A DNA stretch of 64,000 bases from Methanomassiliicoccales archaeon (GTDB lineage Archaea > Thermoplasmatota > Thermoplasmata > Methanomassiliicoccales > UBA472). Of the stretch, positions 1-64,000 are shown one piece after another. The stretch spans positions 1 to 64,000 of the forward strand of contig JAVYMA010000010.1 of NCBI GenBank assembly GCA_038740345.1. The letters run 5' to 3'. The number at the start of each line of letters is the position of its first letter. The stretch's first letter is position 1. Position numbers and translations under genes: made by a program. Below the pieces are notes generated by a model. It did no database searches. It saw nothing but the letters and a program-made list of their open reading frames with translations, and was not told where the DNA came from.

Positions 1-233
1 ATGAAAAGTATAATGAAAATAATTATTTACCAAATGCGTAAAAAGCATTGTATTGTGATTATTTGTAAAATTTTAGTTGTATAATAAACATTAATTTTAT
101 ATTAAAATATAATAAATTATTAATTTATAAAATAATATTTATATAAATTAGTTTTTAAAAAACAATATATAATAAATAAAAAGAATAATAGAATATAAAA
201 AAAATTAAAAATTGGCATGATATTCATTAATTC

Positions 234-1199
234 ATGATCAATGAGTTTGTCTTTTTAAAAAATTCATTAAAGAAAATTGGTTTGGAAAAAAAATATACTA
301 AAAAAGTTTTATATTTGATAATTTTAGGCTTAGATATATTATCCTACATTATTTTTATAATAAAAAATATAATTTTAAATATTAAACTAAAAGGTGATAT
401 CTATAACATTTTTAGAATAGATAATTATCTTATGTATTTAGATATAAATGCAAGAGGAATTCACCAGGATTTAAAAGTATATAGAAAAAGGGAAATTTAT
501 TCTTATAGTTTTTTTAAAAATATAATAAAAGATGATTCAATAATTGTAGATATAGGAGCTAATATTGGTTATTATGCGCTATTAGAATCCATCCATGCAA
601 AAAATGGTAAAATATATGCTATTGAACCTGTGTTAAAGAATTATAATATTTTATTAAAAAATATATATATTAATAAAATTAATAATATAATTCCAATAAA
701 TATAGGAATTTCTGACAAAAACGAATTTAAGCAAATTTATGAATATGAGTGTTGTAATTTATCTAGTTTCATTAAATTAAATAATAAAAAGATTGTTTCA
801 GAAAAGTTAATAGAAACTAAAAATTTAGATGATTTTATTTATTTATATAATATATGTCCAAACATTATTCGAATGGATGTTGAAGGTTATGAATATGAGA
901 TTTTTGAAGGGGCTAAAAAATTTTTGAAAAATTGTAAAAATATAACAATTTTCATTGAATTACATCCTAAAATACTAGGAATTAATAAGTATTTAGAAAT
1001 TTTAAATCTACTTAAACAAAACGGTTTTAAAATATTAGCAATTTTTAATGAACCCCCCCCTTTAAGGTTACCTTTATTAAATTTATATTTATATTTTTAT
1101 AAATATAGCAAATATAATTATGGTAAAATAGAAGGAGGATTTGACAGACTTTTTAAAATGGCTGATTTGGATTATTTTGAATTATTTATTACTAAATGA
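234..1199 (+). CDS. FkbM family SAM-dependent methyltransferase
   Basis: A 321-residue protein of the FkbM family, which O-methylates sugars or polyketides using S-adenosylmethionine. The SAM-binding glycine-rich loop DIGANIGYYA lies near residue 103, followed by the acidic strand end AIEP. The family signature MDVEGYEYEIFEGA is near residue 214. The N-terminal ~50 residues are basic with a hydrophobic stretch that may associate with the membrane. The gene is extremely AT-rich, like the next two genes, and unlike the GC-rich backbone. With a radical SAM enzyme and a glycosyltransferase beside it, a role in decorating a surface glycan is likely but inferred. The substrate cannot be read from the sequence. 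Confidence 0.85.
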   Translation: MINEFVFLKNSLKKIGLEKKYTKKVLYLIILGLDILSYIIFIIKNIILNIKLKGDIYNIFRIDNYLMYLDINARGIHQDLKVYRKREIYSYSFFKNIIKDDSIIVDIGANIGYYALLESIHAKNGKIYAIEPVLKNYNILLKNIYINKINNIIPINIGISDKNEFKQIYEYECCNLSSFIKLNNKKIVSEKLIETKNLDDFIYLYNICPNIIRMDVEGYEYEIFEGAKKFLKNCKNITIFIELHPKILGINKYLEILNLLKQNGFKILAIFNEPPPLRLPLLNLYLYFYKYSKYNYGKIEGGFDRLFKMADLDYFELFITK

Positions 1200-1286
1200 C
1201 TTAATTAAAATTATTATATGCTTATAATATTATCTATTATTTTCATAATAAAAGCATTTAAGATGAGATTTTCTATTTAATATTTA

Positions 1287-2708
1287 ATGAAAGTATTGTT
1301 AATTAACCCTCCAACATCTAAGAAAGGGCAATTTATTGCCAGAGAAGATAGGTGTGAAAATTCTGTAATCAACCCTATTCCACCAACTGGATTGGTATAT
1401 TTAGCAAGTATTTTGGAAGAAAAAAATCACCAAGTTAAAATAATTGATGCGAATGGAGCTGATTATTCTTTAGATTTTTTGCGCAAAGTATTCCTTACTG
1501 AAAAACCTGATTATTTAGTCATCAAAGTAGCTCCAGAAACTTTTCATTCAGATTTAAAAGTAGCCGAATTATGTAAAAATATATGCAAAAGTAAAATTAT
1601 AATGATATGTTGGTCCTTAACAAATTTACCTCTTGACGTGATGAATAATGCAAAATTTGTAGATTATTATATTATTGATCATTATTATGAAAGAGTTATA
1701 CCAGAAATCATTGACGAAGTAAGATTATCATCAATAGAGGGATTAGCATATCGTGAAGAAGACAAAATCGTTTTAAATGAAGGTTCCAATAAATTTGATT
1801 ATAATAAAATAAAAAAACCTAACTGGAATTTAATTGAAAACTTTGAGAAATATTGGGTTCAAGCACCTGTCTTTTCTCCATGGTGTATGGTGATAAGTAC
1901 AAAAGGGTGTGGCATGGGTTGTATTTTTTGTACTATTTATGATATAAAGCCTTCTTTTCGTGATATAAAAAATGTTGTTGATGAGGTTGAGTTTTTATAT
2001 AATAAAAAAAATATAAATTATATTTCTTTTTTTGATGCAACTTTTAATTTGAATCACAAACGACTTATTGCTATTTGCCAAGAGATCAAAAGCAGGGAAT
2101 TGAAAGGATTAATTTGGTTCGCAAATATTCGTGCAGGCATAACGAAAGAAGAAGCAACTTCAATGTATGAAGCTGGTTGCCGAGGAGTTTCAATAGGAAT
2201 AGAATCAGGTTCGCAGCAAATATTAGAAAATGCCGCGAAAGGCATTGATATAAATCAAGCTTCTAATACGATTAAGATTTTAAAATCTGTTGGCATTAGA
2301 CAATATACATCTTTTATTTTAGGCCTTCCTGGTGAAACTATGGATACTATGCGTATGACTAAAGAATTTATTCTTAATACAAAACCTAATGGCTTTCAAA
2401 TCAATAGTTTGGTTCCATATCCAAGAAGTAAAATTTTTGAAATTGCTAAACAAAAAGGCTTATTAAAAGATTATAACTTTGAGGATTTACTTTTATATAA
2501 CACTCCAATCAGTTTATCAGATCATTTAAATGCAAATCAAATCAATATGTATAGGGAAAAGATTTATAAAATGATTTATTTAAATCCTACTTGGTGGCTT
2601 TATAATGCCATGGAAGCTTTATTTAACAATCAAGAAATAAAAAGTAATTTATCTTATAGTTTTAGACTTCTAAAAAGGGTTTTTCAAGGTGTAAAAAATG
2701 AAGTATAA
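1287..2708 (+). CDS. B12-binding domain radical SAM protein
   Basis: A 473-residue protein with the usual class B radical SAM layout. An N-terminal cobalamin-binding Rossmann domain (about residues 1-135, starting KVLLINPP) precedes a radical SAM barrel (about 195-400). The cluster-binding CX3CX2C motif is Cys208, Cys212 and Cys215 (CGMGCIFC). The GIESGSQQIL and LGLPGET segments are typical of the barrel. Family members carry out methylations or other radical chemistry on lipids, sugars and cofactors. The specific reaction is unknown. It lies 87 bp after the FkbM gene in the same AT-rich block, suggesting a shared surface-modification pathway. Confidence 0.87.
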   Translation: MKVLLINPPTSKKGQFIAREDRCENSVINPIPPTGLVYLASILEEKNHQVKIIDANGADYSLDFLRKVFLTEKPDYLVIKVAPETFHSDLKVAELCKNICKSKIIMICWSLTNLPLDVMNNAKFVDYYIIDHYYERVIPEIIDEVRLSSIEGLAYREEDKIVLNEGSNKFDYNKIKKPNWNLIENFEKYWVQAPVFSPWCMVISTKGCGMGCIFCTIYDIKPSFRDIKNVVDEVEFLYNKKNINYISFFDATFNLNHKRLIAICQEIKSRELKGLIWFANIRAGITKEEATSMYEAGCRGVSIGIESGSQQILENAAKGIDINQASNTIKILKSVGIRQYTSFILGLPGETMDTMRMTKEFILNTKPNGFQINSLVPYPRSKIFEIAKQKGLLKDYNFEDLLLYNTPISLSDHLNANQINMYREKIYKMIYLNPTWWLYNAMEALFNNQEIKSNLSYSFRLLKRVFQGVKNEV

Positions 2709-2731
2709 TGTAATTAAAAAAACATTAGAAT

Positions 2732-3949
2732 TCAATTTTTTAAAATCGATTCATACAATAATTCGGTTTTTTTTGCTGTGATGTTCCAATTGAATTCCTG
2801 TATTGCTTTTTTTCTTGCCGCCTCTCCCAATTTCTTCCTTTTATTATCGTTTTCAATTAAAGAAATCAATGTCTCAGCAAGCATTTTGCTATCGCCAGGA
2901 TTAATTAGAATTCCTTCTTGATCGTTAGTAATCATTTCCGGAATTCCACCTACATTTGTAGTCACAATAGCTGTGCCGGAGGACATTGCTTCGAGAATTG
3001 CAAATGGAAAATTTTCGTAATAGGATGGTAAGACAAAAATGTCCGATGAGGCCAATAATTTTTTTTTCTCTTCCGTTGTAAGGTATCCTAAATAAAGGCA
3101 GGAATTAGGTAACTTTTTTATAATATTTTGATCGCCCGGTCCCGCAATTATAAATTGGACATCATAATATTTTTCTATAATTTTTATCGCTTCTAATAGT
3201 GTCAAAATTCCCTTTTTTCCTACAACCCTTGAAATAAATGTTATTATGGGCATATTTGTTTTTATATTCGGATTCATATTTTTTAAGAAACTTACATCTT
3301 TATTACCTGGGTTGAACGCATTTATATCAATTCCATTGTAAATAACATTTATCTTATTTTCATCTATTTTTTTTTCTTTTGAAAATATTTTCTTTGCCCA
3401 ATTTGAAACTGTAATATAATTATATCTTTTTTTATAATAATTATTTTCCAATGGAATAATAATCGGTGAAATTAAATAACTAAGAAATTCACTTCTTTCT
3501 AAAAAGCTAAAATTTATTTTATTATATATTATTGCATTAATTTGACCTTGAACGGTGGTGTGTATCGTTGTCAAAATCGGTATTTTTATACGAGAAGTAT
3601 TTATAAATAAATCTGGCATTGTACTTTGCGTATGAATTATGTCAATATTTTCTTTCTTCAAAATTTTTTCTAGAATACCTTTAACTTTTAATTGAAAATC
3701 GACATTAAAGAGAAATGTATCTGATGCAATACCAACACTATACAAATTAACGTTATTTTTATATTTATATTCTTCCTCTATAATTTTAATATTTTTATTA
3801 AAAGTCACTCTCTTTGGAGTAATAATATAAAGCTCAACTTTATGAGATAAAGTTTTCGCTAGCTCATTTACATAAGTTCCAACTCCTCCCCAAACAGTAT
3901 GAAATTCGGGTGTCAATATTAGTACATTCATTTTTTTAAATGAATCCAT
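2732..3949 (-). CDS. glycosyltransferase family 4 (GT-B fold)
   Basis: A 405-residue GT4 glycosyltransferase. The N-terminal half has the acceptor-side motif GGVGTYVNELA (residues ~21-31). The C-terminal half has the nucleotide-sugar binding region with FISRVVGKKG and the EX7E motif in ENFPFAILEAMSSG, followed by VTTNVGGIPEMI. The length is normal and both Rossmann halves are present. It is convergent with the radical SAM gene (24 bp between stops) and equally AT-rich. It probably adds a hexose to a lipid-linked or protein-linked glycan. Donor and acceptor are unknown. Confidence 0.88.
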   Translation of the reverse strand: MDSFKKMNVLILTPEFHTVWGGVGTYVNELAKTLSHKVELYIITPKRVTFNKNIKIIEEEYKYKNNVNLYSVGIASDTFLFNVDFQLKVKGILEKILKKENIDIIHTQSTMPDLFINTSRIKIPILTTIHTTVQGQINAIIYNKINFSFLERSEFLSYLISPIIIPLENNYYKKRYNYITVSNWAKKIFSKEKKIDENKINVIYNGIDINAFNPGNKDVSFLKNMNPNIKTNMPIITFISRVVGKKGILTLLEAIKIIEKYYDVQFIIAGPGDQNIIKKLPNSCLYLGYLTTEEKKKLLASSDIFVLPSYYENFPFAILEAMSSGTAIVTTNVGGIPEMITNDQEGILINPGDSKMLAETLISLIENDNKRKKLGEAARKKAIQEFNWNITAKKTELLYESILKN

Positions 3950-4265
3950 TTTAGTTTTATAATGTTATCTATAACTTCTGAATTTGTAAATATTATAAAA
4001 TGCTACAATCCTAATTTATAATTATAATAAGCAATTTTCATTTTGCTAAACTTTTTTGATTATTTATTTATTATATAATAATATATTAATTAAACTTTTT
4101 TATATAATATTATTATTTTTATTATTATAAAAATTATAATAATATTTTTAAAATATAGACAATATATTTATATTAAAAGATACAATTAATACTTCATTAA
4201 TTAATTAAACAAACTCTTGAAACTGTTTATCACTAATTTTTAATTATAAAAATGAATTTTTCTCT
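3950..4265. other. AT-rich intergenic spacer
   Basis: About 316 bases of almost pure A/T between the glycosyltransferase start and the histidine kinase stop. It has runs such as TTAATTAATTAAAC and no reading frame worth calling. It must hold the promoter of the glycosyltransferase (minus strand), but the TATA box cannot be picked out in such AT-rich sequence. No stem-loop of note was seen. Confidence 0.6.
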
Positions 4266-6842
4266 TCATTTTTTCCAATTATTCTCAGGTACGCATATTA
4301 AAAATTTGGCCCCTTTTTCCCCATTTTCATAAATTTTAATATTTGTTACGATTAATATCTCTCTAATTAAAAAAAGTCCTAGGCCAGTATTTTTTCCAAA
4401 TCCTTTCTCGAAAAGCCGAGGCTTATCCTCTTCCTTAATCCCAACTCCATCATCCTCGTAAACGATTACCAACTCCTTACCCTTCACCTCCGCGCTCACC
4501 CTTATATTCTTCACTCCCCCTCCATGGCGCATGGAGTTGTCGATGAGATTGTAGGGGACCCTCTTCACCAAGGGATCGGCGAAGATCTGGAACTCCTTGG
4601 GCATGTTGTGCAGTGTCACGCCCTTCGGCCTGAGGCGGGAGAAGGCATCCTCAACCAGCGTGGCGAAGCTGAACCAAGCCGGCTCGCTCGCCCCCACTCT
4701 CTGATAATCGCTCATGAACCAGACCTGCTCCTGCACGTTCTCCAGGACCTGCGCCATCCTTTCCAGGCTAGGCCGGAGCTTATCGCCCTCGGTGGTGAGC
4801 CTGAGGCATAGCCCCAGAAGACCGCTCAGCACCACCATTTGGTTGTTCAGATCATGCCTCACGATCTCGTTCAGCATCCTGAGACTAGAATTCATCTTGC
4901 TGAGCTCCATCTCCTTACGCCGCAGATCGGTTACGTCCCTCACCGTCTCGATAGCCCCTATCCTCCTTCCCTTGGCGTCATATATCGGTGCGGCCGTGCC
5001 CCAAATGTAAAGCCCCTTACCATCGGCCAAAGCGGGGCAGAAGGTCTCGGCATAGAGCACCTCGCCCTTCCTGGTCACGTAATCGTACTTGCTCTCCAGC
5101 TCCTTATCGTCCATGGCGATCAGGTCATGGAGCATCGGTCGGGATATGCCGTAAAAAGGAACCGCCTGGGCCCCTCCCTTCTTGCCCAACATCTCCTCCT
5201 TGGGCACGCCGGTCAACTTCTCCATGGCGCGGTTCCATGCCACCACCTCGCCTTCGGAATCGACCACGAAGGTAGCCTCGGGGAAGAAATCGAGCACATC
5301 TTCCAGCACTTCATGTGAGGTGCGCAAATTCTCCTCTGCTAGCTTCATCTCAGTGATGTCCGTGAGATAGGCTAATGATGCGGGCCTCCCATTCCAATTG
5401 ACCCTCACCGCCTTCACATCCGTCCAGCGCACCTCGCCGCTCTTCTTTAGGACACGTATCTGGTAACTAGAGGGGGCATTCTCGCCCTTGGCTCTTGCCG
5501 TCATTATGTCCGTGACCATGCCCCTGTCATCAGGATGTATGAAGGTCGTCAAAGGGAGACAGAGCATCTCCTCCCTGCTATATCCCGTGAGCTCGATGGC
5601 CATGGGATTCACCATGAGCAGCATCGATCCCTGCGCAAGCACTATGGCCTCCGACGCGCTTTCGAACAGGGTGCGGTACTTCGCTTCGCTCTCTCTCAGC
5701 CTCTCCTCTGCAATGATGCGATCGGTCACGTCCTCAAATATGACCGTGAACTGCATCGGGGCATTGCGGTAGGCGCTGACAGAGAAATATTTCCCCATGG
5801 GCTTGGCGTAGCTGACGAACCTATCTGGCTCACCCGTCATCGCTACCTTTCCCAACCTTTCCACCCAAAAATCTTCCAGCCCTGGTATCACTTCTCTTAG
5901 TGTCCTGCCTATGACATGATCTGAACTAAGGCCAGTGAGGGCCTCGAAGGCAGGATTTACCTGGAGGAGGCGGGAGTCCACCGGTCTTCCCCCCTCGTCC
6001 AATATGATTTCATGGACAGCCACGGCATCGATCATCGTCTCGAACAGCCCTCTCAGCCTCTGCTCCGCCTCCACCAGCGCTCTTTCCGAGAGCATGTGCT
6101 GCGTAGTGTCGATCAAGAAACCTTCTAGGCCGATTACAGAGCCATTTAGGTTGACCGGGCGCGCGGTGTAGTTATGGTACAACACCCTGCCGTCGCGGGT
6201 GAGCCTCTTGGCTTCGCCATGTGATATCGTCTCGCCAGAGAGTACCCGCGCCACTACCCTCTCTGCCTCCGGCAGATAGTCAGGTGGCTGCGTCAAGGAG
6301 AAATGCTTTCCTATGACCTCCTTCTCATGATCATAGCCATGCATGCTTAGCCATGCCTTATTGACCTTCCTGAACCTCCCCTCGGAATCAATGAAGAAAT
6401 AGCCCGCAGGCGTGGCCTCGATTATCTCCCTTAGCCTTTCTTCGCTCTGGCGAAGCAGCTCCTCTGCCTTCCGCTTATGCACTACCGAATTGATCCGATG
6501 TCTCAGTTCGGCGAAGGTCGGTTCCAACGGAATGGTCTTTTGCAGATATCCATCCGCGCCAACGTTCAGGGCCTCCTTGGCGACTTCCTCGCGCCCTTTC
6601 CCGGTGAAAAGGATAAAAGGTATCTCTTCCCCCTCTTTTCTAAGCCATTTCAGGAACTCAATCCCATCCTCTCCTGGCATTTGGTAATCGCAGACTATGG
6701 CATCATAGTCATCCTCTTCTAGCTTCTTCCTTGCCTCCTTGGTGGAGAGGGCGACCCTGACTACTGTTCCCTGCTCTACCTCAAGGAATGCCTTGATCAC
6801 CTCAGCGAAGCTTTCATCATCGTCCACTGCCAGGACACGCAT
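4266..6842 (-). CDS. receiver / multi-PAS sensor histidine kinase
   Basis: A hybrid signalling kinase of about 858 residues. An N-terminal receiver domain (starting MRVLAVDDDES, phospho-acceptor Asp in IVCDYQMPGEDG) is followed by four PAS/PAC sensory modules. Then come a phosphoacceptor region with the H-box EIVRHDLNNQ and a HATPase_c domain (N box NLIDNSMRHGG, G1 box DDGVGI, G2 box GLGLFL). No membrane segment is seen, so it is probably cytoplasmic. I start at 6842, where receiver homology begins; an in-frame GTG at 6878 adds 12 residues. No partner regulator is adjacent. The last ~50 codons are much more AT-rich than the rest, although the protein stays conserved, so the 3' end may be chimeric. 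Confidence 0.9.
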   Translation of the reverse strand: MRVLAVDDDESFAEVIKAFLEVEQGTVVRVALSTKEARKKLEEDDYDAIVCDYQMPGEDGIEFLKWLRKEGEEIPFILFTGKGREEVAKEALNVGADGYLQKTIPLEPTFAELRHRINSVVHKRKAEELLRQSEERLREIIEATPAGYFFIDSEGRFRKVNKAWLSMHGYDHEKEVIGKHFSLTQPPDYLPEAERVVARVLSGETISHGEAKRLTRDGRVLYHNYTARPVNLNGSVIGLEGFLIDTTQHMLSERALVEAEQRLRGLFETMIDAVAVHEIILDEGGRPVDSRLLQVNPAFEALTGLSSDHVIGRTLREVIPGLEDFWVERLGKVAMTGEPDRFVSYAKPMGKYFSVSAYRNAPMQFTVIFEDVTDRIIAEERLRESEAKYRTLFESASEAIVLAQGSMLLMVNPMAIELTGYSREEMLCLPLTTFIHPDDRGMVTDIMTARAKGENAPSSYQIRVLKKSGEVRWTDVKAVRVNWNGRPASLAYLTDITEMKLAEENLRTSHEVLEDVLDFFPEATFVVDSEGEVVAWNRAMEKLTGVPKEEMLGKKGGAQAVPFYGISRPMLHDLIAMDDKELESKYDYVTRKGEVLYAETFCPALADGKGLYIWGTAAPIYDAKGRRIGAIETVRDVTDLRRKEMELSKMNSSLRMLNEIVRHDLNNQMVVLSGLLGLCLRLTTEGDKLRPSLERMAQVLENVQEQVWFMSDYQRVGASEPAWFSFATLVEDAFSRLRPKGVTLHNMPKEFQIFADPLVKRVPYNLIDNSMRHGGGVKNIRVSAEVKGKELVIVYEDDGVGIKEEDKPRLFEKGFGKNTGLGLFLIREILIVTNIKIYENGEKGAKFLICVPENNWKK

Positions 6843-7052
6843 GACATCACATGACATGCGAAGCTGCCTATGAGTCACTCACTCAAATACCTTTTCTGGG
6901 GAATTTCATCAATCGATAAAAATCATGAGCGCTAAATTCGCCTAATCGTGAAGACGGTCAGGATATGAAATATGTAAGGTCACAACAACTAATATATTAT
7001 TTTCATCATCAAATCGCTTTTCGAATAACTGCTTTACTTTAAAACCTTGACC

Positions 7053-7328
7053 TCAGGCGAAAGGTGTTATAACCTGAAGCACCTGGAAGGTGACGCTCAT
7101 AACGAACGCTAAGAAAAGCGGCATTATGACTGCGTCCAACGAGCTTAGGGCTCTCTTTGATTTCTTGCTCGAGGCCATGACTAACTCTCGACCTGAGAGC
7201 AGAAGGATTAGCAACACTGCTACCAATGCTCCGCCGATGCCCAATGTGACTGCCGAGGTAAGAGTGATCGCGCTAGTGGTTGCCGCTGTCGATGTTGCGG
7301 TCATGGTAGTAGCTGCTAGTAAAGGCAT
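7053..7328 (-). CDS. small two-helix membrane protein
   Basis: A 91-residue protein of unknown function. A Thr/Ala/Ser-rich N-terminus leads into a strongly hydrophobic helix (about residues 29-47). A short basic loop (SSKKSKR) and a second hydrophobic helix (about 68-88) follow. The gene is supported by an AAGGT ribosome site about 9 bases before the ATG and a good TATA box at 7363-7373. The opposite-strand frame over the same bases looks like a shadow. No family recognised. Confidence 0.5.
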   Translation of the reverse strand: MPLLAATTMTATSTAATTSAITLTSAVTLGIGGALVAVLLILLLSGRELVMASSKKSKRALSSLDAVIMPLFLAFVMSVTFQVLQVITPFA

Positions 7329-7362
7329 GTTTTCTACCTTATTGAGGTAATTGGTATGGCCC

Positions 7363-7373
7363 TTATAAAAAAA
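7363..7373 (-). promoter_or_regulatory. TATA box of the small membrane protein gene
   Basis: The minus strand reads TTTTTTTATAA here, about 35-45 bases upstream of the ATG at 7328. That puts the predicted transcript start about 10-15 bases before the start codon, normal spacing for an archaeal promoter. Inferred from position and sequence only. Confidence 0.45.
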
Positions 7374-7523
7374 TTGCTAGTCCATTATCTTTCCAGATTC
7401 GTGAATGCATCATATGGTCTGAACAATTTTAATATCAACATACCATAGACATGTTAGAGGATCCCACTCACCCTATTCTCGTCAGCATTGGTATATTGTC
7501 ATCCGTCTCTCCAACACATAAGC

Positions 7524-8435
7524 TTAAAACAGCCTCAGGTAGCCGAAGGGCAGGAAGGAGAAGAGGAAGAAATTGATCGAGCCGTGTATGAGAGAGACGT
7601 ATCCCAGACTACCAGTGATGCGGTACAGATTCCCCAGGAGCAAACCTACGATGAATACATAGGCCAAATAGTCGAGGCTCAGATATACTGAGTGCATCGC
7701 TGCGAATACCATGGAGGAGAGCACCACACCTAGCACCACGGCGGATACGGTCATCATGAACTCGCCCATTTTGCTGATTACCCTCCTTTGTAGAATGGCG
7801 CGAAAAAGCAATTCTTCTCCGAATCCCACGAAGAGGAGCATAATGACGCCTAGAAAAAGCAGATTGGCCAGGTCCCATTCTGGTATTAAAGCTTCAGGGG
7901 ATATGATGGCGTACTCAACGTTTGCCAAGGCGTATCCGGTCAAAACTCCTGTGGCCAGGAGTGCCGTGGCCTTCATAGGCCTACGCAGTACCCAGCGGAA
8001 GGCTTTCATACCGCCCTGCGCCACTAGCTTCAACTGCTCCTTGACCGGCCTGCCATCGCCTATCACGATCATGCCGCTTACGATGGCCGCCAGGTAGATG
8101 GGGACGAAGTTGTAGAGGGTGAGGTCGAAGAACAAGGGCATACCGAGACCCAATATGCGGATGAGGGAGACAAGAGAGAAAGCCTGGAACAGACCTTGGT
8201 CATCGCCTATCACCACCAACAGCAGAAGGCAAAGGAATACATTCAACCCATGCACCCATATGCATTCCATGGGATAGCCGACGAAGAAGAAGGCCTCGGC
8301 GGAGAGGATTAGAGCCAAAGGAAGGAGGATGTTGATGAGGTTCCTTAGAGTCAGGGCACCGCCCTTTCCGATTTCCATAATCGACTGCTTTGTCTGCTCG
8401 ACCTCTCCATCTCCAGTTATCGTAGGCTGAGACAT
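7524..8435 (-). CDS. CPBP family intramembrane metalloprotease
   Basis: A 303-residue polytopic membrane protein of the CAAX-protease/bacteriocin-processing (Abi) family. The three conserved motifs are present: EELLFRA (the EExxxR glutamates), FAAMHS with the second catalytic His, and a C-terminal SLIHGSINF helix with a further His. About eight hydrophobic segments are visible. The first ~30 residues form a polar cytoplasmic tail. Archaeal members are membrane proteases whose substrates are mostly unknown. It is monocistronic and divergent from the DUF1616 gene. A second, unrelated-looking member lies at 22333. Confidence 0.85.
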   Translation of the reverse strand: MSQPTITGDGEVEQTKQSIMEIGKGGALTLRNLINILLPLALILSAEAFFFVGYPMECIWVHGLNVFLCLLLLVVIGDDQGLFQAFSLVSLIRILGLGMPLFFDLTLYNFVPIYLAAIVSGMIVIGDGRPVKEQLKLVAQGGMKAFRWVLRRPMKATALLATGVLTGYALANVEYAIISPEALIPEWDLANLLFLGVIMLLFVGFGEELLFRAILQRRVISKMGEFMMTVSAVVLGVVLSSMVFAAMHSVYLSLDYLAYVFIVGLLLGNLYRITGSLGYVSLIHGSINFFLFSFLPFGYLRLF

Positions 8436-8585
8436 TATCTAGGCCTGTGGCGTGAGTGATGCCTTAGCACTATGAAAGCATAACGGTTCGGTGCTCAAGA
8501 GCAGATTCACACCTTAACTCTTCATCCGCTTTCATGTCAAGCCTTCGAGAATCAATAAATACAGCCTATTGTTTCAAAGGCGGGG

Positions 8586-9578
8586 ATGAATCAAAAGGCC
8601 AAGGAGTCATGGGATCTGCTGGGCATAGCAGTCTCCTCCATCCTCCTGGTTCTCTCCATAGCCTTTCTGCCAGAGTTCCCTCTGAGGATCGTCCTCGGTC
8701 TGCCTTTCCTACTCTTCTTCCCCGGATACGTGCTCATAGCCTTCCTTTTCCCTGAGAAAAAGAGCTTGGAGATCATAGAGCGCATCGCCCTCTCCTTCGG
8801 GCTGAGTATCGCCGTGACACCACTTATAGGCTTTGCACTCAACTACACGCCTTTTGGCATTCGATTGGCGCCGATCCTTGTTAGCATCACCGCTTTCAAC
8901 CTAGGATTCAGCTACCTGGCATGGTGGAGGAGGTATAAGATAGAGGAGCCTTACCTGCCCTTCGACCTTAAGGGCACGTTCAACTCCCTATTCGCCCAAT
9001 ACCGCTCTGAGGGCAGGCTGGACAGAGCCCTAAGCATCATTTTGGTGATTTCGATTGTCTCCTCGGGAATAGCGCTCGCCTACGTCATCGCTGTGCCTCG
9101 TCAAGGAGAGTCCTTCACCGAGTTCTACATCCTAGGGCCGGGCCACAACGCCTCCGGCTACCCGCACCGACTAAGGGTCGGAGAGCAGGCCAACGTTATA
9201 GTTGGCATCGCTAATCACGAGCGTCGCCAGGTACATTACTTCATCCAGACCTGGCTAGTCAACGCCAGCTTCATCGACAACCGCACCGTGGTGCACGAGT
9301 TATATTATCTGGAGCAGTTCGATGTAGTGCTGGGGCATAAGGACGTCGACCTCGAGTCCCCTTGGGAATCGCAGTGGGAGATGAACTACTCCTTCTCCAT
9401 CCCCATCGAGGGCAAATATAAGGTATGGTTCTTCCTCTTTCTGGACCAGGTGCCTTGGTACGCGGAAGGGTTGCAGTACATGCAAGATTGCAGGGGTACA
9501 CCCAGCGAAGAGCTGGTGCAGAAAGCGGTGAGAAATGAGCTCTTGAGCCTTAATCTCAACCTCGATGTGCGCGCTTGA
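8586..9578 (+). CDS. DUF1616 domain membrane protein
   Basis: A 330-residue protein matching the DUF1616 layout. Four N-terminal membrane helices (about residues 10-120, with the LPFLLFFPGYVLIAFLFP stretch typical of the family) and a further helix near residue 150 precede an extracellular C-terminal half of beta-strand character. Such proteins occur in archaeal surface-polysaccharide loci. The flippase gene follows, convergent, 13 bp from its stop. Function is unknown; a cell-envelope role is inferred from topology and context. Confidence 0.8.
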   Translation: MNQKAKESWDLLGIAVSSILLVLSIAFLPEFPLRIVLGLPFLLFFPGYVLIAFLFPEKKSLEIIERIALSFGLSIAVTPLIGFALNYTPFGIRLAPILVSITAFNLGFSYLAWWRRYKIEEPYLPFDLKGTFNSLFAQYRSEGRLDRALSIILVISIVSSGIALAYVIAVPRQGESFTEFYILGPGHNASGYPHRLRVGEQANVIVGIANHERRQVHYFIQTWLVNASFIDNRTVVHELYYLEQFDVVLGHKDVDLESPWESQWEMNYSFSIPIEGKYKVWFFLFLDQVPWYAEGLQYMQDCRGTPSEELVQKAVRNELLSLNLNLDVRA

Positions 9579-9591
9579 TGCTTTGTGCGCC

Positions 9592-11106
9592 TCATCCTTT
9601 TGGTCTCGCCTTAACTTCATCGATGGAGTAGCGCACCAGCTTATGTGGGTTGAGCATGTCCAATATATATCGGATATCGTCGGCCCTTAGCTCTCCAAGC
9701 GCATAGAGCACCACTGAGAAGGACCCCATTGCCATAGCCACATAGAGCAAGAGGATGACCCAGTTCGTTATGGGCATTAAATTGGATATCAATATTAATA
9801 GTACTGAACTCGCAAACATTGCCAGCAACTGATAGAGGATGCAGGGATTTGAGGATGTACCTGTCAAGCCAAGCACTACCAGTCTGGTAGCCATAAACAC
9901 CACAGACGTGGAGATGAGCAAGGATATTGCTGCACCTGTGTAGGAAAGGCCAAGCATGGGCATCCCCAGTAGGTCATTTGGTACTGTGATAAGCAAAAGC
10001 GGGACGAAGATCAGGAAGTTTAGAAAGGTTAGTTTAGCATCGATATCAGGTCTATTCACAGCATTTATCTGTGAAGCATGAACCGCGTTGGCCAGATTTA
10101 AGAAGGTAGCGAGGGAGAGCCATCTCATCGGGCCTCCAGCCTCTGTGAACCTAGGCCCAAATAGAGCGACGGCAATCTCGGTGGGGAAGAGGAAAAGGAG
10201 AGCGGTTATGGGAAGACCGAACATAGTGATATACCTCTCGGCTGCCAAGGTGACACGTCTGATGGCTTCAACTTCGCCTCTCGCATGCCATTTGGAAAAT
10301 GAGGGGAAAGTTATGGTCGAAACCGAAACCCCCACAAGGGCGACCACACTCAAGAAGGATTGACTCGAGGAATAGAAGGCAACAGAGACCGGAGAATGAA
10401 AGTAGCCTATGAGGATTTTGTCAACGTTGGCGCTAGCTGTCCCAACGATCACCACTAACGCCAACGGAAGTGCGAATCGCGCATAAGATTTGTATAGTGT
10501 AGGTCTCCCCCATCTGATCCCATCTCTCATTAGGAGCAAGAAGGCAGTGATGACAACGGAGATGCCAGCAGCCACGTATGCGAAAGCTAGCGAAACGGTA
10601 TCACCACCAGCAAAGGCCACAATGGCGATCAAAGGTATCCTTACCCCAACATCAGCCAAGATCATTAGTTGGGCTTTGGCTATCTTCAGCATCCCATAAT
10701 ATGTCGTGGTTACGATGCTGGAAAGATTATAGAGTACATAATATAGCGTGAACAGTGTGATGAGTTCTATTGACTCTGGAGAAAATACCATGCCCATGAT
10801 TGCAAAATAAGCAAAGACAGAAAGTATCGTAACGGCGACCAACAGGCCAATCAGAAACATTTTGATCATAGCGAAGGTGGCCAGGCAATCCTTCAGATCC
10901 TGTCCTTCCGAGACCTTCTTGATGTGAGCGCTGTTGAACCCCAGGTCCGCCACGGCGTTGAAGGCGGCCAGGAGCGAGAGGGTGAAGGCGATGGAGCCAT
11001 AGACCTCTGGCCCTAGTAGATTGGTTATGAGGAAGAGTCCCACGAATCCAAGGAACGAAGTGAGCAGCCTCACGGCCAATATTAGCAGGGATTGCCTTCC
11101 AATCAT
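9592..11106 (-). CDS. oligosaccharide flippase (Wzx/MATE-like)
   Basis: A 504-residue protein with 12-14 membrane helices, matching the polysaccharide biosynthesis (Wzx/RfbX) family. These proteins flip lipid-linked oligosaccharides across the membrane. The N-terminus has the family pattern LLILAVRLLTSFLGFVGLFLI, then LGPEVYGSIAF. The length is typical. In archaea, relatives serve S-layer or exopolysaccharide assembly. Its neighbour is the DUF1616 protein, but no glycosyltransferase is in the same transcription unit, so the exported glycan is unknown. Confidence 0.88.
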   Translation of the reverse strand: MIGRQSLLILAVRLLTSFLGFVGLFLITNLLGPEVYGSIAFTLSLLAAFNAVADLGFNSAHIKKVSEGQDLKDCLATFAMIKMFLIGLLVAVTILSVFAYFAIMGMVFSPESIELITLFTLYYVLYNLSSIVTTTYYGMLKIAKAQLMILADVGVRIPLIAIVAFAGGDTVSLAFAYVAAGISVVITAFLLLMRDGIRWGRPTLYKSYARFALPLALVVIVGTASANVDKILIGYFHSPVSVAFYSSSQSFLSVVALVGVSVSTITFPSFSKWHARGEVEAIRRVTLAAERYITMFGLPITALLFLFPTEIAVALFGPRFTEAGGPMRWLSLATFLNLANAVHASQINAVNRPDIDAKLTFLNFLIFVPLLLITVPNDLLGMPMLGLSYTGAAISLLISTSVVFMATRLVVLGLTGTSSNPCILYQLLAMFASSVLLILISNLMPITNWVILLLYVAMAMGSFSVVLYALGELRADDIRYILDMLNPHKLVRYSIDEVKARPKG

Positions 11107-11251
11107 AATATCGCCTTGGCATTATTCATTGGGTATTTAATCATCCGCCAGTCTCTGAGTGTTTTAGAAACGCGAATTTATTGGGCATCGCTTCCCTGAT
11201 GGATAATATGAGGCAAAGAGATTTAAACAGAGACGCTGGTAATAGCGGAGG

Positions 11252-12187
11252 ATGAAGCTCAAAGAGAATGCCTGGCTCTTGCTCTCCATCATCGTTTCTG
11301 CCTTCATAGCGTTAGAGGGGGCCATGTGGCTGCTTCTCGTAAAGGGAGTCACAATCAAAGGAAATCCCATGCTTTCTGGTGATGTAACGACGCTAGGTGT
11401 TGTTCTGCTTTTCATCGGCCTGGCCTCTTTGGCGTTTGGCATTCTGACCATTATGAAGCCTTTGATTTTAAAAGAGAATTTGAGGTTGCTCATCATCTCC
11501 AAATTGGTCAAGATCATTGGAGGAGGGGCGATAGCCCTTGAAGGCGTGATGCTCGCCTTGATTGCTGGTATGGCATCAATTGAGGGCCTAGGGACTTATG
11601 AGACTTATATCTGGGCTCTGTTCGCCGGCCAGCTTTTCTTCATTGGAATTGCGCTCTTGTGGCTAGAGTTAATCTCCTTCATGCAATTTAAGCTGACCCG
11701 TTTGCTCATGTATTTGGGTGGCATAGTGATTGCTGCAGAAGGGGTTGTGGTGATAGGAATCGCAGACCCTACAATAATCGATGGACTAGGCGGCATTTTG
11801 GAAAGGACTGTCCTGATGGCAGGAACAGCATTATTGTTTTTAAGCCTCGTCTATCTTGTGAGTTGCTACCTAGTTGATTTGGCGGTGCGTTTTAAATCTG
11901 CATTCTCCGCTCTGAAGCTGGTGTCTGGCGCATTTCTTGTTGTCGGGGGCCTTGCCTTAACAACCATAGCAACAAATGTCACGCCTGAGGATATTGGTAC
12001 AATCACCACTCGGACCGTCATGCTGGCAGGACTGCAGCTTACGCTAATTGCTGGCATATCTCTTCTGGCATCTGGCTCTATGACCAACTCGCCATCCCGC
12101 CATTGGGGAAGGCTTAGCACCGCGACAGCATTGTTCTTGATGCTATTGCTGCCTACGGCGTTCCTGACTGTTGGCAAGTTCTGGTAA
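11252..12187 (+). CDS. four-repeat integral membrane protein
   Basis: A 311-residue, very hydrophobic protein of no recognised family. It starts at an ATG placed directly behind a GGAGG-like site. It contains four successive units of about 70 residues, each a pair of membrane helices. The first helix carries an Ala/Gly-rich motif ending in Glu-Gly (ALEGAM near residue 22, ALEGVM near 96, AAEGVV near 164), degenerate in the fourth unit (VVGGLA near 229). A further short hydrophobic stretch closes the protein. The layout suggests duplication of a two-helix hairpin. Function unknown; transport or sensing are only possibilities. Confidence 0.7.
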   Translation: MKLKENAWLLLSIIVSAFIALEGAMWLLLVKGVTIKGNPMLSGDVTTLGVVLLFIGLASLAFGILTIMKPLILKENLRLLIISKLVKIIGGGAIALEGVMLALIAGMASIEGLGTYETYIWALFAGQLFFIGIALLWLELISFMQFKLTRLLMYLGGIVIAAEGVVVIGIADPTIIDGLGGILERTVLMAGTALLFLSLVYLVSCYLVDLAVRFKSAFSALKLVSGAFLVVGGLALTTIATNVTPEDIGTITTRTVMLAGLQLTLIAGISLLASGSMTNSPSRHWGRLSTATALFLMLLLPTAFLTVGKFW

Positions 12188-12239
12188 GGCTGAACTTAAA
12201 AGGGAAGGCGCGTTCAAAGCTATCCTCGAGGTCTTCGAT

Positions 12240-13061
12240 TCAGCAGGGGACGACAAGGACCGGCACGGTGCACTTCCGCACCACCTCCTCAGCAGTGGAA
12301 CCAAGCGCTGCGCCTCTAAGATAGGACATCTTCCTGGTCCCTATTATGACGAGAGAAGCATCGACCTCCTTAATTGCTTCCAGTATGTTGTAGGATATGG
12401 ACCCGAAATGCACGTGAGAGCTGACTTGGCATTCTCCTCCCCTAGCTTTCTTTCTCATCTTGTCAAGGGCCAGCTTGACCGTGGCGAATCTCTTGTCATC
12501 ACTTATATTGTATTTTGATGAGTCGATAACATGGAATAAGGTAGCTTCCTTAAGTCCTCGCATGCAGAGCGTATCGAAAAGATCCTCTAGATTGGTGGAG
12601 CACATGGGAATATCCACTGATACTAGGGCATGCCGAAAGAGGTGCTGCCCGATGCGACAAGCCGCCCCCTCCCCTTCAGGATATTTATCCAAGAGAACAG
12701 GCTTTGATGACCTGCGAATGACTCCGAAAGATACAGAGCCAACGAAGAATGCCTCTGCTCTGGATTTCCCGCCGGAGGCCATTGCGATCATGTCCACGGT
12801 GTCCTTCTCCGATTCCTTCAATATCTCTTCCACAGGGTCTCCCTGGCGTATGACCAGGGTCGCTTGAATTCCGGCATCATTCAGCTTGGAGCACATTTCA
12901 TCAAGCTTCTTCTTTTCTTCATCCCTCAAGTTCCTTCCCCGTGCAAGGACATGGAGCACTGTAACTGATTTAGTCCCTATGTCTTTAAGCTCTCTGGCGC
13001 ACTCGACCATCATGGCGCATTGCGGCGAGAAATCCACTGGGATGAGGACCTTCTCTAGCAT
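12240..13061 (-). CDS. universal stress protein, tandem UspA domains
   Basis: A 273-residue protein made of two Usp domains. The first (residues ~1-125) starts LEKVLIPVDFSPQC and has the ATP-binding-like segment MIAMASGGKSRAEAFFVGSVSFGV. The second (about 145-273) ends with VIIGTRKMSYLRGAALGSTAEEVVRKCTVPVLVVP, a good GX2GX9GS/T nucleotide-binding pattern. Usp proteins are cytoplasmic and linked to stress tolerance; many bind ATP. Convergent with the four-repeat membrane protein and transcribed alone. Confidence 0.9.
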   Translation of the reverse strand: MLEKVLIPVDFSPQCAMMVECARELKDIGTKSVTVLHVLARGRNLRDEEKKKLDEMCSKLNDAGIQATLVIRQGDPVEEILKESEKDTVDMIAMASGGKSRAEAFFVGSVSFGVIRRSSKPVLLDKYPEGEGAACRIGQHLFRHALVSVDIPMCSTNLEDLFDTLCMRGLKEATLFHVIDSSKYNISDDKRFATVKLALDKMRKKARGGECQVSSHVHFGSISYNILEAIKEVDASLVIIGTRKMSYLRGAALGSTAEEVVRKCTVPVLVVPC

Positions 13062-13398
13062 CTACCTCATCATTCAATATGCGTGAAGGTATCATAAAAT
13101 GCTCACATGGAAGTTAGGCTCTCCCCCATCTTAATCAACCCAATCGAGATTCCCTATAAAGAGGAAGCAGAACATCACTGATCGGCTTTTCATCATCCTC
13201 TACACTCGCATCATAGCATAGATAAGACGTCAATAGTTAGGTGAAGAATTGCAGTCGCTCCTCGAACCTAGGCAACTCCGACCCCGGCATGCTCAAATCG
13301 ATGGAAAATTTTTATAGAAGAACTGATAGATACCGTCTTCGTCCTCAAAAATAACTATGCTCGCAGAGGATAACTTTGCTAATGGAGGATGATAGAAC
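13062..13398. other. intergenic region with divergent promoters
   Basis: A 337-base gap between the divergent stress-protein and thermosome genes. Both are stress-type genes and share this control region. The only clear element is the thermosome TATA box. No RNA gene or extra reading frame was seen. Confidence 0.5.
13300..13317 (+). promoter_or_regulatory. TATA/BRE promoter of the thermosome gene
   Basis: A purine-rich BRE-like stretch (ATGGAAAA) runs into the AT-rich box ATTTTTATAG. It lies about 85 bases before the thermosome start codon, predicting a transcript start near 13340 and a leader of about 60 bases. Assigned by sequence pattern. Confidence 0.5.
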
Positions 13399-15030
13399 AT
13401 GGCAATGTCTGGAACGCCTGTTTTAATACTCAAGGAAGGTACTGAGAGACAGCGCGGAAGGGAAGCATATCAAAGGAACATAGCCGTCGCCAAGGCGGTG
13501 GCCGAGGCGGTGCGAACCACCCTTGGGCCTAGGGGCATGGACAAGATGCTCGTCAACTCCCTTGGCGATGTGATTATCACCAACGACGGGGCCACGATCC
13601 TCAAGGAGATGGATGTGCAGCACCCCGCCGCCAAGATGATGGTGGAGATCTCCAAGACCATGGACCAGGAGTGCGGTGACGGCACCACCACGGCTGTGGT
13701 CTTGGCGGGGGAGCTGCTGAAGAAGGCAGAGGACCTCATCGACCAGGACATCCACCCCACGGTAGTGGCCAACGGCTATCGCATGGCTCAGAGGGAGGCC
13801 TTGAGGGTCATGGACGCCATAGCCACCCGCGTCAGCCCGGATGACGAGCAGATGCTAAGGAGGATCGCCACCACCGCCATGATGAGCAAGGCCGTATCCA
13901 CCGCGCGCGATCACTTCGCCAAGCTTGCCGTGGATGCGGTGCTCTCCATCGCCGAGGAGAAGGACGGCAAGAAAGTGGTGGACCTCGACTCGGTGCAGTT
14001 CGTGAAGAAGGCGGGGGCCTCGCTGCTCGACACCTCCGTGGTGAAGGGTGTGATCATCGAGAAAGAGCCCGTGCACCCCGGCATGCCTAAGAAGGTGGAG
14101 AAGGCCAAGATTGCCCTGGTCAAGGCGGGATTCGAGATCAAGAAGACAGAAGTGGAGTCGAAGATACAGATCCGCGATCCGAAGCAGATGAAGGCATTCC
14201 TGGAGGAGGAGGAGGCGCAGTTCCGCCGCATGGTGGAGCGAGTGAAGAAATCGGGTGCCACCGTGCTGTTCTGTGAGAAGGCCATCGAGGACATGGCGCA
14301 GCACTTCCTGGCCAAGGAGGGTATTTTGGCGGTCAGGAGAGTCAAGGAGTCAGACATGGAGAAGCTCTCCCTGGCTACTGGCGCGAGGATCGTGGGCAAA
14401 GCGGAGGAGCTGGAGGCCGCCGACCTGGGCTATGCAGAGATGGTGGAAGCGCGCAAGATCGAGGAGGACTGGATGATCTTCGTCTCCGGCTGCAAGAACC
14501 CCAGGGCGGTCAGCATCTTCATCCGCGGAGGCACGAAGCATGTGCTGGAGGAGGCCGAGCGCTCCCTGGACGATGCCCTGAACGTGGTCAGGCTGGTGGT
14601 GGAGGACGGCAGGATCGTGCCAGGTGGAGGAGCAACGGCCGTGGAGCTCGCCTTGGCCTTAAGGGAGTATGCTGTCTCCGTCGGAGGCAGGGAGCAGATG
14701 GCGGTCAATGCCTTCGCTGATGCCCTGGAATGCATCCCCACCGCCTTGGCGGAGAACGCCGGCCTCGACCCCATCGACATTCTCATCGAGATGCGCAAAG
14801 CGCACAAGGATGGGAAGAAGGACGCGGGGGTGGATGTCTTCAGCGGCAAGATCGTGAGCATGATGGAGAAGAACGTCATCGAGCCGATACGAGTCGGCCA
14901 GCAGGCCATCAGCTCGGCCACGGACGCAGCCATCATGATCATGCGCATCGACGACATCATCGCCGCCAAAGGCACCTCCAAGGAGGAGGACAAGGATAAG
15001 GACAAGGACAAGAAGGGGAGTGCTAGCTGA
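13399..15030 (+). CDS. thsA: thermosome subunit (group II chaperonin)
   Basis: A 543-residue group II chaperonin subunit that folds proteins inside a double-ring, ATP-driven cage. Diagnostic segments are [22 protein letters not shown], the ATP-site motif [15 protein letters not shown], and the C-terminal [11 protein letters not shown]. The length is normal. The C-terminus ends in a charged Lys-Asp repeat tail rather than the Gly-Met tail of many thermosomes. Transcribed alone from a TATA promoter and followed by a hairpin/T-tract terminator. Codon use is GC-rich, as expected of a highly expressed backbone gene. Confidence 0.97.
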
Positions 15031-15052
15031 GCGGAGGATCTTCGCTTAGAAT

Positions 15053-15118
15053 AGGCAGCTTTACCATTAGCTGCCTGGTCTTCCTCCACTTCTTTTTAAA
15101 ATTTTTTTTTCATTTTTT
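15053..15118 (+). terminator. hairpin plus T-tract terminator after the thermosome
   Basis: An 8-bp perfect stem (AGGCAGCT at 15053-15060 with AGCTGCCT at 15069-15076, 8-base loop) starts 22 bases after the stop. T-rich runs follow, including nine T at 15102-15110 and six T near 15113. Archaeal RNA polymerase terminates on T-tracts, so this is a good terminator candidate. Confidence 0.7.
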
Positions 15119-15321
15119 CCTAAGCATTTCATCGAGTTGTCCTTACTGATTCCTCCCCTTTATCCAAACCTTCCCATACCTAATTTTTGGTCCGCTATTC
15201 GATGCGCCTAAGGCGATGAAGGAATGAGGGAATCAAGATGCAACTTCAAAACGCACGACTAGGGAATGGTTGCGATAAATTCATAGTAAATATGCTACTA
15301 TCGTTTCGAAATGAGGCAAGG

Positions 15322-16227
15322 ATGGAGCGTGCGCAAATAAGGACCGTTGCGGTTATTCCGGCCTACAACGAGCAAAAGACCATAGGCAGCATAGTCCTGA
15401 AGGCCAAGCTCAACGTCGATGAGGTGTTGGTAGTCGACGATGGTTCGGTGGATGACACAGCCTTGCTGGCAGAGATGGCCGGGGCCAAGGTATTGAGGAT
15501 GCCTCACAACTCCGGAAAGGCGGAGGCTTTGATGTCGGGACTGCGCTATGTAGCAGGCAATGGCTTCGAGGCAGTAGTGATGTTGGATGGTGATGGGCAG
15601 CATGACCCCTCTGCCATACCAGATCTTATCAAACCAATATTAGAAGGGAGTGCTGATCTCATCATTGGCTCTCGCTTCCTCAACGGTGGCGATGGCATAC
15701 CTCGGTATCGCAAGCTAGGCCAGACAATCCTTAATAAGACTACTTCCTTTGGCGCTAAGGTCAAAGTCACCGATACCCAATCTGGTTTCAGGGCTTTGTC
15801 ACGAAATGCCATGCGTCATTTGGATTTCGAAGCTGATGGATATGGCATCGAATCTGCCATGATCACCTATATGGCAGAGAGGGGTCTGAGGATTGCTGAG
15901 GTCCCTATAAATGCCGATTACGAGGTCCCCAATGGACATAAAAAGAAGCCTTTGCCCCATGGCATGGGCGTGCTGAATGCGGCCGTGGGGTTAATAGGAT
16001 ATCGTCGTCCTCTCCTCCTCTTCGGAGTGCCAGGCTTCTTCATGGCCCTGATGGGCATGATATTTGGGCTGCTGGCTATGAATGGGGTATTCGTCTTCGG
16101 ATGGGGTTGGTTGTTCCAATCAGTAGGCGCAATGATGTTCGTCATAGTTGGCTTGATGCTGATGATCGCGGGTCTGACCCTCAATTCCCTAGTGGCCTTG
16201 ATGCGCTCCTGCCGCAACAAGATCTGA
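15322..16227 (+). CDS. glycosyltransferase family 2 (dolichol-phosphate mannosyltransferase-like)
   Basis: A GT2 enzyme of about 301 residues, likely transferring a sugar from a nucleotide donor to a polyprenyl phosphate. The GT-A motifs are VIPAYNEQKTIG, VVDDGSVDDT and the DXD-type MLDGDGQHDP, followed by GSRFLNGGDGIPRYRKLGQ. Two to three membrane helices end the protein (from about residue 235). I start at the ATG at 15322, where family homology begins and a GAGG site precedes it. An in-frame ATG at 15238 would add 28 residues unlike the family. Probably part of N-glycosylation or S-layer glycan synthesis. Confidence 0.88.
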   Translation: MERAQIRTVAVIPAYNEQKTIGSIVLKAKLNVDEVLVVDDGSVDDTALLAEMAGAKVLRMPHNSGKAEALMSGLRYVAGNGFEAVVMLDGDGQHDPSAIPDLIKPILEGSADLIIGSRFLNGGDGIPRYRKLGQTILNKTTSFGAKVKVTDTQSGFRALSRNAMRHLDFEADGYGIESAMITYMAERGLRIAEVPINADYEVPNGHKKKPLPHGMGVLNAAVGLIGYRRPLLLFGVPGFFMALMGMIFGLLAMNGVFVFGWGWLFQSVGAMMFVIVGLMLMIAGLTLNSLVALMRSCRNKI

Positions 16228-16298
16228 AGAGCCCTTGGCGCTGTCTATCGAGCTCCCTGCGAAATCCTAATACGCTCCTCCGCTATCATTAGGCTCGT

Positions 16299-16799
16299 AT
16301 GTGGAGCTCACTCTCGAAGTACTTCGGACGATTCCCTTCGCAAGCCAAGGTGGCCAGGATGCTGCTGGAGCTCGGCTTGCGCGTGAGCAACGGCAGCGTA
16401 TATTGCGGGGACATCGAGCTCTCGGACTCCGCCATCGGCAGGGCGGCGGGAGTGGACAGGCGGATCGTGCGCTCCACGGTGGAGACCATTGAATCTAATC
16501 CTGAGCTCATTTCAGTCTTCGGCAAGCTGCGCTCCACCGCCATGCTCAAGGACGTGGCGCCGGTCATGGGCTGGTCCGCTATAGAGATAATACCCGTGAA
16601 TGCGCAGATAGTGGGCATAGTGGCCGACGTCACAGGCGTCATCGCCAAGGCGGGCATAAGCATCCGCCAGACCATAGTCTCCGACCCAGAGCTGAGCACC
16701 GAGCCCAGGCTGTACGTCATCACGGAAGCGCCGGTCCCACCTGAGATAATCCCGGACATCAAGGCCTGCCGGGGCGTCAAGAGCATACTCATACATTGA
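16299..16799 (+). CDS. HTH and ACT domain regulator of amino-acid metabolism
   Basis: A 166-residue protein of the archaeal family described as predicted regulator of amino acid metabolism. The N-terminal half resembles a winged-helix DNA-binding unit (residues ~12-70, with DSAIGRAAGVDRRIVRSTVETI). The C-terminal half is an ACT ligand-binding domain (about 90-166: GIVADVTGVIAKAGISIRQ, then LYVITEAP), the fold that senses amino acids. The effector is unknown. It is 9 bp upstream of the DMT exporter and probably cotranscribed, which fits control of an amino-acid or metabolite exporter. Confidence 0.82.
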   Translation: MWSSLSKYFGRFPSQAKVARMLLELGLRVSNGSVYCGDIELSDSAIGRAAGVDRRIVRSTVETIESNPELISVFGKLRSTAMLKDVAPVMGWSAIEIIPVNAQIVGIVADVTGVIAKAGISIRQTIVSDPELSTEPRLYVITEAPVPPEIIPDIKACRGVKSILIH

Positions 16800-16808
16800 G
16801 GTCTTGCC

Positions 16809-17690
16809 GTGTCGGCCGAGAGACGAAAGGCCTTTCTCGTCCTGCTCCTGGCCGTATTCTGCTTCTCTTTCTCCTCCATATTCATCAGGATGTCGGAGGC
16901 GCCGGCGCCGGCCATCGCGGCCTACCGCATGGTCTTAGCCACTCTTCTCATCGCCCCTTTCGCCCTGCTGCGGCTGCGCTCTAAGCCTCTTACTTTGGGC
17001 AGAAATGACGCCTGGTTCCTGCTCGCCACCGGCCTAGTCCTGGCGCTACATTTCCTCTTCTTCGTCAGCGCAGTACAGAACACCACCGTGGCCAGCGCCA
17101 CCGTGCTCATCAACTCGCACCCTATATTCGTCGTCTTCTTGGCTTTCCTATTGTTGCATGAGGGCAACAGGTTCACCACCATGGGGGCCTTGGTGGGGGT
17201 GGCAGGCATAATCGTCATCTCCCTCGGAGATCTAGGGTCGGGGAACATCGCAGGTGACATGCTGGCCGTCTTGGGGGCGGCGATGGAAGCACTCTACATA
17301 ATCATGACCAGGTTCATGCGGAGGAAGGTGGACATCATGACCTTCGTGCTCTTGGTGAACGGAGCTTGCGCGGCATTCCTGGTTCTTATATGCGTAGCCA
17401 CAGGCGTCCCGCTATGGCCTTATTCCGAGCGGGAATTGCTGCTATTCCTCGGCATGGCGATAATCCCGGCCACCCTAGGCTATACCCTCTATAATTGGTC
17501 GCTCAAATATCTTCTAGCCCCTCAGGTGAGCGTGACGCAGTTGGGGGAGGCGCTGTTCGCCAGTGCCATGGCGGTAGTGCTCTTCTCCGAGTTCCCCTCC
17601 GCCAGTCTGTTGCTCGGAGCCCTGCTGATAGTGACAGGCATATATTTGGCGGTGAGTCGGCGAAAGAGGGAGAGCTTGGAAAATATTTAA
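16809..17690 (+). CDS. EamA/DMT family transporter
   Basis: A 293-residue transporter with ten membrane helices formed by two EamA repeats (residues ~8-140 and ~150-285), the drug/metabolite transporter layout. Typical segments are FSFSSIFIRMSEAPAPAIAAYRM in the first repeat and PATLGYTLYNWSLKYLLAPQVS in the second. It starts with GTG, 9 bp after the ACT regulator, so the two are likely one operon. Members export amino acids or other metabolites; the substrate here is unknown. Confidence 0.88.
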   Translation: MSAERRKAFLVLLLAVFCFSFSSIFIRMSEAPAPAIAAYRMVLATLLIAPFALLRLRSKPLTLGRNDAWFLLATGLVLALHFLFFVSAVQNTTVASATVLINSHPIFVVFLAFLLLHEGNRFTTMGALVGVAGIIVISLGDLGSGNIAGDMLAVLGAAMEALYIIMTRFMRRKVDIMTFVLLVNGACAAFLVLICVATGVPLWPYSERELLLFLGMAIIPATLGYTLYNWSLKYLLAPQVSVTQLGEALFASAMAVVLFSEFPSASLLLGALLIVTGIYLAVSRRKRESLENI

Positions 17691-18009
17691 GCTCGAAATA
17701 TTCGCGCTGTTCATGCGCCTTCTCATGCTTTTAAATCAAATCTTCTCATGCCTCTTGTCGGGAGAGAGGATGATAAGGGGCGAGGCGGGGCATCTCAGCA
17801 TATCATGAGCATCCTTATTGCCCACCATGCCCTAGGCACGTCTTTATGGGATAGGGGTTTTAACGTCATTAAAATCGAGAGCATAATTAACAATGGTAAA
17901 ATTAACCATGGTATGAATGAAAAGATAAATGTACTTTCTTCAGAAAATATTTTCTTTGATTTTTTTACAATGTTAAGGAGGAATATTGAGATAAGGGGGG
18001 ATATAAGAA
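17691..18009. other. intergenic leader region before the LamG/PKD protein
   Basis: A 319-base gap becoming AT-rich towards the downstream gene. It contains a perfect 14-bp palindrome at 17942-17955, a weak inverted repeat ATGGT/ACCAT near 17893-17909, and two GA-rich ribosome-site-like stretches before the ATG at 18010. No credible reading frame or RNA gene was seen. Confidence 0.5.
17942..17955. promoter_or_regulatory. 14-bp perfect palindrome, candidate operator
   Basis: AGAAAATATTTTCT is its own reverse complement and lies 55 bases upstream of the secreted LamG/PKD gene, in the promoter/leader zone. A dimeric regulator could bind it, but chance palindromes occur in AT-rich DNA. Confidence 0.3.
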
Positions 18010-20238
18010 ATGAAGATAGTTGTTGCGGTATTGACAGTTCTGTTGCTGGCAAGTGCGCTCAATGTGTCGCTCATTTCTCCAGTTGCAGGATCTGATAGCG
18101 GTTTGATGGGATATTGGAACTTCGATGAGGGCTCTGGTTCGGTGGCTCATGATTCCAGCGGGCACGGCTTCGATGGTGCTCTGATAGGCTTCACCGCGAA
18201 TCCCTGGACCACAGGCAGGCTGGGCGGAGGATTGGCTTTCGATGGCTATGGCTTCGTAGACATCGGTAATCATCCTGAGCTCAAACCATCTATGGCCATA
18301 ACCGTGGAGGCATGGGTAAAATACGATGTCTTTTTCCTTGACAACAAAGGCCATGCCATTATCAGCGAAGGGGAGTATTATCAATCGACAGGATTCATGG
18401 TATACCAAGCCACAGGCTCTCCTTATAACAGGGTGCAATTCTTCATTTGCACCGAGAATGGAAAATTCATCGGGTTCTCTTCATCGACTCTATCCACGGG
18501 CGTATGGTATCATTTGGCCATGACCTATGATCGCTCCTTCCTGAGGTTGTACATCAACGGCTATCTAGACTCAACGATTGCAGCCACGGGCCGTATCGAT
18601 TGGATCCCAGAATACAAGTTGCTGATCGGCAGCACTTATACGGAATCCGGAGCCAAGTTCAAAGGCACAATCGATGAAGTGCGGATATGGAACCAGGCCA
18701 TGGTGCCGGTGAGATTCACGCAAAGTGGGCTGGATACCACGGCAGTAGGAACCGTGGTATCCGTGGCGGACCCCGTTAACCTGGCGTATGCGCATCTGCC
18801 TCACGTGCTCATGGTCAAGCCAGGTACCGAAATAGGCTATGACTTCAAGGATGTGGTGGGCAGCAGCGTGCAGGGGCGTTATTTCAAGCTCTTGAGCGTT
18901 AATCCAGCAGAGCCTTCTACTGTTGTCACCTCTCCCATGACCATCACAGGCATCTATAGTACCCAGAACTATCCTGTGGCCAATGCTGGCGGGCCGTATA
19001 CCGCGATCGAAGGCTCACCTATAACCTTCAACGCCTCCGCTTCTTCTGACCCCAACGGGGATCAGCTTAGTTTCCGCTGGGATTTCGATGGCGATGGGAT
19101 CTGGGACACCAATTACTCCTCCTCTGCCACGGTGGAACATACATGGTTCGATGATTACTCAGGGCAGGTGCGTGTGGGCGTATCTGACGGGAATGTGGAG
19201 TCACTCGCCTACGCCACAGTTAACGTGGCCAACGCGGAGCCCAAGCCTGATGGGATGGACGATGTCGCAATGGAGGAGGGAAAAATCTTCGCAACATGTA
19301 GCAGCTTCGCCGACCCTGGTGAGGACATCTGGTGGGGCTTGGTCGATTATGGAGACGGGGGAGGGTCGCAGCCATTGGCTCTTGCCGGAAAGAACTACAA
19401 CCTCAGCCATATGTACGTCGATGATGGTGAATACATTCTGAACGTGACCGTAGGTGATGATGATGGAGGAATCGGCTCGGCTTCAGCGACGATCAAGGTG
19501 AACAACGTTGCCCCACAGATACTCTCCGTGGAATGTCCGCTGGATCCGGTCAGGATAGGTTCGGCTGTGTATTTTAAAGTCACATGGACAGACCCTGGTG
19601 TGTTGGATACCCAGGTCGTGGAATGGAGCTGGTCTGACGGCTCCTCCACTTTAATAGAAATAAATACGGGCGGGAATGGCTCGTCCACCACTCAGCACAC
19701 TTTCACATCACCAGGCGTGTACCTAATCACGGTCAAGGTGACGGACAAGGACGGGGGGAGCGATTTGGCAGCATGCGAGAATTATGTCGTGGTCTACGAT
19801 CCCACCACAGGCTTCGTCACTGGCGGTGGGTGGATATGGTCCCCGGCGGGAGCCTACACGGCCGACCCGACATTGAGCGGGAAGGCCACCTTCGGCTTCG
19901 TTTCGAAATACCAGAAAGGGGCCAATGTGCCTACAGGCAACACTGAGTTCCAGTTCCATGTCGCAGGCTTGAACTTCAAGAGTAGCAGCTATCAGTGGCT
20001 GGTGATAGCCGGGACCAAGGCCATATTCAAGGGCACGGGCACCATAAACGGCGAGGGCAGCTACAGCTTCATGATATCAGCTATAGATGGAGGCACTAAA
20101 GCCCCGGACATGTTCCGAATAAAGATTTGGGATGCTGCAACGGGGGAACTGGTCTATGACAACATGCTGGGTGCCTCGGAGACGGCGGACCCCACCACGG
20201 CCATTTCTGGGGGAAGCATAGTCATCCATACCAAGTGA
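18010..20238 (+). CDS. secreted LamG / PKD-repeat protein
   Basis: A 742-residue exported protein. It has a signal peptide (residues ~1-27, hydrophobic core then SPVAGSDS). A LamG/concanavalin-like sugar-binding domain follows (about 30-235: GLMGYWNFDEGSGSVAHDSSG, FKGTIDEVRIWN). Three PKD-type beta domains (about 322-405, 410-500, 503-597) follow, the first with GGPYTAIEGSPITFNAS and WDFDGDG. The C-terminal module (about 600-742) starts GFVTGGGWI and resembles the 'post-COAP-1' module of bacterial surface proteins. No C-terminal membrane anchor is seen. Probably a surface or extracellular carbohydrate- or protein-binding adhesin; no catalytic domain recognised. Confidence 0.82.
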   Translation: MKIVVAVLTVLLLASALNVSLISPVAGSDSGLMGYWNFDEGSGSVAHDSSGHGFDGALIGFTANPWTTGRLGGGLAFDGYGFVDIGNHPELKPSMAITVEAWVKYDVFFLDNKGHAIISEGEYYQSTGFMVYQATGSPYNRVQFFICTENGKFIGFSSSTLSTGVWYHLAMTYDRSFLRLYINGYLDSTIAATGRIDWIPEYKLLIGSTYTESGAKFKGTIDEVRIWNQAMVPVRFTQSGLDTTAVGTVVSVADPVNLAYAHLPHVLMVKPGTEIGYDFKDVVGSSVQGRYFKLLSVNPAEPSTVVTSPMTITGIYSTQNYPVANAGGPYTAIEGSPITFNASASSDPNGDQLSFRWDFDGDGIWDTNYSSSATVEHTWFDDYSGQVRVGVSDGNVESLAYATVNVANAEPKPDGMDDVAMEEGKIFATCSSFADPGEDIWWGLVDYGDGGGSQPLALAGKNYNLSHMYVDDGEYILNVTVGDDDGGIGSASATIKVNNVAPQILSVECPLDPVRIGSAVYFKVTWTDPGVLDTQVVEWSWSDGSSTLIEINTGGNGSSTTQHTFTSPGVYLITVKVTDKDGGSDLAACENYVVVYDPTTGFVTGGGWIWSPAGAYTADPTLSGKATFGFVSKYQKGANVPTGNTEFQFHVAGLNFKSSSYQWLVIAGTKAIFKGTGTINGEGSYSFMISAIDGGTKAPDMFRIKIWDAATGELVYDNMLGASETADPTTAISGGSIVIHTK

Positions 20239-20256
20239 GCCATGCCAAATCCAATC

Positions 20257-20278
20257 TTTTTTTTTATTTCTTTTATTT
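20257..20278 (+). terminator. T-tract terminator
   Basis: Nine consecutive T at 20257-20265 followed by further T-rich sequence, 18 bases after the LamG/PKD stop. It has the form of an archaeal intrinsic termination signal. No strong hairpin precedes it. Confidence 0.45.
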
Positions 20279-20368
20279 ACCACATAAGCCTCGATGGAAA
20301 TGATACAAGAGTTTTCCGTGAAATTAGAAAGAAAATGAAATAAGAGGTTTGAGCCCCCAGCTTCGCCA

Positions 20369-22075
20369 TCACATCTGCGTGACGGTTATGTTGCTGAAGG
20401 TGGCGCTGTGAGTGGCACCATAGCCAAAAATCCCGTAGAACACCTGCAGTGCGTGCATGTCCGCCACGAAGGTCATACCTGCGGGCGACAGTTCGATGGT
20501 GTTCCAGTTGCCGTCGGTCTCGAAGCCCTGCCATTTGCCATTGATTCTCATATAAGCCTCACCAGTGATATCGCTGGTGGCATGCAGGAATATCTCGATT
20601 TGATATATGCCTCCGGTATTGGCCGTATCATCGCTCTGCCATGGGTCTACCCCATCCCTGTCCCACCACACGCGATGATTACTCCATGGGACTGGCGGTA
20701 CATAAGGCAGGTTATAATCTCCCTCTCCAGCACCTCCCCTCCTCTGTAGTATCAGTTTGTCATCGAGGTCCAAGGAAGGCATTCCCACAGGGTCAGGATC
20801 GAAGGTGTTTGCGCTCCAATCATAATCTGTGGCTAACCACACGCCAGCTCCCTCAAGGATCGGAGTTCCTGCTTTATAGGTGAAGTACATCGCCCAATTG
20901 GCCCCAGGGAATTGATATCCATTCGCCCATGCGCTCTCGCAGCGGTCGATGACCTTGTAGCATACGCTGAGCTTGTAGATGAGCCCGGCAGGATTACTGT
21001 AGGCGTCGCCCCAACTGAAGTAGTTCAAAGCGCGTAGCTGCAGCTCATTGCCTCCTGGCACTATGATTCCCGCGGGCACGGGGAATTGCTCCACAGTGGA
21101 CCATTCCTGATGGTCCGGGCCATCTTTGTTCATATTGCCATCGCCACCCAGGACCACTCCATTTATGCCGATCACATAGGCATTATCGGCATTGGATGAC
21201 AACAAGCTGGCTTGAATGTCGAAGGCATTGGAGGGCAATGTGAACTTCTCCCGGAACCACCAGCCGCCCTCAGGTACAGTGTTGTATTCCTCCCCGGGGT
21301 CGGTGAGCTCGGTCCGCCATATCCAGTAAGCGCCAGGTATGGTCGGCCAGGATGGGTGGGCCCAGCAATGGACTGCTGGATACCAAGTGCTGTTGTCGCC
21401 TGACCACTCGGTGTTGGCATCGCTCACGATTTGCATACAGTATTCTGATACGTGGATCAATTCCGCGTGCGCGGCCACGTAAAGGTCTTTGGTTGGGTCC
21501 TTCAATTTGCCCTGCAATTCGTAGCAATAGAGCTTCTCAGTTACTGGCGGAACGTGGCACATGCCCATGGGGAACTTCCCTGGGATGGGGTTGCCGGTTT
21601 TGGTCTGGGGTATTCCCTTCATACTATCCGCCACGGCGGCATGCGTCTCCGTCATATACCATCCTTCGGCATCCACCACGAAGCGGATGTACAGCCTGTC
21701 GTTCACCCTCCACACTTCCACTTGGCCTACGTCGAGATACTTACCCGCCATTAGGTCGACGGTCTTGGTGGCATAGACCGCTCCCGAAGGATTGAAGTCG
21801 TCCGAGCCCACGGATCTCATGCCCAATTGGGCCCAGGCATGCGCTGAGCCACCGACATCGTCCACCATTCCTCTCGCATCATAGGTGAAACTTATCACTA
21901 TGTCTCCCTTGGTCAAGTCCCAGATCTCGTCGAAATGGTTTTTCTGAAAGCCTCCCGACACCGTTACTTCGCCATAGTTCGAGGATCCCCCTCTAACCTG
22001 CTCTCCCAAAAAGATCCCGGCCAGTGCCGTAAGCAGGAAAGAAATGGCGATGAATGTAGCTATCGCTTTTCTCAT
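20369..22075 (-). CDS. large secreted protein of unknown function
   Basis: A 568-residue exported protein. The signal peptide is clear (KAIATFIAISFLLTALAGIFLG, residues ~3-24). The rest is rich in Trp, Gly, Asp and Tyr with no long hydrophobic segment, as in extracellular beta-sandwich proteins. A segment with GWWFREKFTLPSNAF, then GINGVVLGGDGN and NELQLRALNYF (about 270-350), looks like a galactose-binding-type fold, but this is inferred. The C-terminal quarter may be a further carbohydrate-binding-like domain. Convergent with the LamG/PKD gene, so the two secreted proteins share the terminator region. No enzyme motif recognised. Confidence 0.7.
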   Translation of the reverse strand: MRKAIATFIAISFLLTALAGIFLGEQVRGGSSNYGEVTVSGGFQKNHFDEIWDLTKGDIVISFTYDARGMVDDVGGSAHAWAQLGMRSVGSDDFNPSGAVYATKTVDLMAGKYLDVGQVEVWRVNDRLYIRFVVDAEGWYMTETHAAVADSMKGIPQTKTGNPIPGKFPMGMCHVPPVTEKLYCYELQGKLKDPTKDLYVAAHAELIHVSEYCMQIVSDANTEWSGDNSTWYPAVHCWAHPSWPTIPGAYWIWRTELTDPGEEYNTVPEGGWWFREKFTLPSNAFDIQASLLSSNADNAYVIGINGVVLGGDGNMNKDGPDHQEWSTVEQFPVPAGIIVPGGNELQLRALNYFSWGDAYSNPAGLIYKLSVCYKVIDRCESAWANGYQFPGANWAMYFTYKAGTPILEGAGVWLATDYDWSANTFDPDPVGMPSLDLDDKLILQRRGGAGEGDYNLPYVPPVPWSNHRVWWDRDGVDPWQSDDTANTGGIYQIEIFLHATSDITGEAYMRINGKWQGFETDGNWNTIELSPAGMTFVADMHALQVFYGIFGYGATHSATFSNITVTQM

Positions 22076-22332
22076 GTGCTATCCTCCTCCCTATTTGCTC
22101 GTTTAAGAGCGTTTAATAAAAAATTAGAGCCTCAAATTTATAAATTTAATTTCAAACGGTTGGAGGAGTTGTGAGATTGATTTTGTTTGAACCGAACACA
22201 CAACATTAATGAAATATTGATGCAGGCCAACAGGAAAAGTACTTACCTTCACGCGATATTAAAACCATGATGCTTTAGGCGTGGGGATTAGGGGGCCAAA
22301 ACGATGAGAAACAACCTGGAGGGGTAAAGGTT

Positions 22333-23160
22333 TTGAGCATCAGGCAGTCAGAGAACCGGAATTTAATTTTGTTCTTCGTAATCACCTTCCTGTTCACGTG
22401 GTCCTTCTGGGTGCCACAGGCATTGGTGTCCACGGGCATTTTGTCCCTTCCTGCCCCCCTGTCAGATTTCCTATTCAGCCCTTTTAACCCGGCCGCCTTC
22501 GGACCCCTGGTCTCAGCCTTCATCCTGACCTACTTTAAGGAGCGAGGAAAGGGTGTGAGGATTCTCTTAAGGAGAGGTGTGGATTACAAATTTGACAAGA
22601 GGTGGCTGATACCGATCTTCTTCTTTTTCCCTGCCCTCACAGGGGGCGCGCTCCTGTTGGCCGTGCTGAGCGGGGATGACATGCCCGGCCTGACGGCATT
22701 ATCGAATCCCGCGTCCATCCTGATGGCGTTCGTCTTCATATTCTTCCTCGGAGGCCCATTCCAAGAGGAATGGGGCTGGAGGGGATACGCCCTGGACAGG
22801 CTGCAATCAAGGTGGAACGCTCTCTACTCTAGCATCATTTTGGGGTTGTTCTGGGGGGCCTGGCATCTACCTTTGTTCTTCATCTCCGGGACCATCCAAT
22901 CCCAGACCCCGATATGGGGCTTCATGATCCTGATCATGTGTGGGACCGTCTTCTTCACTTGGGTATATAACAACACTGGAGGTAGCATATTGGCCGCCAT
23001 GCTTTTCCACACTACCAACAACCTATCGTTCTATTTATTTCCGACTCTTCAAACACAATTGGGAGGACTTTATCTTTTGGTATTAAATATAATAATTGTA
23101 ATAATTATTCTAGTTATTTGGGGGCCAAAGACATTGAAACGTGTAATGAAAAATAATTAA
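22333..23160 (+). CDS. CPBP family intramembrane metalloprotease
   Basis: A 275-residue CAAX-protease/Abi family member with about eight membrane helices. Motif 1 is EEWGWRGYALDRLQ (two Glu and the Arg), motif 2 is FWGAWHLPLFF, motif 3 is FHTTNNLSFYLF. It starts with TTG at 22333 behind a GGAGGGG-like site. The last ~40 codons switch abruptly to AT-rich triplets (many ATA, ATT, AAT), coinciding with the left edge of the AT-rich methyltransferase island. This suggests the 3' end was replaced or extended when the island arrived. Confidence 0.85.
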   Translation: MSIRQSENRNLILFFVITFLFTWSFWVPQALVSTGILSLPAPLSDFLFSPFNPAAFGPLVSAFILTYFKERGKGVRILLRRGVDYKFDKRWLIPIFFFFPALTGGALLLAVLSGDDMPGLTALSNPASILMAFVFIFFLGGPFQEEWGWRGYALDRLQSRWNALYSSIILGLFWGAWHLPLFFISGTIQSQTPIWGFMILIMCGTVFFTWVYNNTGGSILAAMLFHTTNNLSFYLFPTLQTQLGGLYLLVLNIIIVIIILVIWGPKTLKRVMKNN

Positions 23161-23241
23161 CAAATGAGAAATAAATATAAAATTTTATTTAAAAGTATTT
23201 TTATTATAAAATATAACTAAAATTTTTCTAAGTTATTTTGG

Positions 23242-23265
23242 CTGTCAATGAGTGACAGTACTCAT
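23242..23265. repeat. overlapping mutually exclusive inverted repeats
   Basis: CTGTCA (23242-23247) pairs with TGACAG (23253-23258). The overlapping ATGAGT (23248-23253) pairs with ACTCAT (23260-23265). Both stems are perfect 6-mers and cannot form together. They lie between two convergent genes at the left edge of the AT-rich island. Confidence 0.45.
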
Positions 23266-23407
23266 TTGTTTATTCGATTTATAAGTGCAATTTTTTTAAT
23301 TTGAATATTTTTTAAAACAATTTGTTCCCAAGAAGCTTGTATTTTATTAACTATTAAAAAATAATTATTATGGATTTTGTATCATTTTATAATTTATCAT
23401 AAAAAAT

Positions 23408-24022
23408 TCACAATTCTTTTATTAATTTTCGAAATTTTATTTCATTTATTTTATCATAAAACAACTCGATATTATAACCTAATATTTCGAGAAATAATTT
23501 TTGCTTTCCTTTAAGCTCAAAATCTAGCATCTTCGGCACTTTAAAATGGACATTATCATAATTAAAAAGTACCAAAAAATCGGCAAATCTTGTATTTCTT
23601 ATAATAAGATCTTTGAAACTTTCTAAAAGAATCATTATCTCATTTAATTCTATAGTAAAAAAAATATAATACTCAATTTTTTCAAAATAGGTTTCGATTA
23701 TCTTTCTGACAGATAACAAATCGGCGGTAATTGGAATTTCCAATACGATAAAATTTATGGAATCCTCATTCTTATATTCATTTAAGATATTTTCCAAATC
23801 TATTTTTGACGTACAGCAGAAACAACCACTTGTTATGTATTCATTGTGCACTTTAATTTCGCGATTTTTGCAAGAACTTAATTCCAAAGGCTCAGCGATC
23901 TCTCGAATAAATAAAATATCATTCGCATTAAGAGTATTAAATATATTCATTAGTGTCCATTTTATTATAATCTCCTTCGTCAATCTATTTATGCCGCCTA
24001 CTAATATTACTCTTTTAATCAT
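23408..24022 (-). CDS. degenerate CobW/HypB-like protein lacking a P-loop
   Basis: A 204-residue protein whose SGCFCCTSKIDLENIL segment (residues ~66-81) matches the metal-binding CXCC motif of COG0523/CobW GTPases. The N-terminal VILVGGINRLTKE occupies the place of the Walker A loop but lacks the GXXXXGK[ST] residues. No NKXD-type base-recognition motif is clear (VLFNYDNVHF is where it would be). It is also shorter than CobW (~320). It is likely a metal- or cofactor-binding accessory that does not hydrolyse GTP. Divergent from the corrinoid protein gene, whose control region it shares, and AT-rich like the island. Confidence 0.6.
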   Translation of the reverse strand: MIKRVILVGGINRLTKEIIIKWTLMNIFNTLNANDILFIREIAEPLELSSCKNREIKVHNEYITSGCFCCTSKIDLENILNEYKNEDSINFIVLEIPITADLLSVRKIIETYFEKIEYYIFFTIELNEIMILLESFKDLIIRNTRFADFLVLFNYDNVHFKVPKMLDFELKGKQKLFLEILGYNIELFYDKINEIKFRKLIKEL

Positions 24023-24115
24023 TGCTTGATATCATCCATATTTATTATTTAACTTCTAATTTCTATCATTCAATTTTTAAAAGGGTTCATAAACAATTTA
24101 ATCAACTAAATGTAA

Positions 24116-24134
24116 GTGGGTTGGTTTAACCCAC
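24116..24134 (+). promoter_or_regulatory. hairpin in the corrinoid operon leader
   Basis: A perfect 7-bp stem, GTGGGTT (24116-24122) with AACCCAC (24128-24134), around a 5-base loop. It lies about 85-100 bases before the corrinoid gene. A TATA-like TTTTTAAAA at 24074-24082 would start transcription near 24105, so the hairpin would be close to the 5' end of the mRNA. It could equally be a DNA operator. Confidence 0.45.
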
Positions 24135-24174
24135 CATGAAAATGCTTATTACATGACTTTTTAAAAATTAATTG

Positions 24175-24204
24175 AGCGGAGGGGAAACGAAATCCCCAAT
24201 CGCT
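24175..24204 (+). promoter_or_regulatory. second leader stem-loop just before the ribosome site
   Basis: AGCG (24175-24178) pairs with CGCT (24201-24204), and GGGGA (24181-24185) with TCCCC (24193-24197), around an AACGAAA loop. The stem ends directly before the AAGGGGG ribosome site (24205-24211) of the corrinoid gene, so it could influence translation. Proposed from complementarity only. Confidence 0.4.
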
Positions 24205-24217
24205 AAGGGGGTATTTA

Positions 24218-24850
24218 ATGAATAGCGTGTTTGAAAAATTGGAGAAAGCAGTCCTTGATATGGACGAAAACCTGGCTAAAAGCGCTGCCAACGAGGTTCT
24301 TTCAAAGAAACTCGATGTGGTTAGCGCGATTAATGATGGGCTAGTTAAGGGTATGAAGATTGTTGCCAGTAAATATGAAAAAGAGGAAATATTTCTCCCT
24401 CAAGTGTTGGCTTCCGCTAACGCCTTTTATGCGGCTTTTGACATTCTTCGGCCCCATATGTTGACAGGCGCTAAAACAGTGGGGAAGAAAGTAGCCATCT
24501 GTGTGGTCGAGGGGGACATCCACGATATTGGAAAAAATCTAGTAAAAACAATGATCGAAGCCAATGGCTATCATTGCATAGATATGGGTCGAGACGTACC
24601 CGTTGAAGATTTTGTGCAATGCATTGTCGAAAACAAACCTGAATTCGTGGCAATGTCAACATTGATGACGCCAACGATGAAAAGCATGCGAAGAGTAATT
24701 GAGGGCATGGTGGAAGAAGATGTTCGAGAGGGTCGCAAGGTTATGATAGGTGGAGGGCCCGTAGATGCAGAATTTGCTGATGAAATAGGAGCTGATTTCT
24801 ACGGTGAAGATGAGAATGAAGCGGTAAATTGGCTTAAGTCACAGGGGTGA
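24218..24850 (+). CDS. MtaC-like methyltransferase corrinoid protein
   Basis: A 210-residue methyl-carrier protein. The N-terminal helical cap (residues ~1-85: LEKAVLDMDENLAKSAANEVL, then EIFLPQVLASANAFYAAF) is followed by a B12-binding Rossmann domain (about 90-210). His102 in GDIHDIG is the lower axial cobalt ligand (DXHXXG). SLM-like residues follow in VAMSTLMTPTM and a GGGP in the last loop. The size is that of MtaC, MtbC, MttC and MtmC. It has a strong AGGGGG ribosome site and overlaps the following UroD gene by 4 bases. It should accept a methyl group from a substrate methyltransferase and pass it to a second methyltransferase. Confidence 0.93.
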   Translation: MNSVFEKLEKAVLDMDENLAKSAANEVLSKKLDVVSAINDGLVKGMKIVASKYEKEEIFLPQVLASANAFYAAFDILRPHMLTGAKTVGKKVAICVVEGDIHDIGKNLVKTMIEANGYHCIDMGRDVPVEDFVQCIVENKPEFVAMSTLMTPTMKSMRRVIEGMVEEDVREGRKVMIGGGPVDAEFADEIGADFYGEDENEAVNWLKSQG

Positions 24851-25917
24851 TGAAAATGACTGAAATGACTCCGTTACAAAGAGTAGTAACAACAATTCAA
24901 GGAGGTATTCCCGATCGAGTACCAGTAATTTTGTATTTCCAGTCGGCTGCTCAATATGCAGCAGTAAGAGATGATAATACTTGGTATGAGTTACTTAATA
25001 ATTCGACTAAGCTATATAAAAATATAGTACAACAATATGAATATTATGGAGCGGATAACTTCTTCCTTCCCTTAGATTTCAGGGTTGATGGAGAAGCTTT
25101 TGGCAGTAAATGTGAGTATTTATTAAAATGTGGAGGCGGAATGAGGATGCCAGTTGTGACTCAGTTCGCCATTCAAAGCAAGGATGAAATCGATGATTTG
25201 GAAATACCTGATCCAAAGAAAGCTGGCAGATGTCCAATAATACTTAAGACCATTGAAAAATTGAGCTCGAAATATGGTAATAAAGTACCAATTGTGGGTT
25301 TCATCAACTCTCCACCAGATGTGGCGACGGACATAATCAAAGGACATTATTCAACTGTACTTCCAATGATGGCAACTGACAAGGCATCCTTGCATAAGTT
25401 ATTAGCAAAGATCACAGAGTTCGAAATAGAGTTTGGAAAGGCGATGGTAGCCTCAGGAGCACATGCATTGGCAACTGTTGGAGGGGGATTCAATCACCTG
25501 ACTATTGGGCCGCAGCAGTTCAAGGAATTCGTAGCTAAATATCAGGCGCAAATAGTAAAAGGGGTAGGGGTACCTTATTGTTTCCACCAATGCCAAGATG
25601 CTACGCCGTTTTTTGACGATATCATAGGGACAGGTGCTGGTGCAGTGGCTTTCCATGAACTTGTCGACTTAAAATGGGCTAAGGAGAAATATGGGAAGAA
25701 AGTCATACTGGCTGGAAACCTTGGCGTCTCTGAGTCTCAGAGTGTGGCTTACGGTGGTACAGCGGAGGAAGTGGAAAGAGAAACGAAGAGAATTATTGAA
25801 ATTGGCAAACCAGGAGGGATGTTCTGGTTTAGTGCAGGTTGTGAAGTACACCATGCCCTACCGGAGAGGAACATACTCACTATGATAAAAGCTGCCAAAA
25901 AGTATGGTGCTTATTGA
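24847..25917 (+). CDS. divergent UroD-family methyltransferase, candidate substrate methyltransferase
   Basis: A 356-residue uroporphyrinogen-decarboxylase-fold protein of the methyltransferase branch. The zinc-ligand pattern is present: His247 and Cys249 (FHQCQD) and Cys332 (SAGCEV). The C-terminal motif is SAGCEVHHALPERN rather than the PGCGFAPETPLAN type of MtaA/MtbA found in the next gene, so the two paralogues are unlikely to be redundant. It is translationally coupled to the corrinoid gene (4-base overlap). UroD-family proteins are usually corrinoid:coenzyme M methyltransferases, but some act on the primary methyl donor. With no MtaB/MttB/MtmB/MtbB nearby, I infer it demethylates the unknown substrate. 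Confidence 0.85.
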   Translation: MMKMTEMTPLQRVVTTIQGGIPDRVPVILYFQSAAQYAAVRDDNTWYELLNNSTKLYKNIVQQYEYYGADNFFLPLDFRVDGEAFGSKCEYLLKCGGGMRMPVVTQFAIQSKDEIDDLEIPDPKKAGRCPIILKTIEKLSSKYGNKVPIVGFINSPPDVATDIIKGHYSTVLPMMATDKASLHKLLAKITEFEIEFGKAMVASGAHALATVGGGFNHLTIGPQQFKEFVAKYQAQIVKGVGVPYCFHQCQDATPFFDDIIGTGAGAVAFHELVDLKWAKEKYGKKVILAGNLGVSESQSVAYGGTAEEVERETKRIIEIGKPGGMFWFSAGCEVHHALPERNILTMIKAAKKYGAY

Positions 25918-25975
25918 TTAAGCAACTAAGAGATAAAACATCAAGCCTAATGATAAGATAGCGGAGGCTGAGACT

Positions 25976-27004
25976 CTGAATGAGAAGGACAGGCTCTTTA
26001 GAGTGCTAAATCAAGAAAAAGTGGATAGAATACCTTGTGTCAGTCCATTGCAGACAGGGACTTTAGATTTAATGAAAGCATCAGGAGCTTATTGGCCTCA
26101 TGCTAACAACGATGCCGCTCTTATGGCTAAATTGGGAAAGGCTGCATACGAGTTCGCGGGCATTGAAAGCGTAAGGATTCCATTCGACGTCTCAGTCGAC
26201 GCTTCAGCTTTTGGCGCTTTAACTGGTAAAGAGGGCATAGATCGCCAACCTTCAATTTTAAAGGCTCCCATCACCAGTCAGGAGGAACTTAATGCAGCTA
26301 AGATTCCTGATCCATACTCTGCAGGCCGTGCACCGGTTGTGCTTGAGGCAATCAAATTGTTATCAAAGGATCCAGAATTAAAGGACGTACCGATAATTTG
26401 TGCTATTGTAGGACCTTTCATGCTCGCTGGTCAGCTACGCGGTTCACAAGAAGCAATAATGGATGTAGCTCTAAAGCCAAATTTCATAAAAGGAATTCTG
26501 GAAAAAGCTACAGAGTGGAATATCGAATTTGCAAAAGCTGCTCTAGAATCAGGTGCAGACGTTATTGCTGTTATTGATGCAACGTCAAGTGGTGATGTTC
26601 TTGGTCCTAGCCAATATGCTGAGTTTGCAATGCCATACCAAAAGAGGGTTAATGAGGCAATTTGCAAAGCAGATGGATATTCAATCCTTCACATCTGTGG
26701 TAAGACCTCCAAGAATATGCAATTCATGCTTAAAACGAAAGCAAATGGAATAAGCGTGGACCAGCAAATGGATATCGGATGGGTGAAGCAACAGCTTATT
26801 GGTAAAGCAGCATGCATAGGTAATATAAGTCCAACTTCAACTCTTTTGTATAAGAAACCCTCTGATGTAGAGATTGAAGTTAAAAGGGTGATTTCGGCTG
26901 GAACAGATATTGTAGCTCCAGGTTGTGGTTTCGCTCCAGAGACCCCGCTCGCTAATATGAAGGCTATGGTGGAGGCAACAAAAAAGTACGGTTGCATTGG
27001 CTAG
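25976..27004 (+). CDS. MtaA/MtbA-like methylcobamide:CoM methyltransferase family protein
   Basis: A UroD-fold methyltransferase closely matching MtaA/MtbA: zinc ligands in LHICGK (HXC) and APGCGFAPETPLAN, plus GNISPTSTLLY before the last motif. It probably transfers the methyl group from the corrinoid protein to coenzyme M. The first in-frame ATG/GTG/TTG is GTG at 26003, which would delete the conserved N-terminal helix. The frame stays open upstream and reads NEKDRLFRVLNQEKVDRIP, the family start, directly after a CTG at 25976, which has a GGAGG site about 8 bases before it. I place the start at this CTG. Both nearby ATGs (25950, 25980) are out of frame. Confidence 0.85.
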   Translation: MNEKDRLFRVLNQEKVDRIPCVSPLQTGTLDLMKASGAYWPHANNDAALMAKLGKAAYEFAGIESVRIPFDVSVDASAFGALTGKEGIDRQPSILKAPITSQEELNAAKIPDPYSAGRAPVVLEAIKLLSKDPELKDVPIICAIVGPFMLAGQLRGSQEAIMDVALKPNFIKGILEKATEWNIEFAKAALESGADVIAVIDATSSGDVLGPSQYAEFAMPYQKRVNEAICKADGYSILHICGKTSKNMQFMLKTKANGISVDQQMDIGWVKQQLIGKAACIGNISPTSTLLYKKPSDVEIEVKRVISAGTDIVAPGCGFAPETPLANMKAMVEATKKYGCIG

Positions 27005-27013
27005 GTGCGACAA

Positions 27014-28657
27014 ATGGCAGAGAGATATGGCGTAGCGATTGATATAGGGACAAGTGGTTTAAGAGCTCAAAGCATAGATCTCGAAAGTAAAAGGGTCATA
27101 GCTACAGCGATAACTTTGCGCCATCCATTACCTGGTGCAAATGTTATGGATCACCTTCATTTCGCTATTGATGTGGGGCGAGATTTTTCTCATCGTTTAA
27201 TCATCCGAGCACTTAACGCCCTTTTGATGAAAATTGGAATTGATTTAAGGAAAGTTGAGAGAGCTGCTGTTTGTGGCAATCCGATTCAGCTTTCCCTCTT
27301 CCAAAATATCGAGATCCGTGATCTTGCTTATGCAGGCGATCGTGCTAAGGCAAAATTAGGCGTCGAGAATATAAAAAGGGATTCAAAAATAGTAAAGGCT
27401 GGCAATTTTAATCTGGAAATGAATCCAGAAGCGGATATTATTATACCTCCTGCAGTGAAGCATGAGATTGGGGCTGACGCATTGGCAATGATGTATGAAA
27501 CCGATTTCCTTAAGTATCGTGGTGTGGCCATGGTCACTGACTTCGGAACGAACGCCGAAATGGCATTGAAAGTCGGAGACGAGATATATACAGGTTCTGC
27601 TGCTGCAGGGCCTGCAATAGAGGGTCAGCATATAAAAATGGGCATGCTCGCTGCACCAGGGGCTATTTCAGATGTCAATGCAACTTCTGATGGAAAATGG
27701 CAGACCTTTGTCTTGAATGAACAGATGTATGCTGTCCTTTCTGACATAGTCAATCCTTTAACAGGAGAGGTAATAAGTCCAGCTCAAATTCCGGTAAAAG
27801 GCATAACTGGTACTGGTGTTATTGGTTTAGTAGCAACCGGTCTAGACACCGGTTTGATGAAACCTGGCAAAATGCTCACACCTGATAAAATTATTAGATT
27901 GCAAGGGGGGATATCATTTGATGAAGAAGATTTCATTGAGGTGGGAAAAACAATCGCAGCTTTCACCTCAGGTCACATAACATTGGCAACAGAATGTGGT
28001 ATTTCGCTTCGAGAAATCAAATCGATGTATATGTCTGGAGCTTCGGGAACCTATATGTCCTCTCCAAAGGCAGCGAGAATTGGTCTGATTCCTGGTACAG
28101 TAGAAAGAACAGTTCAGGCGGGAAACACATCGCTGGCATTATCTCGTGATTTAGTCCGTCAGCCTGAATTAATAGATAAGATTCAGGAAATGGCTAATTC
28201 TATTCGCGCGAAACATATCATGTTTGCCAACTCTAAGACCTTTGAGAACGCTTTCGCAGTGGAATTGGGTGTTTGGACTCAGGGGATGTCTACCGAGAAT
28301 GAAGACAAAATGTTGAAACATTTTGGTCTCGAGTCAAGACCACCTCTGAATCGTAATATAGAAGTAATCAGGTTGGTACAGCGGGATATCCAGGACATTG
28401 GTGAAAAAGGTTTGACCGTGGTGCATGACATTGGAATAAAATTAATTGGAGAATTTGAGGGTTGTATTGGAGACGGGCGATGCGTCAAAGCGTGCAACGA
28501 AGATGCAATTCAAATTCAAAAAATTAAAGAAAAATGGAATGTTATTATTTCATCAGATAAGTGCATGGGCACGGCCTGCAGGCGTTGTGAGCGAGCTTGT
28601 AAACTGAAAATATTGAAATTGGAGAAACTGAGGATTGTAGGGGAAGGCGCAAGCTGA
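27014..28657 (+). CDS. RamA-like corrinoid reductive activase (ASKHA plus ferredoxin domain)
   Basis: A 547-residue protein of the RamA/COG3894 family, which reduces inactive Co(II) corrinoid proteins to Co(I) using ATP. The N-terminal ASKHA/DUF4445-type region begins GVAIDIGTSGLRAQSID and includes TDFGTNAEMAL and MSGASGTYMS. The C-terminus is a two-cluster ferredoxin. The second cluster motif is complete (CX4CX2CX3C, Cys517, 522, 525, 529). In the first, CIGDGRCVKAC, the usual second cysteine is Asp487. I use the ATG at 27014, preceded by AGGTG; an in-frame GTG lies at 27005. It sits directly behind the methyltransferases and overlaps the DUF1638 gene by one base. Confidence 0.88.
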   Translation: MAERYGVAIDIGTSGLRAQSIDLESKRVIATAITLRHPLPGANVMDHLHFAIDVGRDFSHRLIIRALNALLMKIGIDLRKVERAAVCGNPIQLSLFQNIEIRDLAYAGDRAKAKLGVENIKRDSKIVKAGNFNLEMNPEADIIIPPAVKHEIGADALAMMYETDFLKYRGVAMVTDFGTNAEMALKVGDEIYTGSAAAGPAIEGQHIKMGMLAAPGAISDVNATSDGKWQTFVLNEQMYAVLSDIVNPLTGEVISPAQIPVKGITGTGVIGLVATGLDTGLMKPGKMLTPDKIIRLQGGISFDEEDFIEVGKTIAAFTSGHITLATECGISLREIKSMYMSGASGTYMSSPKAARIGLIPGTVERTVQAGNTSLALSRDLVRQPELIDKIQEMANSIRAKHIMFANSKTFENAFAVELGVWTQGMSTENEDKMLKHFGLESRPPLNRNIEVIRLVQRDIQDIGEKGLTVVHDIGIKLIGEFEGCIGDGRCVKACNEDAIQIQKIKEKWNVIISSDKCMGTACRRCERACKLKILKLEKLRIVGEGAS

Positions 28658-29457
28658 TGCCTGGAAACGGTAAGATCTTAGCTATTGTGGGCTGCCGTTT
28701 GTTCGAAGACGAACTAGTTCATGTCTTGATAAACGATGAAAAAATTAACGAGATATTCATCGTAGACAATGAAGATTCAAAAAATTTACTGTGCAAATTA
28801 TTTAAGAAGAGAATTAAAGCAAACATTACCACAATTTCAGAAAATGATTTATCGAAGTTAAAAGCACTGAAAGGATATTCAGTTTTAGTATGGGTAAAAT
28901 CTATGGCTTTGCATCAAAAGCCAGATCGACTTAGAGAGGACATACTAACAACCCTTAAAAAATTAGAACCGTTTGTTGACGCGGTACTCCTATTTTATGG
29001 ACTTTGTGGAAATGCTTTCAAGCACATCGAAAAAGATGCGGGTGATTTTAAAATCCCAACTATTATACTTCGTGATGAGAAAGGACAGATTGTGGACGAT
29101 TGCATAGGCTGTGCTTTCGGAGGCGTGGAAGAATACTTTAACCAACTTAGAAAATCAGCGGGTACCTTTTTCCTCACACCTATGTGGGCAGCTAATTGGC
29201 GTATCTTGTTTCATAAGGTCCAGATATTGCCCGATCCTAATGATGTTGAGGGAGCTAAATACATATTCAAATGTGTTGGTTATAAGAAAGTGGTAAAAAT
29301 AGATACTAGTCTGGGTGATGAAGAAGAATTTGAAAAGCAGGTGGATGAGTTTTCAAAGCTTTTCGAGTTTGAGAGAGGGGAAATAAAATGTGTGCCAAAA
29401 ATAGTTGAGTCTTCCTATTTGATGGCAAAAAGAGCCGCAATTGGCTCTATTCTTTAA
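28657..29457 (+). CDS. DUF1638 protein of the methyltransferase cluster
   Basis: A 266-residue DUF1638 protein. Conserved cysteines lie in VGCRLFEDEL (Cys13), FYGLCGNA (near 114) and DDCIGCAFGG (near 149-152), suggesting a metal, cluster or corrinoid site. The family is known mostly from methanogens and corrinoid-using anaerobes, often beside methyltransferase genes; its role is not established. The start overlaps the last base of the activase stop (TGATG), so it is the last gene of the operon. Its 3' end overlaps the convergent regulator by 11 bases. Confidence 0.85.
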   Translation: MPGNGKILAIVGCRLFEDELVHVLINDEKINEIFIVDNEDSKNLLCKLFKKRIKANITTISENDLSKLKALKGYSVLVWVKSMALHQKPDRLREDILTTLKKLEPFVDAVLLFYGLCGNAFKHIEKDAGDFKIPTIILRDEKGQIVDDCIGCAFGGVEEYFNQLRKSAGTFFLTPMWAANWRILFHKVQILPDPNDVEGAKYIFKCVGYKKVVKIDTSLGDEEEFEKQVDEFSKLFEFERGEIKCVPKIVESSYLMAKRAAIGSIL

Positions 29458-30466
29458 TGCGGCTCATCCATTCAGCATATGATCCGCGGGTAATGTCGAA
29501 TACGCCTACTACTGCTATAACTTCATTTTTTCGAATTAAAGGTACAGCCAGAACAGGGCAACCTCTATATTTTCCAGCTTTTGAAATGCGTCGTAACACG
29601 GTTCCTTTTTTCAAAGTTTCTTCTAGAACAGGGCCTGTGAAATTGGTTTCAATAATTTTGCCGTCTTCGCATCTAACCCCATAATGATTTCTGCTTCTCA
29701 TAGTAACTGGAAGTCGACCAACGATTTCGTGAACCATTAACGCAATGCTCTTAATGTCTTCTTCCTCGTTTTCTTCAGAAATAATTTTTTCAATTTTTTC
29801 AAGGCAACCATTTGAGGTATCAGTGAGAGAGAGACCAGCCCTTATAGCTCCCATTTCTGCTGATGAATATTCATCAGCACCGGCAATAATTAGAACATCA
29901 CCATCCTCGATAGTAAAGAACTTCCTCAAGGGCTCAATGTGTTTTTGGTCTGGAAAACGTTCATCTGTTGGAAAAATCACCTTTCCATTTTTCGCTACTA
30001 ATATTATGGCTCCTTTGGCTCCTACTTTGACGGCTTCATCTCTTTCGCGGATGCCATCTTTAACTCTGTCCGCTGCTTTTCTAACAAGTACACAGCAATT
30101 AAATTTCCCAATAGAGAGTTCTACCCAACCTAATTCTATTATTTCCATCCCAAGTTTTTGGAACTTTTCCTGCCCTCTTTGTGTGATTACAGCACCCCGT
30201 TTCGTTAATTCTAAACAACCTTCTTTGGTTAAGTGTTCTAATAAGGTCCTAGTACTAGCTTCACTTAATTTCATCATAGAAGCAAGAGTTCTTCTACCGA
30301 TTGGCCCGTTTCGTCTTACTAAATCAAAGCATTTCCAAACATGGTATAGATTGAAGTTTGGGTGAGGTCCTTTATGGACATGAATATTGAATTCTAAGGC
30401 CACAATTATACTTATTCGTCGTAATTGCATATCACATTTTTGGTTGATAAAAATGAATTTGCTCAT
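29447..30466 (-). CDS. HTH regulator with DUF4443/DUF2111-type domains
   Basis: A 339-residue probable transcription regulator. A winged-helix domain (residues ~38-105: FDLVRRNGPIGRRTLASMMKLSEASTRTLLEHLTKEGCLELT) is followed by a middle domain (about 110-225). The C-terminal sensor-like domain (about 235-339) reads LPVTMRSRNHYGVRCEDG, TGPVLEETLKKGT and GCPVLAVPLI, matching DUF2111. These domains occur in methanogen regulators. Convergent with the methyltransferase operon, it is the obvious candidate for its control, with the C-terminal domain sensing substrate or redox state. An internal ATG at 30430 is an alternative start. A tandem GTTGAT repeat lies just upstream. Confidence 0.82.
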   Translation of the reverse strand: MSKFIFINQKCDMQLRRISIIVALEFNIHVHKGPHPNFNLYHVWKCFDLVRRNGPIGRRTLASMMKLSEASTRTLLEHLTKEGCLELTKRGAVITQRGQEKFQKLGMEIIELGWVELSIGKFNCCVLVRKAADRVKDGIRERDEAVKVGAKGAIILVAKNGKVIFPTDERFPDQKHIEPLRKFFTIEDGDVLIIAGADEYSSAEMGAIRAGLSLTDTSNGCLEKIEKIISEENEEEDIKSIALMVHEIVGRLPVTMRSRNHYGVRCEDGKIIETNFTGPVLEETLKKGTVLRRISKAGKYRGCPVLAVPLIRKNEVIAVVGVFDITRGSYAEWMSRIKE

Positions 30467-30510
30467 GGACCATTATAATGACCGAAATTTACACAAATTT
30501 TGAATTTACA

Positions 30511-30546
30511 GTTGATATAATTAATTAAGTTGATATAATTAATTAT
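30511..30546. promoter_or_regulatory. tandem 18-bp repeat with GTTGAT half-sites, candidate operator
   Basis: GTTGATATAATTAATTAA (30511-30528) is repeated at 30529-30546 with one mismatch. Inverted copies of the core, ATCAAC, follow at 30559-30564 and 30583-30588. The array lies 45-120 bases upstream of the regulator start, where archaeal promoters and operators sit. Autoregulation is inferred. Confidence 0.45.
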
Positions 30547-30684
30547 GAAGTACTTTTAATCAACAGGTTAACATTGCCATAAATCAACTTTTTTGTTTAT
30601 TTCCACGCTTTGAATATAATTATCTTTAATTTTTTCAAAAGTGTAAAAAGAGAATTATTATCAAAGCGAACTTTTAAAGTAATA

Positions 30685-33600
30685 TTAATTCTTCAATTTT
30701 CTCGTAGCTGAATGAAATTCCGCCAAATCCATAACTGATATTTTTCCCTGCCTTGCTCTCGCGATAGCCATCACCGTGGCCTTGGCCCCTTGCACTGTGG
30801 TGACGTAAGGTATCTCCAGCTCCACCGCCAGCCTGCGCATCATATAGCCATCCCGCCGGGAGCCGGAGTTGGAGGTGGGAGTATTTATGACCAAATTGAT
30901 CTCCCCACGCCTCATCAGGCCCAAGGCGTCGGGCTGCTGCTTCTCCCTTATGGTGTATACCGTGGTGGTCTCCACGCCGTGATTGCGCAGGAAAGTGCTC
31001 GTGCCCTTGGTGGCATATATCTTGAAGCCCAACTCAGCGAACTGCTTCGCCACCGGCAATATAGCCTCCTTGTCCGCGTCGGCGATGGTCATGTACACGG
31101 CGCCCTGCAGAGGCACCTTCTGCCCTGCACCCTTGATAGCCTTGTAAACCGCCGCGGCATAGTCCGGATCGATGCCCATGACCTCCCCTGTGGAGCGCAT
31201 CTCCGGACCTAGTATGGAGTCCACCCCGGGGAGCTTGAGGAAGGGGAAGACTGACTCCTTCACCGCCACCGCCTCGAACTTCGCCAGGCCTACATATCCC
31301 TGCTCCTTCAGCGTTTTTCCCAGCATGACCTTGGTGGCCACCTTGGCCAGGGGCACGCCTATGGCCTTGGACACGAAGGGCACGGTGCGCGAGGCCCTGG
31401 GATTGGCCTCCAGCATATACACCTCCCCCTCCTTTATGGCCAGCTGCAGGTTCATCAGGCCTTTTACTTGTAATGCTTTGGCGGTGATCTTGGTTATCTC
31501 GATTATCCTCTCTATTATCTCTTTGGAGAGCGTCTGCGGAGGGAGGACCATCATGGCATCTCCCGAATGCACCCCTGCCTCCTCGATATGCTCCATTATG
31601 CCTCCGATGAACACGTCCTCCCCATCAGCCACCACATCCACGTCCACCTCGATGGCGTGAGAGAGGTACTTGTCCACCAGCACTGGGTGCGCCTTCGATA
31701 CCTTCACCGCGGTCTTCACGTACGTCCTCAATTCCTCCTCGTTGAGCACGATCTCCATGCCCCTCCCGCCGAGGACGTAGGAGGGGCGCAGCAGCACAGG
31801 ATAACCGATTCGCGCCGCCACCTCCCTTACCTCATCCTCTGAGTAACCCGTGCCATGCTCGGGCTGCTTTATGCCCAGCTCCTTCATGAGGGCGGTCCAT
31901 CTCTTCCTGTCCTCGGCCACGTCGATCATGTCCGGAGAGGTGCCCAGGATTTTGCACTTGTGCCCCTGCAATGCCTTCTCCAAGGGCACGGCTAGGTTGA
32001 CTGAGGTCTGGCCTCCGAACTGCACTATGACGCCGTCGGCATCCTCCCTCTCTATCACGTTGAGTACGTCCTCCAGGGTCAAGGGCTCGAAGTAGAGACG
32101 GTCCGAGATGTCGTAGTCCGTGGACACGGTCTCAGGGTTGTTGTTGATCACTATGGCCTCAACCCCTTCTTCCTGGCATGCCATCACCCCATGCACGCAG
32201 CAATAGTCGAACTCTATCCCCTGCCCTATGCGGATGGGCCCCCCTCCCACTATCACCACCTTCTTCCTCTTGGAGGGCTTGGCCTCGCACTCCGCGCCAT
32301 AGGTGGAATAGTAATAGGGCGTTTGGGCCGCGAACTCCGCGGCGCAGGTGTCCACCATCTTGTACGTAGGCAATATGCCGGCTATCTTCCTGCCTTCGCG
32401 CACATGCTCGGGTGGCAGCCCTTTGAGGCGAGCGATGCTCTCGTCCGGGAAGCCCATGCGCTTGGCCTTCAATAGCGTCTTCAACTCGAGATGAGGCAGG
32501 TCCCTCAGGGTGCGCTCCATTTCCACTATATTCTTGATCTTGTGGATGAAGAAGGCGTCCCACTTGGTGATGCTGGCTATCTCCTCCACCGCCATTCCCC
32601 GGCGCAAAGCCTCGGCGATGGCGAAGAGCCTCATGTCCGTGGGATGGCGCAGCTCCTCCAGCAGCTCCTCCCGCGTCCAAGGCTCTGCCTCCAGGTCCAT
32701 CTTGTCAATCTCCAAGGAGCGCACCGCCTTCATTATCGCCTCCTCCACGGTGCGGCCTATGGCCATCACCTCCCCTGTGGACTTCATCTGCGTGCCCAAT
32801 CGCTTGTCCACGGTGCGGAACTTGTCAAAGGGCCAACGAGGTATCTTCAGCACCACGTAGTCGAGGGCAGGTTCAAAAGCGGCAAAGGTCTTCCCTGTTA
32901 TGCGGTTGGGGATCTCGTCCAGAGTCCTGCCCACGGCGATCTTCGCCGCCACTCTGGCTATGGGATAACCCGTGGCCTTGGAGGCCAGGGCCGAGGAGCG
33001 CGAGACCCTGGGGTTCACCTCTATGACCCTGTACTCGCGCGTCTCTGGGTCCAGGGCGAACTGGACGTTGCAACCTCCTTCTATCTTCAAAGCGCGGATG
33101 ATGTTTATGGCCGCTGTCCTGAGGCGCTGATGGTCCACATCGCTCAGGGTCTGCGAGGGCGCAATCACTATAGACTCACCGGTATGTATGCCCATGGGGT
33201 CAAGGTTCTCCATGTTGCATACGATTATGCAATTGTCCTTGGCGTCGCGCATGACCTCGTACTCGTACTCCTTCCAGCCCAGCACGCTCTCCTCGATCAG
33301 CACCTGGTGTATGCGTGAATATATCAATCCCCGGCCGCAGATCTCCTCCAGCTCCTCTTCGTTGTGGGCAATCCCTCCTCCCGTGCCTCCAAGCGTGAAT
33401 CCAGGTCTTATCAGCACGGGATAGGTGCCAATTTCTTTGACTGCCTCCTTCGCCTCCTCGATGGAGTTGACCGCTCTGCTCTTGGGCACCGGCTCTCCTA
33501 TCTTCAGCATGGTCTGCTTGAAAAGCTCTCGATCTTCGGACAGGGCTATCGCTTCCGGCTGGGTTCCTAGAAGCCGAACGCCCAGACGCTCGAGTATGCC

Positions 33601-33915
33601 TCTGTCCGCCAGCTCGGAGCACAGGTTTAAGGCGGTCTGGCCCCCCATCCCTGAGAGGATGCCGTAAACCTTCTCTTTCTTGATGATCTCGGTGATGGTC
33701 TCCACGTCCAAAGGCTCCACGTATACCTTGTCGGCGGTGGATAGGTCCGTCTGGATGGTGGCTGGATTGGAATTTACCAGGACGGTACGGTACCCCTCCT
33801 CCCTTAGGGAGCGGCAGGCCTGGGATCCGGAGAAATCGAACTCCGCCGCCTGGCCGATGACGATGGGCCCGGAGCCGATGACCATGAGGGTGGCTCCCTT
33901 GGGCGGGACGTTCAT
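30685..33915 (-). CDS. carB: carbamoyl-phosphate synthase large subunit
   Basis: A full-length 1,076-residue CarB. It makes carbamoyl phosphate from ammonia, bicarbonate and two ATP, for pyrimidine and arginine synthesis. Two homologous ATP-grasp halves are clear: GSGPIVIGQAAEFDFSG near residue 14 and GGGPIRIGQGIEFDYCC near 557. Each half has an EVNPRVSRSSALASKATG-type or EANPRASRTVPFVSKAIG-type metal/ATP site. A C-terminal MGS-like allosteric domain (about 935-1076) contains YATKGTSTFLRNHGV and NTPTSNSGSRRDGYMMRR. The start overlaps the carA stop by 4 bases. The last ~20 codons become AT-rich at the right edge of the island. Confidence 0.97.
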   Translation of the reverse strand: MNVPPKGATLMVIGSGPIVIGQAAEFDFSGSQACRSLREEGYRTVLVNSNPATIQTDLSTADKVYVEPLDVETITEIIKKEKVYGILSGMGGQTALNLCSELADRGILERLGVRLLGTQPEAIALSEDRELFKQTMLKIGEPVPKSRAVNSIEEAKEAVKEIGTYPVLIRPGFTLGGTGGGIAHNEEELEEICGRGLIYSRIHQVLIEESVLGWKEYEYEVMRDAKDNCIIVCNMENLDPMGIHTGESIVIAPSQTLSDVDHQRLRTAAINIIRALKIEGGCNVQFALDPETREYRVIEVNPRVSRSSALASKATGYPIARVAAKIAVGRTLDEIPNRITGKTFAAFEPALDYVVLKIPRWPFDKFRTVDKRLGTQMKSTGEVMAIGRTVEEAIMKAVRSLEIDKMDLEAEPWTREELLEELRHPTDMRLFAIAEALRRGMAVEEIASITKWDAFFIHKIKNIVEMERTLRDLPHLELKTLLKAKRMGFPDESIARLKGLPPEHVREGRKIAGILPTYKMVDTCAAEFAAQTPYYYSTYGAECEAKPSKRKKVVIVGGGPIRIGQGIEFDYCCVHGVMACQEEGVEAIVINNNPETVSTDYDISDRLYFEPLTLEDVLNVIEREDADGVIVQFGGQTSVNLAVPLEKALQGHKCKILGTSPDMIDVAEDRKRWTALMKELGIKQPEHGTGYSEDEVREVAARIGYPVLLRPSYVLGGRGMEIVLNEEELRTYVKTAVKVSKAHPVLVDKYLSHAIEVDVDVVADGEDVFIGGIMEHIEEAGVHSGDAMMVLPPQTLSKEIIERIIEITKITAKALQVKGLMNLQLAIKEGEVYMLEANPRASRTVPFVSKAIGVPLAKVATKVMLGKTLKEQGYVGLAKFEAVAVKESVFPFLKLPGVDSILGPEMRSTGEVMGIDPDYAAAVYKAIKGAGQKVPLQGAVYMTIADADKEAILPVAKQFAELGFKIYATKGTSTFLRNHGVETTTVYTIREKQQPDALGLMRRGEINLVINTPTSNSGSRRDGYMMRRLAVELEIPYVTTVQGAKATVMAIARARQGKISVMDLAEFHSATRKLKN

Positions 33916-34988
33916 CCCCTCCCCTCCAGCACCTTGGCGAATTCATCGAACAAGAACGCCGTGTCCCTGGGCCCTGGGCAAGCTTCCGGATGGAACTGGG
34001 CTGAGAAGATGGGCAGCTCTTTGTGGCGCAAGCCTTCCACCGTGCCGTCGTTCACGTTGACCATCGAGACCTCCAGCTCTGCAGGGAGGTTCTCAGGGTC
34101 CACGGCGAAGCCGTGATTCTGCGAGGTTATGTACACTCTGCCATTGTACTTGACTGGCTGATTCACGCCGCGATGCCCGAACTTGAGCTTGAAGGTGCTT
34201 CCCCCGAAGGCTCGGGCGATGAGCTGGTTCCCGAAGCAGACGCCCATTATGGGATAGTCCTCCTTTATCGCCTTGAGGGTGCGCACCGTAGTCTCCTGTA
34301 TCACGGGATGAGCGGGATCCCCTGGCCCATTGGAGAGCACCACTCCATCCACCTCATGCTCGCGGAAGAAGCGCGGCGGGGTGTCATATGGTACCACCGT
34401 CAAGGAGAAGCGCTTCCTCAGCTCGCGCACGATATTCTGCTTGGTGCCGCAATCGATGAGCACCACTTCCTTGAGGCCTTCGCGCTCGAAGCGCTGCGGC
34501 TCCTTGACGCTCACCTCTTCCACCAGGTTCGACTCGGAGGGATAAGGCATGCTCTGCACCTTGCTCAGCACCTTGTCCACATCCTCCTCGAAGCAGATGG
34601 CGCCTCGAGGCGTCCCTTTCTCTCTTATTTTAATTATCAGAGCGCGGGTATCGAGCTCCGCGATGCCCGGGACACGATTCCTTTTAAGGAAGGACTCGAG
34701 GCGTTCCCCTCCATACATGGAGGTAGGCTCGAGGCAGCGCTCTCGCACCACGTAGCCGCGCACCTGCACACGATCGGACTCGAAATCATGAGGATTGATG
34801 CCATAATTGCCTATCAGAGGGTAGGCTTGAATCAATATCTGCCCGCGATAAGAGGGGTCGGTGAGGCTCTCTTGATAGCCGGTCATCCCGGTGTTGAAGA
34901 CGACCTCGCCATAGACCGTTTGTTCATGACCAAAACCGGTGCCCTCCATTACCGTTCCGTCCTCGAGCACCAGGTAGCAAGTCGCCAT
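33912..34988 (-). CDS. carA: carbamoyl-phosphate synthase small (glutaminase) subunit
   Basis: A 358-residue CarA that hydrolyses glutamine to feed ammonia to CarB. The N-terminal CPSase_sm_chain domain (residues ~1-135) is followed by a class I glutamine amidotransferase domain with the nucleophile in GVCFGNQLIARAFGG and the His/Glu pair in FHPEACPGPRDT. The length is normal. It is the first gene of a carAB operon (ATGA overlap), with a TATA box and two inverted repeats upstream. Confidence 0.96.
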   Translation of the reverse strand: MATCYLVLEDGTVMEGTGFGHEQTVYGEVVFNTGMTGYQESLTDPSYRGQILIQAYPLIGNYGINPHDFESDRVQVRGYVVRERCLEPTSMYGGERLESFLKRNRVPGIAELDTRALIIKIREKGTPRGAICFEEDVDKVLSKVQSMPYPSESNLVEEVSVKEPQRFEREGLKEVVLIDCGTKQNIVRELRKRFSLTVVPYDTPPRFFREHEVDGVVLSNGPGDPAHPVIQETTVRTLKAIKEDYPIMGVCFGNQLIARAFGGSTFKLKFGHRGVNQPVKYNGRVYITSQNHGFAVDPENLPAELEVSMVNVNDGTVEGLRHKELPIFSAQFHPEACPGPRDTAFLFDEFAKVLEGRG

Positions 34989-35005
34989 TAAGGTTCGATG
35001 GAAAA

Positions 35006-35022
35006 GTTAAGGGATACTTAAC
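35006..35022 (-). promoter_or_regulatory. inverted repeat in the carAB leader
   Basis: GTTAAG (35006-35011) and CTTAAC (35017-35022) form perfect 6-bp arms around 5 bases. They lie 18-34 bases before the carA start, downstream of the TATA box, so they fall at the transcript start or in the leader. It may be an operator or a small hairpin. Confidence 0.4.
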
Positions 35023-35049
35023 CCTTCCCCACTGCGTAGGGACAAGGCC

Positions 35050-35075
35050 GTATAAAACTTGTCCGATTACGGACA
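35050..35075 (-). promoter_or_regulatory. carAB TATA box with adjacent palindrome
   Basis: On the minus strand the TATA-like TTTTATAC (35050-35057) lies about 65 bases before carA. Immediately upstream is the inverted repeat TGTCCG-N4-CGGACA (35060-35075). A dimeric regulator bound there would sit over the BRE and could control access of TFB. The same site is 40 bases from the 3' end of the kinase gene. Confidence 0.45.
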
Positions 35076-35114
35076 GCCTAGTCGGGAAGGGGACAGAGAA
35101 GTGGCTCGCAGTCG

Positions 35115-36857
35115 TCAGGGAGCCGAATCCTCCATCATCACAGCTCCTTTCCAACGGAACTTGTTCTGGGGCACGCGGATCTCGAACCTGGCCCCCTCTC
35201 CAGGCACGCCATTCTCCTCGATGGAGAAGCCCATGACCGAGGCCAGCTCGCGCGAGAAGAACAGCCCGTAGCCGTTGTTGCGTCCGTATCCCTGTTGGAA
35301 TATCTTTTCCTTATCCTGCAAGGGTATGCCTATGCCGTCGTCCTGAATGATGAGGCTCAGATGCCCATCGTTCTGCTGCGCCCAGGCCCGAATCTTTGTC
35401 ACCTTCCCTCCGTGCCGCAGGGAATTCTCGATGATGTTGTAGAAGACCTTCTCCAACAGGGCATCCGCATATAATTCCACCCTGTGCAGGGAGGGATCGA
35501 GCTCAATTAGGGATGTCTCCAGCTGGGCGGAGACCTGGTAGAGCATGGTGTAAGGGGAGCGCCAGGCCATGGCCGAGACCTTTCCCGCCTGATAATCCTT
35601 GGAGAACCGGACCAGCCGCTGTATGGACTCCGTGGCATGGGCTATCTTGCTGAGATGCTCCTTGCCCTTAGCGTCCGAGATGAAGCCCTCCAGGAGGGTT
35701 ACATAGCCTCTGATGACCATGACGCGGTTCATGATGTCGTGCGCAGTTATGCTGTTCAGCATGTCCAGCTTCTCCTGTGTCAAGCGAAGCTCATATTCCG
35801 CGTGACGTTGCTCAGTGACGTCCTCCAAGACGATGATGCTCCCTCCCCTCGCGCCATTGAACTCGTACACTGGATGCACGTGCATCTCCACGATTAGAGG
35901 GCAGTCGCCCCAGCGCAAGTCCACCTCGCTGACAGCATGGTTCATGGCTATGGCCTCGAGCAGCTCGGGCCGCCGGGCGAAAGCCTCAGTGAGCGGAGAG
36001 TCGATGACCTCGGAGGCGTCCGAGCGCATCAGAGTCAGAGCGGCCCCGTTGGCATCTACCACCCTTCCCTTGCGGTCGGTCACGATCACTCCATGCTTCA
36101 TGCGGTCGAAGGTGACCATGCGAGCGATGGGCGTGATGTCGAAGAGGCGGTAGCGATAGATGCCCAAGAAGACCAGCATCCCCGCGGTGAACACCGCCAC
36201 GGAAGTGGTGTCCAGAAAGGGGAAGGGGTTCAGATTAAGGTAGACATAGTTCCCGCTCCAGCCTACCAGCCCTCCCAGGGTGACCAAACCAATCTGCCCC
36301 CTCTTCCTCTTGGGCGTGCCGAAGTAGAGGCCTACGAGGAGCATGCTTCCTATGAGCAGGAGGAGATAGGCATAGTACATCCATGCCCAGCTGAGGATGC
36401 CATATTCTCTTATGGGATAAGTTAGGTCGTCCGTGGTGGTGAGGCCGATCCATGAATAGTACCAATGATGCAGGTCGTTGGTCCAGACCATGAGTATGGT
36501 GAAGCACGGCATTATGCAGAGTAGCGCTATGTTCCTCTTCGTGAGATAGCGCTCCCTGCCTGTATAAGACATGGCCAAGAGGAAGAAGGCCGTGGGAATG
36601 AGAGTGAGCGGGAGGTAGGAGAGATTGTTCCATATCATCTTGCCAGGGAACGTGGCCGCGAACGCTTCCCCTAAATTAGCAGCGCAGAGACCAGCCCCAG
36701 CCAGCATTACGACCACGAAAGCCTCCGCGCCCGGCTCCTCTCGATTCCTCCACGTATACATGGCCAATAGAAGGCAGGATATCGCCACTGGCAGTAGCAC
36801 TGAGACAAGGACTTGCGAAGGGCTCACGTGACTCTGACCTGCGCCATGTCTTGGCAC
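35115..36857 (-). CDS. 7TM-PAS sensor histidine kinase
   Basis: A 580-residue membrane kinase. The N-terminal ~230 residues hold seven membrane helices of the His_kinase_N_7TM type. A PAS domain follows (about 235-350: RMVTFDRMKHGVIVTDRKGRVVDANGAAL), then a phosphoacceptor segment with H-box SITAHDIMNRVMV near residue 375. The HATPase_c domain has ENSLRHGG, DDGIGI and GYGLFFSREL. It ends with ~20 extra residues. It lies upstream of carAB in the same direction, with a separate promoter between them. The signal is unknown and no receiver gene is adjacent. Confidence 0.9.
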   Translation of the reverse strand: MPRHGAGQSHVSPSQVLVSVLLPVAISCLLLAMYTWRNREEPGAEAFVVVMLAGAGLCAANLGEAFAATFPGKMIWNNLSYLPLTLIPTAFFLLAMSYTGRERYLTKRNIALLCIMPCFTILMVWTNDLHHWYYSWIGLTTTDDLTYPIREYGILSWAWMYYAYLLLLIGSMLLVGLYFGTPKRKRGQIGLVTLGGLVGWSGNYVYLNLNPFPFLDTTSVAVFTAGMLVFLGIYRYRLFDITPIARMVTFDRMKHGVIVTDRKGRVVDANGAALTLMRSDASEVIDSPLTEAFARRPELLEAIAMNHAVSEVDLRWGDCPLIVEMHVHPVYEFNGARGGSIIVLEDVTEQRHAEYELRLTQEKLDMLNSITAHDIMNRVMVIRGYVTLLEGFISDAKGKEHLSKIAHATESIQRLVRFSKDYQAGKVSAMAWRSPYTMLYQVSAQLETSLIELDPSLHRVELYADALLEKVFYNIIENSLRHGGKVTKIRAWAQQNDGHLSLIIQDDGIGIPLQDKEKIFQQGYGRNNGYGLFFSRELASVMGFSIEENGVPGEGARFEIRVPQNKFRWKGAVMMEDSAP

Positions 36858-37013
36858 TCTGCGAATATGAAGGGTGTCTCATGGTTATGCGTTATTGATA
36901 GCGATAATGATGGTATGGGGATGAGGGCCTTGACGTTATTAGGGCCATAGTACAAGGGAACCAAGGCGGCAGGAATGACATGATTAATATGACAGGCATG
37001 AATCACTAGGCCG

Positions 37014-38054
37014 ATGCGCCTGCTGCACCAGGATAGGAGGACGGGGGAGATCAAGTTCGAGGTCGACAACCTGGACGACCTATGGCATTTGTACAATATC
37101 ATAGAGAAGGGCGATCTTGTCCTGGCCACAACCTTCCGCCGGGAGGAGCAGAAGTCGGACAAGGTAAGGTCGGAGAGGGGGGAGAAGAGGAGGGTGTTCC
37201 TGGGCATCAGGGTGGAGAAGGTGGAATTCCACGAGTTCGATAACCGCTTGAGGATAACGGGGGTGATCGAGCAAGGCCCCCAGGACATAGGCGCCTATCA
37301 CACCCTGAATGTGGAAGAGGGCCAGGTCCTGACCGTGGTCAAGCGAGATTGGAAGGACTCTACGCTGGAGCGGATAAAGCGCGCAGTGGAGGATTCTAAG
37401 CGCCCCTCCATCGTCTTCGTGGCCTTGGAGAACGATGAGGCCACCATCGCCGTCATGCGCCAGTATGGCATGCAGCCTATAGCCACGATATACGGTCCCT
37501 CAGGAGGGAAGATGTATGAGCAGAGGACGGATGACGCATATTATGAGGAGATAATTGAGAAGGTGAAGCAATTGGTCAAAGAGAACGTGCCTCTGGTGGT
37601 GCTCGGCCCAGGCTTCGCCAAGGAGACTCTGGTGAGCATGGGAAGGCAGAAGGCGCCAGAGGTCTTCAAGCGCGCCTTCATTTATCACACCGGCCAGGCA
37701 GGCATGGCCGGGGTGCACGAGCTGATGAAGAAGGGCCTGGGAGCGGAAGTCCTCCAAGGGTCTCGTGTGGCCGAGGAGACGAATCTAGTGGAGAGGGTCC
37801 TGGAAGAGATAGCCAAGGAGGGCCCGGTGGCCTATGGTCCAGAGGAGGTCAGCAGGGCGGCTTATGCGGGGGCGGTGGACACTCTGCTGCTACTCGACCC
37901 GATTCTGAGGGAGAAGGATGTGGAGGAATTGATGAAGGCGGTGGAGAGCGCGCGAGGCAAGGTGGTGGTGGTGAGCGAGCATCACGAGGCGGGTAAGAAG
38001 TTGGAAGCCTTGGGGGGCATCGCCGCCCTTCTTAGGTATAAGCTCGCCAGTTGA
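37014..38054 (+). CDS. pelA: mRNA surveillance protein pelota
   Basis: A 346-residue pelota, the archaeal Dom34 homologue, which with aEF1A rescues ribosomes stalled on mRNA. The three eRF1-like domains are in order: N-terminal Sm-like domain (MRLLHQDRRTGEIKFEVDNLDDLWHLYNII at the start, ~1-130), central domain (~135-250, VVLGPGFAKE) and C-terminal domain (~255-346, GPEEVSRAAYAGAVDTLLLLD). It lacks the GGQ of release factors, as pelota should. The length is typical and it appears monocistronic, divergent from the 7TM kinase. Confidence 0.95.
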   Translation: MRLLHQDRRTGEIKFEVDNLDDLWHLYNIIEKGDLVLATTFRREEQKSDKVRSERGEKRRVFLGIRVEKVEFHEFDNRLRITGVIEQGPQDIGAYHTLNVEEGQVLTVVKRDWKDSTLERIKRAVEDSKRPSIVFVALENDEATIAVMRQYGMQPIATIYGPSGGKMYEQRTDDAYYEEIIEKVKQLVKENVPLVVLGPGFAKETLVSMGRQKAPEVFKRAFIYHTGQAGMAGVHELMKKGLGAEVLQGSRVAEETNLVERVLEEIAKEGPVAYGPEEVSRAAYAGAVDTLLLLDPILREKDVEELMKAVESARGKVVVVSEHHEAGKKLEALGGIAALLRYKLAS

Positions 38055-38717
38055 AGAAAAAGGTGGAAAGGCCTCAATCCCTCCTTGTTCTTACCAATTT
38101 CCTAATAAAAAACCTTGTTCTTACCAATTTTTAATAGAAAAAAACCGGCGAGGGCAATTGAACAAGCAACATGACCCCTTTTAATCGCGTGTATGAATGT
38201 CAATGCACTATCGTTCCACATCTCCGAGCCTTTAGAATTAACTCTCAGACTCTCTTTTCCTGGCTTCATTGAATAAGAGAGAATGCCGAGCCAATTTTTT
38301 CATTTGAGAGGATTCAGGGAATGAAGATGGGAAGCAGAAAGGAACGCGATTCCGATCCCCCTCAATCGCGGTCGATCTGGAATTCATTTTCATAGCCGCG
38401 ACTGGTTTGCGAATGAAGAAGAAGGCTGCGATCACAAATGCCATTGGGCGAACGTCATCATCCACTCCTCGATTCGTGTATCGAGCGTCGCTCCGGAGAG
38501 CTCCATGGAACTATGCGTAACGCTTTTGTATGATATGCGGTATGCTTTTTCCCCAGCCTTATCCCGAGGGTGCATCGATTCGGGCTCTGTATGCATTTCG
38601 ACGCGGATGCGACCGCCGTGTCCGACACGAGTCGCCTCATGCATATAGGCCGCAGATTCTGCGGCTCCGTCGCCCCTGATGGATGGGCGCGCTCACACAT
38701 CAAGGAGAAAGCAGTAG
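38055..38717. other. long non-coding gap before the synthase operon
   Basis: A 663-base gap without a credible gene, mostly not AT-rich. It begins with a 30-base tandem duplication (38083-38142). It then holds hairpins: CTCGAT/ATCGAG at 38468-38485 with a 6-base loop, and GCCGCAG/CTGCGGC at 38649-38665 with a 3-base loop, only 52 bases before the next start codon. It may be a structured leader or the decayed remains of a gene. I could not match it to SRP RNA, RNase P RNA or a tRNA. Confidence 0.5.
38083..38142. repeat. 30-bp imperfect tandem duplication
   Basis: CCTTGTTCTTACCAATTT occurs at 38083-38100 and again at 38113-38130. Each copy is followed by a TAATA and A-rich tail, giving two adjacent 30-base units. 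It starts 28 bases after the pelota stop. The second half of each unit is T-poor, so it is not an obvious terminator. Confidence 0.7.
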
Positions 38718-39890
38718 ATGAAGGACAAGAGCAAAGTCCTCGAGAAATTGAGTCGAACGCCATTGGTGATATGCGATACCACCCTGAGAGACGGAGAGCA
38801 GGCGGCCGGCATAGTCTTTGCCAACATCGAAAAGGTCCGCATCGCCAGGATGCTGGATGAGATAGGGGTGCCACAGATAGAAGCGGGCATCCCGGCCATG
38901 GGAGGAGACGAGAAGAAGGCCATCAAAGAGATCGCCAAATCCGGTCTCTCCGCTTCGGTGCTGGGGTGGAATCGGGCCAGCATGGAGGACATAAACCATA
39001 GCCTGGATTGCGGCGTGGACTCAGTAGCCATCTCCATGTCCTCATCTGATATCCACATCGAGCATAAGCTCATGAAGTCCAGGCAGTGGGTGCTGGATAG
39101 GATAACCGAGGCGATCGAGTACGCCAAGTCCCACGGCCTTTACATCTCCTGCAACGCTGAAGACGCCTCCCGTGCAGACAGGGATTTCCTCATCCAATTC
39201 GCTCGCACCGCCAAGGAGGCGGGGGCCGACAGAGTGCGCTTCTGCGATACCCTAGGCATCATGGAGCCGTTGCGCACGCATAAAGTCATCAAGGACCTGA
39301 TAGAAAACGCTCAGATCGATGTGGAGATGCATACGCATAACGACTTCGGCATGGCCACGGCCAATGCCTTGGCGGGAATTCAAGCAGGAGCCAAGTTCAT
39401 CTCCACCACGGTGATGGGAATAGGGGAGAGGACGGGCAACGCACCGCTGGAAGAGATAGTCATGGCCTCCAAATACACTCTTGGCATCGATCCGGGCATC
39501 GAGACCTCCCGCTTTCGGGAGATAGCTGAGTATGTGGCAAGGGCCTGCGGACGCACCATTCCCGATTGGAAGCCTATAGTAGGCCTCAACTGCTTCACCC
39601 ACGAGGCTGGAATACATGCGGATGGGGTAATCAAATGTGCCTCCAATTACGAGGCCTTCGCTCCTGAATCCGTAGGCTTGGAGAGGAGGATATCCATCGG
39701 CAAGCATTCCGGCCGTCACACCATAAAGAGCGTTTTGGCCAAGCATGGATTCGAGGTGGACGACCATGCCGCCGGAGAGCTGCTGGAAATGGTCCGCGCT
39801 AGCAGTGTGGCGCTCAAACGCTCACTGACAGAAAGGGAGCTCATCTATCTGTACGAGGACTACAAGTTCCGCAACCAACGCTTGGAGTAG
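38718..39890 (+). CDS. homocitrate synthase / isopropylmalate synthase family protein
   Basis: A 390-residue acyl-CoA-condensing DRE-TIM metallolyase. The metal and catalytic motifs are CDTTLRDGEQAAG near residue 19, MHTHNDFGMATANALAG near 212 and NCFTHEAGIHADG near 293. Without the long regulatory domain of LeuA, its ~390-residue length matches homocitrate synthase (NifV/AksA) and Re-citrate synthase. An AAGGAG ribosome site precedes the ATG. It is the first of four tightly packed genes. Coenzyme B or lysine synthesis (homocitrate) is the family default, but the dehydrogenase of this operon looks isocitrate-specific, so citrate synthesis from acetyl-CoA and oxaloacetate is equally plausible. 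Confidence 0.88.
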   Translation: MKDKSKVLEKLSRTPLVICDTTLRDGEQAAGIVFANIEKVRIARMLDEIGVPQIEAGIPAMGGDEKKAIKEIAKSGLSASVLGWNRASMEDINHSLDCGVDSVAISMSSSDIHIEHKLMKSRQWVLDRITEAIEYAKSHGLYISCNAEDASRADRDFLIQFARTAKEAGADRVRFCDTLGIMEPLRTHKVIKDLIENAQIDVEMHTHNDFGMATANALAGIQAGAKFISTTVMGIGERTGNAPLEEIVMASKYTLGIDPGIETSRFREIAEYVARACGRTIPDWKPIVGLNCFTHEAGIHADGVIKCASNYEAFAPESVGLERRISIGKHSGRHTIKSVLAKHGFEVDDHAAGELLEMVRASSVALKRSLTERELIYLYEDYKFRNQRLE

Positions 39891-41147
39891 GTGATTATGG
39901 GAACAATAGCCGAGAACATAATCTCGAATCATGTGGGGAGAGAAGTCAAGGCCAATGACATCGTGGTATGTCCTGTGGACTTCATGATGAGCCAGGACGG
40001 AACCACACCCCTGACCATACGTGCCTTCAAGGAGATGGAGGGTAAGAAAGTGGCAAGGCCAGACCGCTACGCCGTGGTCATAGATCACAATGCCCCCTCC
40101 CCGCTGGAATCCGTCTCCAATCTGCACAAGCAGATGCGCCAGTTCGCCAAGGAGCAGGGAGCGATTCTGTATGACGTAGGGGATGGCGTATGCCATGTAT
40201 TGGTGCCAGAGAACGGCTATGCCCTTCCCGGCAGCGTCATCATCGGCGCCGACTCGCACACCACGACCTATGGCGCCCTCAACGCCTTCGCCACTGGCGT
40301 GGGGTCCACGGACATGGCGGCCGCGCTCATCTCGGGCAAGACCTGGTTCAAGGTGCCGCAAACTATCAAGCTCGTCTACTCTGGAAGGCTTCCCAAGGGG
40401 TCCTTCTCCAAGGACATAGCCCTGCGTATGTGCGGACGACTGACCGCTAACGGTGCCACCTACAAGGCGCTGGAGATAACGGGCGAGGCCATCGATGCCC
40501 TTACGCCTGAGGCGCGCATGACCATCTCCAACATGGCGGTGGAGACGGGCGCCAAGGTGGGCTTGATGCGAGCGGATCAGAAGGTCTTGGACTACGTGGC
40601 GCCGAGAGCCAAATATCCTTACAAGGGAGTTGATGCGGACGCGGATGCGGTATACGAGAAGGTGATGGAGGAGGATGTCTCCGACCTGGGGCCCCAGATC
40701 GCCTGCCCTCCGGACGTGGACAACGTGGTCCCCATCGAGAAGGTGCTGGGACTCCATATAGACCAAGTGTTCATAGGTACCTGCACCAACGGCAGGCTGG
40801 AGGATCTGATGGTAGCGGCCTCCATCCTCGACGGCAAGAAGGTACATAGGGACGTGAGGCTGATAGTGGCGCCGGCATCCCGCGCCATCCTGCAGCAGGC
40901 CATGGAGTGCGGCGTGATGCAAAGGCTAGTCAAGGCGGGGGCGGCGGTGACCACACCGTCCTGCGGGCCTTGCGTGGGCACCTGTAACGGCATTCCCTCG
41001 GATGAGGAGAACGTCCTTTCCACGGCCAACCGCAATTTCAAGGGGCGCATGGGCAACGTGAAATCCTCCGTTTATCTCGCTTCCCCGGCCACGGCGGCCT
41101 ATTCCGCCATCAAAGGATGCATATCTGACCCCAGGGAGGTGCTGTGA
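39891..41147 (+). CDS. aconitase/isopropylmalate dehydratase family, large subunit
   Basis: A 418-residue LeuC-type hydro-lyase large subunit carrying a [4Fe-4S] cluster. The cluster cysteines are in GTCTNGRLEDL (near residue 299) and CGPCVGTCNG (near 359-362). DSHTTTYGALNAFATGVGSTDMA is the substrate/cluster region. The length matches archaeal isopropylmalate, homoaconitate or citrate isomerases of this type; the small subunit follows with a 4-base overlap. It isomerises the product of the upstream synthase, so its true substrate depends on that enzyme. Confidence 0.9.
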   Translation: MIMGTIAENIISNHVGREVKANDIVVCPVDFMMSQDGTTPLTIRAFKEMEGKKVARPDRYAVVIDHNAPSPLESVSNLHKQMRQFAKEQGAILYDVGDGVCHVLVPENGYALPGSVIIGADSHTTTYGALNAFATGVGSTDMAAALISGKTWFKVPQTIKLVYSGRLPKGSFSKDIALRMCGRLTANGATYKALEITGEAIDALTPEARMTISNMAVETGAKVGLMRADQKVLDYVAPRAKYPYKGVDADADAVYEKVMEEDVSDLGPQIACPPDVDNVVPIEKVLGLHIDQVFIGTCTNGRLEDLMVAASILDGKKVHRDVRLIVAPASRAILQQAMECGVMQRLVKAGAAVTTPSCGPCVGTCNGIPSDEENVLSTANRNFKGRMGNVKSSVYLASPATAAYSAIKGCISDPREVL

Positions 41148-41650
41148 TGAAGGAGCTGTGCGGCCGGGCGCATAAGTTCGGAGACAACATCAACACCGAT
41201 TATATCATCGCTGGCAAGTACAAGTTCAAGAGCACGGACATGAAGGAGATGGCCAAGCACCTGATGGAGGATATCCGCCCCGGCTTCTACGAGGAGATCG
41301 AGGAGGGCGACTTCATCGTGGCAGGGCACAACTTCGGCATGGGCTCTTCGAGGGAGCAGGCACCGCTGGTGATCAAGGCAGCCGGCATCTCGGCGGTGAT
41401 CGCCAAGGACTTCGCCCGCATTTTCTATCGCAATTGCATAAACGTAGGGCTGCCGGTGCTGGAATGCGACACTTCCAAGATCGAGGAAGGGGACGAGCTT
41501 CGGGTCGATTTGGAACGGGGCTTGGTGCATGACATATCCAAGGACATCAAGATCAGGGCCAACCCCCTGCCTCCCGTCATGGTCAGGATATTGAACGACG
41601 GTGGCCTGGCCGAGCATTTCAAGAAGCACGGCTGTTTCAACCTGGAGTGA
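41144..41650 (+). CDS. aconitase/isopropylmalate dehydratase family, small subunit
   Basis: A 168-residue LeuD-type swivelling domain that completes the active site of the large subunit. Motifs are KFGDNINTDYIIAGKY at the start, HNFGMGSSREQAP with the catalytic Ser, and IAKDFARIFYRNCINVGL. The substrate loop (GKYKFKSTD) differs from the YLRT and YLVY loops discussed for homoaconitases and isopropylmalate isomerases. The rest looks more like LysU-type small subunits (DIRPGFYEEI, DGGLAEHFKKHG). It overlaps the large subunit by 4 bases. Confidence 0.9.
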   Translation: MMKELCGRAHKFGDNINTDYIIAGKYKFKSTDMKEMAKHLMEDIRPGFYEEIEEGDFIVAGHNFGMGSSREQAPLVIKAAGISAVIAKDFARIFYRNCINVGLPVLECDTSKIEEGDELRVDLERGLVHDISKDIKIRANPLPPVMVRILNDGGLAEHFKKHGCFNLE

Positions 41651-41657
41651 GGATTCC

Positions 41658-42869
41658 ATGGACGAAGCGGCCGTGGAGAGGGCCAAGGAGCACTTCGGGA
41701 AGCTGGTCCAGGAGCAGATGGAGCGCGTGGAAAAGATGAAGCGCTCCGTGGAATGGGTGGACCATGCCAAGAAGGATAAGATTGTGATAGGGATCGTCGG
41801 CGGGGACGGGATCGGTCCTTATATTTGCGCGCATGCCCGCACCGTCCTGGAGTTCTTGTTAAGAGAGGAGATGGCAGAGGGCAAGGTCGAGCTGCGGGGC
41901 ATCGAAGGCCTCACCATAGAGAACCGGGTGCGGCAGATGCAGGCGCTGCCACAGGAGGTTCTGGAAGAGCTCAAAAGGTGCGATGTGATATTGAAAGGGC
42001 CCACCACCACCCCCAAGAAGGGTGACCCTTGGCCCAATATCGAGTCGGCAAATGTCGCCATGAGGCGCGAGCTAGACCTATTCGCTAACGTGCGCCCGGT
42101 GCGGGTGCCCTCTCTCAACATCGATTGGATCTTCTTCAGGGAGAACACCGAGGGCGCCTACATACTGGGCAGCAAAGGCATCAATGTTACCGACGACCTG
42201 GCCTTCGATTTCTGCGTGGCCACTACGCAAGGCTGCGAGCGCATCCTCCGCTTGGCGTTCGAGTACGCCAAGAAGAATGGCATCGACCGCGTGACCGTGG
42301 TCACCAAGGCCAATGTGGTCAAGGCCACGGACGGCAAGTTCCTGGCAGTGGCGGAGCGCGTGGCCAAGGACTATCCCAACATCAAGTGGGACGATTGGTT
42401 CATAGACATCATGACAGCCAAGCTGTTGGATGAAGCGCGAAGGCACGAATTCAAGGTCATGGTTCTGCCCAACCTCTACGGCGATATAATCACCGATGAG
42501 GCCGCGCAAATACAAGGCGGGGTGGGTACGGCGGGGAGCGCCAACATCGGCACCAAGTACGCCATGTTCGAGGCTATTCACGGCTCGGCGCCGCGCATGG
42601 TGGAGGAGGGAAGGGCGGCGTACGCCGACCCTTCCAGCATCATAAAGGCTGCGGCCATGCTGCTCAATCACATCGGGCGCACGGAGAAGTCGCGACGCCT
42701 GGAGATGGCGCTGGATATTTGTTGCCAGTTCGAACGCAAGGTGGTGATCACTGGCCGTCCTAACGGAGCCACGGGAGAGCAGTTCGCAAGATACCTCATG
42801 GATACCCTCGCAGACCCTGAACTGGAGAGCAGATGGAGCAATTACCAAGCGAAGAAAGGTCGCGGTTAA
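41658..42869 (+). CDS. isocitrate/isopropylmalate family dehydrogenase, isocitrate-type site
   Basis: A 403-residue beta-decarboxylating dehydrogenase. GIVGGDGIGP opens the fold. The substrate signature SANVAMRRELDLFANVRPVR reproduces the Ser, Asn, Arg and Arg that bind isocitrate in isocitrate dehydrogenases, rather than the hydrophobic or other residues of IPMDH and HICDH. FRENTEGAY, NLYGDIITDEAAQ and IHGSAPRM complete the active site. I start at the ATG at 41658, 8 bases after the previous stop. It has an extra ~45-residue charged, helical N-terminus. It most likely makes 2-oxoglutarate; homoisocitrate remains possible. Confidence 0.88.
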   Translation: MDEAAVERAKEHFGKLVQEQMERVEKMKRSVEWVDHAKKDKIVIGIVGGDGIGPYICAHARTVLEFLLREEMAEGKVELRGIEGLTIENRVRQMQALPQEVLEELKRCDVILKGPTTTPKKGDPWPNIESANVAMRRELDLFANVRPVRVPSLNIDWIFFRENTEGAYILGSKGINVTDDLAFDFCVATTQGCERILRLAFEYAKKNGIDRVTVVTKANVVKATDGKFLAVAERVAKDYPNIKWDDWFIDIMTAKLLDEARRHEFKVMVLPNLYGDIITDEAAQIQGGVGTAGSANIGTKYAMFEAIHGSAPRMVEEGRAAYADPSSIIKAAAMLLNHIGRTEKSRRLEMALDICCQFERKVVITGRPNGATGEQFARYLMDTLADPELESRWSNYQAKKGRG

Positions 42870-43041
42870 GGACAAGGGGAGTAGTTCAAAAATCAGGTGT
42901 CAGGTTGCAAATGGACCACTTACGTCGTTCCTTAACTCAAATCTTCCAACTCCTTGCTTATCCACCCGTAGCCCATGGCGGATAATGGGGGAAGGGCGGG
43001 CGTAAAATCATAAAAGTAACCTTTATCGTCAAAAGAACGTA

Positions 43042-43239
43042 TTGAATAATGTGAAGTGCGACAGGTGTGATTGGGTGGGGAGCAAGGAGGAGCTGGTGGT
43101 GGAAGAGAGGGAGAAGACTCTGTTGGACTCGGTGGCCCTGGTCTTCTTCGCTTATTCTAGGAAGAGAAGGTTCTATTGTCCCAAGTGCCACCGCATGCTA
43201 TACTCAGAATTCATGGATGGCCCTTTGGCAGGCTATTAA
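43042..43239 (+). CDS. small zinc-ribbon protein
   Basis: A 65-residue protein with two CXXC knuckles: CDRCDW near the N-terminus and CPKCHRML near residue 46, separated by ~40 residues. This is the spacing of a zinc ribbon or rubredoxin-like fold. It starts with TTG at 43042 or GTG at 43051, and a TATA-like CATAAAAG near 43010 gives promoter support. Family and function unknown. The conserved knuckles and the lack of a better frame make it a probable real gene. Confidence 0.55.
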   Translation: MNNVKCDRCDWVGSKEELVVEEREKTLLDSVALVFFAYSRKRRFYCPKCHRMLYSEFMDGPLAGY

Positions 43240-43310
43240 GGACGCCTGAGACGAGTTTTGATTCATCCTAATCTTCAATCTTTATCTGAGTTCTTGACCG
43301 GGGTACCTCT

Positions 43311-44330
43311 TCAACCGTCCATCCGCATGGCGCCATTAATAGCAATCTCAGCTATATCCATGGCGTACATGGTGGTTCTGGTTATCGAGTCTATGACCGA
43401 GGTTCGAACCACAGCGCAAAGGTTTGCTGGCAGCCTCTCCGACACGCTCAGGTCCTGGCATTCCTGCACCAGCTTGTCTCCCATGTCAATGATGTTATTG
43501 GCGGCCTTGATATCCTTGCGGAAGTAGGATTCCATGGCCATCTCCAAGATCCGCATGGCCTGAGCGCTCATCCTATGGATCTCTTCCGCATTCCCTAGCT
43601 TCATGCCAGAGTTTATCAGGGTTATGGCGTTGTTGGCCATCTTCTCCGCATGGTCCCCTATGCGCTCTATCCCTCTTGCCACCAGCATGAGGTTCATGCC
43701 CTCGAAGATATCCACCCCGATCTTCTCCGACAGTTTCCGGTCCTTAAGAATCATGTTGTACTGCTTAGCCGCCATCCAATATAGGCGGTCTACATCCGCA
43801 TCGCGATCGATCACGTCCTTGGCCAGAGCGCTATCCTCCTCCATCAGCGCGATTATAGCATCCTTATGCATGCTCATGACGATGAGATGCATGCGGCGCA
43901 CGCACTTCTCCTGAGGCAACTCCACGGGGTCCGAAAGATCGTGGAGTATGACGGTGTTAATCGTCTCCTCGATGACCTCTGGTCCAATGACCATGCGTGA
44001 AATCTCCTTCACCGCATGCTTGAGCTCCAGGTCAAGACGCGTTTTCGACCTCACTTCTATAATATTATAGCCTGCGAGATAAGCTCCGATGAGCTTGCGC
44101 GTCAGGTGTTCCTTAGTCTCGTCATCATCAACCTGTATTATCTTTCGCGTCTCCTCCTTCTCGCGCTGCACGCGGGGGTCGATGGAGATCGTACCATCGG
44201 GCATCGGGCGGACCACGACTGGAGTTCCGGGTGTTATGGAATTGCTCTCTATCCAATCCTTGGGCAACGATACTGTCATGGTGGAGGCACCAGTTTTCTG
44301 TACTCGCCTTATCTCCAATTCCATCACCAT
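43311..44330 (-). CDS. AbrB-PhoU fusion, phosphate uptake regulator
   Basis: A 339-residue archaeal protein joining an N-terminal SpoVT/AbrB-type DNA-binding fold (residues ~4-50: IRRVQKTGASTMTVSLPKDWIESN) to a PhoU helical-bundle domain. The PhoU part has two three-helix repeats (about 115-220 and 225-335) with the metal-binding EXXXD-type segments, for example GIERIGDHAEKMANNA. It is divergent from pstS across a very AT-rich 272-base region. It probably binds there and couples transporter state to transcription; this is inferred from architecture and position. Confidence 0.88.
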   Translation of the reverse strand: MVMELEIRRVQKTGASTMTVSLPKDWIESNSITPGTPVVVRPMPDGTISIDPRVQREKEETRKIIQVDDDETKEHLTRKLIGAYLAGYNIIEVRSKTRLDLELKHAVKEISRMVIGPEVIEETINTVILHDLSDPVELPQEKCVRRMHLIVMSMHKDAIIALMEEDSALAKDVIDRDADVDRLYWMAAKQYNMILKDRKLSEKIGVDIFEGMNLMLVARGIERIGDHAEKMANNAITLINSGMKLGNAEEIHRMSAQAMRILEMAMESYFRKDIKAANNIIDMGDKLVQECQDLSVSERLPANLCAVVRTSVIDSITRTTMYAMDIAEIAINGAMRMDG

Positions 44331-44602
44331 ATCTCACTTTTCTTGGTATATCATAATGTAATGTATTTTCAATATATATCATATATAGACATAAGTATTA
44401 CAATATATACTAACATATTCTACTTTGGATATGCATATAGATATACCCGTTTTTTTGGAATTTTCGAAGAAATGCAACTTGAGCCAGCGCCATGCAGCGA
44501 AAGACTGGAAGGAACAAGGCAAAAGAATCGCTTTCCTCCTGCCTACCTTTCATTTCACCGCGGGGCGCGGCTCAGGACCTTATCCCAAGAGGTGGTAGCA
44601 CA
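44331..44602. promoter_or_regulatory. AT-rich divergent control region of the phosphate genes
   Basis: About 270 bases between the divergent AbrB-PhoU and pstS genes. The first ~120 bases are almost entirely A/T with repeated TATAT motifs (for example 44374-44386 and 44401-44410), in contrast to the GC-rich neighbours. The remainder up to the pstS ribosome site is mixed. No unique operator could be picked out. Confidence 0.45.
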
Positions 44603-45523
44603 ATGGAAAAGAAAACTATGATGATTGCGGTCGGCGTCGTTGCCGTGTTGATAATCGCGGCCGTGGCCGGCGTATTGCTTCTGGGGGGAGAAGGAGGCGA
44701 TACACCAGCCAAGACGACGATCAAGCAGAAAGGCTCCGACACCATGTTGGAGCTTTGCAGCGCCTGGGCCGAGGAATTCGGAATAGAGGAGAGGAATATC
44801 ACCGTCGAGATCTCGGGCGGTGGTAGCGGCACAGGCATAACCGCGCTGATAGCCAAGCAGGTGGATGTGGCGCAGGCCTCCAGGGCCATGAAGTCCTCTG
44901 AGTACGCGCAAGCTCAAGCCGCTGGCTTGAATCCAGTGGAGTTCAAGGTGGCCATCGACGGCATAGCCATAATCGTCCACCAGTCCAACCCCATCACCGA
45001 GCTCACCATCGAGCAGCTGCGCGGCATATACAACGGCACCTACACCAACTGGAACCAGGTAGGAGGTCCTGATCGGCCCATAGCTCTCTACGGCAGACAA
45101 TCCACGTCCGGCACCTACGCCTACTTCCAGGAGCATGTGCTGCTCAACGGCGCCTACGCCGCCAGCATGAACCAGATGACTGGCAACGCTGCCATCGTGC
45201 AGGCGGTGCAGCTCAACGAGGGTGGCATAGGTTACGTCGGGATCGGCTATGTCTCGGGCGCATCCGGCATCAACGTGCTGATGATAAAGAAGACCGCCAG
45301 CTCCCCAGCCTACTCGCCCCTTGACAAGGACGCAGTGCTCTCAGGCCAATATGACATCGCCAGGTATCTCTACCTCTACACCGCCGACGCTCCTACGGGG
45401 GGGACCTGGCAGTGGCTGAACTGGATACTCGATGCCAACAAAGGCCAGAAGGTGGCTGAGGATATAGGCTTCTACGCCTTGCCCTCGGATGTGCTGGAGC
45501 AACAGCGTGCTAAGCTCTTTTGA
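44603..45523 (+). CDS. pstS: phosphate ABC transporter, substrate-binding protein
   Basis: A 306-residue PstS. It has an N-terminal membrane anchor (MMIAVGVVAVLIIAAVAGVLLL) without a lipobox cysteine, then the periplasmic-binding fold with phosphate-contact motifs KGSDTMLELCSAWA, RAMKSSEY and RQSTSGTYAYF. I choose the ATG at 44603 because an AGGTGG ribosome site precedes it and the signal anchor starts there. It binds phosphate outside the membrane and delivers it to PstCA. First gene of pstSCAB-phoU. Confidence 0.95.
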   Translation: MEKKTMMIAVGVVAVLIIAAVAGVLLLGGEGGDTPAKTTIKQKGSDTMLELCSAWAEEFGIEERNITVEISGGGSGTGITALIAKQVDVAQASRAMKSSEYAQAQAAGLNPVEFKVAIDGIAIIVHQSNPITELTIEQLRGIYNGTYTNWNQVGGPDRPIALYGRQSTSGTYAYFQEHVLLNGAYAASMNQMTGNAAIVQAVQLNEGGIGYVGIGYVSGASGINVLMIKKTASSPAYSPLDKDAVLSGQYDIARYLYLYTADAPTGGTWQWLNWILDANKGQKVAEDIGFYALPSDVLEQQRAKLF

Positions 45524-45658
45524 GCATTAGGCCGCTCCTAAACCTTTTCTACTTTCAATAATTACTGTAATTACATAATCATGATAAGTCATTTCCAAAA
45601 TCATTCTAACATAGATGAAAGACTGTCGTTTGAAATGAGCGGAAGGAGAGCCTGAATC

Positions 45659-46579
45659 ATGGCCAAGAAGAGAATAGTAACGGCCAAGAGACGTTACTTC
45701 TATGACAAGAGCGTCCATGTCATTTTGGCGATTGTATCCGGCTTCGCCATACTCGTCCTCGCGGCCGTGGCTATTTTTCTCTTCACCAACTCCTATCCCG
45801 CATTTTTCATGATCGACCAATGGAAGTTCTTCACCGGGACGGTCTGGGACCCTACTCATCCGGTGGAGCCACTGTATGGCTTCCTCCCTCTTCTGGTCTC
45901 CACACTGATCGTGACCTTGCTGTCTGCGCTCATAGCCATACCTATCGGCCTTGGTGCCACCATATACCTCTCTGAGATCGCTCACCCTCGCGTACGTAAG
46001 ATATTCAAGCCAGCCATTGAAGTGCTGGCCGGGCTCCCTTCAGTGATGCTGGGCTTCTTGGCCCTGACGGTGTTCGCCAAATTTATGTGGGAAGCCTTCG
46101 CCCCCGGCTGGAGGCCTAATGATTATCTTAACCTTTTCAATGGAGCGGTCTTCCTGGCGGTCATGATGGTCCCCATCATGGTATCATTATCTGAGGACGC
46201 CATGAACTCGGTGCCCAGGGCGTTGAAGGAGGCCTCCTTGGCCTTGGGCATGACCAGGTGGGAGACCACCTGGAAAGTGATCATCCCAGCGGCCAGGCCA
46301 GGCATAGTGGCAGCTGTGATGCTTTCCATCGGCCGCGCCGTGGGGGAGACCATGGTAGTGGTCATGGCCACAGGCAGCTCGCCGCAATTGACCTTCAACC
46401 CCTTCTCATCCGGTCAGCCGATCACCTCCACCATCGCCATCGAGATGGGGGAGGTGGCGGCCAATACAGCTCACTATCACGTGCTCTTCGAACTGGGCCT
46501 GGTCCTATTCGCCATCACCTTCGTGCTGAATTACGTGGCCGATTTGGCCATGCGAAAATACGCGGAGAGGTATCAATGA
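45659..46579 (+). CDS. pstC: phosphate ABC transporter permease
   Basis: A 306-residue permease with six membrane helices and the inner-membrane-component EAA loop (EDAMNSVPRALKEASLALGMTRWETTWKVIIPAARPGI). Phosphate-permease segments PLLVSTLIVTLLSALIAIPIGLGATIYL and GRAVGETMVVVMATG are present. It forms the channel with PstA. A GGAGAG ribosome site precedes it and it overlaps pstA by 4 bases (ATGA). Confidence 0.95.
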   Translation: MAKKRIVTAKRRYFYDKSVHVILAIVSGFAILVLAAVAIFLFTNSYPAFFMIDQWKFFTGTVWDPTHPVEPLYGFLPLLVSTLIVTLLSALIAIPIGLGATIYLSEIAHPRVRKIFKPAIEVLAGLPSVMLGFLALTVFAKFMWEAFAPGWRPNDYLNLFNGAVFLAVMMVPIMVSLSEDAMNSVPRALKEASLALGMTRWETTWKVIIPAARPGIVAAVMLSIGRAVGETMVVVMATGSSPQLTFNPFSSGQPITSTIAIEMGEVAANTAHYHVLFELGLVLFAITFVLNYVADLAMRKYAERYQ

Positions 46580-47424
46580 GCCGACGTGTCAAGGAGAAAA
46601 TCTTCTTCATGCTGTTCCGGGGCTGCGCCCTGGTGGTCGGTCTGGCCCTTGTCATCATATTAGGCTATATCATAGTTCTAGGTATGGGCACGCTGAGCTG
46701 GGAGTTCTTGACGCAATTTCCCCGTCGCGGCTTCACGGAGGGAGGCATCTTCCCTGCCATCGTGGGCACCTTATACCTCATGGGCCTGGTGATGCTCATC
46801 GCCGTTCCCATAGGCGTGCTGACTACGGTGTACATCTCCGAGTATCAGGGAAAGAGCCGCTTCGCCAATATACTTCGAGTGGTGGTCAATAACTTGGCCG
46901 GCGTGCCTTCCATCGTCTATGGCCTCCTGGGTCTGGGAATGCTGGTGCTCTACTTCAATTGGGGCTTCAGCCTGATGGCCTCCGCCGTGACCTTGGCGTT
47001 CCTGGTCCTGCCCCTGGTCATTACGGCTTCCAGGGAGGCGATCCAGGCGGTGCCTGAATCCTTGAGGGAAGCCTCACTAGCCTTGGGCACCACCAAATGG
47101 CAGACCATCCGTCATCACGTCCTGCCATACTCTACCCCGGGCATACTCACAGGTGTGATATTGTCGCTCAGCAGGGCAGCCGGTGAGACGGCCCCCATCC
47201 TGCTCACCGGTGTAGTGCTCACCAAGAGCATACTTCCCCAGAGCGTCTGGGACACTTTCATGGCCATGCCCTTCCAGCTTTATGCCCTGGCCACCCAGAC
47301 GGTGTTCGAGAAGACGGCCCCCTTCCAATATGGGACGGCATTGGTGCTGCTAATAATGGTGGTGCTGATGAACCTCGCCGCCATCATAATCCGCGACCGA
47401 TACAGGGAGAAATACAAGTGGTGA
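46576..47424 (+). CDS. pstA: phosphate ABC transporter permease
   Basis: A 282-residue permease, paralogous partner of PstC, with six helices and the EAA loop in [52 protein letters not shown] is the PstA signature region. The true start is the ATG overlapping the pstC stop by 4 bases; the frame is open further upstream but there it is a pstC shadow. pstB follows after 4 bases. Confidence 0.95.
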
Positions 47425-47428
47425 TAAC

Positions 47429-48223
47429 ATGTCCGAGAACATCGTAGTCACTGGTCTGAACGTATGGTTCGATAAGAACCACGCGCTCAAGGACGTTAAC
47501 ATAACCATACCCAAGAACGAGATCACCGCTATCATAGGACCCTCGGGATGCGGCAAGAGCACCTTCATACGCTGCCTGAACCGCATGAACGACTTAGTGC
47601 CTAAGTGCAGGGTGACCGGCAAAGTGATGGTGGATGGCAAGAACATCTACGACGATGATGTGGATGTGGTGGAGGTGCGCAGGCGCATCGGAATGGTGTT
47701 CCAGAAGCCTAATCCGTTCCCCAAGAGCATCTTCGAGAACATCGCCTACGCGCCTCGCATCCACGGCAAGGATCTGGACCCTAGCTTGCAGGGCAAGCGT
47801 ACCGTCAAATATACCAAGAAGGAGCTGGCCGAATTGGTGGAGCGCAGTCTTAAAAGGGCTGCGCTGTGGGATGAGGTCAAGGACAGGCTGGATAAGAGCG
47901 CCTACGAGCTATCGGGCGGGCAGCAGCAGAGGCTGTGCATCGCGCGGACCATGGCGGTGGAGCCTGAGATAATCCTTTTCGACGAACCGTGCTCCGCCCT
48001 CGATCCCATTGCCACCGCCAAGATAGAGGATTTATTGGTGGACCTCAAGAAGGACTATACGGTGGTGATAGTGACGCATAACATGCAGCAGGCCGCCCGT
48101 GTGGCGGACAAGACCGCCTTCTTCTATTTGGGCGAGTTGATAGAGTTTGGGGAGACAGAGAAGATATTCGAGAAGCCGGAGCAGAAGTTGACAGAGCAGT
48201 ATATCACTGGGAGAATGGGATGA
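47429..48223 (+). CDS. pstB: phosphate ABC transporter ATP-binding protein
   Basis: A 264-residue ATPase energising phosphate import. Walker A is [13 protein letters not shown] (near residue 36), the Q-loop is in [16 protein letters not shown], the ABC signature is [13 protein letters not shown], and Walker B is [14 protein letters not shown], followed by the switch His in [40 protein letters not shown] is typical of PstB. It overlaps phoU by 4 bases. Confidence 0.96.
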
Positions 48224-48978
48224 TGACGTCGAGGGTGCTGTTCAATCAAGAGATGGAGAAGCTCAATGAAGAAGTCTCTCAGATGGCCTCCTTGGCCCGC
48301 GAGGCCATCGAGAAGGCCGTCAGATGCATCGTAGATAAAGAGCCGGCGCTCAAGGTGGAGGTGGAGCGACTGGATAAGGAGATCTACCGAATGGACCAGC
48401 AGATCGAGAAGCATTGCTTGGACCTGATCGCCCTCCACACCCCGGTAGCGGGGGACCTAAGGACCATCTCCACCTGCCTGAAGATTATCACCGACTTGAA
48501 CCGGATAGGGCGATACGCCAGCGACATTGTGGAGCTCTATGATGTGTTGGCCTCCAGCAACGGATTCAGAAGGCCAGTCAATATACCGCATATGGCCTCC
48601 TTGGTAGTTGGCATGGTCACTGACGCCATCCGCTCTTTCACCACCAGGGACGTGGAGATGGCGAAGAGGCTTTTCGAGCGCGATGATGAGGTGGACTGCC
48701 TGTATGACACTAATTTCAGGGCCGTGCTGACGTACATGATCGAGGATCCCAGAAAGATTACTGTGGGAGCACACATCATCCTGGTGGCGCGGTATTTGGA
48801 GAGGATAGCGGATCATGCATGCAACATAGGGGAGCGCGTAGTGTACATGGTGACCGCCGAGCGCATGGATCCGATGGATCGCAAGAGGCACGCCTGTCCC
48901 TCTTGCCTTGAACAGTCCACTGGTGGCCCCGATGAAGGGGAAACGAGCTACACCACTCACGATCTGGCCGAGAAATGA
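48220..48978 (+). CDS. phoU: phosphate signalling complex protein PhoU
   Basis: A 252-residue PhoU with two three-helix repeats (residues ~5-110 and ~115-220). The metal-binding segments are [14 protein letters not shown] and [19 protein letters not shown]. It adjusts Pst transporter activity and phosphate signalling at the membrane. A ~25-residue tail contains CPSCLEQ, a CXXC pair not usual in PhoU. Last gene of the pst operon; its stop is directly adjacent to the convergent membrane-protein gene. Confidence 0.94.
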
Positions 48979-49434
48979 TCACCCCGACCATGTCAAGAAG
49001 CGGTCCCGCGGCAGTACTCTCCCTCTGGAGTATCCTGGACCTATCGGCCTCAACAGACCCACCAGCACCATGCCTAACGCCAACAGCCCTACTGCGAAGC
49101 CCAATCCCAGTGAGGTAGTGGTCTCGTTTATGCCGCTGGTCACTTTTCCCAGGCGATCATATGTAGAACCGAGGAACACCAGGATGCCGAAGAGCATGCC
49201 CATCCCACCTAAGGGTGTGGCGATGGCCAGGGCAGAACCGAGCAGCATCAGTATCACCGCTACCGCCAAGGAGGAGTCCTCATCATGCATCAGGTCGGTC
49301 ATAGCGTATTCTTGGTGGTTGTCCCAGAAGATGTTGTGCGTCTCCACCACCAGCCAAGGCATGAGGACGCACATCACCCCCAACAGTCCTCCAATCACGG
49401 CGAAGAGGTTGACCTTCATGATATCGTACCGCAT
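48979..49434 (-). CDS. small polytopic membrane protein
   Basis: A protein of about 151 residues with four membrane helices. The first starts within KVNLFAVIGGLLGVMCVLMPWLVV. A Gly-rich central pair (LAVAVILMLLGSALAIATPLGGMGMLFGILVFLG) and a last helix (GLGFAVGLLALGMVLVGLL) follow. I use the ATG at 49434 preceded by GAAAGAA; the frame continues upstream but the extra residues look non-coding. No family recognised. Convergent with phoU with no spacer. Confidence 0.55.
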   Translation of the reverse strand: MRYDIMKVNLFAVIGGLLGVMCVLMPWLVVETHNIFWDNHQEYAMTDLMHDEDSSLAVAVILMLLGSALAIATPLGGMGMLFGILVFLGSTYDRLGKVTSGINETTTSLGLGFAVGLLALGMVLVGLLRPIGPGYSRGRVLPRDRFLTWSG

Positions 49435-49606
49435 TTCTTTCGAATGGATATCAAGATTCCTTCGCATTTCGCGCTTTGGAGAACAGTGAGAATGCGCTCG
49501 CATACTTTCCTGTAGAACAATAAACGATAACCGGTTAGAAAAGATGATTATACTGCTGTGCCCTGAGTAATGGGATAAGCATTGACCAATTGAAGACGGT
49601 ATAAAC

Positions 49607-52600
49607 ATGAGGCGCTTCATCGCGATATTCCCATTATTCCTACTTCTCCTATCCGTGAATTCCCTTTACGCCTTAGCGCTGCCACCGGAGGCGAACTTGG
49701 AGCTAAGCGCATGCACCAGCGATTCTGATAGATCGATGATTTCAATCCCTGGCCACCATCTCATGACCGAAGCGGAGATGCTGCAGCTGAAGGCGACTTT
49801 GGGCGTCAGGCAGGCAGGAGTGGATTACAATTTGATCGTGGATGGTTTCGGGACCGGCCTGGCGCCTCCTACCGAGGAGGAGTATAGGGCGATGGTGGGA
49901 AGGGTGTGGGTGGCGGACGCTGTTCCTCTCCAAGATCTTACTCTACCCTCTTCCTATGACATATCCAAGCAGGGCTTCTTCCCCAAGGTGGGCAACCAGG
50001 GGAGCCAAGGCTCATGCGCCGCATGGGCCGCGATATATTATACCTATGGCTATTTGGAAGCTAAGGACAACGGTTGGTACGATGTCAAGAACGGGACGAA
50101 TAGCTCACGACTCATGAGCCCCGCTTGGGCCTACAATAAGATCAATGGTGGGGTGGATCAAGGCTCATGGATGAGCGAGAATTTCCGGGTGGCCGTGGAT
50201 TGGGGTGTAGCCTCTTTGGCCACGCATCCTTATAATCCAACTGATTATGTGAGCTGGGGAAGCGCTGCTGCCTTCAGGGAGGCCCCTTTGCACAAGGCTC
50301 ATACCTATCAGGAGTGGTATTACAAAGGGGATGCGGCGGTGGCTCAGGCTAAGGCCTGGCTTTCTCAGGATATACCAGTCACCTTCGCCTTGGACTCCAG
50401 ATACTACGTTTTCGACAACGGGGCATTCATCGTGACCTCACAAGAGTACAACTCTGACACCCTTAACCATGCCCAGACCCTGGTGGGTTATGATGACAGC
50501 ATCAGCGAGGACGGAGAGGTGGGTGCGTTCCGCGTGGTCAACTCCTGGGGCTCAGATTGGGGGGATAAAGGGTATTATTGGCTCACCTACGAGGCTTTCA
50601 AGAAGATATCCAACCGAGCTGGGCTTTGGATGACCACTGTGGTCGACATTCCCGATTACTCCCCTTCCCTTCTAGCCACCTGGTATTTCAACACCCCTCC
50701 TCTGAGGAGCGCATCGATCACCATCGCCTTGGGCGAGTATCCCACGGCGCTGAAGAGCATATCTCCTTTCTATGAATACGACACAACGCGCCCTATGCCT
50801 GCCTTCATGTGCCTGGACATATCCTCCTTCCTTCCTGAATGGGAGGCAGGGACATCCTCTTTCTGGATCGAGGTACAGGGAGGCGGCTCGGCTCAACTGA
50901 GCTCCTTCCGCATGGAAGCTTATGAAGGAGTTTATTTTCCTGGTGCGGCCACTTTGGCATCAGGGCAGAGTGCTTCCGTGCCACGAACCCTACCGGGCTT
51001 CGCTTCTATCAAGTTCTATAAATACCCTAGCGTCTCTTTTTCTTCCGCTCTCGACACTCCTGGCCTCTCCTTCACCAGTCACGGGGAAGCAAGATGGGTG
51101 GCGGTGAATCATACTTACTACAAAGGAGGCTACAGCGCACAGAGCGGCTGCATTCCAGACAAGGCAGCCAGCAGCCTGCAATCAGTGATTTCGGGAGCTT
51201 CCAGCGTCTCCTTCTATTGGAAAGTTAGCTCACAGTCCGGAAAGGATCTCCTGAGATTCTACGTGGATGACGGGCTGCAAGGAAGCATTAGTGGCAATGT
51301 CGAATGGACGAAGTTCAGCATATCCATATCCCCCACGGTTCACGTGCTGCGCTGGGAATTCGTGCACGATGAGGATGATTGCGCCTATGCCGATGCAGGA
51401 TGGGTGGACGCGGTGGAGCTCGTTCCTGCTGATGACCTCTATGAGGAGAATGATGCTTGGAGCGAGGCAAAGCCGCTTGACGTCAAGCAGCGCTATAGCG
51501 GGCTGAAGGCCTTGGACCCTGATTGGTTCAAAGTCTGGCTCCGGCCAGGAGATCGGTTGCGGGTGAGAGTCGATTTCAACTCTTCCCAAGGAGACCTGGA
51601 CCTCTATCTCTTCGGCACCGATGGCACGCATCTTTTAGGCTTCTCCGCCACAAGTGGAGGAATGGAGATAGCTAACATGACGGCCACCGTGCAGGGACAT
51701 CATTACATCTGTGTCCTCCCTGATGCTGGAACATGGGCCCAGTATGAGCTCTCCTTCCAGTTCGAGCCAGGGGAACCGGATCAGGGAAGAGCATCCTCGT
51801 TGACCATCGTCTCTGGTGCTGGAGGATTCGCCAATATCTCAGCAACGAGCCTGGTGATTGAGGTGGGCAGCCGCCTGGAGGGAAAGCTTCTCTTGCGCGC
51901 CTCGAACCTTTGGAGCATAGATGATGAAGTGCCCTTGGTCGCGACGACCTCGTGGGGTGATGCCAAAACCTCTTTCTGGACCATCCTGAATGACTTAGGC
52001 TCAGGTGTATCAGAGCTCGAGACCTCTATCTCCCTAGACATCCCTACGGAGCCGGGGGCATATCATCTCCTTTTCGCCTATCGCAACGAATCTTCCCCGG
52101 CCTTGATCGCCTCTGCCACTTCGCATCTTATCGGCATGCCTATCTGGGAGGATGGCAACGATCTCTCCGCCCTGAGCCCCTTTCAAATCGCTCAGAGCAA
52201 GGCAGAAGGTCGGGCGCTGGTGGATTGGCTTATGCCCGATGGCATGCACCTCCTATATCTCCCTTGTGCGGTGCTGACCATCGAGGCCATATCTTTGGAT
52301 ACCGAGCCCCCCTCCACAATGGCGTCCCTCTCCGGCACGACGGGTCAGGATGGATGGTATCGCTCTTCGGTCATGGTCACTCTCACTGCGACTGACACCG
52401 GAGGAACAGGAGTAAAGGAGACCTGGTATAGCGTGGACTCAGGAGCTTGGGCATCGTATTCGTCACCCTTCGAAGTATCAGGCTCGGCGGTGCATCTAGT
52501 GTGTTTCTACTCTGTGGATTGGAAGGGGAACGTGGAACAGCAGAGGCAGGTGATGGTGCGCATAGACACCACCCCTCCCACTACGAGCGCCAAGATAGAG

Positions 52601-55051
52601 GGCGCACAAGGCCGCGATGGTTGGTATGTATCCTCCATAAGCCTTAGCCTCACGACCAGCGATTCTGTCAGCGGGGTTCAGTACAGTTACTATCGAGTGA
52701 ACGGTGGCATCTGGAGAATATACACCACGACCACCATCATAAATGCAGAAGGCCTTATACTCTTAGAATATTACTCAGTCGACGTCGCGGGTAATGGAGA
52801 GAGCATCAAGAAGATGAATCTGAAAGCCGACCTCAGCCCTCCCATAACCACCTGCAGCATCGAGGGCGAGGGAGGTCCGCTATGGTACCGCGGCCCTGTC
52901 ATGGTGACGTTGAGCACCAATGACGCCCTAAGCGGTCCTGGGCCTTGCTTCTACAGCTTGAATGGAGGAGCATGGACTCCTTATTCGGCTCCCATAGTGT
53001 TAGACAAGGAAGGAGAACACGCGCTCAGCTTCAATGCCACTGACGTTGCTGGTAACGAGGAGGCGGCGCAGTCGCTCACCATAAGGATCGATGCCACGGC
53101 GCCTACCACCTCATATGACGTAGAAGGGGTCGAAGGTCTCGCAGGCTGGTTTGTAAGCCCCATCACTGTTCGATTATATGCTCAGGACGCGCTGAGCGGT
53201 GTAGGCCAGACGACGTGGTCTTTGGATGGTGGCGCTTGGGAGGATTATGTCAGTCCTATCATTGTAGCGTATTCGGGGGAACATCTACTGCGCTTCCGCT
53301 CTGTGGACCTGGCAGGCAATCTGGAGGAAGTGCGAGAGTTGATACTAAAGATGGACGTGTCCCCTCCCATGGGCAATCTGGTCGTGGTGGGGGAGATAGG
53401 CAATGAAGGCTGGTATAGATCCGACGTCCTCATTATGGCTGAAGGTAACGATGAGGGAAGCGGCGTGGCCGCTTTCTATTATAGGTTCATTAGCATAGAG
53501 GATTGGTCTCCTCTGCCTTCCTCCCTGCAACTGCAAGAGGATGGGGTGCATAGGCTGGTATGGTTCGCTGTAGACTGGGCAGGAAACCAAGGAGAGGAGA
53601 GGGAACTGCTCATCATGGTGGATAGATGCCCGCCCATCGCCTCCCTTGGGATCTCAGGCTCCCAAGGCCAAGAGGGATGGTTCGTGTCCTTGGTGGACTT
53701 GCATATAGATGCCAGGGACGAGACCAGTGGAGTCAGAGAGATCTACTACTCTCTCTCAGGACAGGCTTGGAGGAAATACTCTTCCCCCATAACTCTGTCC
53801 GACGAGGGCGTGCATGAGATGAGATTCTTCGCCGTGGACAACGCTGGCAACCCTGGAGAAATAAGCTCCCAGGAGATCAGGATGGATATGAGCGCACCCG
53901 TGACCGAGTTATATATCACGGGGCGTGAGGGGCGAGAAGGATGGTACGTAAGCCAGGTGGAAGTTAACTTGGACCCTGGGGACGGGGTGAGCGGGATAGC
54001 GGGGACATACTATCGCATTGATGGTGGGAGCTGGCAGGAGGCCTGGTCATCAATAATGATCGCGGATGGAAGGCATATGCTGGAATACTTTTCCGTGGAC
54101 AGCGCTGGCAACCAGGAGAGATTCCAAGCACGGGAAATAATGGTCGATTCGCAGCCTCCTGCCACCCTGGCTATCACCACAGGCGAGTACGGTGCAAGAG
54201 GGTGGTTCAGATCACAAGTCACCATTCAATTATCGCCTTCGGACGAGACGAGCGGTGCAGCGAAGACATTCTACAAGCTCAACGAGGAGGTTTGGCGCGA
54301 ATACATTTCACCCTTAACATTGGGAGAGGGCATGCATCTATTGCGCTTCCGCTCCGTTGACCAGGCAGGCAACGAGGAAGAGCAGATAGCCATGGCTCTG
54401 AAAATCGACTGGACTGCGCCCCAAAGCGCGCTCAGGTGGGAAGGGGAGCGGGGGGCAGCGGAGTGGTTCGTCTCGGCCGTGAATCTGACCTTGGGTTTCG
54501 AGGATGCTGTCAGTGGCATCTATTCCGCGGAATGGAGGCTGGATGGGGGGGATTGGCAACCTTATTCAGGCGTTGTGAGGATAAATGCCTCAGGTCATCA
54601 TACTCTAGAATGGAGGAGCTCGGATGTGGCCGGTAATGTGCAACAGACACGCCAGGAGAGCTTCAAGATCGACTTGGACAAGCCGATGCTGCATCTCATG
54701 CTACCAAACCAACCTTTTACTTCGAAGAGAGTGCAGATACCATTCCAGGCCAGTGATCCGACATCCTCGGTGGCGCTATTAACCGTACGCCTTGACGGAG
54801 GAGAGTATTTCACCAGACCCTTGGGGGGAGAGGCCATCGACGTGGGAGAGCTGAAGGATGGCTTGCATGAGCTGGAGATAATAATCACCGATGAGGCGGG
54901 GAACAGCTTGAGGGAGGTCGTGCTGTTCGAGGTCAACACCAATCCCTTCAGTCCTCAAGGCCCCTTCGGGCCATGGCCTTTGATAGGCATGTTCGGCCTA
55001 GCCGTTATCGCGCTGTTGCTGGCCTTGCCCCTTCGCAGGAGGAAGATGTAG
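49607..55051 (+). CDS. giant secreted papain-like peptidase with OmpL47-type repeats
   Basis: An 1,814-residue cell-surface protein. It has a signal peptide (residues ~1-25), then a C1A papain-like domain (~105-350) with Cys137 in GSQGSCAAWA, His288 in LNHAQTLVGYDD and Asn312 in VVNSWGSDWG, so the triad is complete. A beta-rich middle region (~350-700) includes a PPC-like domain (DLYEENDAWSEAKPL). Nine ~88-residue repeats follow (898-1688), each with PP-T, GWY-S, a D--SGV and SVD-AGN pattern, matching OmpL47/Ig-like repeats. One further Ig-like unit and a C-terminal membrane helix with RRRKM complete it. Probably surface-anchored; target unknown. Confidence 0.88.
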   Translation: MRRFIAIFPLFLLLLSVNSLYALALPPEANLELSACTSDSDRSMISIPGHHLMTEAEMLQLKATLGVRQAGVDYNLIVDGFGTGLAPPTEEEYRAMVGRVWVADAVPLQDLTLPSSYDISKQGFFPKVGNQGSQGSCAAWAAIYYTYGYLEAKDNGWYDVKNGTNSSRLMSPAWAYNKINGGVDQGSWMSENFRVAVDWGVASLATHPYNPTDYVSWGSAAAFREAPLHKAHTYQEWYYKGDAAVAQAKAWLSQDIPVTFALDSRYYVFDNGAFIVTSQEYNSDTLNHAQTLVGYDDSISEDGEVGAFRVVNSWGSDWGDKGYYWLTYEAFKKISNRAGLWMTTVVDIPDYSPSLLATWYFNTPPLRSASITIALGEYPTALKSISPFYEYDTTRPMPAFMCLDISSFLPEWEAGTSSFWIEVQGGGSAQLSSFRMEAYEGVYFPGAATLASGQSASVPRTLPGFASIKFYKYPSVSFSSALDTPGLSFTSHGEARWVAVNHTYYKGGYSAQSGCIPDKAASSLQSVISGASSVSFYWKVSSQSGKDLLRFYVDDGLQGSISGNVEWTKFSISISPTVHVLRWEFVHDEDDCAYADAGWVDAVELVPADDLYEENDAWSEAKPLDVKQRYSGLKALDPDWFKVWLRPGDRLRVRVDFNSSQGDLDLYLFGTDGTHLLGFSATSGGMEIANMTATVQGHHYICVLPDAGTWAQYELSFQFEPGEPDQGRASSLTIVSGAGGFANISATSLVIEVGSRLEGKLLLRASNLWSIDDEVPLVATTSWGDAKTSFWTILNDLGSGVSELETSISLDIPTEPGAYHLLFAYRNESSPALIASATSHLIGMPIWEDGNDLSALSPFQIAQSKAEGRALVDWLMPDGMHLLYLPCAVLTIEAISLDTEPPSTMASLSGTTGQDGWYRSSVMVTLTATDTGGTGVKETWYSVDSGAWASYSSPFEVSGSAVHLVCFYSVDWKGNVEQQRQVMVRIDTTPPTTSAKIEGAQGRDGWYVSSISLSLTTSDSVSGVQYSYYRVNGGIWRIYTTTTIINAEGLILLEYYSVDVAGNGESIKKMNLKADLSPPITTCSIEGEGGPLWYRGPVMVTLSTNDALSGPGPCFYSLNGGAWTPYSAPIVLDKEGEHALSFNATDVAGNEEAAQSLTIRIDATAPTTSYDVEGVEGLAGWFVSPITVRLYAQDALSGVGQTTWSLDGGAWEDYVSPIIVAYSGEHLLRFRSVDLAGNLEEVRELILKMDVSPPMGNLVVVGEIGNEGWYRSDVLIMAEGNDEGSGVAAFYYRFISIEDWSPLPSSLQLQEDGVHRLVWFAVDWAGNQGEERELLIMVDRCPPIASLGISGSQGQEGWFVSLVDLHIDARDETSGVREIYYSLSGQAWRKYSSPITLSDEGVHEMRFFAVDNAGNPGEISSQEIRMDMSAPVTELYITGREGREGWYVSQVEVNLDPGDGVSGIAGTYYRIDGGSWQEAWSSIMIADGRHMLEYFSVDSAGNQERFQAREIMVDSQPPATLAITTGEYGARGWFRSQVTIQLSPSDETSGAAKTFYKLNEEVWREYISPLTLGEGMHLLRFRSVDQAGNEEEQIAMALKIDWTAPQSALRWEGERGAAEWFVSAVNLTLGFEDAVSGIYSAEWRLDGGDWQPYSGVVRINASGHHTLEWRSSDVAGNVQQTRQESFKIDLDKPMLHLMLPNQPFTSKRVQIPFQASDPTSSVALLTVRLDGGEYFTRPLGGEAIDVGELKDGLHELEIIITDEAGNSLREVVLFEVNTNPFSPQGPFGPWPLIGMFGLAVIALLLALPLRRRKM
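52298..54670 (+). repeat. nine tandem ~264-bp repeats encoding OmpL47-type domains
   Basis: Nine successive coding units of ~87-88 codons. Each starts with an Asp-x-x-x-Pro stretch and holds GW(Y/F), an SG(V/I) turn and a VD-AGN motif near its end. The copies are diverged at DNA level, so this is an old amplification rather than a recent slippage product. Confidence 0.8.
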
Positions 55052-55085
55052 TAATTATGGACGATCTGAGCCCAGCGAACATCGC

Positions 55086-56030
55086 TCATGAGTATACCAG
55101 GTCCAACCGTATGCTTCCAGTATTGGTGCTGAGGAAGACATCCATCCTCTGAGGAGAGGGATAATTAGCGGAGCTTAGCAGGGCATCGCCCCCAACGAAA
55201 CCTTGGCTGCTGGCGATCTCGATGCTTCCCGTGGATACGCTGGACGAGATCCGGGATGAGATCGGTGGCTGGATGCTCATCTCCATATCCACCCTACCGG
55301 TAGTGGCTGAGCCTTGCATGAGGACGCTGCCGGAATAGGGCTGGGTCTGGATGACGCTTATGGATATGCTCCCCGTTGTGGTTCGAACGCTAACGTTGAC
55401 TTGGCCCTGTACATCCACCTCATCCCAATATAGCCTGGCATTGCCAGTGGTGGTCTGGATGCTTAGATCTCCCAAGAGCTTGGTGCCTGGTGCGAGGTTT
55501 GCTGCCACGCTCCCTGTCTTCCCTATCAATCTCACATGGCTCAAGGAGCAGCTCTCGTCGGCCTGCAGCTGTATTTCTCCTACCGTATGCTCCACTGTCA
55601 GGTCAGCCAGCAGGGAGGGGGAGATGCTGATTTTAACATCCAGGCCATTCATTCCCAGGCTGGTGCTGAAGGCATTCAAACCCACCCTTGCCTCAATCCT
55701 AAGACGGGAATCAATAACGTAGGCATCCCACGAGATTTGCACCGGATCTCCCATGGAGAACAGGCTCTGTCGCACCTCGCCCTGCACCTTCATTAGGACT
55801 AGCTCCTCGCCTTCATCCGAGAAATCCACCATTACTCTACCCACATCACATTTCAAGCTCAGTTCCAGAACTGAGAGACCTTCCATGTATAACGCGCGTC
55901 TCTCCTCGTCCACCTCCACCGATCTGATCGGGGCGATGAGGATCATGGCTATCACTGCCAAAATGACCAATAGGATGAGCAACAATGCCAAGGATGAAAT
56001 GGCGACATCCTTGGTGCATTTGAGCTTCAT
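55086..56030 (-). CDS. membrane-anchored DUF4097-like beta-repeat protein
   Basis: A 314-residue protein with one N-terminal membrane helix (SLALLLILLVILAVIAMILIAPI) and a long outer domain of beta repeats. The repeats carry a recurring Thr-Gly motif (TTTGNARLYW, TTTGSISISV, ATTGRVDMEM, VSTGSIEIAS, TNTGSIRLDL), the pattern of DUF4097-type beta-helix proteins. Function unknown; it is likely exposed outside the membrane. Convergent with the giant surface protein. Confidence 0.75.
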   Translation of the reverse strand: MKLKCTKDVAISSLALLLILLVILAVIAMILIAPIRSVEVDEERRALYMEGLSVLELSLKCDVGRVMVDFSDEGEELVLMKVQGEVRQSLFSMGDPVQISWDAYVIDSRLRIEARVGLNAFSTSLGMNGLDVKISISPSLLADLTVEHTVGEIQLQADESCSLSHVRLIGKTGSVAANLAPGTKLLGDLSIQTTTGNARLYWDEVDVQGQVNVSVRTTTGSISISVIQTQPYSGSVLMQGSATTGRVDMEMSIQPPISSRISSSVSTGSIEIASSQGFVGGDALLSSANYPSPQRMDVFLSTNTGSIRLDLVYS

Positions 56031-56072
56031 GCACCTCCAACTTATCTACTGATTAGAAATATTCTTCGGGGC

Positions 56073-56615
56073 TCATATGCCATGCGCTAGCCTTCGCCTC
56101 GCATCCTCTGCCTTAGCCCGAGCCTCGTCCGCCTCCTCCTCTTGCCCGTTAGCCCTCAAAGCCCTCTCCAGGCCGAGATAGGAACGGGTCACCCCCTCCC
56201 ACAAGCTCTCCGCCCTGAAGAGGGAAAGGGCCTCATGGAAGACTTCCTGAGCCTTTGAATACTCACCCCTGGCCAGCAGTACATACCCCAGCCCTAATAT
56301 GGCGGTGGCCTCACCCTCCCTGTCGCCCCCCTGCCTCATGGCCTCGATTGATCTCCTCGAGTCTACCTCAGCTCCTTCCAAATCTCCCTGCCCGAAGCGG
56401 CAGAGGGCTAGGGCGGCAAGGACAGCGGACATCCTCGCCCCATCCTCGATCTCCTCGAACTCATAAAGGGCGAGCTGCAGCTCTTCCACGGCAGCACTCC
56501 ACTCCTTGGCATCCGCCAGCCTCATCCCCTCTTTCAGGTGCAGCTCGCCACGATCGCGCTTTATCAGGCGCAAGAGACTGGTCAGCTTCTCCCCTTTGGC
56601 TCCTGAGGAGGTCAT
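56073..56615 (-). CDS. TPR-repeat protein
   Basis: A 180-residue cytoplasmic protein composed mostly of tetratricopeptide repeats: LKEGMRLADAKEWSAAVEEL (~22-41), ALALCRFGQGDLEGAEVD (~66-83), LGLGYVLLARGEYSKAQEVF (~104-123) and SYLGLERALRANGQEEEADE (~144-163). A helical scaffold for protein-protein contacts; no partner is evident. The gene lies between the DUF4097-like gene and superoxide dismutase, all on the minus strand. Confidence 0.78.
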   Translation of the reverse strand: MTSSGAKGEKLTSLLRLIKRDRGELHLKEGMRLADAKEWSAAVEELQLALYEFEEIEDGARMSAVLAALALCRFGQGDLEGAEVDSRRSIEAMRQGGDREGEATAILGLGYVLLARGEYSKAQEVFHEALSLFRAESLWEGVTRSYLGLERALRANGQEEEADEARAKAEDARRRLAHGI

Positions 56616-56666
56616 ATCATTTCTTCCTGCCCCATCCCTATTGGGAGGGAGGAGCCGTCAGGATGC

Positions 56667-57266
56667 TCAAGGAAGCCGCTTCTCCACCGCCTCCCAATCG
56701 ACTATGTTCCACCAGTTCTCTATGAACTTGCCCCGGTCGTTCTTATAGTCAAGATAGTAGGCATGCTCCCAGACATCCAAGACTAACAGCACCTTCTGCT
56801 GTGGCGTGACGTTCACGTTGTGCTTCTCTATCTGCACCAGCATGGGACGCTCGATATGCCCGCAATAGACCAGGGCCGCCCATCCCGAACCCTCCACCGA
56901 GCTGGCCACGGCGGAGAACTCCTTCTTGAAGCGCTCGAAGGATCCGAACTCCTTGTTTATCAGATCCCCTATCTTACCCCCCGGCTTCCCTCCCGACTTC
57001 CCGCTGGGGCCCATGTTCTGCCAGAACCTCTCATGCAGGAATAGTCCCCCGAAATGGAAGGAATACTCCTTGGCCAAGGCCTTCATGTCCAGATCCGTGC
57101 CTTCCTTTCGCGCCTTCTCCAGCTTCTGCAATACGGCATTGGCGCCGTTGACATAGGCGGCGTGGTGCTTGTCATGGTGCAGGCGCAACAGGTCCTCGGA
57201 AATGACAGGCGCCAGAGCGTTGTAGTCGTAGGGCAAAGGCTGCAGTTGGTATGTCTTCTCTCCCAT
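56667..57266 (-). CDS. sod: Fe/Mn superoxide dismutase
   Basis: A 199-residue SOD converting superoxide to oxygen and peroxide. Metal ligands are visible in LHHDKHHAAYVNG, FGGLFLHERFW and DVWEHAYYLDYKNDR. The N-terminal helical and C-terminal alpha/beta domains are complete. Typical metal-choice positions do not allow a safe Fe versus Mn call. It indicates exposure to oxygen in an otherwise anaerobic-looking gene set. Confidence 0.94.
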   Translation of the reverse strand: MGEKTYQLQPLPYDYNALAPVISEDLLRLHHDKHHAAYVNGANAVLQKLEKARKEGTDLDMKALAKEYSFHFGGLFLHERFWQNMGPSGKSGGKPGGKIGDLINKEFGSFERFKKEFSAVASSVEGSGWAALVYCGHIERPMLVQIEKHNVNVTPQQKVLLVLDVWEHAYYLDYKNDRGKFIENWWNIVDWEAVEKRLP

Positions 57267-57351
57267 TCTGTAATACCTCCTATCGGTGATGCAAACATTC
57301 CAGCAGGCGGTATTTACCTATTTTCGTATTCCATCGTCTCGAACCGAAGGC

Positions 57352-58545
57352 TTACCCTTTCGAGCGGCGTTCGACCAGCCGCGCCAGAACTCTTCCCGAG
57401 GCGCTGCGGCGCAGGACGATGGCTTTGGAGGCGCACATCTCATGGCAGCAGAAGCAGCGGATGCAGCTGCGCGCCCTGATACGGGCTTTGCCCTTTCGCA
57501 CCGTGACCGCCCCCTTGGGGCATATGCGCTCGCATCGTCCACAGCCGGTGCATATTTCGCGGTCGACCTGTGGCCTCAGGGAATAGGCCTTAACCAGGGA
57601 GAGCGCCAAGGAGGCCAACCGGCCTTCTGAGAATCCCTTTTGCCGGTCCTTGGTCCGAGGACGCTTGAAATCCTTGATCACAAAATCGTTCAGCTCATCG
57701 CCTACCAGCTCGATGTCCGTTCCGTCAGCGCGAATCAATCCTCTCCTCTGCGCCGCTGCCAGAGTGCCCACCTCCATGGGCTCGAGGGACATGATTCTGG
57801 CGGCCACGTAGTCCAGGGCGTGCGGGTCCTCGCTGGCCAAGATCGCTCCTATATGGCGCGGCTCTCCGGTATGGGGACCGTCCCCTTCCATGCCGATGAT
57901 GGCATCCATGATATGCAGTCTCGGTCTGATGAGCTGATTGAGGTCCAGCAGCATATCGCTGAAGGCGTCAAGGCTGGGGAATCGAGCGTGCAGGGCGGGC
58001 TTCTCTATACTGGGCACCACCCCGAACAGGTTCTTCACCGCGCCTGTCATGGTGGTCAACATATGGGTCTTGGCCTTGGGCAGCGAGATGATGACCTCAG
58101 CCTCTAGAGCTGGCTCGATTATAAGGAAGCGCTTCAGCATCCTCCCCTCAGGACAGGGGACTTCACGATAGTCGGTGCGGAAGTTGAGCTCAGCTCCTAG
58201 CTCCTCCGCCACAGATTGCCAGCCTGATAGTGAGTAGGCCTTACGTAATGCGCTCTCTGTGTAAAGAACGCCGGCACCTGGGCTGTCCGCGATGGTCACG
58301 TGACATCCATTTTGCATAAGCGATTTGGCCACCGCCCTGACGACCTCGGGGTGAGTGGTTATGCATTTATCGGGGGTGGCGGCGATGAGAAGATTCGGCT
58401 TTATCAGGACTTTCTGGCCGGGGGATATGAATGCCTTCCAGCCACCAAGAAGGCCGATGGCGCGGTCCAGTGCTTGTTCCACTTCTTGGCGGTGGTAGGA
58501 GGAGCACTTGACCAATGCCACGCGCTTCATCTGGTGCATATCCAT
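57352..58545 (-). CDS. DUF362 protein with two-cluster ferredoxin domain
   Basis: A protein of about 397 residues. The DUF362 domain (~5-300: VLIKPNLLIAATPDKCITTHPEVVRAV, ADSPGAG, SLPKAKTHMLTTMTGAVKNLFG) is followed by a C-terminal ferredoxin with two complete CX2CX2CX3C sites (CTGCGRCERICPKGAV and CIRCFCCHEMCASKAI). The family is common in anaerobes and its chemistry is unsettled. The start is uncertain: ATGs at 58545, 58539 and 58530 are all possible, and the frame is open up to 58596. Confidence 0.85.
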   Translation of the reverse strand: MDMHQMKRVALVKCSSYHRQEVEQALDRAIGLLGGWKAFISPGQKVLIKPNLLIAATPDKCITTHPEVVRAVAKSLMQNGCHVTIADSPGAGVLYTESALRKAYSLSGWQSVAEELGAELNFRTDYREVPCPEGRMLKRFLIIEPALEAEVIISLPKAKTHMLTTMTGAVKNLFGVVPSIEKPALHARFPSLDAFSDMLLDLNQLIRPRLHIMDAIIGMEGDGPHTGEPRHIGAILASEDPHALDYVAARIMSLEPMEVGTLAAAQRRGLIRADGTDIELVGDELNDFVIKDFKRPRTKDRQKGFSEGRLASLALSLVKAYSLRPQVDREICTGCGRCERICPKGAVTVRKGKARIRARSCIRCFCCHEMCASKAIVLRRSASGRVLARLVERRSKG

Positions 58546-58879
58546 CTCAAACTTAGATTCATTATTAGAATATTCCCTATTAAGGCATGAATTCACATTT
58601 CGAGAATCACTTGATAAGGCGTTAAGAAAAAGGGATTTTACGGACTCAGGTTGACAAAAATACCCGCAAAAGAAGGGTGTGACAACTTGAAATCTCTTAA
58701 ATAATGCTCAGGTTCTTTTTTTTGCAAAATTTTATAGGAATCGATATGGATTTTCTAATCTGAAAAAAACTGGCTAGAAGTCAGAAAAGTCTAAATTACG
58801 ACTCTTTGCTGAGGATAGATTACATATATTTTACACGATTAGATTCAATCCAAGAGACATTACTATCCAGCCACTTACT

Positions 58880-59335
58880 GTGGCTGAAATCAAGGGCAAG
58901 ATCTCTGAATTTCCAAATCTTCGTGGCCCTAAACTATTGAATTTCTACATCCGCGTCATGGGAGAAATGGGACTTTTTAAGGTTAAAAACTTGGATGATT
59001 TGGACCTTCCCGTCGACAAACAGGTGGCGCGTTTTACAATTTACACGGGTGTTTTAAAGCTCAATAGCGGAGAATTCAAAGGCTCCGTAAATAACAATCC
59101 ACTCCGAAATCTTATTCAGGAAGTTTGGCGGAAAGCAGCAATAGCAGTAGGCACCGAACCTTGGAAGCTTGATGAACCTATTTGGAATATCGGTTCTAAA
59201 AGATGTGCAGTTGGAAAATGCAATCAATGCCCCATAATTCATTTATGTGAAAAAAAGAGAGATGTAACTTTCCAAGGAAATAGAGTCATTTGGGTTGGTT
59301 ATAATTTGAGAAATACTATTAACTCTGAAAATTGA
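58880..59335 (+). CDS. N-terminally truncated iron-sulfur HhH-GPD DNA-glycosylase-like protein
   Basis: A 151-residue protein resembling the C-terminal part of endonuclease III-type glycosylases. FPNLRGPKLLNFYIR resembles the helix-hairpin-helix, LPVDKQVARFT holds a candidate catalytic Asp, and CAVGKCNQCPIIHLC is a cluster motif with spacing CX4CX2CX5C. Full-length relatives exceed 200 residues. The frame stays open upstream to 58778 without an ATG, so the first domain half is missing and GTG at 58880 is only the first usable start. The gene lies in a short AT-rich patch unlike its flanks. It may be a pseudogene fragment. Confidence 0.5.
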   Translation: MAEIKGKISEFPNLRGPKLLNFYIRVMGEMGLFKVKNLDDLDLPVDKQVARFTIYTGVLKLNSGEFKGSVNNNPLRNLIQEVWRKAAIAVGTEPWKLDEPIWNIGSKRCAVGKCNQCPIIHLCEKKRDVTFQGNRVIWVGYNLRNTINSEN

Positions 59336-59338
59336 AGT

Positions 59339-59821
59339 CTAGGGCGATATAGAGCGCTTGCAGGTCATGCTTATGATGTCTATCCTGACTACCAACGTCT
59401 TGGAGAGCAGCGCCTCAGAGTATTCGAACGGAGGCCTGCCACCATAGTGCTCCATTATGACATCCAATCCTTTTCTCATAGACGTCTCATCTTCTATGAT
59501 ATGCGGCTGACCCCAACCTATGACGCTCACATAGTCCAAGGTCCATTTGCAGGGCAGCTCCTTTCTCTGGATATCCCCCAGCTCCTCCACCTCAAAGCAA
59601 ACCTTACCTCCCCTGCGCCACACCTCCACCTTCCTCCCCTCTTTGGCGGAATGCAGGAAGATGCTGCCATCCCTATAGCCGAAAAGCATGGGAACGATGT
59701 AAGGCTCCCCCTCATCGTTCATGGCGATATGGATCACCTTGGCGCTGTTGAGCAGCCGTTCCATCACCTCAGGGTTGCACACTTCTTTCTCCTTGCGCCT
59801 CACGGGCATCCGCTCCACCAT
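59339..59821 (-). CDS. pyridoxamine 5'-phosphate oxidase-like flavin protein
   Basis: A 160-residue split-barrel protein of the PNPOx-like/NimA type. Supporting segments are KVIHIAMNDEGEPYIVPMLFGYRDGSIFLHSAKEGRKVE (the FMN-binding barrel core) and KVCFEVEE. Members bind FMN or F420 and reduce small molecules; the substrate is unknown. Convergent with the glycosylase-like gene, with three bases between the stops. Confidence 0.83.
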   Translation of the reverse strand: MVERMPVRRKEKEVCNPEVMERLLNSAKVIHIAMNDEGEPYIVPMLFGYRDGSIFLHSAKEGRKVEVWRRGGKVCFEVEELGDIQRKELPCKWTLDYVSVIGWGQPHIIEDETSMRKGLDVIMEHYGGRPPFEYSEALLSKTLVVRIDIISMTCKRSISP

Positions 59822-59886
59822 ATCAATGGTGCTCAGGAGATATTATCGTTAGCGCTGCAGGCTACGGGTCCTTGGCTGATTCCCTT

Positions 59887-60948
59887 TTATGTCCCGGTCC
59901 TGCCAGCCGGCTCCTGCTGCGTGACGCAATGAATACCGCCGTATCCGTAGACCAGTTGGGTTGCGTGTATGGGCACCACCCTGCGCTCAGGGAACGCGCG
60001 CTCTAGTATTTCGATGGCCCTGCGGTCGTTGCGGTCCTTGAAGACAGGCAGGAGAACGCAATCGTTGCCGATGTAGAAATTGGCGTAGCTGGCGGGAAGG
60101 AACCTTTGCTCCTCCTCCAGCCAAAGAGGCCTGGGCATGGGGAGCCTTTCCACCCGCAAAGGCCTGCCATCCTGGTCCACCGCCTGGCGGAGGATTTCGA
60201 AGTTCACCCTGAGCACCTCGGCGTTGGCGTTGGCCTTGCTTCTGGAATACGCACAGAGCACCTGGTCCTCGGAGATGAAGCGGGCGAAATCATCCACGTG
60301 CCCATCCGTGTCGTCCCCTTCTATGCCTGATCGGAGCCAGATCACATTCGGCGCAGAGATGTATTCCTCCAGATAGCGTTCGATGTCATCGCGCGTGAGA
60401 TGAGGGTTGCGATTCTTGTTGAGCAGGCACTGCTCCGTGGTGAGGACCGTGCCTTTTCCATTTACGTCGATTGAACCTCCCTCGAGCACTATACCTGGCC
60501 AGAAAGTGCGCACTCCTGTCGATCGAACTACCTCTTCTCCAGCTTTATCATCGTAGAGAAGGTCATCGTACTTTCCACCCCAGGCGTTGAAGCGCCACTT
60601 GGTGGCCGCCTTCTCGCCCGTCTCTCGGTGGAGCAAGAAGGTAGGGCCGTAATCGCGTATCCAGACATCCGAGGAATGGATGAGCTTGGCCTCGACCCTG
60701 TTCATGTCCGCCCCCGCACGAGAGCAGGCCTTTTCCATCCTATCCCTCATCTCATCATCTTCCACCAAGACCTTGACCGTCTCCCCTTGGCTCAATGCCG
60801 AGACCATCTGGGCGAAGATCGACTCCACCTCCGGAAGAATCTCCGGTGGGAAGGTGAGGGGATTCTTCGGCCAGGAGATCCAGGTAGCGTCATGTGGCGC
60901 CCATTCCGCAGGCATGTAGTACCCTCGGGAGCGAGGCGTCTCTGTCAT
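59887..60948 (-). CDS. aguA: agmatine deiminase
   Basis: A 353-residue Porphyromonas-type peptidyl-arginine deiminase family enzyme converting agmatine to N-carbamoylputrescine and ammonia. Motifs are MPAEWAPHDATWISWP, WIRDYGPTFL (catalytic Asp), EGGSIDVNGKGTVLTTEQCLLNKNRNP, GDDTDGHVDDFARF (catalytic His/Asp) and YGGIHCVTQQEP with the nucleophilic Cys near the C-terminus. I start at the ATG at 60948, which has a GGAGGT ribosome site six bases before it and overlaps the upstream amidase stop by one base. The pair completes agmatine to putrescine. Confidence 0.93.
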   Translation of the reverse strand: MTETPRSRGYYMPAEWAPHDATWISWPKNPLTFPPEILPEVESIFAQMVSALSQGETVKVLVEDDEMRDRMEKACSRAGADMNRVEAKLIHSSDVWIRDYGPTFLLHRETGEKAATKWRFNAWGGKYDDLLYDDKAGEEVVRSTGVRTFWPGIVLEGGSIDVNGKGTVLTTEQCLLNKNRNPHLTRDDIERYLEEYISAPNVIWLRSGIEGDDTDGHVDDFARFISEDQVLCAYSRSKANANAEVLRVNFEILRQAVDQDGRPLRVERLPMPRPLWLEEEQRFLPASYANFYIGNDCVLLPVFKDRNDRRAIEILERAFPERRVVPIHATQLVYGYGGIHCVTQQEPAGRTGT

Positions 60949-61811
60949 CACTCGACCTCCACCAGGCGCCCGTAGCATTCGGGCCTGCGGTTGCGCAGGA
61001 ATCCCCAACCCCTTCGCACTTCTGCCCCATGGTCCAAGTCGACCTTTCGCACCAAAACCTCCTCCCTAGCTCCCAAGCGCTCGATCGTCCTCCCGAAGGC
61101 GTCGCACACGAAGCTGCCGCCCCAGAACCTCATCCTATCCTCCTGGCCGCAGCGATTGACAGCACATACTACTATACCGTTGGCGATGGCGTGGCCGCGC
61201 ATGACGTTCTCCCAGGCCTGATGCCAATCCCCCTCCTTCTGCCTTATCCCGCGGCATGTGCCTATGGCGGTGGGGTAGAAGACGATCTCAGCGCCTTGCA
61301 GTGCCAAGCAACGCGCCGCTTCAGGGAACCATTGGTCATAACAGATCAGCACCCCGAATTTGATGCCAGACAACTCGAAGACCTTGAAGCCAGTGTCTCC
61401 TGGGGCGAAGTACTCCTTCTCGTAGAAGCTCTCATCATAAGGAATGTGCGTCTTGCGGTACAAGCCTAAAATGCATCCATCCGGACCGATGACGGGGCTT
61501 GTGTTATACATTTTCTTGCCGCACAATTCATGCAGTGAGCCTGCAATTATGCCCACCTTAAGTTTTGCCGCGCACCTGCAAAGCGCCTCCGTCGTCCTCC
61601 CTGGGATGCTCTCCGCAAAGTCTCTACCCTTCCCCTCGCTCATTCGATACTGGGGGAAATAAGGCGAGGTGAAGAGCTCAGGTAGGCAGATCAACTCCGC
61701 TCCTCCATCGTAGGCGCGCTCTATCCTATCCAGGGCGCGTGTTAAGTTCTCCTCGGTGGAGGCAGTCATTCTCATCTGCACCAGGCCCACTGTTAGCTTC
61801 CTGCGCGGCAA
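60948..61811 (-). CDS. aguB: N-carbamoylputrescine amidase
   Basis: A 287-residue nitrilase-superfamily hydrolase releasing putrescine, CO2 and ammonia. The Glu-Lys-Cys triad is visible: ELICLPELFTSPYFPQ (Glu), YRKTHIPYDESFYEKEYFAPGD (Lys) and VLICYDQWFPEAAR (Cys). I place the start at a TTG at 61811: a full AAGGAGGTC site lies about 10 bases before it and homology begins immediately after (KLTVGLVQM). An out-of-frame ATG lies between them. Upstream ATGs would add ~40 unlike residues. Translationally coupled to agmatine deiminase. Confidence 0.92.
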   Translation of the reverse strand: MPRRKLTVGLVQMRMTASTEENLTRALDRIERAYDGGAELICLPELFTSPYFPQYRMSEGKGRDFAESIPGRTTEALCRCAAKLKVGIIAGSLHELCGKKMYNTSPVIGPDGCILGLYRKTHIPYDESFYEKEYFAPGDTGFKVFELSGIKFGVLICYDQWFPEAARCLALQGAEIVFYPTAIGTCRGIRQKEGDWHQAWENVMRGHAIANGIVVCAVNRCGQEDRMRFWGGSFVCDAFGRTIERLGAREEVLVRKVDLDHGAEVRRGWGFLRNRRPECYGRLVEVE

Positions 61812-61947
61812 TGTACATCGACCTCCTTGCTGATGGAGGCGCATATGGAGCGCTGATATTTTAAGCAGGACGCTCTCGAGTCGGTCGTGAATATGACATC
61901 GGTTTTTGCAAATCATTATTAGGATACCGTTCAACTAGTCATTTCGC

Positions 61948-63414
61948 ATGTTCGATTTGTATCAGGTATGGGCACTCGTGGGTGATTTGTGGTGGCTCTT
62001 CCTAATGGCGAATGCGATTGCAGTCCTCATCACCATCGTATTCGTGCAGAAAAAACGCCCTGAGTCAGTTCTCTTATGGCTTTTGGCCTTCATCGTGCTC
62101 CCTCTGGTCTTCGTCCTCATATTCTACATACTTTTGGGCCGGGATCATCGCAACAGGCGCAGATTCCGAGAGAAGGCCCAGATGGACAGAGAGGTGGAAT
62201 TAGCTCTGGCCTCCTTGAAGGGGGATTGGTTCGCCGTTGACCTCTCCAAGAAAGGGTTGGGCGAGAACGAGTCATTGGCGCGTCTGCTTTACAATTCCAA
62301 CCGCTCCTCCTTGACGACCGACAATGAAGTTAAGTATTACAATGAAGGGGGTCCGCTGTTCGAGGATATGCTACGCTCCATCCAAGAGGCTAAGCGCTTC
62401 GTGCACATGGAGTTCTACATCATCCGCAAGGACGAGCTCTCAAAGCGCTTCGCCGAGGCGCTGGAGGCGAAGGCCAGGGAAGGAGTGGAGGTGAAGCTCC
62501 TGATGGATGCCGTGGGGTGCCATAAGCTTCCCCGGCATTACTTCCAAGGCCTTCGGGAAGCTGGAGGGCGCACCGCGGAGTTCTTCCCCTCCCCGCTTCG
62601 CCGCATCAACCTGCGCATCAACAATCGGAACCACCGCAAACTACTGGTGGTAGATGGGGATGTGGCCTATATTGGCGGGTACAACATCGGCATGGAGTAT
62701 ACTGGCAGAGGAGAATTAGGATATTGGCGCGATTGCATGGTGAGGGTGGAGGGAAGTGGGGCCATAGGGGCTGAGATGCGTTTCATCCTGGACTGGAACT
62801 TCGCCGCCCGCGACAAGCTTAGAGTTCAGGATTACGCTCCTTCCTCTCCAGGAAAGGGTAAGGCAGGGCTGCAAGTGGTCAGCAGCGGCCCTGATACGGA
62901 ATCCAAGGCGATAGAGGAGCAGTATCTCAAGATGATCCTCTCCGCTAAGGAGTACGTTTACATCCAGACCCCTTATTTCGTACCTAGCGAGCCGATCATT
63001 TGCGCTTTGATCACCGCGGCAAAATCTGGTGTGGATACGAGGGTCATGATGCCCTCCAAGCCTGACCATCCTTTCGTGTACTGGGCTTCATTGTACAATG
63101 CTGGCGAGGTATTGCGCCATGGGGTAAGGGTGCATCAGTTCGACAAGAACGGCTTCATACATTCCAAGCTGGTGGTGAGCGATGACCGTGTGGTGTCGAT
63201 AGGCAGCGCCAATTTCGACCGGCGCAGCTTCGAGCTGAACTTTGAGACTAATGCGGTCATCTACGACAAGGATTTGGCCCTTCAAGTCAAGGATTCTTAT
63301 ATAGATGACATCTCAGCCAAATGCACCGAGCTCACCTTGCAAGACTACGAGAAGAGGGGCCTGAGGGTGAGGTTCATGGAATCGATTTCCCGCCTCTACA
63401 CTCCTATAGCTTAG
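61948..63414 (+). CDS. cls: cardiolipin synthase (phospholipase D family)
   Basis: A 488-residue membrane enzyme joining two phospholipids to a cardiolipin. Two N-terminal membrane helices (~10-32 and ~40-65) precede two HKD motifs: NHRKLLVVDGDVAYIGGYNIG (~233) and IHSKLVVSDDRVVSIGSANFDRRS (~403). The order and length match bacterial-type Cls and its archaeal relatives that make ether-lipid cardiolipins. Its end overlaps the convergent PHP gene by 4 bases. Confidence 0.93.
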   Translation: MFDLYQVWALVGDLWWLFLMANAIAVLITIVFVQKKRPESVLLWLLAFIVLPLVFVLIFYILLGRDHRNRRRFREKAQMDREVELALASLKGDWFAVDLSKKGLGENESLARLLYNSNRSSLTTDNEVKYYNEGGPLFEDMLRSIQEAKRFVHMEFYIIRKDELSKRFAEALEAKAREGVEVKLLMDAVGCHKLPRHYFQGLREAGGRTAEFFPSPLRRINLRINNRNHRKLLVVDGDVAYIGGYNIGMEYTGRGELGYWRDCMVRVEGSGAIGAEMRFILDWNFAARDKLRVQDYAPSSPGKGKAGLQVVSSGPDTESKAIEEQYLKMILSAKEYVYIQTPYFVPSEPIICALITAAKSGVDTRVMMPSKPDHPFVYWASLYNAGEVLRHGVRVHQFDKNGFIHSKLVVSDDRVVSIGSANFDRRSFELNFETNAVIYDKDLALQVKDSYIDDISAKCTELTLQDYEKRGLRVRFMESISRLYTPIA

Positions 63415-64000
63415 CGCGCTCTCTCCTCGAGATCCCTGATCTTCCTCTTGAAATAATGAGGCAGCCGGGGCAGGTTCTGCTCCAGATGCACTCGCATGGA
63501 GGGGAGGAAGTAGCGCGAGTGCTTGCCCATCATAACCGTCCCTGTGAACACTTTCATCAAAGGATCCTTCTCCAACCCCACTATTATGTTCTTACGCTTC
63601 TCCACTTCTGTCAGAAAGGAAGGCGCGTCGGAAGCATAGGCGCAGGTGACCACCCTGCCGTAGTCCTGGAGGGTATGGGCATCTGTGCCTCCGGTATAGC
63701 ACAGTCTTCTTTCCCAGGCCGCTTGCATCGCCTTGAGATTGAGGGCGCGCGTCATCCCACCGCACAATACCTCATACCCCTCAAATCCTTCCAGTATATC
63801 CTCGGGAAGATACTCCGCATCGATGCACTTCTGCACGCCTTTGTTGAACAGCAGGTATCCATACGGATGAGCGGCCACGGTTAGGCAGGGATAGCGCTCC
63901 AACTCATCTACCAGATGAGAGGTGCTGGCTCTCACGGCCAACCAAGGACTGCTGCGCCTGGCAGGGCGAATCACCCGCCTAAAGAAGTCCTCGAGGTCCG
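63411..64000 (-). CDS. PHP-domain phosphoesterase, N-terminus beyond the window
   Basis: The C-terminal ~196 residues of a PHP-superfamily metal-dependent hydrolase. AAHPYGYLLFNKG and GTDAHTLQDYGRVVT provide the late metal-binding His and Asp-His of the fold. The frame is open to the window edge (reading DLEDFFRRVIRP), so the GTG at 63974 is not the real start. Substrate unknown. Confidence 0.8.
   Translation of the reverse strand, partial: DLEDFFRRVIRPARRSSPWLAVRASTSHLVDELERYPCLTVAAHPYGYLLFNKGVQKCIDAEYLPEDILEGFEGYEVLCGGMTRALNLKAMQAAWERRLCYTGGTDAHTLQDYGRVVTCAYASDAPSFLTEVEKRKNIIVGLEKDPLMKVFTGTVMMGKHSRYFLPSMRVHLEQNLPRLPHYFKRKIRDLEERAR

Follow-up and report, generated by a model that had tools for sequence, protein, structure and literature searches.

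An operon of five genes in this Methanomassiliicoccales genome probably encodes a self-contained, three-component methyl-transfer system, in which one UroD-family protein (UroD1) would move a methyl group from a substrate to a corrinoid protein, a second (UroD2) would carry out the coenzyme M step, and a RamA-type activase with a DUF1638 protein would reactivate the corrinoid protein. As judged from sequence comparison, no product of the operon other than UroD1 is a candidate for the substrate half-reaction.

Gene content and composition of the cluster

The operon occupies positions 24218-29457 on the forward strand of the window (the whole 64,000-nucleotide stretch analysed) and contains the genes for the corrinoid protein, UroD1, UroD2, RamA, and DUF1638, which overlap or are separated by no more than about 60 bp. 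A CobW-like gene is divergent from the operon, and a gene with DUF2111, DUF4443, and HTH regions is convergent with it. The initial annotation had listed a corrinoid protein, two UroD-fold proteins, a RamA-like activase, DUF1638, a CobW-like protein, and a DUF2111 protein, and all of these genes were found at the positions below.

23408-24022, reverse strand: degenerate CobW-like protein, divergent from the operon; homologues occupy the same divergent place in genomes G342 and G338
24117-24133, unstranded: 17-bp dyad TGGGTTGGTTTAACCCA in the intergenic region of the CobW-like gene and the corrinoid gene, candidate operator
24218-24850, forward strand: corrinoid protein, predicted methyl carrier with cobalt ligand His102 (PF02607, 70 bits; PF02310, 87 bits)
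24847-25917, forward strand: UroD1, proposed substrate:corrinoid methyltransferase with predicted zinc ligands His247, Cys249, and Cys332 (PF01208, 203 bits)
25976-27004, forward strand: UroD2, predicted methyl-corrinoid:coenzyme M methyltransferase (PF01208, 240 bits; in a clade with MtaA 4ay7)
27005-28657, forward strand: RamA-type corrinoid reductive activase (TIGR04270, 703 bits; cut-off, 500)
28657-29457, forward strand: DUF1638 protein, proposed accessory of corrinoid reactivation (PF07796, 124 bits)
29447-30466, reverse strand: HTH-DUF4443-DUF2111 protein, probable regulator (PF09884, 102 bits; PF14544, 96 bits; HTH-type N-terminus)

GC content is 0.21-0.45 across approximately 23.0-30.7 kb, compared to mostly 0.54-0.60 in the surroundings, and GC3 is 0.27-0.43 in all seven cluster genes versus 0.63-0.78 in flanking genes. 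The operon orthologues in G342, G338, and G125 have a GC3 of 0.71-0.82. The seven-gene AT-rich island behaves as one unit, and the simplest reading of its composition is acquisition from an AT-richer source. Proteins of the cluster are 58-82% identical to those of G342 (dN 0.12-0.35) with saturated synonymous sites; because the proteins are conserved despite this saturation, the cluster genes are under selection. Gene order shared by two families, protein conservation, and the single AT-rich block confirm that the cluster is not a chance arrangement. Searches of the window for Rfam families found none, and promoter and terminator scans gave nothing above chance.

RamA combines RACo domains with a ferredoxin-like C-terminus. 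DUF1638 has been tied to RamA-type activation by genetics in Phaeobacter (PMC5764234) and by co-abundance in Ruegeria (PMC12478193). The DUF2111 protein probably regulates the operon. The label given to the other flanking protein was only partly borne out: it keeps a GCFCC motif that is invariant among CobW-like homologues only 27-28% identical, but its PF02492 score of 18.1 bits falls below the cut-off of 20.7 and it has no Walker A (GKT) motif.

The dyad reads TGGGATGGATAATCCCA at the same place in G342 and G338, with both arms changed together. It lies 75-105 bp upstream of the corrinoid gene, adjoined by a TATA-like stretch, in the three genomes with a divergent CobW-like gene; the remaining five genomes with UroD1 yielded no such dyad. 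Chance alone would give 0.11 matches with two or fewer mismatches in the window, and we take the dyad as a candidate operator. The 5' leader of the corrinoid gene showed unremarkable folding (z = -1.4).

The corrinoid protein and two divergent UroD proteins

The corrinoid protein has two domains, and its DxHDxG motif, which contains His102, was invariant in all 12 corrinoid proteins aligned, consistent with the initial assignment of His102 as the ligand. "MtaC-like" was not the best description, as MtgC and MtbC models scored 181 and 166 bits compared to 142 bits for MtaC models. Its best PDB match was MttC, and it is 30% identical to the MtaB-adjacent corrinoid protein of G346. Coupling of this gene to UroD1 was upheld: UroD1 begins within the last 4 bp of the corrinoid gene, and wherever a genome carries both genes they adjoin directly or share bases.

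UroD2 probably starts at CTG 25976 rather than GTG 26003, because the N-termini of its homologues agree with this start (MNEKDR from ATG in G125, LNEKDR from TTG in G342) and a GGAGG at 25963-25967 stands eight bases ahead of CTG-AAT-GAG-AAG in the window. Its MtaA/MtbA-type motif, APGCGFAPETPLAN, had been noted at the outset, and curated scores together with clade membership place it in the methylcobamide:coenzyme M methyltransferase family. It scored above the curated cut-offs of PRK06252 (334 bits; cut-off, 244) and TIGR01463 (MtaA/CmuA; 281 bits; cut-off, 235) and below the NCBIfam equivalog cut-offs of NF040654 (309 bits; cut-off, 400) and NF041608 (280 bits; cut-off, 600). It also groups with Methanosarcina mazei MtaA (4ay7) at 100/97 and, aligned to that protein, retains the His-x-Cys...Cys zinc triad. 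The MtaA-like protein on contig C25 of the same genome falls in a different subclade. UroD2-clade proteins occur in G232 and L113 without UroD1 and without a corrinoid gene nearby, so UroD2 fits a general coenzyme M enzyme.

UroD1 scored below the same curated cut-offs (PRK06252, 159 bits; TIGR01463, 144 bits), as did four of its orthologues (145-175 and 133-161 bits, respectively). The orthologues form their own clade (100/100) on a long stem, outside the clade of M. mazei MtaA and UroD2. The description of two different UroD proteins was therefore well founded: the two fall in separate clades, and UroD2 alone passes the cut-offs for coenzyme M methyltransferases. The tree, which included MtaA 4ay7, CmuA, HemE, and Acetoanaerobium references and did not include MtbA, MtsA, or the original Mlp sequences, was examined further with AU tests. 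These returned p = 0.053 with UroD1 held with UroD2, p = 0.077 with it held with the MtaA group, p = 0.39 with it as sister to the whole coenzyme M group, and p = 0.25 with it joined to Acetoanaerobium MlpB and MlpD. On these values, the tree does not fix the exact sister group of UroD1. As to whether both UroD proteins belong inside MtaA/MtbA, UroD1 lies outside in the best tree, but this tree was built without MtbA and the AU evidence against nesting is marginal. The role first proposed for UroD1, that of a substrate:corrinoid methyltransferase, has in its favor that the protein is distinct from the coenzyme M type, linked to the corrinoid gene, and the sole operon candidate; the marginal AU values temper it.

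The alignment to MtaA 4ay7 also places a His-x-Cys...Cys triad in UroD1, and this triad is invariant across seven orthologues. UroD-family O-methyltransferases replace one or both of the cysteines, while the S- and Se-enzymes keep both (PMC10418091). Because UroD1 retains the triad, its donor is more likely to be of the methyl-sulfur than of the methoxy type. The betaine methyltransferases known to date belong to the MttB family, no member of which was detected in the genomes with UroD1, so a betaine donor is also disfavored. Neither the methoxy nor the betaine donor suggested earlier was thus supported. CmuA, whose substrate is the halomethane chloromethane, carries the same triad in the alignment; the zinc site therefore favors a methylthio donor for UroD1 without being conclusive.

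An AlphaFold model of UroD1 built from a seven-sequence alignment was of moderate confidence (pLDDT 69, pTM 0.79) and was used for the fold only, not for active-site geometry; its best match was MtaA (TM 0.82). Comparison of the UroD1 sequence with CdmB gave no match at E 0.001, and phage and plasmid collections contained no close relative of UroD1 (identity of 26% or less). The same collections supplied reference sequences, namely CmuA, HemE, and an Acetoanaerobium cluster.

Distribution and the classical first-step enzymes

UroD1 orthologues were present in 8 of 147 Methanomassiliicoccales genomes, representing three families and six genera, with full-length sequences 57-82% identical to each other. 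When gene neighborhoods were compared, the corrinoid gene lay directly upstream of UroD1 in all eight, even in G344 and G346, where UroD2 and RamA are not alongside. The full order of corrinoid protein, UroD1, UroD2, RamA, and DUF1638 was found in four genomes from two families (this one, G342, G125, and G322). DUF1638 is the final operon gene in the latter three and adjoins UroD2 in G346, where the UroD2-DUF1638 pair sits approximately 3 kb upstream of corrinoid-UroD1. A DUF2111 orthologue precedes corrinoid-UroD1 in G255; the contigs of G255 and G338 stop at UroD1. A UroD1 scan of genome contigs returned one locus, L066, the same place as in G344.

The host genome (1.79 Mb, 99% complete), surveyed by protein-family searches and through selected stretches, encodes methyl-CoM reductase, nine UroD-family genes, and four detectable corrinoid proteins, each close to a UroD gene. 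The initial statement that MtaB, MtmB, MtbB, and MttB are missing holds for the cluster but not for the genome, which has one MtaB outside it (G000:C1:182356-183747). In a methylamine-enzyme search with stops read through, MtmB, MtbB, and MttB were undetected in all eight genomes with UroD1. MtaB was found only in this genome and G346 and was undetected in the other six, which are metagenome-assembled genomes of 78-97% completeness, such that single absences may be assembly gaps.

Whether a methanogen uses methyl compounds is usually judged by the presence of MtaB, MtmB, MtbB, and MttB. With the operon or its corrinoid-UroD1 core and none of these four enzymes detected, six genomes would have their methyl diet scored as missing. 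The operon suggests that the replacement of classical first-step methyltransferases by UroD-family enzymes is more widespread than is apparent from annotation. The operon also offers a small, expressible protein set for direct assay of the missing substrate.

Proposed mechanism, alternatives, and related systems

In the proposed mechanism, UroD1 would bind the Co(I) corrinoid protein, and its zinc, held by His247, Cys249, and Cys332, would activate the heteroatom leaving group (most likely thiolate) of a small methyl donor, whose methyl group would move to cobalt. UroD2 would then use the methyl-corrinoid protein to methylate coenzyme M, feeding methyl-CoM reductase. Co(II) that has fallen out of the cycle would be re-reduced by RamA, aided by DUF1638, and the CobW-like protein may assist metal or cofactor loading. 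We infer the directions of the half-reactions, coenzyme M as the acceptor, and a substrate of the methyl-sulfur type. Homologues of mtsAB and mtsDFH, with transcript evidence, have been reported in mire Methanomassiliicoccales, making methyl-sulfur use plausible for the order (PMC10805028).

A bolder version, which we consider doubtful, is that UroD1 founds a new family of substrate:corrinoid methyltransferases, that some methanogens of this order depend wholly on UroD proteins at the first step, and that the donor lies outside the known list. Such a donor would be a methylated sulfur compound other than dimethyl sulfide or methanethiol, or a soft-atom donor such as trivalent dimethylarsenic; we know of no enzyme identified for the demethylation of this compound by Methanomassiliicoccus luminyensis. 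That organism has been reported to demethylate trivalent dimethylarsenic (PMC10579292).

Type 1 mlp clusters consist of the same parts as the operon, namely a corrinoid protein, an activase, and at least two His-Cys-Cys UroD proteins, and the cluster of Acetoanaerobium noterae (L079), of this architecture, also starts with a CobW gene. The joint clade of UroD1 with MlpB and MlpD of L079 was not rejected by the AU test reported above; type 1 clusters are defined by one or more orthologues each of Mlp2 and Mlp3. We nevertheless regard a type 1 mlp-like identity as unlikely. The best tree separates UroD1 from MlpB and MlpD, the host is a methanogen whose operon activase is RamA-type, as in methanogens, and DUF1638 goes unmentioned for type 1 clusters. 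SelD was above its cut-off in none of the eight genomes with UroD1, and Sec machinery, usual if not universal, accompanies 87% of type 1 mlp species (PMC10418091). Selenium salvage was likewise not supported, given the SelD result in these eight genomes.

The first step might instead be performed by an enzyme encoded elsewhere, either MtaB or an unrecognized protein, with UroD1 as a second coenzyme M-type enzyme or an accessory. The host MtaB has no mtaC on its contig, only four corrinoid proteins are detectable in the genome, and placement of UroD1 inside the coenzyme M group is only marginally disfavored. However, mtaC lies directly upstream of mtaB, along with CobW and RamA, at the MtaB loci of G346 and G156 (where mtaC is apparently split), and the host contig C1 ends where the mtaC of its relatives would be. 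Since the G346 and G156 versions of this locus come with an mtaC of their own, the corrinoid protein of the window is unlikely to be MtaB's own partner. G346 carries both an MtaB-mtaC locus and corrinoid-UroD1, on different contigs, and a distant MtaB as the user of the window's corrinoid protein is further weakened by the six genomes without a detected MtaB. We therefore hold a first step encoded elsewhere to be quite improbable. Least of all do we expect the corrinoid-UroD1 pair to be a sensor of methyl donor or corrinoid state acting on transcription, for which the chances seem slim. In G344 and G346 the next gene on the same strand, 50-70 bp beyond the pair, encodes a PAS hybrid histidine kinase, which we counted against a metabolic reading, and an Azoarcus plasmid has a corrinoid-UroD arrangement followed by two annotated ATP-binding proteins. 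Yet no UroD1 orthologue, those of G344 and G346 included, departs from the catalytic triad, while the Azoarcus UroD belongs to another clade and lacks the Cys ligands. Moreover, in the four genomes with the full gene order the pair shares an operon with a coenzyme M-type methyltransferase and activase, with no kinase.

On the best reading, by analogy, the operon of UroD1 and UroD2 would work in the manner of MtsAB, of type 1 mlp clusters, and of Cdm. MtsA and MtsB of Methanosarcina barkeri (PMC7374477), with homologues reported in Methanomassiliicoccales (PMC10805028, PMC4153887), likewise comprise a UroD methyltransferase with an S-type zinc site and a separate corrinoid protein, and methylate coenzyme M. 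By description, they are set apart by a single MtsA that performs both half-reactions, in place of two divergent UroD proteins with linked RamA and DUF1638. This counts against the proposed roles, as those of UroD1 and UroD2 could be split otherwise. CdmBCA of Acetobacterium dehalogenans, together with MtvB, OdmB, VdmB, and MtoB, also uses a UroD-fold first-step enzyme for a corrinoid protein (PMC13222342). CdmB has no bound zinc and its methyl group passes to H4F via an MtrH-like protein (PMC13222342), whereas UroD1 retains the zinc triad and is partnered by a coenzyme M-type UroD.

CmuA/CmuC (pCMU01, L082) resembles UroD1 in having a UroD domain with His-Cys-Cys that acts on both substrate and corrinoid, but CmuA is a UroD-corrinoid fusion of aerobes in a separate clade. 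MtaABC shares the three-component logic, and UroD2 is related to MtaA; unlike MtaABC, the operon has no MtaB-type first-step enzyme, and its corrinoid protein has the 30% identity to the MtaB-linked protein of G346 given above. The papers searched contained no description of a two-UroD operon of this kind. As its parts and logic are already known from MtsAB, type 1 mlp, and Cdm, the operon is best regarded as a variant form of corrinoid methyl transfer based on UroD proteins.

Composition and candidate regulatory sequences

Besides the AT-rich block carrying the operon, the window appears to contain a further foreign island at its start. Positions 1-4000 have a GC content of 25%, with GC3 values of 0.13-0.20 in the two genes measured, far from the usual composition of this genome, and the genes there resemble those for a methyltransferase, a radical-SAM protein, and a glycosyltransferase.

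A perfect tandem duplication of 18 bp, AGTTGATATAATTAATTA x2, was observed at 30510-30545, a short distance upstream of the gene for the DUF2111 protein, the probable regulator (29447-30466, minus strand). Half-sites resembling CATCCATCC/ACCAACC, similar to one arm of the dyad at 24117-24133 in the window, recurred upstream of corrinoid genes in four relatives of the same order (G125, G322, G255, and contig C82 of G342). These candidate sites could reflect a common regulator of methyltransferase operons.

Other corrinoid-UroD clusters in this genome and elsewhere

A second corrinoid cluster is conserved in this genome (L050, contig C25), G342 (L106, contig C82), and G125 (L059, contig C5), with an MtaA-like UroD protein and RamA but no adjoining MtaB. 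It includes a hydantoinase/oxoprolinase-family protein in G342 and G125; the region examined in this genome lacks that protein. In the closed relative genome G156, the mtaC adjoining mtaB is broken into two reading frames (L104:8379-9158) and therefore looks like either a frameshifted gene or a sequencing error.

A different corrinoid-UroD gene pair (L052:6900-8629, L061:6101-7827, L066:175-1938, and L107:2-1671) was found across this genome, G125, G344, and G342. Its UroD protein forms a separate clade (support 100/100) and retains the His-Cys-Cys zinc-ligand triad; it may be an additional UroD-type first-step enzyme. In two archaea (L066:4573-9060 and L076:6330-11096), a PAS hybrid histidine kinase comes after a corrinoid-UroD pair; on the Azoarcus plasmid pAZKH (L085:4372-9521), annotated ATP-binding proteins occupy that position. 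Corrinoid-linked sensing is possible at all three loci.

The Acetoanaerobium reference cluster

The reference cluster with type 1 mlp-like architecture (L079, NZ_CP154629.1 85854-104897) lies on a record catalogued as a plasmid of Acetoanaerobium noterae; judged by its size (2.63 Mb), this record is probably a chromosome. The CobW protein of the cluster gave a weak match to the CobW-related selenoprotein family, with 88.6 bits against a cut-off of 180. Besides the CobW gene, the cluster comprises four UroD-like genes together with those for a corrinoid protein and an activase, and ABC transporter genes adjoin it.
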